Origin: a virus
Direction: 5' to 3' (one strand)
Virus record (IMG/VR): IMGVR_UViG_3300021335_000020
Location: 1 to 55,022 of that record
Length of the DNA stretch: 55,022 bases
Position numbers and translations under genes: made by a program. Position 1 is the stretch's first letter, and each line of letters starts with the position of its first letter. The notes under the pieces were generated by a model. It searched no databases. It saw nothing but the letters and a program-made list of their open reading frames with translations, and was not told the origin of the DNA. Of this stretch, positions 1 through 55,022 are shown one piece after another.

Positions 1-1
1 T

Positions 2-73
2 TCATCAGTTACTCTTAACATTATCGATTCATCAGGGACGACAGTTAAAACGTTACGCGGTCCAGGGAGTTAA
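2..73 (+). CDS. C-terminal end of a gene that starts outside the window
   Basis: The second reading frame is open from the window edge to TAA at 71-73 and encodes 23 residues ending in VKTLRGPGS. The stop lies three bases before the next ATG at 77, the close spacing expected within a structural operon. The fragment is too short to identify. Its position suggests a virion protein. Confidence 0.5.
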   Translation, partial: SSVTLNIIDSSGTTVKTLRGPGS

Positions 74-76
74 TCC

Positions 77-1054
77 ATGGCAGTGAGAACTCCAGTATAT
101 TATGATGGTACTGACATTCGTGAAGTATCTTCATCCGATATAACTAAAATAAAAAATAGATGTGTATATTTATGGGGTGGTTCTCGCTCTGTAAACTTAT
201 CTGTAGTCGGATCCTCTGGCAATTTGCGCAGAATGGTTGATCATAGAGACACGGCAAGTGGCGTCACTAATCATGTATCTTCATTTCAAAATCCAGGCGG
301 CACAACTGACAGAGGCGCATCCACAACATATGATAGAATTAATCAGTCAACTGCAGATGGAGGAGCAGGCGATCCTGGAGACGCAAATAATAGAAAATAT
401 CCATTATTTCTAAATAGTGGCAATTTGCAAGCCATGTCAAAACAGGATATGCTTGATACATTTATTAGTCCCGCTATTGATATCTTAGTTGATGGAAATG
501 ATAGAGATGGAACTTATAGAATCCATACGGGTACATCATTAGGTAGCCATACGCTAATTAGCAGCACACCAGTTTTTATCGATCAAAGATTTAACACCGC
601 CTTTCATGGCTTAGGAGCAGGTGGGTCAAAGACTGCTGAATTATTACCAGCTTCTACTGATCAACCTACGACAATTACAAATTATTATTTACACAGAACC
701 AATCAAGGAGTTTATGACGGTACTCCTACATTTAATATACCGCTTTTTCTTAGAACAGATGATGATATTCAAACATACACGCAGTCTGCAATCGATTCTA
801 TATTATCTGACTTAATTGATTGGGCCACTTCCAGTCAAACTGGTTATAGAATTAGATATGAGGTACAGGGTTCAGGAGTTGACGGTGCATCATACGCTGG
901 TAATCAAAGAGGAAGTGCTATGACAGATACTACGTTAAATAGCTCTGCCGTTGTAAATGATCAGGACGGCGGTGACACGTATCGTTCACAAAGATTTCCT
1001 GCTGGTGGTTCAGAGACCGAAACAACCTACACTTTAAAAATTCGGAAAGAATAA
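77..1054 (+). CDS. Putative virion structural protein, 325 aa
   Basis: This is a complete frame from ATG at 77 to TAA at 1052-1054. It has no cysteine-rich, transmembrane or enzymatic motif that I recognise. The composition (rich in Gly, Ser, Thr, Asp and Asn, with alternating hydrophobic residues, e.g. TGTSLGSHTLISSTPVFI) is that of a beta-rich virion protein. The N-terminus, MAVRTPVYYDGTDIREV, looks like a globular assembly domain rather than a fibre repeat. It starts 3 bases after the previous stop and ends one base before the next ATG, so the three genes form one unit. A baseplate or tail accessory role is inference from context and composition. I do not recognise the T4 counterpart. Confidence 0.6.
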   Translation: MAVRTPVYYDGTDIREVSSSDITKIKNRCVYLWGGSRSVNLSVVGSSGNLRRMVDHRDTASGVTNHVSSFQNPGGTTDRGASTTYDRINQSTADGGAGDPGDANNRKYPLFLNSGNLQAMSKQDMLDTFISPAIDILVDGNDRDGTYRIHTGTSLGSHTLISSTPVFIDQRFNTAFHGLGAGGSKTAELLPASTDQPTTITNYYLHRTNQGVYDGTPTFNIPLFLRTDDDIQTYTQSAIDSILSDLIDWATSSQTGYRIRYEVQGSGVDGASYAGNQRGSAMTDTTLNSSAVVNDQDGGDTYRSQRFPAGGSETETTYTLKIRKE

Positions 1055-1055
1055 A

Positions 1056-1544
1056 ATGATTAATCATACATTTGTAAATGCTAGATTTATTGATACTAAA
1101 CATATAGTGTGCGAAGTACTATGGAGGGATAATGATGACGATACAATCATTAGATCAGAAAATGTATTGCGCGAAGATGGAAATACTTTATGGGAAAATC
1201 TTTTAAAAGAAACTACTTTAGAGCAAATCCTTCGTAATACCTTTGATTATAATAAAGGTGAAGAAGAAGCCTTTAAAAAAATGGTCAAAGAAATGTATCC
1301 TCCTGAGGTAATCATTGAAACTAATGAAAGACAAATTGAAGTAGAAAATAAATCTTTAGATTTCGAAAAGCTTTTATCAGGAGATCTTGAAGCAGAAGAA
1401 TTATTTAAACTTAAAATTCTTATGTTTGAAAATGAAAAAATTAAAACATTAAAAGATAAGAGCCTAAAATCAAAAATTAGAAAATCAAAGGATGCATTAG
1501 AAATTATTAATCTGTATTATAATGCCATTCAAACTTCTTCGTAA
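1056..1544 (+). CDS. Unrecognised protein, 162 aa, in a structural operon
   Basis: ATG at 1056 follows the previous stop by one base. The protein has a beta-like first 35 residues (FVNARFIDTKHIVCEVLW) and then a charged, helical, Lys/Glu-rich remainder ending in KSKDALEIINLYYNAIQ. It has no signal peptide, membrane segment or catalytic motif. The last 38 bases overlap the 3' end of the minus-strand glycosyltransferase-like gene, so the two genes converge tail to tail with no terminator hairpin between them. The function is unknown. A baseplate-associated or chaperone role would fit the neighbours, but nothing in the sequence proves it. Confidence 0.6.
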   Translation: MINHTFVNARFIDTKHIVCEVLWRDNDDDTIIRSENVLREDGNTLWENLLKETTLEQILRNTFDYNKGEEEAFKKMVKEMYPPEVIIETNERQIEVENKSLDFEKLLSGDLEAEELFKLKILMFENEKIKTLKDKSLKSKIRKSKDALEIINLYYNAIQTSS

Positions 1545-2391
1545 TGAAGTGAGTCATTTTTCTTTCTAAGACCAAATACTGTTCTCTTGTTTCAGTTCTA
1601 TGATCAAGAATTTGATGCCATGGCCCATTAATATTTACAGCTGGTACTTCATTCTTGGCAAGTAGATATGAGTAAATAGGTTCATTATTATAATCCATTG
1701 TTTCTTTAATATTATTTGTGTACATACTGTCCGGATCATTTTTAAAGAAAGTAATATTGTTTAGAATTTCTTCTAAGTCTTGAAAATAATTTAATTGTTG
1801 AATATGTTTTCGAGTTGCTCCAATAATTCCAGTATTGGTAATAGGAACTCTTGGGCTTATAAAATCATGACTACATAAAGCATGTGCAATAAAATATTTG
1901 TTGATCATTGAACGCAAGTATAATTTTTGATTGCTCCATCGTGCAATATACTTAAGAGCCTCTTCATGATAATCTTCTAGATGAACATGAATGCCTTTAT
2001 CTAAGTCATGAGCTTCGAAAAAGTTTTCTTCTGTTTCGAAAAGAACATCAAAGTCTACATACAAAACTTCATCATATTCCTCGGCTAACTTTTCCATTTT
2101 CCACAGTTTATAAAAATTAACGACGTGATATTCATTTTGCTCTTTACAATATGAATACATCAAGTCTCTAAACTGTTCGTAGTCTTTCCCATTAGTGTAA
2201 TGAAAGTAATCACAGCCATGTAAGTCAGCGTAATCTTTTTTATTTTCTATTAATCGTTCGCTATACTCATTCATTACTCGTTTTGTTTTAGTTGATCTAT
2301 CTTCAGGTTCCCAGGCCCAGTAAGGTCCAAGTTGTTTATCTAGTCTCTCCTCTTCTAAATCGATATGAATTGAAAAAATAACTCTTTTCAT
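1507..2391 (-). CDS. GT-A-like glycosyltransferase, last gene of the minus-strand cassette
   Basis: The product has 294 residues. It carries a DFD triad (residues 113-115) at the end of a hydrophobic strand (EVLYVDFDVLF), the DXD signature by which GT-A glycosyltransferases hold a metal and nucleotide sugar. An NTG motif (186-188, ITNTGIIGA) and late histidines (H259, H264 in WHQILDH) sit where metal-binding residues occur in this fold. There is no membrane segment, so a soluble cytoplasmic enzyme is likely. The ATG overlaps the stop of the upstream methyltransferase gene by four bases (ATGA), which implies translational coupling. The donor and acceptor cannot be predicted. Family-level confidence is moderate and rests on the DXD context rather than on overall similarity. 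Confidence 0.65.
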   Translation of the reverse strand: MKRVIFSIHIDLEEERLDKQLGPYWAWEPEDRSTKTKRVMNEYSERLIENKKDYADLHGCDYFHYTNGKDYEQFRDLMYSYCKEQNEYHVVNFYKLWKMEKLAEEYDEVLYVDFDVLFETEENFFEAHDLDKGIHVHLEDYHEEALKYIARWSNQKLYLRSMINKYFIAHALCSHDFISPRVPITNTGIIGATRKHIQQLNYFQDLEEILNNITFFKNDPDSMYTNNIKETMDYNNEPIYSYLLAKNEVPAVNINGPWHQILDHRTETREQYLVLERKMTHFITKKFEWHYNTD

Positions 2392-3002
2392 TTACCAATC
2401 ACCATGAATCTTTGAAAGTTATGATTGTTAATCGCTCCACTATACGCAACCCAATCTAAATTTAAATAATGAATCATATGTTCAGTATGATAAGAACAAT
2501 TAATATGTGTAGGATGATCAAAGTAATTATTGCTTTGTAGACATACCCAAGCATCTGGATTTTTATTTCGTACTAAATCAATCCAATATTGTTTTTCAAT
2601 ATGTTCTACAGAAGTTGATACGATTACATTATAAGATGAAATGTCTAGATCTTCTGCTTTTGTGGTTATAAATTGTGCGTCAATATCTGGAAATAATTTC
2701 CAAGCAATATTTTGACATTCTGGATCCATATCAATAGAGGTAATATTCATACCAGCATCTGGAAATTTTTTTCGTAAATAATATGCCATTAGCCCATACC
2801 AACCGCCAATTATCAGAATATTTCCAGCATCATGTCCATATAATTTACTTAATTCATATGCTAACCATTTTTTAGATTCAGTTTGATTTTTACTTAATGA
2901 ATGTATGATATCTTTAATACGAAACATATCTGCACCTTCGTACATTGCATTATCATATATTTCTTCAATTAAATAAAGAGCATTATGTAAAGTTTGTTCC
3001 AT
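2388..3002 (-). CDS. Class I SAM-dependent methyltransferase, 204 aa
   Basis: A Rossmann-type methyltransferase is indicated by motif I (ILIIGGWYG, residues 62-70), an acidic residue at the end of the next strand (TSIDMD, D91), and a motif-IV-like strand followed by EHIE (133-136). The length is usual for small phage methyltransferases. A helical N-terminus of about 50 residues may bind substrate. The start codon lies 20 bases inside the upstream glycosyltransferase-like gene, and the stop overlaps the downstream ATG by four bases. It does not have the N-terminal architecture or the DPPY/PC motifs of DNA methyltransferases, so a sugar, small-molecule or protein substrate is more likely. The substrate is unknown. 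Confidence 0.7.
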   Translation of the reverse strand: MEQTLHNALYLIEEIYDNAMYEGADMFRIKDIIHSLSKNQTESKKWLAYELSKLYGHDAGNILIIGGWYGLMAYYLRKKFPDAGMNITSIDMDPECQNIAWKLFPDIDAQFITTKAEDLDISSYNVIVSTSVEHIEKQYWIDLVRNKNPDAWVCLQSNNYFDHPTHINCSYHTEHMIHYLNLDWVAYSGAINNHNFQRFMVIGK

Positions 3003-3555
3003 CTAGTTCCTCATATGTCGTAACTGGTTGATCGTTATATTCTCCATATTTTTTAGAATGAATTAGATCATGATCAAAGGTATTATAATCAAATCCTTCA
3101 TGAATCATAAATCTGTCTATACCTTTATATTTTCTCATAAAGTAATCCGGATTAGTAGCAAAATGTTCCCATATATGCTTTTGTTCTTGACCTGTCCAAG
3201 TCATAACTTGACTATTGATTCGAACATCATAATTATGATTGATGGGTGTATCTTTCTTCCATGGGCAATCTACAAGAGTTAATCCATCCCACTTAAGATA
3301 AGGTAAAGGATTGTTATTAATTCGAGTATCGAGATCGAAATATAAATTTTGACCAGGCAAATCTAATTGAAATAACCATAATTTATTCCACCATACTTTC
3401 AAATTAGGACCACATGGAATTATATTACATAATACGTTCGGTTTATCTGTAATACAATAAAAATTAGCATCAATATAAAGTTTTAATTTTTCAATTAAAT
3501 ATGTGACGTGATTAGCATTGTACTTATCGCCATGTTTTACAAATAATACGTTCAT
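2983..3555 (-). CDS. Short glycosyltransferase-like protein, 190 aa
   Basis: The N-terminus MNVLFVKHGDKY starts with a beta strand. A later strand ends in an acidic triad (LYFDLDTRI, DLD at 74-76), the DXD arrangement of GT-A enzymes. The protein is shorter than typical glycosyltransferases (about 250-300 residues) and may be a minimal or partial fold. It has no membrane segment. The region after the triad (TLVDCPWKKD) resembles the acceptor side of GT-A folds only loosely. The ATG overlaps the kinase-like gene stop by four bases, and its own stop lies 20 bases inside the methyltransferase gene. Together with the 294-residue neighbour it gives the cassette two probable sugar-transfer steps. 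Confidence 0.55.
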   Translation of the reverse strand: MNVLFVKHGDKYNANHVTYLIEKLKLYIDANFYCITDKPNVLCNIIPCGPNLKVWWNKLWLFQLDLPGQNLYFDLDTRINNNPLPYLKWDGLTLVDCPWKKDTPINHNYDVRINSQVMTWTGQEQKHIWEHFATNPDYFMRKYKGIDRFMIHEGFDYNTFDHDLIHSKKYGEYNDQPVTTYEELDGTNFT

Positions 3556-4052
3556 ACGTAGTTCTCATCAAGTTTAGAAGATATTAATCTATTCATTAGC
3601 CATCCTTCAACTCCTAATGTAGTAATCATATGCATCGGCCAATCAAATCTAAGAGAATCTACGTCAATAACATAATAATCGTGGGTAGATGTCATTAAAA
3701 TATTTTCAGTAGATAAATCATGATGTAACATTGCAAAGCCTTTTTTTGCTGAAAAGTTTGCCATGAAGTATTTTATTTCCTGTAAAACTCTTAAACAATC
3801 TAAAAAGCTTTGCTCATTGAAAGATGCAGTATAAAATTGTCTCATAGATCTACCAGGAACTTTTTCCATTACTATTGATTCGTGTGCAGTAAAATCATAT
3901 ATTTTTGGTAATATGTGGTATTCATTATTAAATTCTGTATAGTTTTGTAGCCAATTGCTATTTAAAAACCTTAACCAAATTTTTGAGTGTTTAATAATTT
4001 TATTTCCATCTTCGTAAATTTCGGCATACTCTGTTTCTCTAATTAAGTTCAT
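3552..4052 (-). CDS. Small protein-kinase-fold phosphotransferase-like protein
   Basis: The ATG at 4052 gives 166 residues. An in-frame TTG at 4058 is less likely. The catalytic loop is clear: LHHDLSTENIL contains the HxD...N pattern (D112, N117), and a YVIDVDSL strand 11 residues later supplies the metal-binding acid in place of DFG. A hinge-like segment, ESIVMEKVPGRSM, precedes it. The glycine-rich loop is missing and only IIKHS can supply the nucleotide-binding lysine, so the N-lobe is reduced. Small kinases of this shape include LPS/choline/aminoglycoside kinase relatives, which phosphorylate sugars or small molecules. The gene overlaps the upstream radical SAM gene by 14 bases. Activity and substrate are inference. 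Confidence 0.65.
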   Translation of the reverse strand: MNLIRETEYAEIYEDGNKIIKHSKIWLRFLNSNWLQNYTEFNNEYHILPKIYDFTAHESIVMEKVPGRSMRQFYTASFNEQSFLDCLRVLQEIKYFMANFSAKKGFAMLHHDLSTENILMTSTHDYYVIDVDSLRFDWPMHMITTLGVEGWLMNRLISSKLDENYV

Positions 4053-5172
4053 TTTCAAGTGCTCTTATACATTTATTGATTGATTTAAAATTTTGCTTAT
4101 GATACGAATATAAACTATCGTTTACAATTTTAGATTTTATTTGTAATAGCTTTTCACATATTCCTAATATTTCTAATTGAGAAAGTGTATGTAATCCCCA
4201 ATCTTTTGTATGTTCTCTGCCGTTTCTATCATAAGTATTGATAAAAAATTCTACATTTTTTCTATGAGCATATTCGAATAATTGGTAAATGTTACTAGCA
4301 TTAATTGACATAAATGTTGAATTAAGAGTTACATTCTTATTTCCTAGCTTATCAATAAACTTTTCTACATTAGAATATGTTTCTTCCCAAACACCGCCAA
4401 CACGAATTTTTTCATATTCTTCTGGAACAATTGTATCTACCGAAATAGACAATCTTAAGTTATTATTCTTACAAACTTTTTCTACTTTCTTATTAAGAAT
4501 TGATCCGTTTGTGCAAACCATTATACTTAATTCAGGATTAATTTTTGCAATCTTATCACACAATTTATAAAAAAACTTATGAGCAAACGGTTCACCTCCA
4601 GTAAACCTTATTTCATTTAAATGTGGAATAAACTCTTCAAACTCAAGTAAAAGTTGATTTGCGTTTTCTTCTTCGTCAAATATATTAGGAGCATATTTCT
4701 TTAGAAATTTATCTCTTCCTAGCATATGTTTTGAAGACAATTCTCCCAGACACATAGGGCATGCAAAATTGCAAAGATTAGAAATTTCAAATTCAAATAT
4801 AAGAGGATAACTATTTTCTTCTAGTGCATGTCTTAGCCTCTCATTACCAGTATTTCTATCGTAATCAAGTATAGGAGGTTGCATTTTATTTTTAATTCTA
4901 GTCTTACATAATCTTGTACACCCAAAATGAAAATCAGAATTTAAAAATGCTTCTTGATACTCGTTATTTAGTTTACCAAACCAATAATCTTTTAGACTAA
5001 ACTCACCTTTTTTCCATTGTTGTTGTCTAGTCGAAAAACAACAAGGAGACATGTACCCATCTCTTCGTATTCTCATATGATTAAATGCAGCATAGCATGT
5101 AATAAACTTATGAGATTCAGGTATTGTTCTATTAGATTGAAACCAATCCCAATTATCCATTTTTATACTCAT
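4039..5172 (-). CDS. Radical SAM enzyme with N-terminal cysteine-rich (twitch/SPASM-like) domain
   Basis: The product has 377 residues. The radical SAM core begins at residue 127 and has the CxxxCxxC cluster motif (C134, C138, C141 in CNFACPMC), the GGEP motif (192-195) and a following CTNGS strand. An N-terminal domain carries C26, C44, C45, C85 and C89, the spacing expected of an auxiliary iron-sulfur cluster. In most SPASM/twitch enzymes this domain is C-terminal, so here it is placed before the core, as in families annotated as N-terminal-twitch radical SAM proteins. Such enzymes usually modify peptides, proteins or sugars. The ATG at 5172 overlaps the partner radical SAM gene by 20 bases; a second ATG four codons on is possible. 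Confidence 0.85.
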   Translation of the reverse strand: MSIKMDNWDWFQSNRTIPESHKFITCYAAFNHMRIRRDGYMSPCCFSTRQQQWKKGEFSLKDYWFGKLNNEYQEAFLNSDFHFGCTRLCKTRIKNKMQPPILDYDRNTGNERLRHALEENSYPLIFEFEISNLCNFACPMCLGELSSKHMLGRDKFLKKYAPNIFDEEENANQLLLEFEEFIPHLNEIRFTGGEPFAHKFFYKLCDKIAKINPELSIMVCTNGSILNKKVEKVCKNNNLRLSISVDTIVPEEYEKIRVGGVWEETYSNVEKFIDKLGNKNVTLNSTFMSINASNIYQLFEYAHRKNVEFFINTYDRNGREHTKDWGLHTLSQLEILGICEKLLQIKSKIVNDSLYSYHKQNFKSINKCIRALENELN

Positions 5173-6358
5173 TTAAATATGGTGCCATTTCAAAAATATC
5201 TTCGTCATTAAATCTACTAATCAAACAAAAGTCAATCCATTGCATCATTCTATTTCTAATCTCTTCATTGCCTTCCCATTTATCAATAGTTGGTTTGACG
5301 CTTAAAAGATTATTGACTCCACTTACATGTAAATCGTTACTTCTGTAATATGTATCGTTTATTTTATCATACTTTTCTAAATAAGTAAACACTTTTTTTA
5401 GACCTTCTTCAATATGATGCTCGTGCAAATAAAGAGGTGAACAATATTTTGGAAAGGTTACTAAATTTGCCATGCTAATACGATCAACTCCAGGAATTTT
5501 TTTCCAGTAATCTATCAACTCAGCAATATTCATCCAATTGTATATCGATATAGTAGATACAACAACAACTTTCCGTCCTTCTTTTGCATGATATCTGTTT
5601 ATGTTATTAACAGTCTTTTCGAAGTTGCCTCCTCTAATCCAATTATATAAATCTCCAACACCATCAATACTTGCTTGCACATGAACTTCTTTTATTTTAT
5701 GTAAAAGTTCAATTACATAATCTGTTACTAATTGAAAGTTAGTGCATATCTCTATTCTACATTGAGGATTCGTATTTGCAATCTTCTCTAAAATTTTAAT
5801 ATTATTTGGATCTGCAAATGGCTCACCACCTTTAATTGTTAAGTGCTGAAGATATGGCACAATATCTAAAACCTTATCAACATCTTTATCTGTCATTTTG
5901 TAGATATCTGTATGGAATTTATGATTTTCATTTCTCCATTCTAGTCCAACATCAACCGCCATTTTTTCATATGGTGCCCACTTTGAAGAGTATTTTCCGG
6001 AGCAAGTTACACACATTTGGTTACAAATGTTACTAGTTGTTATTTCTAGAAATCTAATAGGAATAATATCTGAATTAATATCTTCTTCGTAATTAGGAAA
6101 GTTAAATCTGTTATATGAATCAAATCTTGCAATTCGTCCAGCTTTAAAATGATCAACACAAACCTGACATTGTTTAGGCATGTCTTGTTTATTAAATCTT
6201 TCACGCATTACATTGTAAATGTCAGAATTAAAAAAAGTTGTAAGGTTGTTGATATTACTTATATGTTCTAGAGCAACATTGTCTCCAGCACAGCACAATA
6301 CGATTTCGCCAATTGGATTAATTGTTAATCCTGTTTCTGGTACTAAACATTTCATCAT
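5153..6358 (-). CDS. Radical SAM enzyme with N-terminal twitch-like domain, first gene of the cassette
   Basis: The 401-residue protein has the radical SAM motif CNQMCVTC (C112, C116, C119), GGEP at 177-180 and a CTNFQ strand further on. The N-terminal domain has C4, C22, C23, C64 and C67, matching the cysteine layout of its downstream neighbour, so the two are paralogues with the auxiliary-cluster domain before the core. It starts with two consecutive methionines at 6358 and 6355. It is the promoter-proximal gene of the minus-strand cassette. No TATAAATA late box points leftward between 6359 and 6428; the nearest sigma70-like match is weak. The substrate is unknown, and no small precursor-peptide gene is visible inside the cassette. 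Confidence 0.85.
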   Translation of the reverse strand: MMKCLVPETGLTINPIGEIVLCCAGDNVALEHISNINNLTTFFNSDIYNVMRERFNKQDMPKQCQVCVDHFKAGRIARFDSYNRFNFPNYEEDINSDIIPIRFLEITTSNICNQMCVTCSGKYSSKWAPYEKMAVDVGLEWRNENHKFHTDIYKMTDKDVDKVLDIVPYLQHLTIKGGEPFADPNNIKILEKIANTNPQCRIEICTNFQLVTDYVIELLHKIKEVHVQASIDGVGDLYNWIRGGNFEKTVNNINRYHAKEGRKVVVVSTISIYNWMNIAELIDYWKKIPGVDRISMANLVTFPKYCSPLYLHEHHIEEGLKKVFTYLEKYDKINDTYYRSNDLHVSGVNNLLSVKPTIDKWEGNEEIRNRMMQWIDFCLISRFNDEDIFEMAPYLNEYKNG

Positions 6359-6367
6359 ACTACTATG

Positions 6368-6375
6368 TATAAATA
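6368..6375 (+). promoter_or_regulatory. T4-type late promoter box (distal of a tandem pair)
   Basis: The sequence is a perfect TATAAATA, the octamer recognised by gp55-type late sigma factors in T4. It lies 61 bases before the ATG at 6429 in the divergent gap between the radical SAM cassette and the fibre block, and is followed 16 bases later by a second copy. Confidence 0.6.
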
Positions 6376-6391
6376 GCTACAACAGACTTTT

Positions 6392-6399
6392 TATAAATA
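6392..6399 (+). promoter_or_regulatory. T4-type late promoter box (proximal of a tandem pair)
   Basis: This is a second perfect TATAAATA. A start about 6 bases downstream would give a leader of roughly 24 bases for the gene at 6429. It points rightward into the fibre block only. Confidence 0.65.
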
Positions 6400-6428
6400 C
6401 AGTAAAGTTTTACTAACAGGTTTATTTC

Positions 6429-6779
6429 ATGGCTAGATACGAAGAACTCACAATAGACAAGGGCTCAGACGTCGCCTTCGAACTTCATCTCAACAATGAT
6501 GATGGAAGCGTTAAAGACTTGTCCGGCTATAGTGGCTCAGCAAAAATGAAGAAGAGCTTTAATAGTGATAGCGACAATACTTATGCTTTTACTGCTGTCA
6601 TCGCCGACCCTGCCACACAAGGTATACTCACTTTAACTATGACTAATACTCTTACCGACACAATTAAAGCTGGTCGTTATGTATTCGATACCGAAATTTC
6701 TTTTAATGATAGTGATGGAAATGCTATTGTAGAAAGAATTCTCGAAGGACGAATTCACGTTACTCCATCTGTAACTTAA
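6429..6779 (+). CDS. Small Ig-like virion protein, 116 aa
   Basis: The protein is an all-beta domain (residues 5-112) starting MARYEELTIDKGSDVAFEL and ending in GRIHVTPSVT. Its layout resembles the N-terminal baseplate-attachment domains of siphophage BppU-type proteins and a family of small structural proteins common in marine T4-like phages. It has no enzymatic residues. It is the first gene after the tandem late promoters and lies 11 bases before a very large fibre gene. I infer a connector or cap that links fibre to baseplate. That role is not proven by the sequence. Confidence 0.6.
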   Translation: MARYEELTIDKGSDVAFELHLNNDDGSVKDLSGYSGSAKMKKSFNSDSDNTYAFTAVIADPATQGILTLTMTNTLTDTIKAGRYVFDTEISFNDSDGNAIVERILEGRIHVTPSVT

Positions 6780-6790
6780 TAGGATAAAAA

Positions 6791-9700
6791 ATGGCTAGAA
6801 AAACCGTTATTAAAAAAATTGTTGTCGGACGTCCTATTAAAAGCGTTGATGCTACGTCTGTTGGCAATGCTAGCCAGTTAGCTAGTAATCCTCCATCATA
6901 CTATTTAGACTATACAAATTTTACTAATACACCAAACGTATTAGACTCTGCCGCAATTAACCAATTAATCGCGGCCGGTGGCGTAGATTCTTCAGAAATT
7001 CAAGCTATTATTGATTCTAACTATATCAATAATCTTTTAGACACCACTAAATTTCTTGATTCCGCAGAAGCAATTGCGTTAATAGATTCAGATTATATCC
7101 TTGCACGCGCATCTAATATTCAAAATCTAAGAGATAGTGGTGGAGATACAGTCTTTACCGGTAACTTAGTTCCGGTCACCGATAGCGGGTCATCATTAGG
7201 TACAGCGGATAAGAGATTTAAAGATCTATATCTATCTGGTACCACGCTTTACATTGGTGATGCGGCAATTGGTACTGATAATAACGTTGTTAAAGTATTT
7301 TCATTAGATGCAAGTGGAGCAATACAGTCTACTTTAGGTAAAATAGCTTTATTAGATTCCTCAGTATCCTCTAGTAATATATTTGACTTTGTTGACTCGG
7401 CCTACGTTAATGCAAGATTAGATACAACCCTATTCCTCGATTCAGCTGAAACTATATCACTTGTTGATTCTGATTATGTAGCCGCAAGAACATTTACACA
7501 ATCAGATATTGAAGCGTTTGCTCGGTCAGTATCTCTTGACTCTGCAGAAACTATTGCATTAATCGATTCAGCGTATGTAAATGCTAGACTCGACACGACT
7601 GCCTTTTTAGATTCGGCTGAAACTGTAGCACTAATTGATTCCGCATATGTAGCAGCAAGAACTTGGACACAAGCTCAGATTGAACAGTTTGCAAGTAACA
7701 TATTACTTGATTCTGCCGAAGCTGCTCGCTTAATAGACTCTGCCGTTAATGGTGTAATTGATGGAGCTCCTGGTGCACTCGATACTCTGAATGAGTTAGC
7801 AGCCGCACTTAACGATGACTCAAACGCCTTTAATACTCTAAACAATCTGATTGCTACTAAATTAACTGCTGCAGACTTTGATACACGATTTGATAGTGCA
7901 TTAGGTACTAAAACAACTGACAATGTAACTGAAGGATCTAATCTCTATTATACAGATACTCGTGTAAGCACACTTATCGATTCTGCGTACATTACAGCAC
8001 GAGCTTCTACTTTTGATTCTGCTGACGCAATTAATTTAATTGATTCAGATTATATTATAGCTAGACAATCTCCTGGCACAGATTCTGCACAAGTTGAAGC
8101 TATTGCAGCTGCTCTTATTGATTCTGATTATGTTGCAGCAAGACAAGCAGCAGGGGTTCTTAAGTTAGGTAATGTCACTGATGGCGCATTGACAGATGGT
8201 GCTATTCAAACATTAACATCTGATACAAAGATTGTAGATGCTATTGATGAATTAAATGAAGCAATGTTGAATGTGAGTAATAACACATTTGTGAGAGGTA
8301 ATACATTTGTAGGATCTCCTCTCGCTGGCGGTGAAGGTTTAAGTGTAACACTCAATATTACTGTAGATGGAAATGCTAATAGATTTGATGTTGATTGGGG
8401 AGATGGTAACCAAGACAATAATATTACAGACAGCACTCCTACTCATACATATTCATCTAATACTGGATCACCGTTTACAGTTACAGTAAGAGCATATAAT
8501 ACTAGTGGTTCTGGATCAGGGTCAGAAGCTACATTTGAAAGAACCGGGTATATTATTATTTACACAGCAGATCCGGTAGCAAATTATAATGTGTATGCGG
8601 CTTCAGCTGGTGGTTCACCTATCACATTCTGGCAAGATGGCGATACTGTATACTTTGAAAATAATACAACTAACACAACTATGGCAGATGTTACGTATCG
8701 TTGGATATGGGGTGATGGGTCACAAGATATTATCGATAGCGACAATGCGGCTGGTGGTGTAACTGGTCCAAGAATTGCGCATACATTTCCAGTATCAACA
8801 AATACAGATGTTCAACGAACAACTCAGTTAGAATTAACTGCACATACAACTGCAGATCCTACTGTTATTTCTGGTGGCGTCGACAAAAGTGATACCTTTG
8901 AAATTTATGATTCTTATAATGTTTCATATATTGTAGATGCATTAAGAAAAGTAAATAATTCTAGTACCTTTACCTTTACAGTTGAAAATACTGGACTAAC
9001 AGGAGTCGGTTCATATTCTACATATAACAACCAAATAAGACATAACTTTATTGGCGGTTCACAAACTATTAATGCAGGATCAAATGCAAGTGGTGATATT
9101 GGTCAGTCAATTAATAAAACATATAATCTTACTTCTACTCAGCAAACTAATGGAACTTCGGCATCGTTTAATAATAGTGCAGATTTAATTAGTAGACATG
9201 CAAATAGTCCGTTTTCGTCTAATACTCTAACTGTTACAGTTGAGCCTGAACTTATTTCTAGTATTTCTTTGTTAGCTGATACTGTAAGTGATGGTAGTAA
9301 TGACAATAATACTACATTATATAATTTTACAGATTTACTTGGAAGAGATAGAAGAGCAATTTCTGCTACTTTAGATATTGAAAATGGATCAGGTACTAAT
9401 TCAATTAATTTTGCCGGTGATCAAACGTTTACGAATGTAGCAGATGGTGCTACACAAAGTCATGCTGCTGGTACATGGTCGACCGGAACAAATACGGTAA
9501 CCGTCAGTTCAACATCTACGCCTGATACTATTTCACAATCAGATACGGCATCGGCAACATTTACTGTAAAAGCTGTTCCTACTGCACCAACTAAAATTAA
9601 TACTAAATCATTATCGATTGCAACATCACATACTGGTACGTTCCCACGATTATGTTATAACTATACTAGTAACGGCGGTCAAACTAATTTAACTGGCCAG

Positions 9701-11224
9701 AATTTAGAAAATACTGGCAGCGGTACCTTTACGCGTATAACCACACAAAATTGGCAAACTAATGATATAACAAATATTGATCATCAGAATGGTGGTCTTG
9801 TTGAAGCATTTAGATATGTTAACGGTGGCTCACAACAAGGAATTGGTAGCGTAACTACAACTACAGCTTTATCGCAAACAGGTCTTTACAATCAGTTGCG
9901 TATCGTAGAGCAAAGGGATATGCACGAAGCAGATGCTACTATCCCTAGTGAATTTTATAAAGTATATAATTTGCGTGTAGAAGGTGTACCAAATAATTTA
10001 GCTTATGGATTAAATCAAGTTACGGCTAAAAATAACTTCGGTGCGCCTGACGGATTAATAGAAACTTCTAATCGAGCTAACTTTGTTAAAGATACGGGCA
10101 ATGTAGTTACAATAGAAAACCCTGGCAGTGTTGCCGAAGTTTCTTCAGCTGGCCGTAGATACATTGGTGGAGTGCCATATATTAATTCAGGATCTTCTTC
10201 AGGAATAATCTACAGTGCCATTCAGGTGCGTCGTCTAACTACTGAATGTTACACAAATCAAACTAATATTTTAGAAATTGATTTTGACGCAAATCAAGAA
10301 GGTACCAGCGGCGCGATTGTGCCTAACACTGATTATACGTATTTAGATATTGTTAACAATACTGAAATGTATAATTCATCACCATACGCATATATTGGTC
10401 AATCTTCTAATTACTCATTAAAAGCATTAAACGTATCTATCAATAATAACATAAGATCTGTCGGTAACCTAAAAGTTCGTGCTAGAAATGTTAATGGAAT
10501 TTCTTCGTACTCATCTCATCCAGTTTCAATCAGAGTATATAACACTTCATCAATTGTCGGTATTAATGAAACTGATATTAGTGTATCTAACTCTTTAGGT
10601 AATGGTGCATATTCGAATAACGGAATTAGATCTAGAGCTTTTAGCGCAGATACTACTGACAATCCATCATACACAGGTTCTACAAACTTTTATAGTTCAT
10701 CTGTTTACGATAACCAGTCCGCTATTCCTGGAGGAAGCGGAGGAACTAAAGAAGCCGGTGTTAATATCGACGGAGAAATTAATTATGATGTAACTGATTA
10801 CTCGACAAATATGGTACCAGCTGGACCAGATAGAAGCAGTGATACAGGTACACAATACTTTACTTTTGCATTCCAACGTGGAGGTGTAGCTCAGTTTAAT
10901 ATTGATATCACATCATCAGGAATTGCTGGCTGTTGGATAGCATTACCTGGTGCTGGAACTGATACATCATCTACTCTTAATGGCTGGTTAGATACTAATA
11001 TTGTTTATAATGGTGTAGGTTTGCCCGGCGCCGGAACTGGTGGTAATGGATCTAATGGAGTTGCGAGAACAGGTTCAGATAAAATAGCATCTAATACAAG
11101 CCTTAGCGGAAGCTATCGCATGAACTTAGGTACAGCAAATATGTCAAGTTCAACTAATAACGTATGTTTAGTTAGAATAGCTTTGACTTCAGGTCAAAGT
11201 ATCACTTCACTCGGAATCTCATAA
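6791..11224 (+). CDS. Large modular tail fibre/adhesin with PKD-like domains, 1477 aa
   Basis: Residues 1 to about 480 are built from repeats of the form LDSAETIALIDSAYVNAR, with nine [IV]DSxY[VI] cores. A fibre motif GTADKRFKDLYLSG lies near residue 145, and a helical GAPGALDTLNELAAAL segment near 325. Two PKD/Ig-like domains follow, recognised by VDWGDGNQDN (about residue 535) and WIWGDGSQDI (about 640). The C-terminal half is a long Ser/Thr/Asn-rich beta region with ETSNRANFVKD and AGRRYIGGVPY elements seen in adhesin tips. It has no enzymatic motif. A weak AGGATA ribosome site precedes the ATG. The protein is expected to be a trimeric fibre that contacts the host; PKD folds usually act as spacers or carbohydrate-contact domains. 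Confidence 0.75.
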   Translation: MARKTVIKKIVVGRPIKSVDATSVGNASQLASNPPSYYLDYTNFTNTPNVLDSAAINQLIAAGGVDSSEIQAIIDSNYINNLLDTTKFLDSAEAIALIDSDYILARASNIQNLRDSGGDTVFTGNLVPVTDSGSSLGTADKRFKDLYLSGTTLYIGDAAIGTDNNVVKVFSLDASGAIQSTLGKIALLDSSVSSSNIFDFVDSAYVNARLDTTLFLDSAETISLVDSDYVAARTFTQSDIEAFARSVSLDSAETIALIDSAYVNARLDTTAFLDSAETVALIDSAYVAARTWTQAQIEQFASNILLDSAEAARLIDSAVNGVIDGAPGALDTLNELAAALNDDSNAFNTLNNLIATKLTAADFDTRFDSALGTKTTDNVTEGSNLYYTDTRVSTLIDSAYITARASTFDSADAINLIDSDYIIARQSPGTDSAQVEAIAAALIDSDYVAARQAAGVLKLGNVTDGALTDGAIQTLTSDTKIVDAIDELNEAMLNVSNNTFVRGNTFVGSPLAGGEGLSVTLNITVDGNANRFDVDWGDGNQDNNITDSTPTHTYSSNTGSPFTVTVRAYNTSGSGSGSEATFERTGYIIIYTADPVANYNVYAASAGGSPITFWQDGDTVYFENNTTNTTMADVTYRWIWGDGSQDIIDSDNAAGGVTGPRIAHTFPVSTNTDVQRTTQLELTAHTTADPTVISGGVDKSDTFEIYDSYNVSYIVDALRKVNNSSTFTFTVENTGLTGVGSYSTYNNQIRHNFIGGSQTINAGSNASGDIGQSINKTYNLTSTQQTNGTSASFNNSADLISRHANSPFSSNTLTVTVEPELISSISLLADTVSDGSNDNNTTLYNFTDLLGRDRRAISATLDIENGSGTNSINFAGDQTFTNVADGATQSHAAGTWSTGTNTVTVSSTSTPDTISQSDTASATFTVKAVPTAPTKINTKSLSIATSHTGTFPRLCYNYTSNGGQTNLTGQNLENTGSGTFTRITTQNWQTNDITNIDHQNGGLVEAFRYVNGGSQQGIGSVTTTTALSQTGLYNQLRIVEQRDMHEADATIPSEFYKVYNLRVEGVPNNLAYGLNQVTAKNNFGAPDGLIETSNRANFVKDTGNVVTIENPGSVAEVSSAGRRYIGGVPYINSGSSSGIIYSAIQVRRLTTECYTNQTNILEIDFDANQEGTSGAIVPNTDYTYLDIVNNTEMYNSSPYAYIGQSSNYSLKALNVSINNNIRSVGNLKVRARNVNGISSYSSHPVSIRVYNTSSIVGINETDISVSNSLGNGAYSNNGIRSRAFSADTTDNPSYTGSTNFYSSSVYDNQSAIPGGSGGTKEAGVNIDGEINYDVTDYSTNMVPAGPDRSSDTGTQYFTFAFQRGGVAQFNIDITSSGIAGCWIALPGAGTDTSSTLNGWLDTNIVYNGVGLPGAGTGGNGSNGVARTGSDKIASNTSLSGSYRMNLGTANMSSSTNNVCLVRIALTSGQSITSLGIS

Positions 11225-11233
11225 GGATAAACA

Positions 11234-12127
11234 ATGGCTATTTCAGATGATCAGAAACTAGACCTACTCTTCAAGAAGATTGGATTTGGAGTTGCTAAAA
11301 CTGATGTTAATAACAGTAAAGCAGCATCAAACGAGGCTATTGCAAGTCCTTTATTAATTAGAGGAGATAGCGTTTGGAATGAAGCTGATCAAATTCCCGG
11401 AGTTAAGCCTTCTGCGAGTAATTCTTATGTTACTGTGTATAGTGACAGTACCAGCAATACAGTTGAAACAACTGAAGATAATACAGCATCTAATAACAGA
11501 ACGTGGTTAACAGGGCTTACAAATTGGATACCTCCTGAATTTGGAGCTTCTTATTTAATTAGTGTATATGCCGCAGCAAGTGGGACTTCTGATCCTGAAA
11601 CGAGCGGCACTCGTTTGTTTGGTGGTGGATCTGGTAACGATGATGAGTGGTATTTTGACTATGCAGCCGGTGTTCTTAACTTTATTGGTGACAATTTGCC
11701 ATCTGATATTGGTACTAGTACAAGCAATGTAATTTATATTGTAGGTGCTAGATATACTGGAACTTTAGGTGTGGGTAACCTAACAGTTGAAGCCGCATTA
11801 TCAAAAAATGTTGCCAACACTGTTGATTCTGATTTAACTTCTGCTAGTGTAGATCAGATCATTGACACTTTTCATATGGATAGTGCAAGAACATGCAAAT
11901 ACATTATTCAATTAGAACACGATTCAGATTTCAAATATCACTCTACTGAAATTCTTTTAACACACAACGATACCGATGTTTTCTTTACTGAATATGCAAT
12001 TGTACAAACCGATTCATCATTAGGAGATTTCTCTGCTACAAAGATAGGAAATAACATTAGTCTAACAGTTTCTCCCGCATATACAAATACGGGAATAAAG
12101 GCAAAAAGAATTACAATTGACGACTAA
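11234..12127 (+). CDS. Fibre-associated structural protein, 297 aa
   Basis: The N-terminal 55 residues (MAISDDQKLDLLFKKIGFGVAKT and following) form a helical domain of a type found in structural proteins of marine T4-like phages. The rest is beta-rich, with WYFDYAAGVLNFIGDNLP and a VIYIVGARYTG strand. It lies 9 bases after the large PKD fibre gene and is the last gene before a new late promoter. The length and lack of repeats suggest an adaptor or collar segment rather than a fibre shaft. Assignment to a T4 gene is not possible. Confidence 0.6.
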   Translation: MAISDDQKLDLLFKKIGFGVAKTDVNNSKAASNEAIASPLLIRGDSVWNEADQIPGVKPSASNSYVTVYSDSTSNTVETTEDNTASNNRTWLTGLTNWIPPEFGASYLISVYAAASGTSDPETSGTRLFGGGSGNDDEWYFDYAAGVLNFIGDNLPSDIGTSTSNVIYIVGARYTGTLGVGNLTVEAALSKNVANTVDSDLTSASVDQIIDTFHMDSARTCKYIIQLEHDSDFKYHSTEILLTHNDTDVFFTEYAIVQTDSSLGDFSATKIGNNISLTVSPAYTNTGIKAKRITIDD

Positions 12128-12145
12128 AATTGAAATGAGAATCTT

Positions 12146-12153
12146 TATAAATA
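12146..12153 (+). promoter_or_regulatory. T4-type late promoter box
   Basis: A perfect TATAAATA lies in the 56-base gap after 12127, 30 bases before the ATG at 12184. A GAGG ribosome site stands at 12172-12175. Confidence 0.65.
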
Positions 12154-12183
12154 CTATCAAGAATTCAGTTCGAGGAATTGGTG

Positions 12184-12510
12184 ATGGCAACCACTAAAAG
12201 AAATTTTATAGTAAAAAGTGGACTTGAAGTAGCCGACTCGGCAGTAATTTCTGGCACCCTATCGGCGTCAGGATTGAATTACCCAACAACAGATGGTGAT
12301 GTGTCTGATGTTGTAAAAACGGACGGAAGCGGTAATCTGTCCTTAGGTAAATTATCATTGAATAATCTTTCAGATATTGATATAGTGAGTCTTCAAGAAG
12401 GAGGCCTTTTACAATATGATTCTGATAATGGAAAGTTTATTGCGAGTAAAGACGAATCTAGATTTAATACTAAACCCGCTAAGATACATTCAGACGGAGG
12501 CTTTTTCTAA
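12184..12510 (+). CDS. Short fibre-like structural protein, 108 aa
   Basis: ATG at 12184 is preferred to in-frame TTG and GTG codons just upstream because GAGG stands eight bases before it. The product begins MATTKRNFIVKSGLEVADSA, a fibre N-terminus also common in marine phage proteins, then has repeat-like segments (TDGSGNLSLGKLSLNNLSDI) and ends with PAKIHSDGGFF. It has no enzymatic motif. Its stop overlaps the next ATG by one base (TAATG), so it is coupled to the 909-residue fibre gene. It probably forms the proximal joint of that fibre. Confidence 0.6.
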   Translation: MATTKRNFIVKSGLEVADSAVISGTLSASGLNYPTTDGDVSDVVKTDGSGNLSLGKLSLNNLSDIDIVSLQEGGLLQYDSDNGKFIASKDESRFNTKPAKIHSDGGFF

Positions 12511-15239
12511 TGTCATCTATTATCAAAATTAAAAGAAGTGGCGTTACCGGTAGTCCTAGTGCTCTAGGATCTGGTGAACTCGCCTATTCTTATTATTCTG
12601 GATCAGGAGGTGACCGCTTATACATCGGCACCGGTACAGAAAATGAGAGTGGCGAAGCCCAAAACCTAGCAGTTATTGGTGGTAAATATTTCACCGATAT
12701 GTTGGACCACGCAGCTGGTACAACAACTGCTTCTAGTGCTATTATCACAGACGCTAATAACGCTATCTCAGAATTAACTGTTGACAATATTACTCTTGAT
12801 GGTAATACTATTGCAACAAGTTCTGGTAACTTAACATTAAACCCAACTGGTTCAATTGACGCGAGCAGCAATGCTATCTTAAACGTCACTGATCCTACAA
12901 CTGCTCAAGGCGCTGCTACTAAAGCATATGTCGATGCGCAGGTTGGTTCTTCCACAATCACACTTTCAGACGGTTCTGTAGCTGAAGTCATCGATCTTAA
13001 TGATTCCGATGTTATCTTTGGTGAAGAAACTGCAAGCTCATATAATGGTTCTGGTGACGTAACAGTTGCCTTAGTATCAGGTGAGATGCTGATTGGTTTG
13101 AGAGACGTAGGTCCGCACACTGGTTCAGGTACAACATCATACGGTTCTGCTACTCAAGTTCCTACAATTTCTGTTAACAGAAAAGGTCAGATCACTGCAG
13201 TAACAGAAACTACTATCGCAAGCTCAATGAGTGTTGCCGGTGATGGTTCAACATCTGCTACAGTTAATCTGCTTACAGACACTCTAACATTTACTGGTGG
13301 AACTGGTATCGCATCTGTCGCTCTCGACGCTTCAGACGACACTACAGACACCGTAACAGTAACTGCAGACGTAGCTACTGCAAGCGCACTTGGTGTGGCA
13401 TCGTTTGCTTCTGCAGACTTTGATGTTAGCACTGGTGCAGTATCAATCAAGAACGGTGGCGTTTCAAATGACCAGTTAGCTGGATCAATTGCTAACGGTA
13501 AGTTGGCCAACTCCGCTATTTCTGTAACAGACGGGGTAACACCTGCTACTATTGCTCTAGGCTCAGGCGCTGGAAGCACAATAACCTTTGCCGCTGGCAC
13601 TGGTTTAAGTGTTGAAACAACCAGTGGCGGTCAAGTCACATTTAGTGGTGACGATGCTTCAACCTCACAAAAAGGTATTGCATCATTCGACACTAACCAC
13701 TTTACAGTAACTAGTGGTGCAGTAACAATTACTGATGGAACTATCGATGCTGATGCATTAGCTAGTACATTGGATCTGTCTGGTAAAACAGTCAGTGTTG
13801 CCACTCCATCTGCAGACGCACATGCATCTACAAAGAAATATGTAGATGACCAACTTGCTGGTGCTACAGGTGCTAACCTTGATCTCAGCAGCAAGTCAAC
13901 GAGTGATCTGAGTGAAGGTACTAACCTTTACTATACATCAGCTCGTGCTGATAGTGATGCAAGAAATGCACATACAGTAACAACTGCTTCCGCTTCTGGC
14001 GCAGGCAGCCTGGCATACCAGCCTTCTACTGGTGTATTTACGTTTACTCCAGCCGCCGCTTCTGCGGCACTTGACGCTCTGTCAGGCGCTAATGGTATTA
14101 TTTACGATTCGGCTACTACGCAGTTTACTCTTGATGATACCCACGACGCCACCTTTAACACCATTACAACTGCTGGTGATGCTACCATCGGTGGTAATCT
14201 GGTTGTTCAAGGTACAACTACAACCATCAATACTGAAACATTAACAACAACTGATCCGTTAATGCACCTTGCCGATTCTAACGATGCTGGCGATGTGGTT
14301 GACATCGGTTTCATTGCTAAGTATAACGATGGTTCAGCTAAGCACACTGGTTTCTTCCGTGATGCTACAGACGGTAAATATAAGATCTTTGATGGTGTCG
14401 CTGATGCCGATCAAGGAGACGATGATAATACCGTTGCAACTACAGCATCTGGTTACACAGCTGCAACAATGGTTGCAGGCACATTTGAAGGTAACTTAAC
14501 CGGTAACGTAACTGGTACAGTATCTTCACTTTCTAACCATGACACATCAGCTCTTGCTGAAGATCCATCTGCTACTACTAGCAGTGGAACAATGTACTTC
14601 ACAAATGCTCGTGCAATTGCTGCTCTGAGTGCTGGTACAGGTATTGGTATTACTGGTGGTGGTGCAATCAGTGCTGACGTTGCTACTACAAGTGCCTTAG
14701 GTATTGCAAGCTTTGCAACAGCAGACTTCGGTGTATCAGCTGGTGCGGTAAGTCTTGCAGATACAGTTGTTAAAGCAGTAACCGCTGGTACAGATGCTAT
14801 TACTCCTAGCTCACATGGTATTACTATTACTGGTAATGCTACGCAAGGTGTAAGTGTTTCTGGATCTGGTTCGACAGCTACAGTAACTGTAGGTGATGCC
14901 ACAGTATCATCCAAAGGTGTTGCATCATTCGCAACAGCTAACTTTACGGTAACTGGTGGTGAAGTAACAACTAAAGCAATTACTGTTACTACATCAACTA
15001 ACGATACCATTACTATCGATGCAGGTGGTACCGGTGACGGTTCTACTGGCGGTCTATCGTTTGCTGATACACATTCTTCAGCAAATATTAGTACGCATGT
15101 TGTTGGTAACGAAATCCAAATCAGACAGTCTGCTGCTAGCACGTCTGTCCGAGGCGCTGCATTGTTTGCAGACTCTGATTTCGAAGTCGACGGTGCCGGT
15201 GCAATTGCTATTAAAGCAATCGACGGTGGTACATTCTAG
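12510..15239 (+). CDS. Tail fibre with five internal beta repeats, 909 aa
   Basis: The N-terminus (IKIKRSGVTGSPSALGSGEL to RLYIGTG) resembles the N-terminal domain of the Bordetella phage major tropism determinant, which anchors receptor-binding trimers. The shaft carries five copies of a repeat of the form SALGIASFATADFGVSAGAV, near residues 295, 390, 730, 805 and 880. A fibre module from about residue 585 contains PLMHLADSNDAGDVVDIGF and HTGFFRDATDGKY. The shaft lacks cysteine. A long minus-strand frame opposite it reflects composition only. It is the last gene before a hairpin and a new late promoter. The receptor is unknown. Confidence 0.75.
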   Translation: MSSIIKIKRSGVTGSPSALGSGELAYSYYSGSGGDRLYIGTGTENESGEAQNLAVIGGKYFTDMLDHAAGTTTASSAIITDANNAISELTVDNITLDGNTIATSSGNLTLNPTGSIDASSNAILNVTDPTTAQGAATKAYVDAQVGSSTITLSDGSVAEVIDLNDSDVIFGEETASSYNGSGDVTVALVSGEMLIGLRDVGPHTGSGTTSYGSATQVPTISVNRKGQITAVTETTIASSMSVAGDGSTSATVNLLTDTLTFTGGTGIASVALDASDDTTDTVTVTADVATASALGVASFASADFDVSTGAVSIKNGGVSNDQLAGSIANGKLANSAISVTDGVTPATIALGSGAGSTITFAAGTGLSVETTSGGQVTFSGDDASTSQKGIASFDTNHFTVTSGAVTITDGTIDADALASTLDLSGKTVSVATPSADAHASTKKYVDDQLAGATGANLDLSSKSTSDLSEGTNLYYTSARADSDARNAHTVTTASASGAGSLAYQPSTGVFTFTPAAASAALDALSGANGIIYDSATTQFTLDDTHDATFNTITTAGDATIGGNLVVQGTTTTINTETLTTTDPLMHLADSNDAGDVVDIGFIAKYNDGSAKHTGFFRDATDGKYKIFDGVADADQGDDDNTVATTASGYTAATMVAGTFEGNLTGNVTGTVSSLSNHDTSALAEDPSATTSSGTMYFTNARAIAALSAGTGIGITGGGAISADVATTSALGIASFATADFGVSAGAVSLADTVVKAVTAGTDAITPSSHGITITGNATQGVSVSGSGSTATVTVGDATVSSKGVASFATANFTVTGGEVTTKAITVTTSTNDTITIDAGGTGDGSTGGLSFADTHSSANISTHVVGNEIQIRQSAASTSVRGAALFADSDFEVDGAGAIAIKAIDGGTF

Positions 15240-15250
15240 TATTAAACTAG

Positions 15251-15258
15251 TATAAATA
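15251..15258 (+). promoter_or_regulatory. T4-type late promoter box
   Basis: A perfect TATAAATA lies 11 bases after the 909-residue fibre gene. The expected start, about 6 bases downstream, coincides with the first base of a perfect hairpin at 15265. Confidence 0.65.
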
Positions 15259-15264
15259 ACTACA

Positions 15265-15292
15265 AGTCGGAGGACTTTTTAGTCCTCCGACT
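15265..15292 (+). terminator. Perfect 12-bp hairpin at the start of a late transcript
   Basis: AGTCGGAGGACT (15265-15276) pairs fully with 15281-15292 around a TTTT loop. There is no T-run after the stem, which argues against a classic intrinsic terminator for the upstream gene. Its placement at the predicted 5' end of the next late mRNA suggests a 5'-stabilising hairpin or a dual function. Confidence 0.6.
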
Positions 15293-15322
15293 ATAAACAA
15301 AATGCCTTTTTAGGAAATCGTA

Positions 15323-16096
15323 ATGTCTACTATTAAGATTAAAAAGTCCAGTGTTTCTGGTCGTATTCCATCGTCCTCCGATTTGGATTACGGCGAACTT
15401 GCCATCAACATCGCTGATGGCAAATTATATTTTAAAAACTCATCAAATGTTATCCAATCATTCAACACTAGTTTCTCAGACTCTAGTGGTGTAGTTGGTC
15501 TTGTTGACTCTGATTTTGTACAATCAAGACAAGCCGCGGGTTTAGATTCTGCAGATGTTATAGCGCTTGCTGCTAGCATTGAGAATCAGGCTTTTAACAG
15601 GTTTTTAGTATCAGGACAATTCGATGTTGTTGCCGACAGTACACAAGATACTGTCACCTTTGCCGCAGGCGATAATATCACAATTACTACCACACCGGAC
15701 GACGACACTATTACGTTTGCAACTACTGCGTTGGATTCGAGTGCCGTAACATCTTTAATTGATTCATCCTATGTCCAGGCAAGACAAACTTTAGGCGGTG
15801 GCACTTTCTCTGATTCTGCCGCCGTCTCATCTCTTATTGACTCTTCTTATGTAGAAGCAAGAGTCCCAACTAGTTCAAATAGTTTTAGTACAGTTGCTGT
15901 AGCTGGAGTTGGAAGTACAGTAGCGGATCAAGCCGGTGATACGCTTAATTTAACTGCCGGTACAAATATAACAATGGCCGTTGATACTTCAACAGATACA
16001 ATTACTATCAACTCTACAGCTTCAGCCACCGGTACGCTAGACTTTGGTACAATTTCTGCTCCGGCTGGTTTCACACTTGATCTCGGCGCAATATAA
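15323..16096 (+). CDS. Fibre protein with Mtd-like N-terminus and DSxYVxAR repeats, 257 aa
   Basis: The start MSTIKIKKSSVSGRIPSSSD and the following YGELAINIADGKLYFKN match the N-terminal fold pattern of the fibre genes on either side. Three repeat cores follow (VDSDFVQSRQ, IDSSYVQARQ, IDSSYVEARV), then beta segments such as AGTNITMAVDTSTDTITI, each a shorter version of shaft repeats in the 1477- and 2616-residue proteins. It ends GFTLDLGAI. It has its own late promoter and a 5' hairpin. It may be a short fibre or an adaptor for the next, giant fibre. There is no enzymatic motif. Confidence 0.65.
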   Translation: MSTIKIKKSSVSGRIPSSSDLDYGELAINIADGKLYFKNSSNVIQSFNTSFSDSSGVVGLVDSDFVQSRQAAGLDSADVIALAASIENQAFNRFLVSGQFDVVADSTQDTVTFAAGDNITITTTPDDDTITFATTALDSSAVTSLIDSSYVQARQTLGGGTFSDSAAVSSLIDSSYVEARVPTSSNSFSTVAVAGVGSTVADQAGDTLNLTAGTNITMAVDTSTDTITINSTASATGTLDFGTISAPAGFTLDLGAI

Positions 16097-16099
16097 ATA
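16092..16099 (+). promoter_or_regulatory. T4-type late promoter box overlapping a stop codon
   Basis: A perfect TATAAATA contains the TAA stop (16094-16096) of the upstream gene. It would drive the giant fibre gene at 16124 and the neck and terminase genes behind it. No other late box is seen before 32005. Confidence 0.65.
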
Positions 16100-16123
16100 A
16101 GGTAAAATTTAGGGTTACAACTT

Positions 16124-19100
16124 ATGGCATTACAAATTAGAAGAGGTACCGATTCACAGCGGCAAGGAATTACTCCGGCTGAAGGAGAATTGATTTATAC
16201 CACTGATACAGACAAACTATATATTGGTGATGGCTCAACTGCCGGTGGTATTGAGGTATCTGGTGGAACAGATTCTGCTGCAGTGCAAGGAATCATTAGC
16301 GCGACATCAATTAATGCAGCAACATTAGATAATCAAAACGCTGCATATTATCTAAATTATAACAATCTTACTAATGTTCCTGCTACGCAAACTGACTCAA
16401 GTACAGTTGATAGCATTGTTCTAAATATTGTTGATTCTAATTACGTACAAGCAAGAGAAACTCCACAAGACTTTGCATATGGTAGCTTAACAGGTACACC
16501 CACAATCCCAACCAATAATAGTCAGTTAACGAACGGCGCAGCTTACGTAACCCAAGCTGCCGTTGATTCTGCTGTTACTGCTTTAATTGGTGGTGCACCT
16601 GGTGCTTTAGATACTCTTAATGAATTAGCAGCAGCTATTAATGATGATGCTAGCTTTGCTGCAAGCGTAACAACTAGTTTAGGTACAAAGTTAAATTTAT
16701 CTGGCGGTACAATGACTGGGACAATTGTATCTCAGCATATTGAGCCTACCACAGATGATACATACGACTTAGGTTCTACAACAAAGAGATTCCGAGATCT
16801 CTATCTTGGACCTGGTTCTCTTTATGTCAATAACAAAAAAGTTATTGAAGATGAATCTGGTACAATTACATTCAAAACAGATTCTGATCAAAACTTAAAT
16901 ATTAAAACTCAAGGTACTGGACAAACTACTGTACAGTCTTCTGCTGGCATTAATCTTACATCTACCGGATCGGCTGACGTTTCTATTACTACAAGTACTG
17001 GTAATATTGAAATGAATGGTGATGTAATCATCAATTCTACAAACAGTATTAACAGTTCGAATTCAGATCCGATTAACTTCGGCGACAATTTAGATCTTAA
17101 TTCAAATAAAATTGTTAATGTTGGAACTCCAACTGCTGTAACAGATGCGGTTAATAAAACTTATGTTGACAACTTAAACGTAAGTGCATTTACTAATGAC
17201 GCTGGATATTTAACTTCTGCCGTTGATTCTGCTGGCGTTCAAGGTATTGTTGATAGCTCATATGTTCAGTTAAGACAAACTCCACAGAACTTTGCGTATG
17301 GTTCACTAACAGGTGCGCCTACTAATGTAAGCGATTTTACAAATGACGCTGGATATTTAACGGCCGCAACTGCTGGCGGACTTGATTCTTCGCATGTATC
17401 GAGTATTATTACAGCTGATGTGGATAAAGCCTTTGTCGATGCATTAAACCCAGATGCAGACACATTAGATGGTCAAAATGGTACATACTATCTTGACTAT
17501 AATAACTTTAGCAACAAGCCAACTATTCCTTCAGATACAACTGATCTGACAAATGGCGCTGGTTATATTTCAGCAACGTCAACCGACACTCTGACTAATA
17601 AGTCGGGTAATGTCAGTATGTTTACAAACGATGCTGGTTACTTAACATCTGTTGATGCGGCGCTTGATTCGGCCGAAGTAACAGCAATGGTCGACTCCGC
17701 TTATGTGCAAGCAAGACAAGATTTTGCATATGGTAGCTTAACTGGTACACCTACTATTCCTACTAATAATAATCAGTTAACTAACGGCGCTGGATATCTA
17801 ACTAGCTTCACGGAGACAAATGATCTCTCATCTGCTGTCACATGGGCTAATGTTCCAAATACTAATATCACTGAGTCAAGTGTAACACAACACCAAGCTG
17901 CGTTAAGTATTACTCAATCACAAATTAGTGATTTGTCCGCAGGTACAGATTCTGCTGCTGTAACAGCAATGATCGATAGTAATTATGTACAAGCGAGACA
18001 AGCTAATGCTTCTCCGGGTGCAACTACTATCGATACTCATACATTTACAGCCACAGCTAATCAGACTGTATTTTCAGTAAATTATCCAGTTGGTAAGTTA
18101 AATGTGTATCTAAATGGTATTCTTCTCGATCCAACAGATTATACGGCAACTAACGGCACTAGTATTACTCTTGATACTGGAGCGGCAGTTAATGATCTCG
18201 TTAATGTAATTACATATACAACTGCAGCGATAGGAACACTTGACTCTGCTGGTGTAACAGGATTAGTCGACTCTGCTTATGTACAAGCAAGACAAGGTGG
18301 TAATGTAAGTCAATTTACTAACGATGCCAACTATCTTACATCTGTACCAGCACAATCGTTTGCTTCTTTAACTAGCAAGCCTACTACAATTGCAGGCTAC
18401 GGTATTACCGACGCCTTTGATGGCGCCTATGGATCATTAACCGGTGCGCCTACTATTCCGTCGTTAGGAAATGATTTTGTTGATTCTGCTTATGTAACAA
18501 CTCAAGTAAATGCTGTAATCGATGCTGCGCCTGGTGCTCTTAACACTCTTAACGAGTTGGCCGCTGCACTTGGCGATGACGCTAATTTCTCGACAACTAT
18601 TACCAACCAAATTGCGACTAAAATTGATAGTGCTGATGCTATTGCTATAGTTGATTCATCTTATGTGCAAGCGAGACAGACAACTACCACTTCACTTGCA
18701 TTCTCGGCTATTACATCTACCCCAACTACACTTGCTGGATACGGGATTACCGATGGTGGTGGGACAGATTCAGCGACGGTTTCGGCAATTATTACAGCTG
18801 ATGTTGATAAAGCATTCGTTGATGCATTAAATGCCGATGCCGATACTCTTGATGGTCAGAATGGTACATACTATCTTGACTATAACAACTTTAGTAATAC
18901 GCCAACTATTCCAACTAATAATAATCAATTGACTAATGGCGCAGGATATCTTACATCTGTACCAGCACAATCGTTTGCTAGCTTAACTGGTAAGCCAACT
19001 ACATTAGCTGGATATGGAATTACTGATGGTGGTGGAACAGATTCGGCTTCGGTTATATCTTTAATTGATTCATCATATGTTCAAGCGAGACAAGCTGCGG

Positions 19101-22100
19101 TTACTGGTGGTGCCACTACTGTTAATACCACTTCATTTACCGCGACTGCAAATCAGACAACATTTTCTGTAAGTTACACAGTCGGTAAGCTGAATGTATA
19201 TCTGAATGGTATTTTACTTGATGCTGCTGACTTTACTGCTACAAACGGAACAAGTGTTGTACTTGGTACGGGTGCAGATGTCGGAGACATCTTACACACT
19301 ATCACATATGATACCGTAGCAGCAAGCACAATCGATTCGGCTGGTATTAGTTCAATTATTACTGCTGATGTGGATGCGACGTTTATCAACAATTTAACGA
19401 TTGACGCTGATACTCTTGGCGGTCAAAATTCTGCATATCATCTTGATTATACAAACTTTACAAATAAGCCGACTATTCCAACTAATAATAATCAGTTGAC
19501 AAATGGCGCCGGCTATTTAACTAGCTTTACTGAGACTAATGATCTTTCGAGTGCAGTTACTTGGGCAAATATTCCAGACACGAATGTACCGCAAAGCGCA
19601 GTTACTCAGCATCAGGCAGCATTAAGTATTACCGAATCTCAAATTTCAGATCTTGGTACATATCTTACATCTTCTAGCTTAACTAATTATAGAACCGCTA
19701 CACAAATCGAATCGATGATTGATTCGAATGTAAATGCTGTAATTGATGCAGCACCAGGCGCACTCAACACATTAAATGAATTGGCCGCGGCTCTTGGAGA
19801 CGACGCTAATTTCTCAACTACTGTTACTAATCAGATTGCAGGTAAGCTAGACTCAGCTCAAGCTATTGCCACGATTACTGGTTCTGACCTTGATATGGGC
19901 GGCAACAAAGTATTATTTGGTAATGTGTATTCAACTGAAGCTGACTTACCGTCAGCATCTAGCTACCATGGTATGTTTGCTCATGTCCATGCAACTGGTG
20001 CAGGATATTTTGCTCACGGCGGTAACTGGATTAAGTTAGCTAATAATAGCGATATCCCGTCAGTAATTGATTCGGCTGGCATTAGCTCAATCATTACAGC
20101 AGATGTAGATGCATCCTTTGTAAATGCATTAGGAATTTCTAGCGGCACTGATTCTGCTTCAATTATTACTATGATTGATTCATCTTATGTACAAGCAAGA
20201 CAATCAGCTACTGATCCTGGAGTTTCTAGATTAAGTCGTTCAGTCTTTACATTTACTGCCACGGCCAATCAAACTGTCTTTACCGGAACTGCTACTTCCG
20301 GAGGCACTTTAGCATTTAATACTGAAGTCGATGTTTACATCAATGGTATTTTACTTGATGCTACAGATTACACACTATCCGGTGGAAATACTCTAACTCT
20401 CGCATCTGGCACTGGTGTTAACAATATCGTTACTATTGTTGATTATGGCGCAACAGCCATATCGCTTCTTGATTCAGCTGCTATAACTGATATTATCGAC
20501 TCAGCTTATGTTACGGCAAGAGCAGGAGCTGGTACAGATTCAGCAACGGTTTCGGCAATTATTACAGCTGATGTTGATGCAACCTTTATCAATAACTTAA
20601 CAATTAATGCAGATACTCTTGGTGGACAGAACTCAGCTTATCACCTTGATTATACAAACTTTACAAATAAGCCGACTATTCCAACAAACAATAATCAATT
20701 AACAAATGGTGCTGGATATCTGACTAGCTTCACAGAAACAAATGATCTGTCAAGCGCAGTTACTTGGGCCAATATTCCAGACACGAATGTGCCACAAAGT
20801 GCAGTAACACAGCATCAGGCGGCTCTGACAATTACAGAGTCTCAGATTAGTGATTTAGCTCATACAACATCGCTTGCCTTCTCTGCTATTACTTCAACCC
20901 CAACTACACTTGCTGGCTATGGTATTACAGACGGCGGTGGAACAGATTCGGCAGCTGTTGTTTCAATGATCGACTCTGCTTATGTTCAAAACAGACAGTC
21001 AACAGTATCATCTGGTGCTACGACTATTGACACATCTACATTTACAGCTACTGCTGGTCAAACAGTATTCACGGTCAATTATACTGTAGATAAGCTAAAT
21101 GTGTATTTGAATGGTATCTTACTTGATCCATCTGACTACACAGCAACTAATGGCACATCAATTACATTAGACACAGGTGCTGCAGTTAATGATCTTGTCA
21201 ATGTAATTACATATACAACCACTGCAGTCGGCAATCTTGATTCGGCCGGAGTTACAGGAGTTGTTAATTCAGCTTATATACAAGCAAGGCAAGGCGGTAA
21301 TGTAAGTCAGTTTACAAATGACGCTGGTTACTTAACTTCAGCTATCGATTCAGCATATGTTACAACACAGATTGATAGCTTAATCGATGCTGCTCCAGGC
21401 GCATTAAATACACTTAACGAATTAGCAGCTGCTATCGGTGACGATGCTAACTTCTCAACTACTATCACAAATCAGATTGCAGCCCTTCCAGATTCTTCAC
21501 AAGTATCTGGAATTGTAACGGCTGATGTAGATAAAGCCTTTGTTGATGCTTTAGGTATCAATGCAACACAGTTAAACAGTCAAGCTCCGAGTTATTATTT
21601 GGATTATAATAACTTTAGTAATACACCAACTATTCCTACAAACAATAATCAATTGACGAATGGTGCTGGATACCTTACATCTGTACCAGCGCAATCGTTT
21701 GCTTCACTTACTGGCAAGCCAACAACTCTGGCTGGATACGGAATTACTGATGGTGGTGGAACAGATTCTGCTAGCGTATCAGCTATTATTACAGCAGACG
21801 TAGATGCAGCCTTTGTTAACGGATTGGGAATATCTGCTGGGTTAGATTCAGCTGAGATTTTAGCCTTGACTGGTGGTGTTACTCCGAATGTAACCACTTA
21901 TAGTTACACTGCAACAGCTGGTCAACAGACATTTAGTGGTGGTGGTTTATCATACGAAGTTAATAAGTTACAGGTTCACTTAAACGGAATCATGCTTGTT
22001 AATGGTACTGATTATACTGCAACGAGTGGAACGACAGTTGTTCTTACTGGAACTGCTAATGTTAATGACATTCTTGCTGTAACAGCATTTACTAGTGGTT

Positions 22101-23974
22101 TTGTTGGAACTCTTGACTCGGCTGGAACCAATGCATTAATTAGTTCTAAGCTAAGTGCGATGGATCAACATGTTATTCCAACTACTGATAACACGTACGA
22201 CTTGGGTTCTACTACTAAAAGATTCAGAGATCTCTATCTAGGACCTGGATCACTTTACGTCAACAATAAGAAAGTTATTGAAGACGACGCAGGTACTATT
22301 ACAATTAAAACTGATGCAGATCAGAATATGGTTGTTAAGACGTCTGGCACTGGTCAAACGACTATGACGTCGGCTGCTGGAATAAATCTTACAGCATCTA
22401 GTACTGCAGATATTACACTGACGGCGGCTAGCGGTCAAATTGAATTAAACGGTGACATTACCGTCAACGCTTCAAATAGCATTAATAGTTCGAATTCTAA
22501 TCCGATTAACTTCGGTGATATTATTGACATGAATTCAAATAAGATTGTCAATGTTACAGATCCAACAGCTAATCAAGACGCGGCCACTAAAGTATACGTT
22601 GATACACAAGTTGCAGGCGCTTCAGGATCAATTGATTCTGCCGGCACAATTGCTCTTATCGATTCATCGTATGTACAAGCGAGACAAGATCTTGCATACG
22701 GTAGCTTAACTGGCACGCCTACTATTCCTACTAATAATAATCAGTTGACAAACGGTGCTGGATATCTTGTATCATCAGATCTTTCAACATATGCTACTCA
22801 AACATATGTAACGAATGCAGTCAATGATGTTATCGATGCGGCACCTGGTGCTCTTGATACCTTAAATGAATTGGCTGCCGCATTAGGTGATGATGCGAAC
22901 TTTAGTACGACTGTTACAAACTCTATTGCTGGTAAATTAGATTCGGCTCAAGCAATTGCAACCATCACCGGTTCTGATCTGGATATGGGTGGTAATAAAG
23001 TCCTCTTCGGTAATGTATATTCGGCCGAAAGTGACTTACCGTCTGCCTCATCTTATCACGGAATGTTTGCTCACGTACATGCTACTGGTGCTGGTTACTT
23101 CGCACATGGCGGTAATTGGATCAAACTAGCTAACAACAGTGATATTCCATCAGTAATCGATTCTGCTGGTATTAGTTCAATTATTACTGCTGATGTAGAT
23201 GCCTCGTTTGTAAACGGATTAGGTATTACAAGTTATGCTAACTCTGACGTAGACACTCACTTAAATCAAAGCTCAGCATCTTCTAATGAAGTTCTTTCGT
23301 GGAATGGATCAGATTATGCTTGGGTTGCACAATCGAGTGGTGGTGGAACAGATTCAGCCACAGTAAGTTCAATTATTACTGCTGATGTAGATGCAGCATT
23401 TGTAACAAACCTCGGCTTTACTGCTGGCTCAAGTGGTACAACATCTGATGGTATCGATACAACATATGTCTATACAGCAACAGCTGGTCAAACAGCGTTT
23501 ACTGGATCTGATGATAATTCCGCTACTTTAAGTTATGCTACTAATTCGATAATGGTGTACTTGAATGGTATCTTGTTGATCCCAACTACAGATTATACCG
23601 CAACTAATGGTACTACTGTTACTCTTACAACTGCTGCAGAAGTCAGTGATGAAATCTTAATCGTCACAGTTAAATCTGGACCTAAGACATGGACAGAGGA
23701 ATCTGGTAACTATACAGCTACGGCTGGTGATAAGCTCTTTGTAGATGTATCAGGCGGCACAGCAACTGTTACACTTCCAGCATCTCCGGTGATGGGCAAT
23801 GAAGTAAGAGTTATCGACGCGACAGGTAATGCAGCAACTAATAATATTACTATAAATAGAAATGGTAATAAAATTAATGGAGCTGCAGACAACTTAGTAC
23901 TGGATGTTAACAGAGCGGCTATCGGATTAGCTTATTACAATTCAACTCAAGGCTGGGTATTAATAGAGAGATAA
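16124..23974 (+). CDS. Giant repeat-built tail fibre, 2616 aa
   Basis: The N-terminus (MALQIRRGTDSQRQGITPAE to DKLYIGDGS) is again Mtd-like. The shaft is assembled from reused modules: about 14 cores such as IDSSYVQARQ; many NNNQLTNGAGYLTS/FTNDAGYLTS units; five GALNTLNELAAALGDDANF helices; six beta modules centred on LNVYLNGILLDPTDYTATNG; and two large duplicated blocks. The last 95 residues (from KTWTEESGNYTATAGDKLF) form a distinct beta tip ending YYNSTQGWVLIER, probably the receptor end or trimerisation domain. It has essentially no cysteine. At 2616 residues it is about twice the T4 long-tail-fibre proteins. The frame is intact throughout, so the repeats are not decaying. Confidence 0.8.
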   Translation: MALQIRRGTDSQRQGITPAEGELIYTTDTDKLYIGDGSTAGGIEVSGGTDSAAVQGIISATSINAATLDNQNAAYYLNYNNLTNVPATQTDSSTVDSIVLNIVDSNYVQARETPQDFAYGSLTGTPTIPTNNSQLTNGAAYVTQAAVDSAVTALIGGAPGALDTLNELAAAINDDASFAASVTTSLGTKLNLSGGTMTGTIVSQHIEPTTDDTYDLGSTTKRFRDLYLGPGSLYVNNKKVIEDESGTITFKTDSDQNLNIKTQGTGQTTVQSSAGINLTSTGSADVSITTSTGNIEMNGDVIINSTNSINSSNSDPINFGDNLDLNSNKIVNVGTPTAVTDAVNKTYVDNLNVSAFTNDAGYLTSAVDSAGVQGIVDSSYVQLRQTPQNFAYGSLTGAPTNVSDFTNDAGYLTAATAGGLDSSHVSSIITADVDKAFVDALNPDADTLDGQNGTYYLDYNNFSNKPTIPSDTTDLTNGAGYISATSTDTLTNKSGNVSMFTNDAGYLTSVDAALDSAEVTAMVDSAYVQARQDFAYGSLTGTPTIPTNNNQLTNGAGYLTSFTETNDLSSAVTWANVPNTNITESSVTQHQAALSITQSQISDLSAGTDSAAVTAMIDSNYVQARQANASPGATTIDTHTFTATANQTVFSVNYPVGKLNVYLNGILLDPTDYTATNGTSITLDTGAAVNDLVNVITYTTAAIGTLDSAGVTGLVDSAYVQARQGGNVSQFTNDANYLTSVPAQSFASLTSKPTTIAGYGITDAFDGAYGSLTGAPTIPSLGNDFVDSAYVTTQVNAVIDAAPGALNTLNELAAALGDDANFSTTITNQIATKIDSADAIAIVDSSYVQARQTTTTSLAFSAITSTPTTLAGYGITDGGGTDSATVSAIITADVDKAFVDALNADADTLDGQNGTYYLDYNNFSNTPTIPTNNNQLTNGAGYLTSVPAQSFASLTGKPTTLAGYGITDGGGTDSASVISLIDSSYVQARQAAVTGGATTVNTTSFTATANQTTFSVSYTVGKLNVYLNGILLDAADFTATNGTSVVLGTGADVGDILHTITYDTVAASTIDSAGISSIITADVDATFINNLTIDADTLGGQNSAYHLDYTNFTNKPTIPTNNNQLTNGAGYLTSFTETNDLSSAVTWANIPDTNVPQSAVTQHQAALSITESQISDLGTYLTSSSLTNYRTATQIESMIDSNVNAVIDAAPGALNTLNELAAALGDDANFSTTVTNQIAGKLDSAQAIATITGSDLDMGGNKVLFGNVYSTEADLPSASSYHGMFAHVHATGAGYFAHGGNWIKLANNSDIPSVIDSAGISSIITADVDASFVNALGISSGTDSASIITMIDSSYVQARQSATDPGVSRLSRSVFTFTATANQTVFTGTATSGGTLAFNTEVDVYINGILLDATDYTLSGGNTLTLASGTGVNNIVTIVDYGATAISLLDSAAITDIIDSAYVTARAGAGTDSATVSAIITADVDATFINNLTINADTLGGQNSAYHLDYTNFTNKPTIPTNNNQLTNGAGYLTSFTETNDLSSAVTWANIPDTNVPQSAVTQHQAALTITESQISDLAHTTSLAFSAITSTPTTLAGYGITDGGGTDSAAVVSMIDSAYVQNRQSTVSSGATTIDTSTFTATAGQTVFTVNYTVDKLNVYLNGILLDPSDYTATNGTSITLDTGAAVNDLVNVITYTTTAVGNLDSAGVTGVVNSAYIQARQGGNVSQFTNDAGYLTSAIDSAYVTTQIDSLIDAAPGALNTLNELAAAIGDDANFSTTITNQIAALPDSSQVSGIVTADVDKAFVDALGINATQLNSQAPSYYLDYNNFSNTPTIPTNNNQLTNGAGYLTSVPAQSFASLTGKPTTLAGYGITDGGGTDSASVSAIITADVDAAFVNGLGISAGLDSAEILALTGGVTPNVTTYSYTATAGQQTFSGGGLSYEVNKLQVHLNGIMLVNGTDYTATSGTTVVLTGTANVNDILAVTAFTSGFVGTLDSAGTNALISSKLSAMDQHVIPTTDNTYDLGSTTKRFRDLYLGPGSLYVNNKKVIEDDAGTITIKTDADQNMVVKTSGTGQTTMTSAAGINLTASSTADITLTAASGQIELNGDITVNASNSINSSNSNPINFGDIIDMNSNKIVNVTDPTANQDAATKVYVDTQVAGASGSIDSAGTIALIDSSYVQARQDLAYGSLTGTPTIPTNNNQLTNGAGYLVSSDLSTYATQTYVTNAVNDVIDAAPGALDTLNELAAALGDDANFSTTVTNSIAGKLDSAQAIATITGSDLDMGGNKVLFGNVYSAESDLPSASSYHGMFAHVHATGAGYFAHGGNWIKLANNSDIPSVIDSAGISSIITADVDASFVNGLGITSYANSDVDTHLNQSSASSNEVLSWNGSDYAWVAQSSGGGTDSATVSSIITADVDAAFVTNLGFTAGSSGTTSDGIDTTYVYTATAGQTAFTGSDDNSATLSYATNSIMVYLNGILLIPTTDYTATNGTTVTLTTAAEVSDEILIVTVKSGPKTWTEESGNYTATAGDKLFVDVSGGTATVTLPASPVMGNEVRVIDATGNAATNNITINRNGNKINGAADNLVLDVNRAAIGLAYYNSTQGWVLIER
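16733..17170 (+). repeat. 146-codon fibre block, copy 1
   Basis: The block encodes QHIEPTTDDTYDLGSTTKRF, a DLYLGPGSLYVNNKKVIED segment, and beta repeats down to NKTYVD. The same block recurs at 22166-22603 in the same gene with nearly the same protein but many synonymous differences. Confidence 0.8.
19841..20125 (+). repeat. 95-codon fibre block, copy 1
   Basis: The block encodes GKLDSAQAIATITGSDLDMG, then GNVYSTEADLPSASSYHGMF, HVHATGAGYFAHGGNWIKL and a SIITADVDASFVN end. It recurs at 22931-23215. The His/Gly-rich GYFAHGGNW stretch looks like a globular insert in the shaft. Confidence 0.8.
22166..22603 (+). repeat. 146-codon fibre block, copy 2
   Basis: This is the same length and reading frame as 16733-17170. 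Protein identity is very high in the first 50 codons, whereas the DNA differs at many third positions. It reflects an old in-frame duplication kept by protein-level constraint. Confidence 0.8.
22931..23215 (+). repeat. 95-codon fibre block, copy 2
   Basis: The length is identical to 19841-20125. I see few amino-acid changes (such as TEAD to AESD) but many synonymous changes. Confidence 0.8.
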
Positions 23975-23975
23975 T

Positions 23976-26900
23976 ATGGCAACTTATTCAAGCGTTAAAC
24001 AAGCAGTAGCAGATGCAGCCGGAGTTGGCGGTTCTGTAACCACATATTCTACACCTGCAAATTTACCCACATCTGGTAATGAAGCTGGAGATCAAGCTTT
24101 TGTTTCAAGCAATAACAGATTGTATATTTGGAATGGAAGCGGCTGGTATAATATCGCTCTCATTAATACAAATCCATCGTTTAGTAGTTCGCCAGATGGA
24201 TCATATGAATTAAATACGGATGGAACTTCCACAACAATTACTCTAGTAGCCACTGATCCAGAAGGATTAGATATAACGTACACTACGACTACAGATGCTG
24301 GCTTTGACGGAATGGCTACAGTATCTAACGATTCTTCTGTGTTTACTATTACTCCTCTTTCTGCAGATTCGGCCACAACATCGTCAGGAAACCTAACATT
24401 TAAGGCCTCAGATGGTGTTAACCTTGCGTCTGCAATTTCTGAATTTACTTTAATGTTTTTTATAGAAAATTCAAATTTTACTTCTTTACTGACTAAAGCA
24501 TCGGGTAATGCTGGCACAAATTCTACATTTACTGATGGCTCAACCAACGGTCATACTGTTACTGTTTCTGGGGATGCTATAAGTCAAGCATTTACTCCAT
24601 ATCATCCTGGAGGTTACAGTACACACTTTGACGGCACTGGAGACAGTTTACAATTAACAACTTCCGGAGACTTGCAAGCAATAGGTAGATCAGGTACGGC
24701 TGCAACAATTGAAGCGTGGGTATATTTAAACTCTGCTCCGTCTAGCAGCGGCACTGCAGTTTATTCACAAGGAACTGCGAGTTCAACCGGCGGTAGTAAT
24801 ATTATATCTTTTGAGATCCAACAAAATAGAACCATGCGTGGCATGGTTAATGGAAGTTATAGCAATACTACTGGTTGTCCAATAAGTACCGGTACTGTAC
24901 CATTAAAAGAATGGACTCATATTGCTTTAGTTTTGAATAGCGGTACTTGGACACTATATCTAAATGGTGTTGCAGACGGTACAGCAACAGGATCTTATCC
25001 CAGCGGCACAGCCCACTCTACTGCTTATATCGGTAGAATATTTTATGATGCCGGCAGAACTGGCGATATGTATGTAAGAGATCTTAGGATTACTAGTACT
25101 GCGGTTTACACCTCTGCATTTACATCACCGACTGCACCACTTACTGCTATTACAAATACAAAATTGCTAGCATGTCATTTACCATATATGGGTGACGGAT
25201 CAACTAGCAATTATACTATTACAGCAAATGGAAATACATCTACTGAAAGATTTGGTCCATATGACTATCTTTCATATAGTGCATCTACTTATGGATCGTC
25301 TGTATATTTAGATGGTACCGGAGATTATTTACAAATTGCTGATCATTCTGGATTTACTATAGATACTGGTGATTTCACTGCCGAGTGTTGGATATATCCT
25401 ACTGCTCAAAAATATCAACCAGTAATATTTGGTCAGTGGTCTGATCCATATAGTTGGGGAATTTTGCTTTCAAATGATACAAATGGATATGGTAGATTAA
25501 TTTTTTATGATACTGGTTATCGTGATACTACGTCAACCACTCCTGCACCCTTAAATCAATGGAGTCACTTAGCTCTAGTTAAGGATGGATCGAATGCAAC
25601 CTTATATCTTAATGGTAAATCTATAGCAACTCGTGGAAGTTTAGGATCTTTAAGAAATTCAACTGCTCCTCTTACTATTGGGGCGAACTCTTCTGGTAGT
25701 CATCCATTTCAGGGATATGTTGCAGATGCTAGATTTGTCGTTGGCTCGACGCTATATACTACAAATTTTACACCTCCAGCGGCTCCGCTATCTGCAGTTA
25801 CTAATACTCAATTATTAGTTCAAGCATCTCCTAGTGTCTATAATGCTAGTGGGGGAGAAAGCAAATTAGATTTAATTGGTAATACCCAATCATCTACTGC
25901 TCAAACTAAAAACGCTTCTTCAAGTATGTACTTTGATGGTAGTGGTGATTATATTAACTTAAGCGTTGATGATGGATTTGCTTTTGGAACTGGCGATTTT
26001 ACTATTGAATGTTGGGCATATTTTACATCTATTTCAGATGGTAATTTACAGATAATCTTTCACACCGGTGGAACAACAAGCTCGTTACACTTTCATGTCG
26101 ATGCAAATCAATTAAGCACTGGAACATCTAATTCGTATAAAGTTAATGAATCAACAACCTTTACCACAAACACTTGGTATCATGTTGCAGTAACTCGATC
26201 AAATGGTGTATCATATGTGTTTAGAGATGGTGTGTTACTAGGTACCGGTACAGCAGATACAACAAACTATACAAGCACAGGTACACCTAGGATTGGTGCA
26301 AATTCATCTGGTTCTCAGCTAGTCAATGGATACATTGAAGATCTTCGAATCACAAAAGGGCTTGCAAGATATCCGTTTATTCCAGCAAAAGAGACATTGA
26401 CAGCTGTTTCAGGCACAGATTTACTTGTTGCCCACGCGTCAACTCTTACTGATGGTTCGTCTGGTGGTCGAACTCTTACGGCATCAGGAAATGCAGCTGT
26501 GTCTTCATTTGCACCGAAAGCTGATATGTATTCATTATATTTTGATGGAACAAATGATTATGTTTCGGTTCCTACTAATAGTTTAAATGGTACTGGAAAC
26601 TTTACTCTTGAATATTGGATATACATGAATAATACGTCTGCTTTTGCTATCATTGGCGATATGAACACTAGCGGCGATGGCGGTTGGCAAGTGTGGTGGA
26701 ATTCGTCTGTAGGTCAATTTAGGATGGGTAACGATAATCTGTCAGATTATGAAGGATATGCGTTTACAAATGAAACTGGTAAATGGTATCATCATGCGTG
26801 GGTAAGAGATGGGAGCACACTATCCTTTTTCGTAGATGGATCAAAAATAACTAGAACAACAAATGTTGGAAATATGGGCACCACGGATCTTGCTGATCAA

Positions 26901-27032
26901 TCATCTAGAATTGGACTATTTAATGACGATAGTCATGATTTCAATGGCTACATTTCTAATCTTAGGATAATTGAAGGTACAGCACTCTATAGTAATTCGT
27001 TTACACCACCAACTAGTGAGTTAAAAGGATAA
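23976..27032 (+). CDS. Lectin-like adhesin with four LamG/concanavalin-type domains, 1018 aa
   Basis: The N-terminal 60 residues contain LYIWNGSGWYNIALINTNPS, a short attachment unit, followed by a cadherin/Ig-like domain (DPEGLDITYTTTTDAGFDG). Four LamG-like domains follow at about residues 205-390, 435-610, 645-805 and 845-1015. Each has an opening YFDGTGDY-type strand, a W[TY]H[IVA]A[LVW] strand and a closing D[LA]R[IF]xxxxxxY segment. LamG folds of this sort bind glycans, so a host surface polysaccharide is a plausible ligand. It lies two bases after the giant fibre and one base before gene 13, placing a lectin at the boundary between fibres and neck genes. Confidence 0.75.
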   Translation: MATYSSVKQAVADAAGVGGSVTTYSTPANLPTSGNEAGDQAFVSSNNRLYIWNGSGWYNIALINTNPSFSSSPDGSYELNTDGTSTTITLVATDPEGLDITYTTTTDAGFDGMATVSNDSSVFTITPLSADSATTSSGNLTFKASDGVNLASAISEFTLMFFIENSNFTSLLTKASGNAGTNSTFTDGSTNGHTVTVSGDAISQAFTPYHPGGYSTHFDGTGDSLQLTTSGDLQAIGRSGTAATIEAWVYLNSAPSSSGTAVYSQGTASSTGGSNIISFEIQQNRTMRGMVNGSYSNTTGCPISTGTVPLKEWTHIALVLNSGTWTLYLNGVADGTATGSYPSGTAHSTAYIGRIFYDAGRTGDMYVRDLRITSTAVYTSAFTSPTAPLTAITNTKLLACHLPYMGDGSTSNYTITANGNTSTERFGPYDYLSYSASTYGSSVYLDGTGDYLQIADHSGFTIDTGDFTAECWIYPTAQKYQPVIFGQWSDPYSWGILLSNDTNGYGRLIFYDTGYRDTTSTTPAPLNQWSHLALVKDGSNATLYLNGKSIATRGSLGSLRNSTAPLTIGANSSGSHPFQGYVADARFVVGSTLYTTNFTPPAAPLSAVTNTQLLVQASPSVYNASGGESKLDLIGNTQSSTAQTKNASSSMYFDGSGDYINLSVDDGFAFGTGDFTIECWAYFTSISDGNLQIIFHTGGTTSSLHFHVDANQLSTGTSNSYKVNESTTFTTNTWYHVAVTRSNGVSYVFRDGVLLGTGTADTTNYTSTGTPRIGANSSGSQLVNGYIEDLRITKGLARYPFIPAKETLTAVSGTDLLVAHASTLTDGSSGGRTLTASGNAAVSSFAPKADMYSLYFDGTNDYVSVPTNSLNGTGNFTLEYWIYMNNTSAFAIIGDMNTSGDGGWQVWWNSSVGQFRMGNDNLSDYEGYAFTNETGKWYHHAWVRDGSTLSFFVDGSKITRTTNVGNMGTTDLADQSSRIGLFNDDSHDFNGYISNLRIIEGTALYSNSFTPPTSELKG

Positions 27033-27787
27033 TGGCAAATCCAAATTCAAGAGATTCTTTAATTGAATACTGTAAGCGGCGTCTTGGTGATCCTGTCATT
27101 GAGATTAATGTTGATGAGGATCAGTTAGAAGATAGACTCGATGAGGCTCTTCAGTATTATCAAGAGTATCATTCTGAATCTACTCTCAGAACATATTTGA
27201 AACACCAAGTTACAGCTGATGATGTAACTAACGAATATATTCCGTTAGCGTCTGATATTACATTTGTATCTAAGATGTTTCCGATTGCAAGTAACTTCTC
27301 AATGTCTAGAAATTTCTTTGATATCAAATATCAAATGATGCTAAATGACATTGCTGACTTACAAAACTTTTCTGGAGACATGGCATATTACGAGCAAATG
27401 CAACAGTATCTTGGTATGCTAGATATGAAATTAAATGGTACACCACAAATACAATTTTCTAGAAAACAAAATAGACTCTATGTCTTTGGTGACTTTCAGG
27501 ATAAAGATATTTTAGAAGGCGATTATATAGTTGCAGAAGTTTATAAGATTATTGATCCGAATACACATACTTCAATATATAATGATATATGGTTAAAAGA
27601 ATATACAACTGCACTTATTAAACAACAATGGGGTGCAAACTTATTAAAATTCGAAGGTATGCAACTTCCAGGTGGCGTTATTCTTAACGGCAGACAAATC
27701 TACGATGATGCAACCGGAGAAATTGAAAGACTGAGAGAAACTATCAGACTTGAACACGAAATGCCGGCTGACTTCTTTGTAGGTTAA
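27032..27787 (+). CDS. 13: Neck protein gp13-like
   Basis: The 251-residue product starts MANPNSRDSLIEYCKRRLGD, continues with EDRLDEALQYYQEYHSE, and later has an IIDPNTHTSIYNDIWLKEY segment, the pattern of the gp13 neck family in T4-like marine phages. T4 gp13 is somewhat longer (309 residues). The family joins the packaged head to the tail with gp14. The ATG overlaps the lectin gene stop by one base. The gene order 13-14-(small ORF)-15 supports the assignment. Confidence 0.85.
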   Translation: MANPNSRDSLIEYCKRRLGDPVIEINVDEDQLEDRLDEALQYYQEYHSESTLRTYLKHQVTADDVTNEYIPLASDITFVSKMFPIASNFSMSRNFFDIKYQMMLNDIADLQNFSGDMAYYEQMQQYLGMLDMKLNGTPQIQFSRKQNRLYVFGDFQDKDILEGDYIVAEVYKIIDPNTHTSIYNDIWLKEYTTALIKQQWGANLLKFEGMQLPGGVILNGRQIYDDATGEIERLRETIRLEHEMPADFFVG

Positions 27788-27788
27788 T

Positions 27789-28655
27789 ATGAGAAATGTT
27801 TACTTTTCTGATAAAGTTAGATCAGAACAAAATCTATATGACGACATAGTCATAGAATCGCTTAAGATCTATGGACAAGATCTCTATTATCTTCCACGCG
27901 ACATCGTAAATAAAGATCCAATCCTAGGCGAAGATGTACCATCTCGTTTTAATTCTTCGTATAAGATCGAAATGTATATCGAAAACGTCGAAGGTTTTGA
28001 CGGTGAAGGAGATCTCTTTACTCGATTTGGTGTAGAGATTAGAGACGAAGCTACATTTATTGTATCTCGTCGTAGATGGAATATGACTATCGGCCAGTAT
28101 GATAATGAGATTGAATCTGAAAGACCGCGCGAAGGTGATCTATTATATCTTCCTATGACAAATAAAATGTTTGAGATCTTACACGTTGAACATGAGCAGC
28201 CATTCTATCAGTTATCTAATTTACCAGTATATAAATTAAGAGCTCAACTGTTCGAATATAACGACGAAGATTTAGATACAGGCATTGAAGTAATTGATGA
28301 AATAGAAACTAAATATGCTTATACATATGTGCTAACTCTTGGTGCAAACGGTGTAATTGAAGTCGGTCAAACAGCTACGCAAACATTCGCTGATGGTACA
28401 ATTATGAGCGGAGAAGTTGCTAAATGGTCAGACTCTGATAATAAGCTACATCTTATTCATGTGGGCGCCAATGATGGTTTATTCCATAACTTTATTACTA
28501 CACAACCTCTTGTTGTAAATGATTCAAGCTATACTGTAACACTGGTAGCAGAAGATAATAAGATTTCTAATAATGAACAAAATGATGATTTCCAGTCAGA
28601 TGCTGCCGGATTCCTAGACTTTACTGAAAATAATCCCTTTGGAGATCCTAGCTAA
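27789..28655 (+). CDS. 14: Neck protein gp14-like
   Basis: The 288-residue protein starts one base after gene 13 ends. Sequence features such as QDLYYLPRDIVNKDPILGED and RRWNMTIGQYDNEIESERP are characteristic of gp14 in T4-like phages. In T4 gp14 works with gp13 at the head-tail joint. The C-terminal 90 residues (from GANGVIEVGQTATQTFADG) form an extra beta region beyond the core. The stop overlaps the next ATG by one base. Confidence 0.85.
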   Translation: MRNVYFSDKVRSEQNLYDDIVIESLKIYGQDLYYLPRDIVNKDPILGEDVPSRFNSSYKIEMYIENVEGFDGEGDLFTRFGVEIRDEATFIVSRRRWNMTIGQYDNEIESERPREGDLLYLPMTNKMFEILHVEHEQPFYQLSNLPVYKLRAQLFEYNDEDLDTGIEVIDEIETKYAYTYVLTLGANGVIEVGQTATQTFADGTIMSGEVAKWSDSDNKLHLIHVGANDGLFHNFITTQPLVVNDSSYTVTLVAEDNKISNNEQNDDFQSDAAGFLDFTENNPFGDPS

Positions 28656-28846
28656 TGTTTAGTCGTAAATGTAAAGAACATCTTAAGGACGTAAATGAAA
28701 GCGGACTACAGCATATGACTCATGCTATAAGCGTTGCCGGCACATTACAAGTTTTAGTTTTTATATTATTAATTCATGCTATCATGCCGTGCTTCTTTAC
28801 AGACACTGCAACTAAAGCTATGAAGAAAATTATAGAGAAACGCTAA
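28655..28846 (+). CDS. Small membrane protein, DUF6356-like, 63 aa
   Basis: The protein has a charged N-terminus with a helix-breaking HLKDVNESGLQHM segment, then a hydrophobic stretch (residues 24-47), HAIMPCFF and a TDTATKAMKKI tail. This HLxxVxEx..H..HA..P..F..T pattern matches the DUF6356 family of about 65 residues, found chiefly in alphaproteobacteria. It is linked to genes 14 and 15 by TAATG overlaps at both ends. The function is unknown. A membrane role during infection or lysis is conceivable, but neither is shown. Confidence 0.65.
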   Translation: MFSRKCKEHLKDVNESGLQHMTHAISVAGTLQVLVFILLIHAIMPCFFTDTATKAMKKIIEKR

Positions 28847-29637
28847 TGTTTGGAACGCATTTCTATCACGAAAAGATTAGAAAGAGTGTATCTATTTTTG
28901 GTGCGCTTTTTAATAACTTATATGTGATACGCAAAAATGCCAGTGGTGGCGTGATTAGCCAAGTTAAAGTACCTTTATCATATGCACCTAAATCTAAATT
29001 TTTAGAAAGATTAGCAGAAAATCCGGACTTAGATAATGATACTCAGGTCGCAGTTAAGCTACCACGCATGTCATTTGAAATGACATCATTAGTATATGAT
29101 CAAACAAGGCAATTAACTAAAGTTTCTAACTTTAATACGATAGGCTCTGCAGTAGAGAACAGACAAAAATTCTATTCTCCTGTTCCTTACACAATTAATT
29201 TTCAGCTAAATGTATATGCTAAAACACAAGATGATGCTTTACAAATTGTAGAACAAATTTTACCTACATTTAATCCACAGTACACAATAACAATTAAACC
29301 TTTTAATACTGAATATCCTACGTTTAAGGAAGATATTCCAGTTGTTATTCAAGGTGTAGGATTTACGGATGACTTTGAAGGATCTTTAGAACAAAGACGC
29401 ACTATTATTTACACATTAGATTTTGAAATGAAAGTGTCATTCTATGGGCCTATAAATACAAAGGATATTATTAGAACTGGTGTCGCAGATGTGTTTCTAC
29501 AGAATGAAAACTTAGATACTACTGATGCAAAATTAGAAAAGATTACAGTCACTCCTAATCCTCTTAATACAATTGGTCTGGCCGATAGTGATTTTGGATT
29601 TACAACAGCTATTGATTTAAGTTTTGATAGTGCATAA
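28846..29637 (+). CDS. 15: Tail sheath stabiliser/completion protein gp15-like
   Basis: The 263-residue product begins MFGTHFYHEKIRKSVSIFGA and contains VPLSYAPKSKFLERL and DDALQIVEQILPTFNPQYT, which line up with T4 gp15 (272 residues; its counterpart includes FQIVEQILPYFQPH). gp15 caps the tail tube and sheath and prepares the tail for head joining. The ATG overlaps the upstream stop (TAATG). Only the N-terminal 210 residues look well conserved. Confidence 0.9.
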   Translation: MFGTHFYHEKIRKSVSIFGALFNNLYVIRKNASGGVISQVKVPLSYAPKSKFLERLAENPDLDNDTQVAVKLPRMSFEMTSLVYDQTRQLTKVSNFNTIGSAVENRQKFYSPVPYTINFQLNVYAKTQDDALQIVEQILPTFNPQYTITIKPFNTEYPTFKEDIPVVIQGVGFTDDFEGSLEQRRTIIYTLDFEMKVSFYGPINTKDIIRTGVADVFLQNENLDTTDAKLEKITVTPNPLNTIGLADSDFGFTTAIDLSFDSA

Positions 29638-29648
29638 AGGCAAATAAT

Positions 29649-30071
29649 ATGTATGAATATAGATGTAAAGTAGTCCACATTGTTGATGGTGATACAGTTG
29701 ATGTTGATATTGATTTAGGATTTGGTGTGTGGATGCATAAAGAAAGAATCCGTTTATTCGGTATTGATACTCCAGAATCACGTACACGTGATCTCGAAGA
29801 AAAAAAATATGGATTAGCTGCTAAAGAGTTTCTAACTGGTATGTTAGATGATGAAGGTGGTATTATTCTAAAGACACATAAAGATGCTGAAGGTAAATTC
29901 GGTAGAATACTTGGAGAGTTATGGCGTACAACAAATTATGCTGATAGGTCTATTAACCAATATATGATTGAAAAACATCATGCAGTTAACTACTATGGTC
30001 AATCAAAAGATGACATAGCTGAGCAACACTTGAAAAACCGTGAATTGGTACAGATTGATGGAAAAGAATGA
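29649..30071 (+). CDS. Staphylococcal-nuclease-like (SNase) enzyme, 140 aa
   Basis: All key SNase residues are visible: VDGDTVDVDID near the start, then RIRLFGIDTPES with R35, D40 and E43, and KFGRILGEL with R86, matching the metal-binding and catalytic residues of thermonuclease. The enzyme class cuts DNA or RNA with calcium. There is no signal peptide, so it should act in the cytoplasm or virion. It lies 11 bases after gene 15, and its end overlaps gene 16 by 14 bases, so it is made with the packaging proteins. Possible roles are host DNA degradation or DNA processing during packaging. Confidence 0.85.
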   Translation: MYEYRCKVVHIVDGDTVDVDIDLGFGVWMHKERIRLFGIDTPESRTRDLEEKKYGLAAKEFLTGMLDDEGGIILKTHKDAEGKFGRILGELWRTTNYADRSINQYMIEKHHAVNYYGQSKDDIAEQHLKNRELVQIDGKE

Positions 30072-30411
30072 TAAAATTAAAAACGATTATGAGTATTCCC
30101 GTGATACTTATTATGAGTTAATTGAAAAAGGTCGCGAATCTTTAGAAGACATGATTGAAGTTGCTCGTGCTTCAGAACATCCTAGAGCATATGAAGTATT
30201 GTCAGGTATGATTAAAAATATATCTGATGTTAATGATAAGCTGATGGATCTAAATAAGAAAAATAAAGACATTACAACTGATAAAGAACCTACACAGATT
30301 GCAGGTTCAACTACAAATAATAATGTTTTTATCGGTTCTACAGCAGAGTTACAAAAAATGCTTAATGATGATGAAGACGATATAATCGATGTCACTCCTG
30401 AATCAAGCTGA
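30058..30411 (+). CDS. 16: Small terminase subunit gp16-like
   Basis: The ATG at 30058 gives 117 residues. An upstream GTG at 30040 is in frame but lies further inside the nuclease gene. The product is a highly charged helical protein with a central ARASEHPRAYEVLSGMIKNI hairpin, the pattern of T4-like small terminases, and an acidic tail (DDEDDIIDVTPESS). T4 gp16 has 164 residues. It stimulates the ATPase of gp17 and recognises DNA. Its 3' end overlaps gene 17 by 23 bases. Confidence 0.85.
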   Translation: MEKNDKIKNDYEYSRDTYYELIEKGRESLEDMIEVARASEHPRAYEVLSGMIKNISDVNDKLMDLNKKNKDITTDKEPTQIAGSTTNNNVFIGSTAELQKMLNDDEDDIIDVTPESS

Positions 30412-31993
30412 ATCTTATTTAGGAAATCCAAATGTTAAACGCGATGGTGTTCAACAAGGATGGACTAAAGAACTAATAAAAGAATACAGAAAGTGTAGTA
30501 GAGATCCTATACACTTTGCTGAAAAATATTGTAAAGTTATATCACTTGATTACGGTTTAGTTCCATTTAAACTATATCCTTATCAAAAGAAAATGTTTAG
30601 GTACTTTAATGAGCATAGGTTTAACATTGTATTGGCATGCCGACAATCAGGCAAATCGATATCAGCATGTGCGTATCTTCTCTGGTTTGCGCTCTTCCAT
30701 TCGGAAAAAACAGTTGCGGTTCTTGCTAACAAAGGGGCAACAGCTCGGGAAATGTTATCTCGTATCACGCTTATGCTTGAAAACATTCCGTTCTTTTTAC
30801 AACCGGGCTGTAAAGCGCTTAATAAAGGATCACTCGAGTTTAGCAATAATAGTAGGATCATTGCTGCTGCCACTAGCGGCAGTTCTATTCGTGGTCTTTC
30901 AGTAAATTTACTTTATCTTGACGAGTTTGCATTTGTGGAGAGAGCTAATGAATTCTATACCTCCACGTACCCTGTTGTATCTGCTGGTAAAGATACAAAA
31001 ATTATCGTTACCTCGACAGCGAATGGCATTGGCAATACTTTCTATAAGATATGGGAAGGAGCCAGTCAGGGAACTAATGAATTTTATCCATTCAGAGTCG
31101 ACTGGTGGGATGTGCCTGGACGAAATGACGAATGGAAAAAACAAACAATAGGTAATACCTCTCAATTACAATTTGATCAAGAGTTTGGAAATACATTTTT
31201 TGGTACAGGTGATACTCTCATTAATGCAGAAACATTAATGAGTTTTAGAGCCAAGCCCTATATAAAAGCTTTAGAGTCAGGAGATCTTTTAGTATATAAT
31301 GAAGTAGTAAAAGATCATGATTATATTATGACTGTTGACGTAAGCAAGGGAAGAGGTCAGGATTATTCTACTTTTAATTTGATCGATATTAGCGTTCGCC
31401 CATTTGCACAGGTTGCTGTATATCGCAATAACACTATCTCTCCTTTACTCTTCCCCAATATTATATATAAGTACGCGAAAGTCTACAACAATGCTTATGT
31501 AGTTATAGAATCGAATGATCAAGGGACCGTCGTATGTAATGGGCTATACCATGATTTAGAATATGAAAATTTACACCTAGAATCTACAGTAAAAGCGAAT
31601 AGAATAGGCATTGAAATTACTCGTAAAACTAAAAGACTTGGCTGTTCTTCAATAAAAGATATACTAGAAAATAATAAATTAGATATTGTTGATGAAGAAA
31701 CTATACTAGAAATTTCTACTTTTGTTGCTAAGGGGCAGTCATACGAAGCTTCAGACGGAAATCATGATGATCTAATGATGAACTTAGTAATGTTTGGTTA
31801 CTTCTCATCTACACAATACTTTGGTGATATGACAGATATTAATTTAAAAGATATGTTATTTAATCAAAGGCTAAAAGAAATCGAAGACGACGTTGTACCA
31901 TTTGGGTTTATTGATGATGCAAGCGATCATATACAGAATTTAGAAAAAGAAGATAATCCATGGGCAATTGAGTATACGAATGAAAACTTCTAA
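30389..31993 (+). CDS. 17: Large terminase gp17-like (ATPase and nuclease)
   Basis: The 534-residue product has a Walker A loop (CRQSGKS, 84-90), Walker B with catalytic glutamate (LLYLDEF, D178-E179) and a coupling motif (VTSTANG, 207-213) in the N-terminal ATPase. The C-terminal RNase-H-like nuclease has TVDVSKGRGQDYS (D317, D325) and NHDDLMMN near residue 458. It is shorter than T4 gp17 (610 residues), mainly at the N-terminus. It drives DNA into the prohead and cuts concatemers. The ATG overlaps gene 16. The gene ends just before a late promoter. Confidence 0.95.
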   Translation: MSLLNQAESYLGNPNVKRDGVQQGWTKELIKEYRKCSRDPIHFAEKYCKVISLDYGLVPFKLYPYQKKMFRYFNEHRFNIVLACRQSGKSISACAYLLWFALFHSEKTVAVLANKGATAREMLSRITLMLENIPFFLQPGCKALNKGSLEFSNNSRIIAAATSGSSIRGLSVNLLYLDEFAFVERANEFYTSTYPVVSAGKDTKIIVTSTANGIGNTFYKIWEGASQGTNEFYPFRVDWWDVPGRNDEWKKQTIGNTSQLQFDQEFGNTFFGTGDTLINAETLMSFRAKPYIKALESGDLLVYNEVVKDHDYIMTVDVSKGRGQDYSTFNLIDISVRPFAQVAVYRNNTISPLLFPNIIYKYAKVYNNAYVVIESNDQGTVVCNGLYHDLEYENLHLESTVKANRIGIEITRKTKRLGCSSIKDILENNKLDIVDEETILEISTFVAKGQSYEASDGNHDDLMMNLVMFGYFSSTQYFGDMTDINLKDMLFNQRLKEIEDDVVPFGFIDDASDHIQNLEKEDNPWAIEYTNENF

Positions 31994-32004
31994 TTTCATA
32001 CTAT

Positions 32005-32012
32005 TATAAATA
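32005..32012 (+). promoter_or_regulatory. T4-type late promoter box for the sheath gene
   Basis: A perfect TATAAATA lies 12 bases after the terminase stop. The transcript would have a leader of about 57 bases, longer than most in this window, before the ATG at 32075. An AAGGAAAA ribosome site precedes that ATG. Confidence 0.7.
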
Positions 32013-32074
32013 ATAGCATATGTGAACAACCGTATTATGATCGCTTATAATTAGTAACCGAAAAGGAAAAAAGT

Positions 32075-33811
32075 ATGGCACTCTTTACACCGTCCGAATC
32101 TCCTGCGGTTGTCGTCAAAGAAATAGATCTGACTGGTGGCGTGCCAAATGTCCAGTCAACTACCGGCGCCATCGTAGGCAATTTCCGTTGGGGTCCAGTA
32201 CAGCAAAGAACATCAATTGCGAATGAAGCGCAGTTGGTAGATACTTTTGCCTCACCAGACACTGTCAACACAATCGATTTCCATAGTGCAGCATATTTTC
32301 TGCGCTATTCTAGCTCAATGCAAGTGGTAAGAGAAGTTACTTCTGTTGCTAAGAATGCTGTCTCGACTACAGGTCAAACAGCTTCAGCTACTCCGCCTGC
32401 AGAGCTGGTTAAAAACGCTGATGATTTTGATGCACAACTTTCTGCATTAGATTCAGATGCTCACACTTTCGTAGCTAAATATCCAGGAATTTTAGGTAAT
32501 AGCTTAAAAATATCTATGTGTCCAGCAAACGACTCAGCGTTTGATGCTTGGACATATAAGTCATCATTCGACGCTGCGCCTGGTACTAGTGCATATGCAA
32601 CTGGTAAAAGTGCAACAGACGATGAAGTACACGTAGCAATTGTAGATGCTAATGGAGAAATAACTGGAACCGCAAACACAGTTCTAGAAACATTCCCATT
32701 CTTATCGCAGGCCTCTGATGCCAAAAATGCAGATGGTACAGTTAACTATGTAAAAGACGCAATTAACGAGCGTTCTTCATATGCATGGATGGTTAACTTT
32801 GATTCTGATTATGGTTTTGGCGGTACAGCTGCTACTAGTGGGAAAGACTTCAATGCATTAACAGCCGCTACAGATTATACCTTTACACAAGGTGTTAACT
32901 CTGCTGCATTAACAACTGCTGAATATGCCACTGGTCATGATCTTTTTGAAGATAAAGACATTGTAGAAGTCGACTTCTTAATTGCACCTGGTATGGGAAC
33001 GACAACTGATCAAACCACAATTGTTAATGACTTGATTAGTACAGCACAATCAACTCGTAAAGATTGTGTAGTTGTTACTTCGCCTGCGCGGGATGATGTA
33101 ATAAATCTTACAAACCCAACATCAATTACAACTAATGTTGTTTCTACTGCTAATACATTTACCAATTCATCTTATTTAATTATGGATGGTAATTATCTTA
33201 AGGTTTATGATAAATATAACGATCAGTATATTCATATTCCTGCTGCATCTTCTACTGCAGGCTTGATGGCTGCAACTGACATTAATAGAGCACCATGGTT
33301 TTCACCTGCAGGTTCTAGACGCGGTCAGTATTTAGGAATTACAGCAATTAGTTGGACTCCAACAAAAGCTCAAAGAGATACTCTTTATAAGGCTAGTGTT
33401 AATCCAATTGCTAATATTCCTGGTCAAGGTGTTATCCTCTTTGGAGACAAGACCAAGTTAAATAGACCATCTGCTTTTGATCGTATTAACGTTCGTAGAT
33501 TGTTCCTCGTACTTGAAAGAGCAATTGGTAGAGCAGCTGAGCAAGTCCTGTTTGAATTCAATGATGAGTTCACAAGAGCAGAATTTGTAAACATCATTGA
33601 GCCTGTATTGAGAGAGATCAAAGGTAGACGTGGTATCACAGACTTTAAGGTTGTTGCTGATGAAACAAACAACACAGCCGAAGTCATTGATCGTAATGAG
33701 TTTATCGCAAGCATCTTCATCAAGCCTGCTCGTTCCATCAACTATGTCACTCTTAACTTTGTGGCAGTTAGAACTGGCGTCGACTTTGAAGAAGTCGTTG
33801 GCACAGTTTAA
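32075..33811 (+). CDS. 18: Contractile tail sheath protein gp18-like
   Basis: The 578-residue product starts with ALFTPSESPAVVVKEIDLTG and continues TGAIVGNFRWGPVQQRTSIA, matching the gp18 pattern of GKFQWGP followed by a NEVDLVNTF-like helix. The C-terminal domain (LFLVLERAIGRAAEQVLFEF to SINYVTLNFVAVRTGVDFEE) is the conserved sheath fold that interlocks neighbouring subunits. It is slightly shorter than T4 gp18 (659 residues), with the difference in the protruding domains. The sheath contracts to drive the tube through the envelope. It is followed by the tube gene after 14 bases. Confidence 0.95.
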   Translation: MALFTPSESPAVVVKEIDLTGGVPNVQSTTGAIVGNFRWGPVQQRTSIANEAQLVDTFASPDTVNTIDFHSAAYFLRYSSSMQVVREVTSVAKNAVSTTGQTASATPPAELVKNADDFDAQLSALDSDAHTFVAKYPGILGNSLKISMCPANDSAFDAWTYKSSFDAAPGTSAYATGKSATDDEVHVAIVDANGEITGTANTVLETFPFLSQASDAKNADGTVNYVKDAINERSSYAWMVNFDSDYGFGGTAATSGKDFNALTAATDYTFTQGVNSAALTTAEYATGHDLFEDKDIVEVDFLIAPGMGTTTDQTTIVNDLISTAQSTRKDCVVVTSPARDDVINLTNPTSITTNVVSTANTFTNSSYLIMDGNYLKVYDKYNDQYIHIPAASSTAGLMAATDINRAPWFSPAGSRRGQYLGITAISWTPTKAQRDTLYKASVNPIANIPGQGVILFGDKTKLNRPSAFDRINVRRLFLVLERAIGRAAEQVLFEFNDEFTRAEFVNIIEPVLREIKGRRGITDFKVVADETNNTAEVIDRNEFIASIFIKPARSINYVTLNFVAVRTGVDFEEVVGTV

Positions 33812-33825
33812 CATAGGAGAAAACA

Positions 33826-34362
33826 ATGGCAGTATTAGGAGTTGATGACTTCAAATCAAAGCTGAGAGGCGGTGGTGCTAGACCTAATCTATTCAAAGCC
33901 ACTATTAACTTCCCAGCTTATGCAGGTGGAGATCCTGAATTAACATCTTTCTTGTGTGAAGCAGCACAGCTTCCTGGCTCTACAATGGGTACAATTGTTG
34001 TACCTTTCCGTGGACGTCAGCTGAAAATGGCTGGTGATCGTACATTCGCAGAATGGACAGTCACTATCATTAATGACACAGACTTTGCAGTACGTAATTC
34101 AATGGAAAGATGGATGAATGGAATGAATGCACATTCGGCTAACACCGGATTAGCTTCTCCAATTGCATATGAAGCAGATCTAAAAATTGAACAGCTTGAC
34201 AGAGCCGGAGAATCAGTAAAGCAATACACCTTTAGAGGTGCATTCCCTACAGACCTTTCACCTATTGAGGTCAATTACGGATCTACGGATGAAATCGAAA
34301 GATTCACTACAACGTTCCAGTATCAGTACTTTGATTCTGAGAATCCGCTTACTACAAGCTAA
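33826..34362 (+). CDS. 19: Tail tube protein gp19-like
   Basis: The 178-residue product has the tube-fold pattern: an N-terminal FKATINFPAYAGGD strand, EAAQLPGSTMGTIVVPFRGR, then WTVTIINDTDFAVRNSMERW. The length is close to T4 gp19 (163 residues). Six-subunit rings stack to form the DNA channel. The ribosome site TAGGAGA is strong. A second protein of the same fold occurs at 47097. The stop is followed directly by a late-promoter-like box. Confidence 0.95.
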   Translation: MAVLGVDDFKSKLRGGGARPNLFKATINFPAYAGGDPELTSFLCEAAQLPGSTMGTIVVPFRGRQLKMAGDRTFAEWTVTIINDTDFAVRNSMERWMNGMNAHSANTGLASPIAYEADLKIEQLDRAGESVKQYTFRGAFPTDLSPIEVNYGSTDEIERFTTTFQYQYFDSENPLTTS

Positions 34363-34370
34363 GATAAATA
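34363..34370 (+). promoter_or_regulatory. Variant late promoter box GATAAATA
   Basis: The box differs from TATAAATA at the first base and begins right after the gene 19 stop. The predicted start, about 6 bases on, coincides with the hairpin at 34375, the same layout as at 15251-15292. Confidence 0.5.
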
Positions 34371-34374
34371 ATAA

Positions 34375-34399
34375 GTGGAGGCGGGTTATCTGCCTCCAC
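34375..34399 (+). terminator. Perfect 8-bp hairpin between genes 19 and 20
   Basis: GTGGAGGC (34375-34382) pairs with GCCTCCAC (34392-34399) around a 9-base loop. Only TAAATTT follows, with no long T-run. It could slow transcription after gene 19, or form the 5' end of the gene 20 late mRNA. The ribosome site GGAG at 34407 lies just outside the stem. Confidence 0.55.
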
Positions 34400-34416
34400 T
34401 AAATTTGGAGATAAGT

Positions 34417-35916
34417 ATGGCTGAAAATGATAGAAGTGTAAAGCTCTTTGGTTTCGAAATCAAAAGAGCTGAGCAAGAAGATCCGAAGAAAAAACCTTCT
34501 ATTGTTCCTGCACGTGATGATGATGGTGCTGGTTACGTAACTGCATCTGGTTCACATTATGGACAATATATTAATTTAGACGGTGATGACTCTAAAGATA
34601 ATTATCAATTAATTATGAAGTATCGTGGTGTTTCTCACCACCCTGAAGTAGATATGGCAATTGAAGATATTGTAAATGAGTCTATTGTTGGAAGTGAGAC
34701 AAAAAAATCTATTGAAATTAATTTAGATAATGTTGAAGTTCCCGATAATGTAAAGAAAACGATTACAGAAGAATTTGATAATGTCTATGGTATGCTTAAT
34801 TTTAATGAGTTAGGTCATGATATTTTTAGAAGATGGTATGTTGATGGTAGAATTTATCATCATCTCGTAGTTAATGAGTCGCAATTAAAAGCTGGAATCT
34901 TGGAAATTAGACCAATCGATTCTGCTAAGATGCGCAAAGTAAAACAAGTAAAAAAGAAAAAAGATCCGGTTACTGGTGTTAATTTAATTGAAAAAATTGA
35001 CGAATATTATATTTACCAAGAAAAACCTGGACAACAAAACTCAGGTGTTAAACTGACAGCTGATTCTGTACAGTACACAACATCAGGTTTACTTGATGAA
35101 ACACGTAAAAAAATTCTATCATATTTACATAAAGCGCTAAAGCCATTAAATCAATTAAGAATGATGGAAGACAGCCTCGTTATCTATCGTTTGGCCCGAG
35201 CTCCTGAAAGAAGAATCTTTTATATTGATGTAGGTAACTTACCTAAAGGTAAATCTGAAGAGTACATGAAACAAATCATGGCTCGTTATAGAAACAAACT
35301 TGTATATGATGCTCAGACTGGTGAGATTAGAGATGATCGTAAACATATGTCGTTACTCGAAGATTTTTGGCTTCCACGTAGAGAAGGTGGTAGAGGTACT
35401 GAAATTTCTACATTACCTGGTGGTGAGAACCTTGGCCAGATTGATGACATTGTATACTTCCAGAAGAGATTATATCGGTCTCTTAATGTACCTCTTAATA
35501 GATTGGAACAAGAGCAACAGTTTAGTCTTGGTAGATCTACCGAGGTTTCAAGAGATGAATTAAAGTTTCAGAAGTTTATTGATAGACTTCGTAAAAGATT
35601 TTCTCATGTATTTTTAGATATTCTACAAAAACAATTAATTCTTAAAGGTGTTATTACTGAAGAAGATTGGAATCAATGGAAAAGTGATATTGTATTAGAT
35701 TATGCAAGAGATAATCACTTTACAGAATTAAAAGATGCAGAGCTATTAAGAGAAAAGGTTCAAACATTAGATCAAATTAGTAATTATGTTGGTGAATACT
35801 TCTCAAAAGAGTGGATTCAAAAGCATGTACTTCATTTTTCTGATGAAGATATTGAAGAAATTGATAAACAAATAGCTAAAGAACCTCAACCAGATATAGA
35901 CACTGATCAAAATTGA
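34417..35916 (+). CDS. 20: Portal vertex protein gp20-like
   Basis: ATG at 34417, eight bases after a GGAG, gives 499 residues; a GTG at 34375 is in frame but lies within the hairpin. Portal features include MKYRGVSHHPEVDMAIEDIV, VIYRLARAPERRIFYIDVG, and LEDFWLPRREGGRGTEISTL in the wing and stem regions, all typical of gp20. T4 gp20 has 524 residues. Twelve subunits form the vertex through which DNA enters and to which the neck binds. The C-terminus is acidic and helical. In the T4 order gene 67 would follow; here a 7 kb block is inserted. Confidence 0.95.
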   Translation: MAENDRSVKLFGFEIKRAEQEDPKKKPSIVPARDDDGAGYVTASGSHYGQYINLDGDDSKDNYQLIMKYRGVSHHPEVDMAIEDIVNESIVGSETKKSIEINLDNVEVPDNVKKTITEEFDNVYGMLNFNELGHDIFRRWYVDGRIYHHLVVNESQLKAGILEIRPIDSAKMRKVKQVKKKKDPVTGVNLIEKIDEYYIYQEKPGQQNSGVKLTADSVQYTTSGLLDETRKKILSYLHKALKPLNQLRMMEDSLVIYRLARAPERRIFYIDVGNLPKGKSEEYMKQIMARYRNKLVYDAQTGEIRDDRKHMSLLEDFWLPRREGGRGTEISTLPGGENLGQIDDIVYFQKRLYRSLNVPLNRLEQEQQFSLGRSTEVSRDELKFQKFIDRLRKRFSHVFLDILQKQLILKGVITEEDWNQWKSDIVLDYARDNHFTELKDAELLREKVQTLDQISNYVGEYFSKEWIQKHVLHFSDEDIEEIDKQIAKEPQPDIDTDQN

Positions 35917-35924
35917 TATAAATA
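35917..35924 (+). promoter_or_regulatory. T4-type late promoter box directly after gene 20
   Basis: A perfect TATAAATA begins at the base after the portal stop. It precedes the second adhesin block, whose five genes run without another such box until 39558. Confidence 0.65.
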
Positions 35925-35948
35925 ACATTAAATTAAAGGAATTTTTTA

Positions 35949-36410
35949 ATGAGCAGATCTAGAAACTTAGCAAAAAACCTAGGTAAAATGTTAGCCGGAG
36001 GCAAGCTATCAGCTTCTGGTACGGTTGATGCTGACGAGTTGCAGGGTCAAAACAGTGCTTATCATTTAAATCATAATAATCATACTAACGTACCTTCTGA
36101 TCATGTGCAGTTCAATCAAACTGGCGACTTAGCTGTTACAACTGGTACAGCAAGATGGTATGCACCAAGGGCTTTGACAATTTCTAGAATTAATGGTAAA
36201 CTTGCTACTGCATCTAATGGAACAGTAGGAGTAGCTCTTGCTAAGAACGGCACACAAATAAATACATTTAATATTAGTGCTAGTAGTACTAATAACAATC
36301 AAACGGGATTAAGCCTTTCAATAGCTGAAGGCGATTATTTGACAATTAATATCACAGCCGTGGGAAGTACTCCTGGTAGTGATCTAAGTGTAAAAGTATA
36401 TTACAGTTAA
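35949..36410 (+). CDS. Fibre-like structural protein, 153 aa
   Basis: The first 50 residues contain the fibre sequence ADELQGQNSAYHLNHNNHTN, which resembles the TLDGQNGTYYLDYNNFSN units of the giant fibre. The remainder (ARWYAPRALTISRINGKL to SDLSVKVYYS) is a single jelly-roll-like beta domain of about 100 residues. That combination, a short fibre stub plus a globular beta head, fits a small receptor-binding or decoration protein. It has no cysteine and no signal peptide. A late promoter lies immediately upstream, and the gene is coupled to the next by a 13-base gap. Confidence 0.6.
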   Translation: MSRSRNLAKNLGKMLAGGKLSASGTVDADELQGQNSAYHLNHNNHTNVPSDHVQFNQTGDLAVTTGTARWYAPRALTISRINGKLATASNGTVGVALAKNGTQINTFNISASSTNNNQTGLSLSIAEGDYLTINITAVGSTPGSDLSVKVYYS

Positions 36411-36423
36411 CAGGAGAAGACTG

Positions 36424-36696
36424 ATGGCGCTTACAGATGCGGCTAGAATTGAAGAATTAGGTAGCTTGTTGGGCATGCCTTTACAGTACGACTCTGATGA
36501 GTCATTAACTACTACTGAAGTTTGGGTTTATAGTACAGAATCTAAAGTAGACAGTGAAATAAATGCTCGAAGCTTATGCGCTGATCCAGAGAATGATGCT
36601 CGTATGAACATGATCGACGGCAATTGGCATGCAGGTTTTATGTCAAACCCCAACTTAATCGATTCCGCAGACGTGTGGTCGGAAATTACGGAGTAA
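36424..36696 (+). CDS. Small unrecognised structural-block protein, 90 aa
   Basis: The product starts MALTDAARIEELGSLLGMPL and ends NPNLIDSADVWSEITE. It is acidic and has one cysteine. The ending contains an LIDSADV sequence like the fibre repeats, but there are no repeats here. It lies between two adhesin-type genes, with gaps of 13 and 3 bases, and is probably a virion or assembly accessory protein. Its size and helical start would suit a short adaptor or chaperone. No family is recognised. Confidence 0.5.
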   Translation: MALTDAARIEELGSLLGMPLQYDSDESLTTTEVWVYSTESKVDSEINARSLCADPENDARMNMIDGNWHAGFMSNPNLIDSADVWSEITE

Positions 36697-36699
36697 AAA

Positions 36700-38031
36700 A
36701 TGGCATATTTCAGATTTAAGGTTAATAACAGTAACACATCAGCATCTGGCTCGCAAATAAAAGAGGCGATGTACATCATCTACAATTGCATGCTTGGTAA
36801 CCACACTTCAGCGAGTACATTTGGTACATTAAGTAATGAAGGAAGTGCAAATGAGTGGTTTAATTCCGGAGACAGTATTGTAGTAAATGATTCGGCTCAC
36901 AGACAGACTAAGCATACTGGAGCATTATTCGACACCAGTACATCTACTACATCTGCTACAGGCGTATATCATGTTGCTAGCGCTCCATATGGCACATCTT
37001 CATATGCGTATTTTGATTTCTATAAAAGACATTATATGAATTACAGGATTACTGGAACTCCTTCTACATACAGTAATTTTGAATCGTATGTAAAGTTTAG
37101 AATCGGGTGGAGTTCTAACACCGGTTGGTGGATAGGTATGCAAGACCGTAATGCTGGTAATACGCTGCCAACTACTAGTAATTTTGGTACCAGCGGTTAT
37201 ATCGGACAACCTTCATCAAGTTTAGAAGTTGGAGACCAAGCTTGGGACAAAACTGATACTCTAGATCTGTGGCTGGGTGAGACTCACTTTGGTTGGGCAA
37301 CATACCACTATACTGGTGGTGCACCATCATCTAGTAACATAAACGCTGGATCCAATCATTTTATGTGCTGGAGTGATTTTCCATACATTGATTCTATTGA
37401 TGGTTGGCATCAAGATCAAAATACTATTTATTATCCTGGTGTTATGTTAAATGTGGGTATGTCACAGCATGATGTTAGAGTCCGTGATGTCGCCCCTGGT
37501 ACCAGTGACTATTCTGAATTTCAACTTCTGAGATATGGTAAGGTTAACGGCATCGGTGGCTATTGGAATTCCCCAGCTTCGCAGTCGCATACTAATTATG
37601 TTAATCATAGTTCCGGCGGTACTAGCCATGCTCACTTTGGCAGAATATGGCCAAGTCCATTAAGTTCTATTACTGGAAGTCCAACAGTTGATGGAAGCGG
37701 GCCTATTTTAGTTCCTGTACAATATCAAGGTACTCCTTCATATGGATATGGAACGGCTAGTACTACTACAGTAACTAGTGCTGGTGGTGGCTTGGCTAGT
37801 GCACAAAACTTTGGAGATACTCGTTGGGGTCCAATGCTTAATTTATATCAGCTGCCAGATGAATTTGGCGACGGGCCTGGTGATAGACTTAAAGTGGGAA
37901 GTGACTACTATAGAACAGCTTGGACACATAAAAAGGGTGGTAATTCTACTACCTTCCAAAATACATCAAATAGAACAACGAATGTATATGGCATGCCTGA
38001 AAAATCAGTAGTAGGACCGGATGCTCTGTAA
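36700..38031 (+). CDS. Putative adhesin/structural protein, 443 aa
   Basis: The protein is rich in Gly, Ser, Thr, Tyr, Trp and His. Beta segments such as VKFRIGWSSNTGWWIGMQDR suggest a globular beta fold of the carbohydrate-binding type. It has no repeat shaft and no membrane segment. The N-terminus FRFKVNNSNTSASGSQIKEA could be the assembly part. The start lies 3 bases after the preceding stop, and its stop overlaps the next ATG (TAATG). A tip or receptor-binding domain is inferred from composition and location between a fibre stub and a propeller-like protein. I do not recognise its family. Confidence 0.5.
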   Translation: MAYFRFKVNNSNTSASGSQIKEAMYIIYNCMLGNHTSASTFGTLSNEGSANEWFNSGDSIVVNDSAHRQTKHTGALFDTSTSTTSATGVYHVASAPYGTSSYAYFDFYKRHYMNYRITGTPSTYSNFESYVKFRIGWSSNTGWWIGMQDRNAGNTLPTTSNFGTSGYIGQPSSSLEVGDQAWDKTDTLDLWLGETHFGWATYHYTGGAPSSSNINAGSNHFMCWSDFPYIDSIDGWHQDQNTIYYPGVMLNVGMSQHDVRVRDVAPGTSDYSEFQLLRYGKVNGIGGYWNSPASQSHTNYVNHSSGGTSHAHFGRIWPSPLSSITGSPTVDGSGPILVPVQYQGTPSYGYGTASTTTVTSAGGGLASAQNFGDTRWGPMLNLYQLPDEFGDGPGDRLKVGSDYYRTAWTHKKGGNSTTFQNTSNRTTNVYGMPEKSVVGPDAL

Positions 38032-38375
38032 TGGCTGATTCTAGTACACCATTAGATTCTGAAGGCCATTTGTTCATCACTGCCAATATGGGCGCTGGGG
38101 ATACTGGCTATGGTGCTATGTATCATCCTTTTGAGAAGGGACTTCTTTCACGAGGTGCATTGATTGATAGTCAAAATACAAGTGCCTTTGGGCCTATAAT
38201 CGGCGGCGAGTTTCTAATGCGCGACATTGCTGATTCTGGTACTTCTACGTTTTTAGGAGCCGGAGCTAACTCTTATGGTCAGCAGCTTATTATGGATTTA
38301 GATAGTGATGCATCAAATGCTTCTGGTGGTGAAGGTGGCGGTGGTAGTGGTATTACCCAATATTGGATAGGATAG
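38031..38375 (+). CDS. Small glycine-rich structural protein, 114 aa
   Basis: The protein starts MADSSTPLDSEGHLFITANM and ends with SGGEGGGGSGITQYWIG, so the last 25 residues are a flexible glycine tail with an aromatic end. An ALIDSQNTSAFGPIIGGEF segment is the only clear beta region. It is coupled to the preceding adhesin by a one-base overlap. Proteins of this shape often cap or cross-link fibres. The function is unknown. Confidence 0.5.
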   Translation: MADSSTPLDSEGHLFITANMGAGDTGYGAMYHPFEKGLLSRGALIDSQNTSAFGPIIGGEFLMRDIADSGTSTFLGAGANSYGQQLIMDLDSDASNASGGEGGGGSGITQYWIG

Positions 38376-38385
38376 GAATTAAGAT

Positions 38386-39543
38386 ATGTCAAGATCATTT
38401 ACTATTGCAAAGGGATTATCATCTTCGGACATTGCAGGTACTTTAGATGAAAATGGTATCTCATCTTCTGGTTCTGGTGTTACTGCCTACAGCCATGACT
38501 CTTCTGGTGGATTACTTTCAGAAAGTACTACTGATCATACAGACGGATCACTACATTGGCTAGGTGAGCTTAATGAACTTTATGTTTGGGATAGTGACGC
38601 ATCTAAATATTATTTACTTGAAAATACCAAAACTACTGGTTTAGGAGAAGTGTTATTTACAATGGGTGCCAGTTCATATGCTTATGTGAGTGGAAATGGC
38701 CTCTATTACAATGATACTAACAGTAAACGAACCGACAGGTATACATTATCTTCAAGCTCTAATGCAGCTTATTCAGGAAATCTTCTCGCAAAACGATCAT
38801 ACGCGGCAGGATTATCTTCTACAACTGCTGCATATCTAGTTGGTGGTTACAGACAGCCGACATCATACGACACTGTTGAAAAATTTCCATTTGCGACTGA
38901 AGGTAATACTACTGGTGTTGTAGACATGTCTGATACTCAGGCCGGTCATAAATCAGCATCACTACATACACATACAGCTGGTTATGTGGCTGGGTTCGCG
39001 AACCCAACTAGTGCAGCAATATATAAATTTACTTATGCGTCTGAGTCAGATTCACTAGAGACACAGTCTTTAAGTGGTTCAATGGAAAGAGGAACAGGCG
39101 CATCTTCTGCTGATGCTGGTTATGTTATGGGCGGCTCGCCAACCCCTATTGGTGGTACAAACATTCAAAAGTTTTCATTTTCCTCTGGCGCGGTGTCTAC
39201 ATCAGGACAATTGTTATCGAGTAGATATAGTGGCAGTGGAACTTCATCTTCAACACATGCATATCACGCCGGTGGCAATCCCGGTGACACAAATGTAATA
39301 CAAAAGTTTCCATTTTCTTCAGATGGAAACACATCTGATGTGGGTGATCTAACAACTGGTCGTGCTCCGAAGAATTCCGCAGGAGCACAATCAGCTACAC
39401 ATGGTTATACTTCAGGTGGATATGTATATCCGGGCTCCAGCGGGGGTATAATCGATAGATTTCCATATTCTGCAGATGGTAATGCATCAGATGTAGGTGA
39501 TCTCACCCGCGGAACTTATGGTCATACAAACACTTTTGTTTAA
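38386..39543 (+). CDS. Kelch/beta-propeller-like adhesin, 385 aa
   Basis: From about residue 140 the sequence falls into repeats of roughly 48 residues, each with a pattern like THAYHAGGNPG, then IQKFPFSSDGNTSDVGDLT, then a variable loop. Repeat starts fall near residues 149, 199, 245, 291 and 339. This is the layout of a kelch-like beta-propeller with at least five blades, often a ligand-binding surface. The N-terminal 120 residues (MSRSFTIAKGLSSSDIAG, then HWLGELNELYVWDSDASKYY) look like an assembly domain. It is the last gene of the second adhesin block, just before the sulfotransferase. Confidence 0.6.
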   Translation: MSRSFTIAKGLSSSDIAGTLDENGISSSGSGVTAYSHDSSGGLLSESTTDHTDGSLHWLGELNELYVWDSDASKYYLLENTKTTGLGEVLFTMGASSYAYVSGNGLYYNDTNSKRTDRYTLSSSSNAAYSGNLLAKRSYAAGLSSTTAAYLVGGYRQPTSYDTVEKFPFATEGNTTGVVDMSDTQAGHKSASLHTHTAGYVAGFANPTSAAIYKFTYASESDSLETQSLSGSMERGTGASSADAGYVMGGSPTPIGGTNIQKFSFSSGAVSTSGQLLSSRYSGSGTSSSTHAYHAGGNPGDTNVIQKFPFSSDGNTSDVGDLTTGRAPKNSAGAQSATHGYTSGGYVYPGSSGGIIDRFPYSADGNASDVGDLTRGTYGHTNTFV

Positions 39544-39557
39544 ATAGTTATAGGATA

Positions 39558-39565
39558 TATAAATT
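39558..39565 (+). promoter_or_regulatory. Variant late promoter box TATAAATT
   Basis: The box differs from TATAAATA in the last base, in the 49-base gap before the sulfotransferase ATG at 39593. Confidence 0.4.
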
Positions 39566-39592
39566 ATATTATTAGTATTATTGAGATTTATA

Positions 39593-40417
39593 ATGAAACA
39601 ATTGCATTTTTGTGGTGGACTTCCCAGAACTGGTTCTACAGTTTTGATGAATATACTTCAACAAAATCCTAATATCTTTACAACTACTACGGATCCGTTT
39701 CCAGAAATCTTAGACTCTAACATTTTACAAAAGTCTAGGACTAAAGAAAAGTTCCAAGCTATGTCTGCTAAACAAGCAGATGAAGCTGTTTATGGAATGG
39801 CAATGGGTGCTACTATAGGTTGGTATGCAGGTCTTACAGAAAAACCCGTTGTTATTTCTAAGTCACGTGAGTGGTCACGGGTTTACCATCTTTTTCCAGA
39901 TTCCAAACATATTGTAATGATTAGAGATCTACGAGATATTGTAGAGAGTTTTGATCGAGTTAACTCAAAGCTAAAGGCTCTTCATACTATTGATAACGAA
40001 GGCAGGAACTATGCCACGATGTGTGAGGACGAAAAATATAATTATCATTTTACAACCTTAAATTCGTTTTCTGATCCTTTACATAACTCACTTCCTCGAT
40101 ATGTTGAAATGTTTAATTCAGAAAATATTAAGTTTGTGCGATATGAAGATTTTCTTAAAGAGCCAGTCTTTATGATTAATCGCGTGTATAAGTTTCTTGG
40201 TATAGATTCATATTTCCACGATCTCGAAAATATTCAACAATCAGAAATGTTCGAACACGACAATGCATACTTTTTTGAGAAAACAAATCATCAAGTTAAA
40301 CAACAAATGGTTCCATGGTCGGAACCTAAGCGAGTATTATCAGATAGCTTTCATGACAGAGTTATAGATAACCACGAATGGTTTTATAGAGCATTTTACC
40401 CAGAGGTTTTATCATGA
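39593..40417 (+). CDS. PAPS-dependent sulfotransferase, 274 aa
   Basis: ATG at 39593 is preferred over an in-frame TTG at 39581. The N-terminus has the sulfotransferase 5'-phosphosulfate loop, GLPRTGSTVLMN (PRTGST at 11-16). A second motif (IVMIRDLRDIVESF, near 107-120) follows VVISKSREWS and provides the 3'-phosphate site. The pattern is that of the Sulfotransfer_3 type enzymes seen in marine phages. The donor would be PAPS and the acceptor a hydroxyl group on a sugar, lipid or tyrosine. It is coupled to the next gene by an ATGA overlap. The acceptor cannot be deduced. Confidence 0.85.
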   Translation: MKQLHFCGGLPRTGSTVLMNILQQNPNIFTTTTDPFPEILDSNILQKSRTKEKFQAMSAKQADEAVYGMAMGATIGWYAGLTEKPVVISKSREWSRVYHLFPDSKHIVMIRDLRDIVESFDRVNSKLKALHTIDNEGRNYATMCEDEKYNYHFTTLNSFSDPLHNSLPRYVEMFNSENIKFVRYEDFLKEPVFMINRVYKFLGIDSYFHDLENIQQSEMFEHDNAYFFEKTNHQVKQQMVPWSEPKRVLSDSFHDRVIDNHEWFYRAFYPEVLS

Positions 40418-41706
40418 GCGCAGCAGAACACTTTAAACAACAAAAATACATTTATCTTTCAAATGTAGTATCACGTGAAGATTGTAAAGCACTTACGACC
40501 CATATGTATGGTTTGCAAGATGCAGGTAAATTAATAAAAGATCCTCAATGTCCATTATCTGATAGTGTATATGGAGATCCAGTATTTGATACTCTATTGG
40601 AAACTCTAGCAGGTCCTTTATCTAAGCAATTGGGTATTGAGCTTCTACCAGCATATACATATGCTAGGATTTATGCACCAGGTGAAACACTAGTAAAGCA
40701 CAAAGACAGACCATCATGCGAGATCTCAGGTACAATGACTCTCGGATTCGATCCTGGTTCTGGTATCTGGCCAATCTACTTTGGTAAAGACGATGATGAT
40801 ATTGTGGGTACACCAATTGATATTAATATCGGTGATCTTGTTATGTACCACGGTAATGAGTTAAATCATTGGAGACCGGAATACAAAGGTAAATGGCAAG
40901 TACAGGTATTCTTACATTACGTAGATGCAAATGGTCCACATGCAGATCACGCTTATGACGGTCGTTTAAAACTTGGTGTAGATAAAAATGAATCCACACT
41001 ACGTAAGTTTGAAAGTAAACCCGAAAAAGTAGAACAACCTAAAGAGCAAGTTGCCACTGTTAAACCAGAGATGACATCATCAGTTATTAATGATGGTGTT
41101 ATGATTCGTACATGCGACGACATTTTTCCTGGTGCTGCAACATATCATAGCGGCTTTAAGCCTGAACATACGTTTAGTCAGGCTGAATGTCAAAAGATTT
41201 TAGATCAAAATAAAAAGCTATATCCAGTAAAGTCAACTGTAGGTACAGGTGAAGGCGGTGGAACCTATGATCCTAAAGTTAGATCTGTTGACACTTACCA
41301 TATTGAGCTAACAGACGAAACACAGTGGATCTTTGACAAGATTGCTGTAGCTGTAGGTGTTGCAAACTCTGAATATTATAAGTTTGATCTACTGGGTATT
41401 ACTCATTCTTTACAGCTCTTGCATTATAAAGCAACAGAGAATGGTCACTATGATTGGCACATTGATTGTGGCGAAGGTAATGCTGCAACAAGAAAGATTT
41501 CTCTATCAATCCCGCTTACAGAACGCGATGTATACGAGGGTGGAAATTTAGAGATTAATAATAATGGAAATGAAATGAAAGCTGTTGACGAACAAGGTTC
41601 TATTACCTTCTTCCCTAGCTATTTACTACATCGCGTTTCTCCGGTAACTAAAGGAGAAAGATGGGTTATTGTCGTTTGGGTACATGGCCCAAATCGTTTT
41701 AAATAG
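40414..41706 (+). CDS. Tandem 2OG-Fe(II) dioxygenase, 430 aa
   Basis: Two dioxygenase domains are visible. In the first, H96 and D98 (LVKHKDRP) and distal H152 with R154 (LNHWRP) form the iron and 2-oxoglutarate site. In the second, H349 and D351 (YDWHIDCGEG) and distal H406 with R416 (LLHRVSPVTKGERW) do the same; this half resembles the PiuC/prolyl-hydroxylase type. A linker of about 60 residues rich in Lys, Glu and Pro joins them. Both sets of ligands are intact, so both domains may be active. The substrate is unknown. The gene starts inside the sulfotransferase stop (ATGA), so the two products are probably made together, hinting at hydroxylation followed by sulfation. Confidence 0.85.
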   Translation: MSAAEHFKQQKYIYLSNVVSREDCKALTTHMYGLQDAGKLIKDPQCPLSDSVYGDPVFDTLLETLAGPLSKQLGIELLPAYTYARIYAPGETLVKHKDRPSCEISGTMTLGFDPGSGIWPIYFGKDDDDIVGTPIDINIGDLVMYHGNELNHWRPEYKGKWQVQVFLHYVDANGPHADHAYDGRLKLGVDKNESTLRKFESKPEKVEQPKEQVATVKPEMTSSVINDGVMIRTCDDIFPGAATYHSGFKPEHTFSQAECQKILDQNKKLYPVKSTVGTGEGGGTYDPKVRSVDTYHIELTDETQWIFDKIAVAVGVANSEYYKFDLLGITHSLQLLHYKATENGHYDWHIDCGEGNAATRKISLSIPLTERDVYEGGNLEINNNGNEMKAVDEQGSITFFPSYLLHRVSPVTKGERWVIVVWVHGPNRFK

Positions 41707-41713
41707 TTTTTTG

Positions 41714-41721
41714 TATAAATA
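41714..41721 (+). promoter_or_regulatory. T4-type late promoter box
   Basis: A perfect TATAAATA begins 8 bases after the dioxygenase stop. TAGGAGA at 41729-41735 is the ribosome site for the ATG at 41739. Confidence 0.7.
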
Positions 41722-41738
41722 TAGACATAGGAGATATT

Positions 41739-42692
41739 ATGTCGAAGAAAAGTGAAGATAAAGCAGTTAAAGAAAAGTCAACTGAAGTTGCAGTATTTGA
41801 ACAGCTTCGTACTGATTTAGATATTACTCGCGATATTAGTGGCTTTAGTGTATCGATGAATGATGTCTTTGGTAAGGGATCGTTAGCTAGTAAAGAAAGT
41901 TTTGGAGGGTTAACCTTTAAGGAAAATTCTGAGAAAGTCGATTTGGCTATTCAGAATACCAATGAATTACAATCTATTTGGAATCATAGTCATACACAAT
42001 GGATGTGGAGACATTTGAATTTAAGTTGGTTGTCGCCTATGAAAAATATGAGGCAAATCTCAGCTGAGATCTCTCGTAAGAAAGGCGCACTTAATGAAGC
42101 CAAATGGAAACATGTACAGAATGAAATTAAGATTAAGAAGATTGAAGAAGAGTTATCAAAACCTGAACTTTTAGAATATTGGAGAGAAGTAGATCTAAAA
42201 GTAAAGCTGGCTCAACTTCAAGAAGGACTCGCAGAGAGTTCAACGGCTATTGAAGGTGCTATGAAGGATCTCTTGGCGCTTAATGAATTATATGAACAGT
42301 TAAAAGAAAAGGTTTCTGACTTTAGTGAAGAGGATGTCGAAGCAGAAGAAACGCAGTCACATATGAAGAGAAGTATTGTGCAGTGTATTCGTGATATTAG
42401 ACAAAGCGGTTCTATTACTAAAGGAGAGCAAGAGTATCTTGAGCAGATTGGCATCAATCCAACAAAGATGCAGAATGTATTGAGAAATTATGTAAAGAGC
42501 GAAGCTGAACAAGATTCGTGGGATGTTTCAGGTCTTTATACTTTTGTTGATGATATCGTAGAAGAGCTTGCTAATCGACATAAAGTTGATGAAGTAAGAA
42601 TGGATCTTCAGGGATTTAAAAATGAGTATATTGGTTCAATTACGATGGACAAAAAAGTAGCGCTACTAGGTAATTCAACAGGAGAAGAATAA
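41739..42692 (+). CDS. Unrecognised coiled-coil protein before the head genes, 317 aa
   Basis: The protein is acidic and mostly helical. Residues about 105-230 form a long charged coiled coil (KKGALNEAKWKHVQNEIKIK and neighbours), and an aromatic WNHSHTQWMWRHLNLSWL segment precedes it. It has no membrane segment or catalytic motif. It has its own late promoter and good ribosome site, and its stop overlaps the next ATG, so it is expressed late with the prohead genes. A scaffold, vertex or internal-head role is conceivable. I do not recognise a T4 counterpart. Confidence 0.6.
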   Translation: MSKKSEDKAVKEKSTEVAVFEQLRTDLDITRDISGFSVSMNDVFGKGSLASKESFGGLTFKENSEKVDLAIQNTNELQSIWNHSHTQWMWRHLNLSWLSPMKNMRQISAEISRKKGALNEAKWKHVQNEIKIKKIEEELSKPELLEYWREVDLKVKLAQLQEGLAESSTAIEGAMKDLLALNELYEQLKEKVSDFSEEDVEAEETQSHMKRSIVQCIRDIRQSGSITKGEQEYLEQIGINPTKMQNVLRNYVKSEAEQDSWDVSGLYTFVDDIVEELANRHKVDEVRMDLQGFKNEYIGSITMDKKVALLGNSTGEE

Positions 42693-43024
42693 TGCCAGTA
42701 ATCGAATATAAGTTTCAGATTTCTGAAACAGGAAGAAATGTAATCCCAGGCTATGTCGAAGATCGTGGCCATTTTTATAATCCAGCAGACTTTACATATG
42801 TGGGTTGGGTAAAAGCTGAAGCAGATCGTGAGTATTGGGTTCCAGATACAATTGAAGAACTCACGAAAGCTGAAATGGTAACACGTGTACTCGGTATGCA
42901 TGCGGCTAATCCAATGAAAGCTATGGGTGATGACGGCGAGATGTCAGAGGACGACATGACAAATGATCAAGTTACAGCTATGGTTGAAGCTTGGTATGAT
43001 GCATTCGTAACGGCTAATAGCTAA
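42692..43024 (+). CDS. Unrecognised small protein, 110 aa
   Basis: The first 60 residues include NPADFTYVGWVKAEADREYW, a compact beta/loop region. The second half is acidic and helical (TKAEMVTRVLGMHAANPMKA, then DDMTNDQVTAMVEAWYDAFV). The ATG overlaps the previous stop, and the stop overlaps the following small ORF (TAATG on both sides), so three genes are translationally chained. The location suggests a late virion or assembly factor. The family is not recognised. Confidence 0.6.
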   Translation: MPVIEYKFQISETGRNVIPGYVEDRGHFYNPADFTYVGWVKAEADREYWVPDTIEELTKAEMVTRVLGMHAANPMKAMGDDGEMSEDDMTNDQVTAMVEAWYDAFVTANS

Positions 43025-43155
43025 TGGAAGAAATGATTGCGAGCAAGCTAGAGGAAATGGAACACCATGAGCTTGCTGATATTATGAGAAAGTTAATGAT
43101 GGAAGACCAAGAGGCCTTTGAAACTCTAAAGGAAATCATTGAAGATCATATTTAG
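43024..43155 (+). CDS. Small acidic helical protein, 43 aa
   Basis: A short frame runs from ATG at 43024 (overlapping the upstream stop by one base) to TAG at 43153-43155. The peptide MEEMIASKLEEMEHHELADI is followed by RKLMMEDQEAFETLKEIIED. It is predicted to be entirely helical, with a Met/Glu/Leu face able to coil. The chained TAATG context and absence of other coding content support translation. The function is unknown; proximity to prohead core genes suggests a head accessory. Confidence 0.55.
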   Translation: MEEMIASKLEEMEHHELADIMRKLMMEDQEAFETLKEIIEDHI

Positions 43156-43167
43156 AAAGAAAAAATT

Positions 43168-43482
43168 ATGAGTGAACTTACAAAAGACTTAATTCAGAAT
43201 GCTCTTGATCAAGACTTTAATAAAGCTAATCAAGTATTTGACACTATGATGAATGACAAAATGGCTGATCTATTAGATCAAGCTAAAGTTGCTATAGCGG
43301 GGCAAATGTTCAATGGAGAAGAACCAGAAGACGAACAACTCGATCTCGACTTTGAGTCAGACGATGATGGCGGAACTGATGAAGAAGCCGATGCCGAGGC
43401 TGGTGAGGAGTATGCAGCTGACGATGAGACAGAGGTCAGCGATGAGACGGAAGAAGAATATGAAGAAGATGCTGCCAGCTAA
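43168..43482 (+). CDS. 67: Prohead core protein gp67-like, 104 aa
   Basis: The N-terminal half is a helix (LIQNALDQDFNKANQVFDTM), and residues 39-56 (AKVAIAGQMFNGEEPEDE) match T4 gp67, whose corresponding part reads KIAIARNF followed by GEEPEDEDED. An acidic Asp/Glu tail of about 50 residues follows, as in gp67. In T4 this core component is cut to internal peptides by gp21. It is slightly longer than T4 gp67 (80 residues). It precedes the 68-21-22-23 gene set, in the T4 order. Confidence 0.8.
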   Translation: MSELTKDLIQNALDQDFNKANQVFDTMMNDKMADLLDQAKVAIAGQMFNGEEPEDEQLDLDFESDDDGGTDEEADAEAGEEYAADDETEVSDETEEEYEEDAAS

Positions 43483-43511
43483 ATATTAATATGAGTAGAA
43501 AATAATAAAAT

Positions 43512-43519
43512 TATAAATA
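43512..43519 (+). promoter_or_regulatory. T4-type late promoter box for the prohead genes
   Basis: A perfect TATAAATA lies in the 53-base gap after gene 67. It would drive the gp68-position gene, 21, 22 and 23, ending at the strong terminator after gene 23. Confidence 0.7.
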
Positions 43520-43535
43520 ATAGCAAAGAAGAGTA

Positions 43536-43748
43536 ATGAAAACTTTTTTAGAAATAAGAGAAGCAATGCGCAAAGACATGCCACCAGGTGAGCATGTATT
43601 CGATACAAAAATTAAAGGTATTGAAGTAATGGTGCATAAAGAAAAAGGTAAGTTTACTACCTATGTAGATAGGGAAAAACTTGACACTTATCCTAATCTC
43701 AATATTGCTAAAAAAGCTGGTATTGAATACGTTAAACAGGTAAAGTAA
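43536..43748 (+). CDS. Small prohead-region protein, position of gp68
   Basis: The 70-residue basic protein starts MKTFLEIREAMRKDMPPGEH and continues with a small beta/alpha unit (GIEVMVHKEKGKFTTYVDRE). It lies between the 67-like gene and protease gene 21, which is where T4 has gene 68 (a prohead core protein, 141 residues). It is half that length, and I cannot show clear similarity, so the assignment rests on position. It ends one base before the gene 21 ATG. Confidence 0.55.
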   Translation: MKTFLEIREAMRKDMPPGEHVFDTKIKGIEVMVHKEKGKFTTYVDREKLDTYPNLNIAKKAGIEYVKQVK

Positions 43749-43749
43749 A

Positions 43750-44406
43750 ATGAAACTGATTGCAGAATATACCGAAGATAATTTAGAAATTCTTACCGAA
43801 GAAAAAAATGGTAAGAAGTCATACGCTATTGAAGGTATCTTTATGCAAGCAGAAACAAAGAATCGTAACGGTCGGATATATCCGCGCGATGTGATGGAAG
43901 CTGCAGTTGATAAGTACAACACAGAACAAGTCATCAAAGGTCGTGCTGTTGGTGAATTGAATCACCCTGAAGGACCGACTGTTAATTTAGACAAAGTTTC
44001 TCACAAGATTGAATCCCTCGATTGGAGAGGGAATGATGTTGTGGGTAAAGCACGCATTTTGAATACTCCTATGGGTGAGATTGTAAAAGGTCTTCTCGAC
44101 GGCGGGGTCAATCTGGGTGTTTCGACTCGTGGTATGGGAAGTTTGCAGCAAAGTGGGGGAGCGATGGTTGTAAAATCAGATTTTCTCCTCAACGCCGTTG
44201 ATATCGTACAAGATCCGTCTGCACCAAGCGCTTTCGTTAATGGAATTATGGAAGGTGTAGAGTGGGTTTGGAACAATGGCATAATCGAAGCTCAAGCAAT
44301 TGAAAAAATGGAGACTGAAATTATCAAAGCTCCACGTGCTGATCTCTATGAGACTCAGGTTCGTGAGTTTAAGAATTTCCTCTCGTTGGTCAAATCTAAA
44401 GTATAA
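43750..44406 (+). CDS. 21: Prohead maturation protease gp21-like
   Basis: The 218-residue product has the T4-type prohead protease signatures: NRNGRIYPRDVME near 39-50, GELNHPEG with the catalytic histidine H72, and LGVSTRGMG with the nucleophile S125. The following ALD/VQDPSAPSAF-like strand completes the fold. T4 gp21 is about 212 residues. It cleaves scaffold and capsid proteins before DNA packaging. It is followed by the scaffold gene after 12 bases, with a GGAG ribosome site. Confidence 0.95.
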   Translation: MKLIAEYTEDNLEILTEEKNGKKSYAIEGIFMQAETKNRNGRIYPRDVMEAAVDKYNTEQVIKGRAVGELNHPEGPTVNLDKVSHKIESLDWRGNDVVGKARILNTPMGEIVKGLLDGGVNLGVSTRGMGSLQQSGGAMVVKSDFLLNAVDIVQDPSAPSAFVNGIMEGVEWVWNNGIIEAQAIEKMETEIIKAPRADLYETQVREFKNFLSLVKSKV

Positions 44407-44418
44407 GGAGTCAATAAA

Positions 44419-45480
44419 ATGACTGAAATCAATCAGGAAGTTGAACTCCACGATGATGACAACGAAGTCGTGGAAGAAGCTCACGATCCCAAAAATGCTG
44501 AAGCACAGTCTATCGCTTCTGTTGATAAAGCAGAAGATGCCGGTAAGACTGCTCCAAAGCGTAAAGGTGATCAAACAAAACAAGATCCAATGCCTAAAAT
44601 GCCAGGTACAAAAGCTGGTATGATTAATGCAATGTATCAAAGCATGAATAAAATGGATAAAAAATCTTTACAAGCAATGTATTCTAAAAGTATGGAAAGT
44701 GTTGCCTATGAAGATGGAGATTCTATTTTAGAAAACGAAGAAGCTGATTTTAATTACGAAGCTGACTTCAGTGCAGATCTTAATGCATTAGTTAACGAAG
44801 AAGCTACTCTTTCAGAGGACTTCAAAGCTAAGGCAGAGGTAATCTTCGAAGCAGCTATTAAGTCAAAGCTGGCTGAAGAGATTGATCGTCTTGAAGAAAA
44901 GTACAACGAAGAACTCGATGCAGAAGTAACTGCTACTAAAGAGGACCTCGTAGAGAAAGTAGACAGCTATCTAAACTACGTAGTTGAAAACTGGATGGAA
45001 GACAATAAGTTAGCAATTCAAACTGGTCTCCGTACGGAAATCGCTGAAGGCTTTATGAACAATCTGAAAGATCTGTTCACAGAGTCATACATCGAAGTTC
45101 CTGAGTCCAAGGTTGATCTTGTTGACGAACTCGCTGAAACAGTTGAAGAACTTGAGGAAAAACTCAACAGCACAACTGGTAACGCAATTGCAATGGCAGA
45201 AGAGTTAGAGTCTTATAAGCGTGATGCAATTATTGCTGAGCACTCAAAAGATCTTGCAGACACTCAAGTTGCAAAACTTAAGTCTTTAGTAGAAGACGTA
45301 GACTTTGATGACGAAGAGACTTTCGCTAAGAAAGTAGCTACTGTTAAAGAATCATACTTTACTAAAGAGTCAGTAAACGTTGAGACAGCTGATATTGATA
45401 CAGATGAAAGCGATGATATCGTAGAATCTTCTGGTTCAATGGCACAGTATATCTCTGCTTTAAAAGCAACACAATCGTAA
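44419..45480 (+). CDS. 22: Prohead scaffold protein gp22-like
   Basis: The 353-residue protein is strongly acidic and helical, with coiled-coil runs (LAEEIDRLEEKYNEELDAEV and AETVEELEEKLNSTTGNAIA). The N-terminal 80 residues contain a Lys/Pro-rich part (KMPGTKAGMINAMYQSMNKM) seen in marine gp22 proteins. The scaffold shapes the prohead and is then cut by gp21. T4 gp22 is shorter (269 residues). It sits between protease and capsid genes. Confidence 0.9.
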   Translation: MTEINQEVELHDDDNEVVEEAHDPKNAEAQSIASVDKAEDAGKTAPKRKGDQTKQDPMPKMPGTKAGMINAMYQSMNKMDKKSLQAMYSKSMESVAYEDGDSILENEEADFNYEADFSADLNALVNEEATLSEDFKAKAEVIFEAAIKSKLAEEIDRLEEKYNEELDAEVTATKEDLVEKVDSYLNYVVENWMEDNKLAIQTGLRTEIAEGFMNNLKDLFTESYIEVPESKVDLVDELAETVEELEEKLNSTTGNAIAMAEELESYKRDAIIAEHSKDLADTQVAKLKSLVEDVDFDDEETFAKKVATVKESYFTKESVNVETADIDTDESDDIVESSGSMAQYISALKATQS

Positions 45481-45494
45481 TTTAGGAGTCCAAA

Positions 45495-46835
45495 ATGCAA
45501 TCTTACGATAAGTTAATGGAAAAATGGGCCCCAGTACTCAACGAAGAGTCTGCCGGCGCTATCCAAGATAATCACAGAAAAGCAGTAACAGCTGCAATTC
45601 TGGAAAACCAAGAAATTGCTCTTCGTGAAGAGCAAACAATGAACGAAGCTGCACCATCAATGAACACAGGTTCTGGTGTTGCTAACTGGAATCCAGTCTT
45701 AATTGCTCTCGTACGTCGTGCAATGCCAAATCTTATGGCATATGACATCTGCGGTGTGCAGCCAATGTCTGGTCCAACAGGCTTAATCTTTGCGATGAAG
45801 TCTAAGTATCGTACAACTAAAGCTGGTGTTTCTGATGGTGCTGAAGCACTGTTTGACGAAGCAGCCGTTGGTTTCTCCGGCGATTCAGCAACAACTGGTA
45901 ATGGTGCAGCTGGTCCGTCAGGTCTCTCTGGTATCGATCCTTTAGCAGGTGACGTAACTGGTGACTCATCACTCGATTCTGAGCGTTCAGGACCTTATGC
46001 AGGTGATGCATATACAACTGCAGAAGCTGAAGCTCTTGGTGATAATACCGAGTCTTTCGCAGAAATGGGTTTCACCATTGAAAAAGCTACAGTCACTGCT
46101 AAGTCACGTGCACTGAAAGCTGAATATTCGCTGGAACTGGCACAGGATCTTAAAGCTATTCATGGCTTAGATGCTGAAACAGAGCTGGCTAATATTCTTT
46201 CAACAGAAATCATGGCTGAAATCAACCGTGAAGTTGTTCGTACAATTAACGCACAAGCTAAGACTGGTGCATTAACATCTAACACAGCTATTAACGGTAT
46301 CTTCGACGTACAGACAGATGCAGATGGTCGTTGGTCAGTTGAGAAGTTCAAGGGTCTGATTCTTCAGATCGAGCGTGAGTGTAATACAATTGCTAAAGAG
46401 ACACGTAGAGGTAAAGGTAACTTTATGGTCTGCTCGTCTGACGTAGCTTCTGCACTTTCAGCAGCTGGTATGCTGGATTATACACCAGCACTTTCTACAA
46501 ACCTTAACGTTGATGACACAGGCAATACATTTGCTGGTGTTCTTAACGGTCGCACACGCGTCTACGTCGATCCGTATGCAACAGCTAACTATGTAAACGT
46601 TGGTTATAAAGGTACTAACCCATACGATGCTGGCCTCTTCTATTGCCCATACGTTCCATTAACAATGGTACGTGCAGTCGGTGAAGAGACATTCCAGCCA
46701 AAGATTGGCTTTAAGACTCGCTACGGCATGGTCTCAAATCCATTTGTTGGTGCAACACCTGCGAACGGTCTTGCTGCAGCAAAATCAAATCAATACTACA
46801 GAATTTTCCGCGTCGACAATATCCTCGGCGCTTAA
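45495..46835 (+). CDS. 23: Major capsid protein gp23-like
   Basis: The 446-residue product begins MQSYDKLMEKWAPVLNEESA and contains WNPVLIALVRRAMPNLMAYD and DICGVQPMSGPTGLIFAMKS, all hallmark gp23 segments. The C-terminal half includes NFMVCSSDVASALSAAGMLD and YVDPYATANYVNVGYKGTN. T4 gp23 has 521 residues and loses its first 65. Here gp21 may cut near residues 51-52 (MNE/AAPS), an inference from the cleavage pattern. An AGGAG ribosome site precedes the ATG. Codon choice is more regular (more GC-ending codons) than in neighbours, as expected for the most abundant protein. Confidence 0.97.
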   Translation: MQSYDKLMEKWAPVLNEESAGAIQDNHRKAVTAAILENQEIALREEQTMNEAAPSMNTGSGVANWNPVLIALVRRAMPNLMAYDICGVQPMSGPTGLIFAMKSKYRTTKAGVSDGAEALFDEAAVGFSGDSATTGNGAAGPSGLSGIDPLAGDVTGDSSLDSERSGPYAGDAYTTAEAEALGDNTESFAEMGFTIEKATVTAKSRALKAEYSLELAQDLKAIHGLDAETELANILSTEIMAEINREVVRTINAQAKTGALTSNTAINGIFDVQTDADGRWSVEKFKGLILQIERECNTIAKETRRGKGNFMVCSSDVASALSAAGMLDYTPALSTNLNVDDTGNTFAGVLNGRTRVYVDPYATANYVNVGYKGTNPYDAGLFYCPYVPLTMVRAVGEETFQPKIGFKTRYGMVSNPFVGATPANGLAAAKSNQYYRIFRVDNILGA

Positions 46836-46854
46836 TTCTAAAAATAATAAACTT

Positions 46855-46881
46855 AAGAGCAGCTTCGGCTGCTCTTTTTTT
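46855..46881 (+). terminator. Strong intrinsic terminator after gene 23
   Basis: AAGAGCAGC (46855-46863) pairs perfectly with GCTGCTCTT (46868-46876) around a TTCG tetraloop, followed by a run of T. It lies 20 bases after the capsid stop and is the only classic terminator I see. Confidence 0.9.
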
Positions 46882-46893
46882 ACGTAAAACTTA

Positions 46894-46901
46894 TATAAAT
46901 A
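46894..46901 (+). promoter_or_regulatory. T4-type late promoter box, almost touching the next start codon
   Basis: A perfect TATAAATA follows the gene 23 terminator by 13 bases. The start point expected about 6 bases downstream falls on the ATG at 46907, so the mRNA could be leaderless. Confidence 0.65.
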
Positions 46902-46906
46902 GATGT

Positions 46907-47095
46907 ATGGAAATACTTTGGCATATATTATTAACAGTATGTTTAGGATCGACGTGTATTGATCAAGATGTTCAATGGTTTGAAACCGAAGAGCAGTGTA
47001 AAAGCATGCTCATAACATATGGACAATTGCCTCCAGACGGAGATTGGGATGTTGTTGAATACATTTGTAAACCCGTAGGAAGCACAGGAACATAA
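46907..47095 (+). CDS. Small cysteine-containing protein with hydrophobic N-terminus, 62 aa
   Basis: The protein starts MEILWHILLTVCLGSTCIDQ. The hydrophobic segment at residues 3-14 could be a short signal or membrane anchor but lacks basic residues. The rest holds DVQWFETEEQCKSML and VVEYICKPVGSTGT, giving four cysteines able to form disulfides if exported. A LTVC sequence resembles a lipobox, without a charged N-region. No ribosome site is visible before the ATG, consistent with a leaderless start. It is followed by the tail gene GTG after one base. The function is unknown. Confidence 0.6.
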   Translation: MEILWHILLTVCLGSTCIDQDVQWFETEEQCKSMLITYGQLPPDGDWDVVEYICKPVGSTGT

Positions 47096-47096
47096 T

Positions 47097-47660
47097 GTGG
47101 CAGAACTAACAGACAACTTTAATTACCTACAGCCTACTTCGTTTAAGATCAGTTTAGATAGAAAAAACTATCCAAACTTAGAATTCTTTTGTCAAAGTTT
47201 TGTGCATCCTGGTATGATGCTTAATGCAGTAGAAGTTCCTTATAAGAAATTACAAAATGTTCCATTTGTTGGAGATAAGTTAACCTTTAACGAATTGCAA
47301 GCAAATATTCTACTAGACGAGAATATGAAGTCATATGATGAAATGTATTCTTGGATGCGTAGAATATTAGATCAAGTAGAAGTACCTTCATATCAAGCTG
47401 GTATTATACCACCAACCACAGCAGATATGACTTTAACTATATTGTCTAGTCATAATAATAAAACTAAACAAGTAAGATATATAGATTGTATTCCAACAGC
47501 TCTTACTGACATTCAATTTGAATCAACTGCTGGCGGAGAAACATTTATTACTTTTGGAGCTTCATTTAGGTTTTCTTATTTTGAGTTGGTAGGAGCGACG
47601 TACACGACTAACGTAGATGGCAGTCCGTCTATCTCAGTACTTAAGAATTTGGCAGGATAA
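47097..47660 (+). CDS. Tail-tube-like protein, probable gp3-class tail completion protein
   Basis: The start is a GTG at 47097 with AGGA about 10 bases upstream; the ATG just before it is in another frame and stops at once. The 187 residues have the tube fold: FKISLDRKNYPNLEFFCQSF, then GMMLNAVEVPYKKLQNVPFV and WMRRILDQVEVP, paralleling the tail-tube gene at 33826. In cyanophage-type T4 relatives the gene after 23 and before uvsY is annotated gp3 (tail completion and sheath stabilisation), which fits the size. gp54 (tube initiator, about 320 residues) is a less likely choice. Confidence 0.65.
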   Translation: MAELTDNFNYLQPTSFKISLDRKNYPNLEFFCQSFVHPGMMLNAVEVPYKKLQNVPFVGDKLTFNELQANILLDENMKSYDEMYSWMRRILDQVEVPSYQAGIIPPTTADMTLTILSSHNNKTKQVRYIDCIPTALTDIQFESTAGGETFITFGASFRFSYFELVGATYTTNVDGSPSISVLKNLAG

Positions 47661-47663
47661 ATA
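47656..47663 (+). promoter_or_regulatory. Variant late promoter box GATAAATA before uvsY
   Basis: The box differs from TATAAATA in the first base and overlaps the stop of the tail gene. It would allow late expression of uvsY and uvsW. The TGGAG ribosome site lies before the ATG at 47685. Confidence 0.45.
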
Positions 47664-47684
47664 ACATTATATTATGGAGTAATT

Positions 47685-48131
47685 ATGATTGATTTGAAAA
47701 GCATCCACGAAATGTGGGCTAAAGACTGTGTTATTGATGATAGTAAATTAGATGAATCCTCTCGGCAAGCACCAATGTTGCATGCTAAATATCTAGAAAT
47801 TTTATCAACCTATAAGCTTCAACTCAAAAAATCAGAGTTTGAGCAAAAGAAACTATTGAAACAAAAATGGCTGTATTATAATGGTAAGATGGATCAAGAA
47901 ACCGTTGAGACCCTTGGTTGGGAGGCTGATCCTTTTAACGGTCTCAAAATACTTAAAGGTGAGTTGGATTATTATTATGATTCAGATCCAGAAATTCAAG
48001 AGTCAGAATTAAGAATTCAGTACTATAAAAACGTTATAGATACAGTAACAGAGATAATCAATAACGTTACTTGGCGACATCAGACAATTGGAAATATGAT
48101 TAAGTGGAAACAATTCGAGTCAGGAAATTAA
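47685..48131 (+). CDS. uvsY: Recombination mediator UvsY-like
   Basis: The 148-residue protein starts MIDLKSIHEMWAKDCVIDDS and contains DESSRQAPMLHAKYLEILST and KQKWLYYNGKMDQE, which line up with T4 UvsY (137 residues, VFIDSTKL and LDYYSGRG segments). UvsY loads the UvsX recombinase onto single-stranded DNA coated with gp32. The end overlaps the uvsW start by 28 bases, so the helicase is coupled to it. Confidence 0.9.
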   Translation: MIDLKSIHEMWAKDCVIDDSKLDESSRQAPMLHAKYLEILSTYKLQLKKSEFEQKKLLKQKWLYYNGKMDQETVETLGWEADPFNGLKILKGELDYYYDSDPEIQESELRIQYYKNVIDTVTEIINNVTWRHQTIGNMIKWKQFESGN

Positions 48132-49576
48132 GTCACGCCAATTTATGGATTAATTGCGACAGTGGTACTGCTCAGGAAATAAACGAGTTTTTTTCGTTCT
48201 ATGTTCCTGGTTATAAATTTATGCCAGCATATCGTAATCGTTTATGGGATGGCAAAATACGGCTTTTTAATATTATGACCGGAGAATTGCCTGCGGGTCT
48301 AATATACCACTTAAAAGAATTTGCAAGAGATAGACAGTATCTTATTGAGACTGAATCATCTTCTTATGGAGATCCATACGAAAAGAATGAAATCAGCCCT
48401 CAGGCACTGCTGGACTTCGTTGAGTGTATATCCTTACCCTTTCCGATGCGAGACTATCAGTTTGACTGTGTAGGTGAAGCTATCACCAGAAAAAGAGCAA
48501 TTCTTTTATCTCCGACAGGATCCGGGAAAAGTCTTATCATATATGCTCTCCTGAGATGGTATTTAGAAAATTATTCTAACAATATATTGATCATTGTCCC
48601 AACTACATCACTAGTAGAACAGATGTTTAATGATTTTAAAGAATATGGCTATGATTCAGATAATCTAGTACACAGAATATATTCAGGTAAAGATAAAAAT
48701 ACGGATAAAAGAATTATCATTAGTACATGGCAATCTATATACAAGTTACCTAAAGTATGGTTTAAGCAATTCGGGGCTGTATTCGGTGATGAGTGTCATG
48801 GATTCAAATCAAAATCACTTATGTCTATTATGAATAAAGCTGATGAAGCGGAGTATAGATATGGCACAACAGGTACCCTTGACGGGGCTCAAACACATGA
48901 GTTGGTCTTACAAGGTTTATTCGGTAGAACTTATAAGGTCACCACAACAAAAGCATTACAAGACAATAATACTCTCGCCAAACTCAACATTAAACGAATC
49001 GTACTTAACTATGCAGAGAAAGTACGTAAAGAGTTTGGTAAGAGAACATATCAGGATGAGATCGAGCACATCGTATCACATGTGGGCCGGAATAAATTCA
49101 TTCGGAACTTAGCGCTTGATCAAAAAGGGAATACATTAGTCTTATATAACTACGTTGAAAAACATGGTAAACCTTTATTTAATTTAATAGAAGAAAGAGT
49201 GCAAGAAAATCGCAAAGTATTTTTTGTATCTGGTGGAACAGATACATCGGATCGTGAAGCTATTCGAAGTATTGTTGAAAAGCAAAATGACGCGATCATT
49301 GTGGCTTCTCTTGGTACTTTTTCTACTGGCATTAATATTAGAAATTTACACAATATCATTTTTGCTTCTCCCTCAAAATCACAAATACGAGTATTGCAAA
49401 GTATTGGTAGAGGATTGCGAAAAAGTGATAACAACAGAGAAACTAACCTATATGACATTATAGATAATATTAGTTGGAAGAACAGAATTAATTTTGCTCT
49501 TGTCCATTCCGAAGAACGCTTAAAAATATATAATACAGAAAAATTCATTCATAAAACCTATAAGGTAGAAATATGA
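48104..49576 (+). CDS. uvsW: Recombination helicase UvsW-like
   Basis: The start is a GTG at 48104 (490 residues), supported by an N-terminus (INEFFSFYVPGYKFMPAYRN then RLWDGKIRLF) that matches the start of T4 UvsW. Helicase motifs follow: RDYQFD, SPTGSGKS (136-143), IVPTTSLVEQM, DECH (229-232), TGT (256-258), VSGGTDTSDREA and SIGRGLRKS. UvsW unwinds branched DNA and R-loops and shifts replication to recombination-primed mode. The size matches T4 (about 500). Its stop overlaps the next ATG (ATGA). Confidence 0.95.
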   Translation: METIRVRKLSHANLWINCDSGTAQEINEFFSFYVPGYKFMPAYRNRLWDGKIRLFNIMTGELPAGLIYHLKEFARDRQYLIETESSSYGDPYEKNEISPQALLDFVECISLPFPMRDYQFDCVGEAITRKRAILLSPTGSGKSLIIYALLRWYLENYSNNILIIVPTTSLVEQMFNDFKEYGYDSDNLVHRIYSGKDKNTDKRIIISTWQSIYKLPKVWFKQFGAVFGDECHGFKSKSLMSIMNKADEAEYRYGTTGTLDGAQTHELVLQGLFGRTYKVTTTKALQDNNTLAKLNIKRIVLNYAEKVRKEFGKRTYQDEIEHIVSHVGRNKFIRNLALDQKGNTLVLYNYVEKHGKPLFNLIEERVQENRKVFFVSGGTDTSDREAIRSIVEKQNDAIIVASLGTFSTGINIRNLHNIIFASPSKSQIRVLQSIGRGLRKSDNNRETNLYDIIDNISWKNRINFALVHSEERLKIYNTEKFIHKTYKVEI

Positions 49577-50049
49577 CAGGCGAAATAAAGCAGTTTAAAC
49601 TCACAAATGACGATGAAATTATCTGTGAAGTTGTTGAATGGGATGACGATGATTCGTCTAGTATCATTGTGAGACGGGCACTTAAAATTATTAATGTCGA
49701 AGATTTTGCCAAAGGTGTTAGATTCTTTGCCTTTAGACCATGGATGTTATTTAATGATAATCCGGATGAATTACAAACTATTAATTCGGGTCATATTATC
49801 GGTGAAATGAATCCCGCTGATAAAGTAATTCATAAATATATGACTAGCGTATTAGCATTATCAAATGATGTAAATAAGAAAGATTTCCCTCTTGATGAAG
49901 TTGCAAAAGCTGCTGAAGTCTTAGATGAAGACGAATTTGATGAATACATGCACTCGTTAAGTTTAGATGAAGAAATTACATACGATGATTCTGATGGCCC
50001 TTTCTCAGATGGTGACAATATTGTTAAATTCAGACCTAAGATGCATTAA
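49573..50049 (+). CDS. Small acidic protein, Sm-like N-terminus, 158 aa
   Basis: The first 55 residues (IKQFKLTNDDEIICEVVEWD, then SSIIVRRALKI) have the strand-turn pattern of an Sm/LSm-type barrel. The rest is helical and very acidic (DEDEFDEYMHSLSLDEEITY). The gene overlaps uvsW by four bases and so is co-translated with recombination functions. Similar proteins occur in other marine T4-like phages without a known role. An RNA- or protein-binding role is only inference. Its 3' end faces a leftward promoter at 50088-50115. Confidence 0.55.
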   Translation: MTGEIKQFKLTNDDEIICEVVEWDDDDSSSIIVRRALKIINVEDFAKGVRFFAFRPWMLFNDNPDELQTINSGHIIGEMNPADKVIHKYMTSVLALSNDVNKKDFPLDEVAKAAEVLDEDEFDEYMHSLSLDEEITYDDSDGPFSDGDNIVKFRPKMH

Positions 50050-50087
50050 AAAATTTGTATACTACCCTCTTCAAAAAACCATAATTT

Positions 50088-50115
50088 ATTATATACTGTT
50101 TGGCAGAAAAGTACA
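50088..50115 (-). promoter_or_regulatory. Leftward sigma70-like promoter, divergent from gene 55
   Basis: On the minus strand, TGTACT (50115-50110) is followed after 16 bases by TATAAT (50093-50088). Its -35 box is the mirror image of the gene 55 one. It would produce RNA antisense to the 49573-50049 gene. No likely protein gene lies on that strand, so the product would be an antisense or small RNA. Confidence 0.45.
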
Positions 50116-50161
50116 CTGTTAATTTTTCCCCTTAGAGCTTTTTAATTTAGTGTACTTTTCT
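50105..50161. repeat. 13-bp perfect inverted repeat containing two -35 boxes
   Basis: AGAAAAGTACACT (50105-50117) is the exact reverse complement of 50149-50161, with 31 bases between. Each arm holds the TGTACT -35 box of one of two diverging promoters. It could also be the binding site of a dimeric regulator, or form a hairpin in RNA. Confidence 0.7.
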
Positions 50162-50179
50162 ACTAATTTATTGTATAAT
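50151..50179 (+). promoter_or_regulatory. Sigma70-like promoter of gene 55
   Basis: TGTACT (50151-50156), a 17-base spacer and TATAAT (50174-50179) precede gene 55. The same three-part pattern, with 17 bases, occurs before genes 45 and 44. The start would fall near 50186, so the upstream ATG at 50187 is unlikely to be used. Confidence 0.7.
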
Positions 50180-50201
50180 ATACATAATGAAAGGAAGCGT
50201 T

Positions 50202-50795
50202 ATGGCTCGACAAAAAAAACAAAGTATACATTACGTAAACAACGCTGAGTTTTCTCAGGCTGTAGTTGACTATGTTACTGTAGTTAATGAATGTCAAAAA
50301 AATAATACAGAAATTCCTAAAGTACCAGATTATATAGCTCAGTGTTTTCTTCGGATCTCTGAAGGTTTGTCTCACAAATCTAATTTTATTCGCTATACAT
50401 ACCGCGAAGAAATGGTAATGGATGCTGTAGAAAATTGTTTGAAGGCCATTCTTAATTATAACCTAGAAGCAGCAACACGAACTGGCAAACCCAATGCATT
50501 CGCATATTTTACTCAAATTACGTGGTATGCATTTTTACGTAGGATTGCAAAAGAAAAAAAACAACAAGATATCAAGATGAAATATCTAACTAAATCAGGT
50601 ATTGAAAACTTTGTTGATAACGAACATGGAGACGATATGACAAACCAAGTAGTTGGTGCATTTGTTGATAATCTTCGTGATAGAATTGAAAAAGTAAAAC
50701 TTCAAGACTTTGAAGTAAAAGAATATGTAAAAGAAGAGAAGAAGAAAAGAAAAGCTAGATCAGTAGATTCAGACTTAGGTGAGTTCTTAAAATGA
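50202..50795 (+). CDS. 55: Late sigma factor gp55-like
   Basis: ATG at 50202, after an AGGAAG ribosome site, gives 197 residues; an ATG at 50187 lies at the expected transcript start. The protein has YVNNAEFSQAVVDYV near the N-terminus, AEGL-like ISEGLSHKSNF, then YREEMVMDAVENCLKAILNY and NAFAYFTQITWYAFLRRIAK, which align with T4 gp55 (185 residues) and its region 2 that reads TATAAATA. It directs host RNA polymerase to the late promoters found throughout this window. The basic tail ends LGEFLK, a clamp-binding-like end comparable to T4 SLDFLYE. Confidence 0.93.
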   Translation: MARQKKQSIHYVNNAEFSQAVVDYVTVVNECQKNNTEIPKVPDYIAQCFLRISEGLSHKSNFIRYTYREEMVMDAVENCLKAILNYNLEAATRTGKPNAFAYFTQITWYAFLRRIAKEKKQQDIKMKYLTKSGIENFVDNEHGDDMTNQVVGAFVDNLRDRIEKVKLQDFEVKEYVKEEKKKRKARSVDSDLGEFLK

Positions 50796-50977
50796 AAGTA
50801 TATACAACAACATTGATGGAAGATGGCGAAGACGTGGTCTTTAATTTTCCGGATGAAATATTGTCCGACCTTAAACTTGAAGTGGGTGACACAGTTGAAT
50901 GGGTTATTCACGAAGAATATGTTATTATGAAAAAGGTGGAGCAAGGTCTAGATGCCCAAATTAGCGATTCTGAATGA
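50792..50977 (+). CDS. AbrB-like (swapped-hairpin) small protein, 61 aa
   Basis: The protein starts MKVYTTTLMEDGEDVVFNFP, followed by DEILSDLKLEVGDTVEWVIH and EEYVIMKKV. This strand, IP/FPxEIL helix, LGLxxGDxVE turn and final strand pattern is that of the SpoVT/AbrB swapped-hairpin fold, a DNA-binding dimer in bacteria. It overlaps gene 55 by four bases and gene 47 by 26 bases. It may regulate phage or host transcription, perhaps including the nearby inverted repeat; this is inference. Confidence 0.55.
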   Translation: MKVYTTTLMEDGEDVVFNFPDEILSDLKLEVGDTVEWVIHEEYVIMKKVEQGLDAQISDSE

Positions 50978-52016
50978 CACACACTGTGGTATTCGAAATT
51001 CATCAGAAATATTTTTAAATAATTCAAGAGACTTTTACGATAAAATTTTCTTTCCAGAATGTGAAAGGCAAGGCATTGAGCAAATAGTACACTTAGGTGA
51101 TTATTATGATCATCGTAAGTTTGTAAACTTTAAAGCTCTAAACCATAATCGTAAACATTTTCTAAATGAATTAAGAAAACGTGGCATGAGAATGGATATT
51201 ATTCCTGGTAATCATGATACGTACTTTAAAAATACTAACGAATTAAACTCTCTTAAAGAATGTCTAGGTCATTATATGAACGAGATTCATATAATAATGG
51301 AGCCTACTGTAATGGAATATGGCTCACTAAAGCTAGCTTTACTTCCATGGATCTGTAATGATAATTACGAAAGATCGATGAATTTTATTCGTGATTGTAA
51401 AGCTGATTGGTTAGGTGCACATTTAGAATTAAGCGGGTTCGACATGATGAGAGGTGTACAAAGCCATGGTGGTATGGATCATAAACTATTTAATAAATTT
51501 GAATTAGTACTATCTGGCCATTTTCACACAGGATCTCGTAAAGACAATATTTGGTATCTCGGTAGTCAAATGGAATTTTTCTGGTCAGATGCCGGAGATA
51601 AAAAGTATTTTCATATTGTTGATACTGAAACTCGTGAAGTACAAAAAATACATAATCCTCACACTTTATTTGAAAAAATTGTGTACAATGACGAGGAAAT
51701 AGATTATAATAACTATGATGTTAGTAATTTAGATAAAAAATTTGTCAAAGTCGTAGTTGTAAATAAATCTGATACCTTCTTATTTGATCGTTTTATTGAT
51801 AGAATTCAGAATAGAGATATTCATGAATTAAAAATTGCCGAAAACTTTAATGAGTTTATAGGCGAAAACGTAGAAGATGAAGGACTAGCTTTTGATGATA
51901 CTAGTCAACTAGTCGATGACTATATTGAAAGCGTAGATACGGATTTGGATAAAGACAGAATTAAAGTCCAAATGCGGGAACTTATGACAGAGGCTCAAGC
52001 TCTGGAAATTGCATGA
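50952..52016 (+). CDS. 47: Recombination nuclease subunit gp47-like (Mre11 family)
   Basis: The 354-residue protein has the calcineurin-type phosphoesterase motifs DTHCG (9-13), GDYYDHR, GNHD, an SGHFHTG motif and a final LGSQMEF segment, in the Mre11/SbcD order. T4 gp47 has 339 residues. With gp46 it forms the complex that resects DNA ends to start recombination-dependent replication. It starts inside the AbrB-like gene and overlaps gene 46 by four bases. Confidence 0.95.
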   Translation: MPKLAILNDTHCGIRNSSEIFLNNSRDFYDKIFFPECERQGIEQIVHLGDYYDHRKFVNFKALNHNRKHFLNELRKRGMRMDIIPGNHDTYFKNTNELNSLKECLGHYMNEIHIIMEPTVMEYGSLKLALLPWICNDNYERSMNFIRDCKADWLGAHLELSGFDMMRGVQSHGGMDHKLFNKFELVLSGHFHTGSRKDNIWYLGSQMEFFWSDAGDKKYFHIVDTETREVQKIHNPHTLFEKIVYNDEEIDYNNYDVSNLDKKFVKVVVVNKSDTFLFDRFIDRIQNRDIHELKIAENFNEFIGENVEDEGLAFDDTSQLVDDYIESVDTDLDKDRIKVQMRELMTEAQALEIA

Positions 52017-53722
52017 TTCAATTTAAAAAAATTCGTTATAAAAATTTTCTGTCAACCGGTAATACGTTTACAGAAATTGACCTCAACAGCTCTCAGTCTA
52101 CATTAGTTGTAGGACAAAACGGTGCTGGTAAATCTACTATGTTGGATGCCATTTCATTCGCTCTGTTTGGCAAGCCACACCGTAATATTAATAAGCCACA
52201 GCTGCTTAATAGTATTAATCAAAAGGCATGTGTTGTTGAGGTTGAATTTAGTATTGGGAAATCTGCTTTTAAAATTGTACGTGGATTAAAACCAAATCTT
52301 TTTGAGATTTGGAAAAATGACACGATGATCAATCAGTCTTCCCATGCTAAAGAATACCAAAAGATCCTCGAACAAAACATTTTGAAACTTAATCATAAAT
52401 CGTTTCATCAGGTAGTTGTATTGGGTTCCTCCTCTTTTATCCCATTTATGCAGTTGCCTACGGGCCACCGCCGTGATGTTATCGAGGATCTTTTGGATAT
52501 TAATGTTTTTTCAAAGATGAATACGTTATTGAAAGAAAAGAATAGTACACTTAAAGATTTAATTAAGGATATTACGTATAAGCTAGATCTATCTAAAAAT
52601 GCAATTGAAACTCATAATAAATATATTAGAGATGTTAAGGAGTTAACAAATGCAAACATATCAAAAAACAAACATGAAATACAATCAAGTAAAGAAGAGT
52701 CAGAAAAACTACAATCCGAAAACCAAAAACTCTCCTCCGCCATTGAAAAGTCGCAGGGTCCAGTCGAGAAAGAAATAAATTCTTTACACGATAAAAGACA
52801 ATCTTTATTGCATTACTCTGCACAATTTAAACAGCAGATGTCATCTGTAGTTAAAGATGCTAAGTTTTATGAAGACAATGAAAATTGTCCGACATGTTCA
52901 CAATCTATTAGCGAGCAGTTAAGAGAAGAAAAGCTTTTTACTGCTAAGACTAAAGCAAAAGAACTTACTTCCGCCATGGAAAAAATTCAAGCGGAATCTA
53001 TTTCTGTTGAAACTAATTTAGAAAATGCTAATGAATCTCTAAATGATATAAGAGAAAAACAATCTGCAATTCATCTAAATAACCAGCAAATTACTAGACT
53101 ACAAGAACGTATTCGTAAATTAGATGAAGAAAATACGGGTTCTGCCGTAGCTGATTTAGATAAAGCAAAAGAAGAATTAGAAATATTGGTAACTGAAAAA
53201 GATAATTTACTAGAAGAAAAGCTTAAACTTTCTGATCAATATTCCTATAATAGTGTTATAACTGAAATGTTAAAAGACACTGGCATTAAAACAAAAATTA
53301 TTAAACAATATTTGCCTGTGATAAATAAACTTGTTAATCAATATTTACAAGTTCTTGACTTCTTTGTACACTTTGATTTAGACGAAAGCTTTCAAGAAAC
53401 AATTAGATCTCGTCACCGCGATGAGTTTACATATGACTCATTTTCTGAAGGAGAAAAGCAAAGAATTGATTTGGCTCTTTTGTTTACGTGGAGACAAATT
53501 GCCAAAATGAAAAATTCAGTAGCTACTAATCTATTGCTTCTTGATGAAACGTTTGATTCTTCTCTAGATCATGATGGAGTTGAAAATCTCTTAAAGATCT
53601 TAAATACTTTAGGCAGTGATACCAATATATTTGTTATCTCACATAAAGGTGAAATCTTAGATGGAAAATTTAATTCTAAGATCGAATTTATTAAAGAAAA
53701 AAACTTTAGTAAAATCAAATAA
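52013..53722 (+). CDS. 46: Recombination nuclease subunit gp46-like (Rad50 family)
   Basis: The 569-residue protein has Walker A GQNGAGKST (34-42), a central coiled coil broken by a zinc hook CPTC (C292, C295), the ABC signature FSEGEKQR (477-484) and Walker B LLLLDETFD (507-515). T4 gp46 has 560 residues. It is the ATPase arm of the gp46/47 complex. The ATGA overlap with gene 47 ensures equal synthesis. A separate promoter for gene 45 follows. Confidence 0.95.
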   Translation: MIQFKKIRYKNFLSTGNTFTEIDLNSSQSTLVVGQNGAGKSTMLDAISFALFGKPHRNINKPQLLNSINQKACVVEVEFSIGKSAFKIVRGLKPNLFEIWKNDTMINQSSHAKEYQKILEQNILKLNHKSFHQVVVLGSSSFIPFMQLPTGHRRDVIEDLLDINVFSKMNTLLKEKNSTLKDLIKDITYKLDLSKNAIETHNKYIRDVKELTNANISKNKHEIQSSKEESEKLQSENQKLSSAIEKSQGPVEKEINSLHDKRQSLLHYSAQFKQQMSSVVKDAKFYEDNENCPTCSQSISEQLREEKLFTAKTKAKELTSAMEKIQAESISVETNLENANESLNDIREKQSAIHLNNQQITRLQERIRKLDEENTGSAVADLDKAKEELEILVTEKDNLLEEKLKLSDQYSYNSVITEMLKDTGIKTKIIKQYLPVINKLVNQYLQVLDFFVHFDLDESFQETIRSRHRDEFTYDSFSEGEKQRIDLALLFTWRQIAKMKNSVATNLLLLDETFDSSLDHDGVENLLKILNTLGSDTNIFVISHKGEILDGKFNSKIEFIKEKNFSKIK

Positions 53723-53727
53723 AACTG

Positions 53728-53756
53728 TGTACATTTCTATGGAACTGTATTATAAT
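53728..53756 (+). promoter_or_regulatory. Sigma70-like promoter of gene 45
   Basis: TGTACA (53728-53733), 17 bases and TATAAT (53751-53756) are followed by ATAC, exactly as at gene 55. The region from the -10 box to the start codon also resembles the gene 55 leader. Confidence 0.7.
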
Positions 53757-53785
53757 ATACTAATAATGAAACATGGAGTTATGTT

Positions 53786-54463
53786 ATGGAATTAAGTGAC
53801 GGTACTCTTCAAGTCCTTAAGAATTTTTCTGGTATTAATCAGAATATTCTTATTAACCAAGGTCAAAGCTTGAAGACAATTAGTGAAGCTAGAAACGTAT
53901 TAGCTCGTGCTAATATTACTGAAGAATTTACAAAGAAATTTGGGATTTATGATCTCAATGAATTTATTGGTGTATTATCATTGGTAGATACTCCTCGTCT
54001 TAAATTTGATGATGAGCATGTTACCGTTGGTGATTCAACTGGTAGATCAAAAGTCAAATACTTCTTCTCTTCTGAAGATACTTTGACAACCCCACAAAAA
54101 GACATTACTATGCCTGAAGCAGATCTAAAGTTTGTGCTTGATAATGATACATTAAATAAGCTTAAGCGTGCTGCATCTACTCTCGGTCATAATGAACTAT
54201 CTATTTCTGGTAAAGATGGTATCTTAAGTCTTTCTGTGGTTGATAGCCAGAACTACACCTCAAACTCGTATTCAATCGATATTGATGGTGACTTTAAGGA
54301 GGATGCTGTTTTTAACTTTATCCTAAATATTGGAAATCTTAAGATCCTGCCTGGCGATTATGATGTTGAGATTTCTTCCAAACTAATCACGCAATTCAAA
54401 AACAAAGACATCGATGTCACTTACTGGATTGCACTTGAAAAGACGTCTAAATTTGGAGTTTAA
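53786..54463 (+). CDS. 45: DNA polymerase sliding clamp gp45-like
   Basis: The 225-residue protein is close to T4 gp45 (228). It opens LSDGTLQVLKNFSGINQNIL, then has two similar beta-alpha-beta halves, the second beginning near ADLKFVLDNDTLNKLKRAAS, and ends VTYWIALEKTSKFGV. Three subunits form a ring that tethers the polymerase and, in T4, acts as the moving enhancer of late transcription through gp55 and gp33. A GGAG site lies before the ATG at 53786. Confidence 0.95.
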   Translation: MELSDGTLQVLKNFSGINQNILINQGQSLKTISEARNVLARANITEEFTKKFGIYDLNEFIGVLSLVDTPRLKFDDEHVTVGDSTGRSKVKYFFSSEDTLTTPQKDITMPEADLKFVLDNDTLNKLKRAASTLGHNELSISGKDGILSLSVVDSQNYTSNSYSIDIDGDFKEDAVFNFILNIGNLKILPGDYDVEISSKLITQFKNKDIDVTYWIALEKTSKFGV

Positions 54464-54465
54464 AA

Positions 54466-54714
54466 ATGTCTGAAAATGTAGAACAATTGCAAGAACTTGC
54501 AAATCGTAGTAGCCGCTCAATGGTTGCTGTTATTGATGCTGTCACTCAACGTGGTGGTTTCAAAGGTGAAGAGCTTTCGACTATCGGTCAACTTCGCGAC
54601 CAATGTATTCAAGTTATCCAGCTCTGTGAGCAGATGACTCAAGATAATGCAATGGAAGTTGATGATGAAGTTAATGTTGAAGTTGCAATGGATGAGGATG
54701 CAGCTGCAGAATAA
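54466..54714 (+). CDS. Small conserved-type protein between clamp and clamp loader, 82 aa
   Basis: The protein is helical and acidic: QLQELANRSSRSMVAVIDAV, then GGFKGEELSTIGQLRDQCIQ, with a Glu/Asp-rich tail. It starts two bases after the gene 45 stop. Similar small proteins lie here in marine T4-like genomes, with no known role. No motif is recognised. Its position suggests a replication accessory function. Confidence 0.6.
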   Translation: MSENVEQLQELANRSSRSMVAVIDAVTQRGGFKGEELSTIGQLRDQCIQVIQLCEQMTQDNAMEVDDEVNVEVAMDEDAAAE

Positions 54715-54715
54715 G

Positions 54716-54744
54716 TTTACAAACTCGTGAATTTGTGATATAAT
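54716..54744 (+). promoter_or_regulatory. Sigma70-like promoter of gene 44
   Basis: TTTACA (54716-54721), 17 bases and TATAAT (54739-54744) form the third member of the promoter family. A TATGGAG ribosome site follows before the ATG at 54769. Confidence 0.7.
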
Positions 54745-54768
54745 TATTTTTTGTTATGGAGTTTGTAA

Positions 54769-55022
54769 ATGAATGATTTTCTCTGGGTCGAGAAGTACCG
54801 TCCTCGTACTGTTTCTCAGACTACTTTACCTGTAGGTCTGAAGCAAACATTCCAGAGTCTAGTTGATACCGGTGAATTGCCTAATATGCTTTTCACCGGT
54901 ACAGCCGGTCTTGGAAAAACCACAGTAGCTAAAGCTTTGTGTAATGAATTAGACCTCGATTACATTGTAATCAATGGTTCTGAAGAAGGCAATATTGATA
55001 CCCTTCGCGGTAAAATTAAACA
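54769..55022 (+). CDS. 44: Clamp loader large subunit gp44-like, 5' part only
   Basis: The frame is open from ATG at 54769 to the window end (84 residues). It begins MNDFLWVEKYRPRTVSQTTL and has the AAA+ Walker A loop TGTAGLGKTT, then VAKALCNELD and NGSEEGNIDTLRGKI, as in T4 gp44 (KYRPST, GTGKTTVAKALC, NGSDCKIDFVRG). With gp62 it opens and loads the gp45 ring. The gene continues beyond the window. Confidence 0.93.
   Translation, partial: MNDFLWVEKYRPRTVSQTTLPVGLKQTFQSLVDTGELPNMLFTGTAGLGKTTVAKALCNELDLDYIVINGSEEGNIDTLRGKIK

Follow-up and report, generated by a model that had tools for sequence, protein, structure and literature searches.

A conserved glycosyltransferase and methyltransferase triad linked to a fibre-like gene in a T4-like marine phage, and its possible role in fibre glycosylation

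What might six overlapping leftward genes do beside a fibre-like gene, in a phage genome that otherwise runs rightward? The question arises in the window, the whole stretch of DNA analysed here (55,022 nucleotides; IMG/VR record IMGVR_UViG_3300021335_000020), which is a fragment of a T4-like marine phage. Its relatives are Pelagibacter and Methylophilales phages, and its MCP matches those of Pelagibacter, Methylophilales and C48C1 phages at 60-67%; it may belong to the pelagimyophage/Kyanoviridae-like group. The features of the locus are collected in Table 1. We propose, at close to even chances, that the cassette serves as the glycan-making part of a fibre module: a triad of enzymes would assemble a small glycan on the up2 fibre and methylate it, and swappable tailoring enzymes would diversify it.

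Table 1. Genes of the cassette and its flanks, with positions in the window
Feature	Position	Strand	Description
up2	77..1054	+	325 aa, fibre-like, with 22% Ser/Thr; no named family
up1	1056..1544	+	162 aa, no trusted family match, nearly always adjoining up2
GTa	1507..2391	-	GT-A-fold glycosyltransferase-like, GT8-like; invariant D113xD115, NTG, NE, H..K
MT	2388..3002	-	Class I SAM methyltransferase; GGWYG motif I, SIDMDP, TSxEH
GTb	2983..3555	-	DxD (FDLD) glycosyltransferase-like; matches phrog_1962 glycosyltransferase
KIN	3552..4058	-	Small CotS/Bud32/APH-like kinase; HHDLSTEN, IDVD; ATG at 4052
RS2	4039..5172	-	N-twitch radical SAM; CNFACPMC; twitch C26, C44/45, C85, C89
RS1	5153..6358	-	N-twitch radical SAM; CNQMCVTC; twitch C4, C22/23, C64, C67
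Divergent gap	6359..6428		70 bases; two T4-type late promoter motifs TATAAATA, 6368-6375 and 6392-6399 region, facing right only
dn1	6429..6779	+	L-shaped-tail-fibre-assembly-like / LtfC-like; right border of exchangeable block

The cassette (1507-6358) consists of six intact minus-strand reading frames: two N-twitch radical SAM proteins, a small kinase-like protein, a class I methyltransferase and two DxD GT-A-type glycosyltransferase-like proteins. The overlaps are 4, 20, 4, 20 and 20 bases when the kinase start is taken as TTG, and the fourth of these (KIN/RS2) becomes 14 bases if its ATG is used. All credible genes outside the cassette lie on the plus strand, the remaining long minus-strand frames being shadows of longer plus-strand ones. 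The layout thus agrees with an earlier sequence-only reading, which had described six packed minus-strand genes with all others rightward; its 14-base overlap corresponds to the ATG start. The same reading had seen no small precursor gene inside, and a search for such a frame within the cassette likewise gave no candidate and found no intergenic room.

GTa has no family match in Pfam. Its predicted fold is confidently GT-A (pLDDT 92), with Foldseek E-values of about 1e-6 to GT-A enzymes; the best match among solved structures, PBCV-1 A064R, is modest (TM 0.45/0.62). It is important to note that a GT-A fold does not reveal the acceptor. The Pfam match of MT is weak and below the cut-off; the Rossmann motif I and acidic loop are intact, with residues conserved in 13 sequences. 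Relatives of GTb were found in 21 of 385 Alphaproteobacteria, at loci too short to give context. One match, in XacN1, was set aside and is not among the published glycosyltransferases of XacN1.

RS1 and RS2 both carry the radical SAM CxxxCxxC motif and N-terminal twitch cysteines, and in these features both are like the family NF033640 (N_Twi_rSAM). RS1 scores 198.7 bits, over the curated cut-off of 170, while RS2 scores 134.1 bits, below it, and so resembles the family without being filed as a member. To our knowledge, the function of this family is uncharacterised. The N-terminal twitch of RS2 matches that of BtrN, an enzyme that acts on a sugar-like substrate. In bacteria, the N-twitch radical SAM genes sit among glycan genes, of the surface-polysaccharide type, when compared with genes 5 kb away. 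No cellular relative of RS1 was found in a genome scan, nor in a second scan, of 385 Alphaproteobacteria at E 1e-30, the latter made without a positive control. The Pfam match of KIN is weak, with its motifs intact. No relative of KIN was found by tblastn in phages, by an exact-pattern scan of IMG/VR or by jackhmmer over the fetched reading frames; a single distant one was later found in genome L369.

The linkage of these genes was counted in IMG/VR searches seeded from different genes, within one virus clade, taking the best 80 hits per scan and counting dereplicated loci with room for neighbours. Among these best hits, MT seeding gave 34 loci, with GTb in 33 and GTa, up1 and up2 in 32 each, and GTb seeding gave 26, with MT in all, up1 in 25 and up2 in 24. 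The linkage also holds from the other side: the 36 loci seeded from up2 all contained up1 and GTb, 34 had GTb with MT, and 29 had GTa. It persists although the triad occurs on either strand relative to up1 and up2. Radical SAM genes were present at 25 of the 34 MT-seeded and 15 of the 36 up2-seeded loci from the same best hits. The conserved unit is therefore up2, up1 and the GTb-MT-GTa triad, extending beyond the cassette to 77-1544, while the radical SAM genes can be absent or exchanged and the kinase is nearly unique. An impression that RS1 formed the core of the cassette came from RS1-seeded searching and was overturned by seeding from MT, GTb and up2. The sequence-only reading had taken the six genes as one set, a view to be refuted if they never co-occurred elsewhere; they do recur together, in keeping with its single sugar-building or tailoring set. 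However, all six do not form a single conserved unit.

The comparison with genome L369 is presented here in terms of protein identity. The outer genes are very similar (up2 98%, GTa 91%, dn1 96%, next fibre 83%), whereas identity is lower in the inner block (MT 55%, GTb 61%, KIN 31%, RS1 34%) and no ortholog of RS2 was found in L369. Nucleotide identity is lost from the GTa/MT junction onward and returns at the RS1/dn1 gap. The stretch in between, MT-GTb-KIN-RS, is an exchanged one in L369.

The protein up2 would be a virion fibre, judging from its position and composition (Ser/Thr 22-24% in up2 proteins), and up1, whose 3' end runs 38 bases into the convergent GTa gene, is perhaps a chaperone. 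Since the triad core is constantly accompanied by up2 in related viruses, the fibre, or the sugar that it binds, is probably what is decorated. In the proposed mechanism GTa and GTb would build a short glycan, with up2, rich in Ser/Thr, or another fibre nearby as the most likely acceptor, and MT would cap this glycan by methylation. RS1 and RS2 may oxidise, epimerise or deoxygenate a sugar via 5'-deoxyadenosyl-radical chemistry, and KIN may phosphorylate one. Swapping of RS1, RS2 and KIN could then give related phages differing decorations on a nearly identical fibre. That the triad is a dedicated fibre glycosylation set, and that recombination of the radical SAM and kinase block at fixed boundaries lets phages give one and the same fibre a new glycotype, is a bolder suggestion and rather unlikely to hold in full. 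We know of no earlier example of a virion glycan tailored by radical SAM enzymes. Two observations run against a fibre target. RS1 is also found at sites without fibres, where it adjoins nucleotide-sugar genes in the midst of core genes such as uvsW and gp55; and linkage of a receptor-binding protein with receptor-altering enzymes could look alike.

The latter observation leads to the main alternative, in which, during infection, the enzymes alter a glycan of the host envelope, either the O-chain of lipopolysaccharide or the capsule, and block superinfection via the same receptor, the linkage with up2 being co-inheritance of the receptor-binding protein and the receptor-altering enzymes. We consider this a serious contender, though on the doubtful side. 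The profile of GTa gives a weak match (E only 0.3) to the lipooligosaccharide transferase LgtC, and the surface-polysaccharide-type neighbours of the bacterial N-twitch genes point the same way. It is also favoured by the authors who described the host-recognition clusters of pelagimyophages, in which GT8-type transferases abound (PMC7029224). In addition, the late promoter motif TATAAATA lies on the plus strand in 12 of 12 cases, none facing the cassette. This timing argument was dropped because many relatives have the triad or RS1 placed after up1 and co-directional with it, in some cases overlapping by no more than 4 bases, so that separate early expression is not general; the capsid transferases of PBCV-1 are also early. 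Against a host target, furthermore, the cassette has no flippase, polymerase or membrane anchor, and its pairing with one fibre-like family is near-obligate. The sequence-only reading had named two options for the target, the fibres next to the cassette and the envelope of the host, and this pair of options stands.

Two other explanations may be considered against the fibre glycan. The radical SAM enzymes might act directly on peptides or proteins, either side chains of the fibres or a precursor of RiPP-like type, independently of the transferases. The top fold matches of RS1 are the RiPP maturases SkfB and SuiB, and its uncharacterised family leaves room for such a role; however, the TM values are only 0.34-0.39, a range shared with MoaA and viperin, and these matches do not separate peptide from sugar substrates. 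The cassette has neither a candidate precursor frame nor an RRE domain by Pfam, up1 and up2 are nearly free of cysteine, and the radical SAM genes keep the company of sugar genes, all of which makes this explanation improbable. A recently captured foreign island, a moron-like cargo with a role unconnected to fibres, would fit the inverted orientation, the exchangeable inner block and the low GC of the cassette (29.7% against 37.7% for the rest of the window, 4th of 251 among the lowest 5-kb stretches). The sequence-only reading had suspected a separate origin from G/C counts of 18 of 60 in a cassette line and 24 of 60 in the fibre block. The counts are exact, but the conclusion does not follow. 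GC3 of the cassette genes (0.16-0.25) is close to the range of other genes (0.17-0.35), so the low GC reflects amino-acid usage, that of enzymes as against Gly/Ala/Ser/Thr-rich fibres, and is not a sign of foreign origin. The distances of RS1, GTb, MT, up1 and up2 also correlate (r 0.69-0.94, permutation p 0.0005), and the triad and up1/up2 are in fixed company. This explanation is already weakened and appears very improbable.

If the glycan does sit on the fibre, the receptor-binding proteins of some widespread ocean phages may be decorated, and decorated anew, by the phages themselves. Both the host range of phages of SAR11-like bacteria and the competition among them would then have to be read differently. 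The linkage yields a testable rule, namely that up2 occurs with GTb. The work also points to an uncharacterised N-twitch radical SAM family, whose arrays among glycan genes in bacteria and phages provide a substrate lead.

It is important to compare this locus with known systems. Its setting is probably the host-recognition cluster of pelagimyophages (Zaragoza-Solas et al. 2020, PMC7029224), a variable island of T4-like marine phages that lies downstream of VrlC and holds tail fibres, glycosyltransferases and radical SAM cassettes. The available part of that paper reports counts and the O-chain hypothesis its authors favour; the up2-up1-GTb-MT-GTa unit and optional radical SAM genes were not seen in that part. 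The island lies between VrlC and the neck genes; here a head-tail adaptor is found at 27032, right of the cassette, and VrlC would fall left of the window edge. In Pelagibacter phage Mosig EXVC030M (59-78 kb), VrlC is annotated near the up2 relative, and relatives of up2 and up1 stand beside those of GTa, MT and GTb, as here. The Mosig region also codes for radical SAM proteins, carbamoyltransferase and aminotransferase. The radical SAM proteins there are short, and the cysteines of one fit a C-terminal twitch; the region has no close RS1 ortholog and no kinase. PBCV-1 A064R, with domains GT, GT and MT working on the viral capsid glycan (PMC9614988), likewise joins a virus-encoded GT-A transferase with a second transferase and a glycan-capping methyltransferase. 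It differs in that an algal virus encodes it as a single protein with three domains and no radical SAM enzyme, and its likeness to GTa is at the level of fold only. No family of the GtrA flippase or GtrB bactoprenol transferase was found among the six cassette genes; the likeness to Gtr-type phage seroconversion cassettes lies in phage-encoded modification of a surface glycan, which is a possible outcome here as well.

The cassette and its neighbours (Table) constitute a real, conserved glycan module linked to the fibre, whose swappable cargo consists of the radical SAM genes and the kinase. The 55,022-base record belongs to a T4-like myovirus. Matches to T4-type PHROGs cover its terminase, sheath, portal and major head protein; the latter shares 60-67% identity with the head proteins of Phage C48C1, Methylophilales phage Melnitz and Pelagibacter phages Mosig and HTVC008M. 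As the sequence-only reading had it, the six genes lie on the minus strand at 1507-6358 and all other credible genes run rightward. The overlaps also agree, although the 14-base value needs an ATG start for KIN at 4052; with the TTG at 4058 this overlap is 20 bases.

Cassette genes and flanking features in the window
Feature	Position	Strand	Description
up2	77-1054	+	fibre-like protein
up1	1056-1544	+	partner gene
GTa	1507-2391	-	glycosyltransferase-like
MT	2388-3002	-	class I methyltransferase
GTb	2983-3555	-	glycosyltransferase-like
KIN	3552-4058	-	kinase-like
RS2	4039-5172	-	N-twitch radical SAM
RS1	5153-6358	-	N-twitch radical SAM
divergent gap	6359-6428
dn1	6429-6779	+	right-flank gene

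Against the 170-bit cut-off of NCBIfam N_Twi_rSAM, RS1 scores above (198.7 bits) and RS2 below (134 bits). Both carry the radical SAM CxxxCxxC, preceded on the N-terminal side by twitch-like cysteines (C4, C22, C64 and C67 in RS1; C26, C44, C85 and C89 in RS2), which are kept in relatives. In the RS2 profile, it is the N-terminal part that aligns with the C-terminal twitch of BtrN. Mosig encodes a short radical SAM protein (L001:6012-6836) whose late cysteines C195, C214, C250 and C253 fit a C-terminal twitch, in contrast to the N-twitch of the window proteins. KIN weakly resembles CotS/Bud32/APH kinases, with HxDxxxxN and IDxD intact. GTb belongs to phrog_1962 and has an invariant DxD within FDLD. 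MT carries class I motifs. GTa has no family match and an invariant DxD; its predicted model (pLDDT 92) resembles GT-A glycosyltransferases, with PBCV-1 A064R first, followed by xyloglucan xylosyltransferase, LgtC and others.

Starting from RS1, 45 IMG/VR loci were collected, giving 22 orthologs after dereplication, 14 of them with module or up1/up2 neighbours. GTb and MT occur in all 11 loci of this setting that are flanked by 5 kb or more on either side. Most remaining orthologs have core T4-like genes for replication or the head around them; several are placed between uvsW and gp55 (names from our own reading of the sequences), adjoining an Fe-S carrier, an NAD-dependent sugar epimerase and a UDP-sugar dehydrogenase. 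RS1 orthologs at a second site are seen in L032-L041 (for example, L038:5777-8866), in several of these between uvsW and gp55, and the carrier there is A-type; the uvsW-gp55 interval of the window is without a radical SAM gene. Because an RS1 start is biased, MT, GTb and up2 served as further seeds; the best 80 matches were taken per scan, and the counts therefore cover one virus clade. Among 34 usable MT-seeded loci, GTb was present in 33, GTa, up1 and up2 each in 32, any radical SAM gene in 25, dn1 in 17 and a kinase in one. The 26 GTb-seeded loci contain MT (26), up1 (25), up2 (24), GTa (24) and any radical SAM gene (19). With up2 as seed, 36 loci gave up1 and GTb in all, GTb with MT in 34, GTa in 29, any radical SAM gene in 15 and a kinase in one. 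The conserved unit is therefore up2-up1-GTb-MT-GTa. The six genes as a whole are not supported as such a unit: GTb-MT-GTa recur together, the radical SAM genes and kinase are optional, and up2 and up1, outside the cassette, belong to it.

The inner block is replaceable, while the fibre and GTa are retained. A close relative, IMGVR_UViG_3300046387_000975, has the gene order of the window, kinase included, with identities of 98% for up2, 96% for dn1, 91% for GTa, 83% for the next fibre and 79% for up1, but 61% for GTb, 55% for MT, 34% for RS1 and 31% for KIN; it has no RS2 ortholog. At the DNA level, identity of about 83-92% drops near the GTa/MT junction to about 70%, reaches almost zero across KIN-RS2-RS1 and is back at 90% at the divergent gap.

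The cassette is low in GC (29.7% versus 37.7%), and the low G/C count of a sample line inside it had been taken to hint at a separate origin. However, third-position GC is much as elsewhere, and the shift reflects the amino acids of enzymes versus those of fibres. Across 15 genomes, RS1, GTb, MT, up1 and up2 have pairwise identities that correlate (r 0.69-0.94); the cassette is a resident part of the locus, co-diverging with it.

In bacteria, glycosyltransferases, GDSL hydrolases, sulfotransferases and asparagine-synthase-like proteins are frequent among the closest two genes either side of N-twitch relatives, but not among genes 5 kb or more away. By our own approximate reading of the tallies for the top 25 families listed, transferases make up about 16/130 near versus at most 3/99 distant genes, and GDSL 11/130 versus at most 1/99 (p about 0.014 for each). 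Among the viral neighbours are carbamoyltransferases, epimerases, UDP-sugar dehydrogenases and B12-binding proteins. On this gene content, the radical SAM step is best guessed to be sugar tailoring. Radical SAM arrays were also found in L201, L202, L198, L185 and others, with up to eight consecutive genes and up to eleven in 17 kb, many carrying N-twitch cysteines. The contigs of L202, L154, L182 and L178 encode T4-type head protein and terminase and are thus true phages. Vibrio phage K566 has a cluster of three radical SAM genes of this kind (L002, 9962-14364) and is a possible laboratory system.

The fibre is the leading candidate for the glycan acceptor, with about an even chance of being correct; it is favoured because the linkage with up2/up1 runs in both directions. 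The Ser/Thr content of up2 (22-24%) is similar to that of other fibres in the window (20-28%). Modification of the host O-chain is the view published for this region (PMC7029224), and the host envelope is a possible, less probable target. The window has 12 copies of the T4-type late promoter TATAAATA (6368-46901), all on the plus strand and most of them no more than 120 bases ahead of a gene start; two copies lie in the divergent gap, towards dn1, and none of the 12 faces the cassette. This suggests that the cassette would use another promoter, perhaps with other timing. In many genomes GTb-MT-GTa shares the strand of up1/up2; in others, the window among them, it lies on the opposite one. Timing is not decisive on the target because in many relatives the cassette genes lie downstream of up1 on the same strand, and because the capsid transferases of PBCV-1 are expressed early (PMC9614988).

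The setting of the fibre-linked module is probably the host recognition cluster of pelagimyophages, which has been described before and includes glycosyltransferases and radical SAM cassettes (PMC7029224). The cassette is neither a RiPP system, for which it lacks a precursor and, by Pfam, an RRE, nor a Gtr cassette. The nearest system like which the cassette may work is PBCV-1 A064R, a GT-GT-MT protein acting on the capsid glycan (PMC9614988); the comparison is one of analogy, with no claim of homology.
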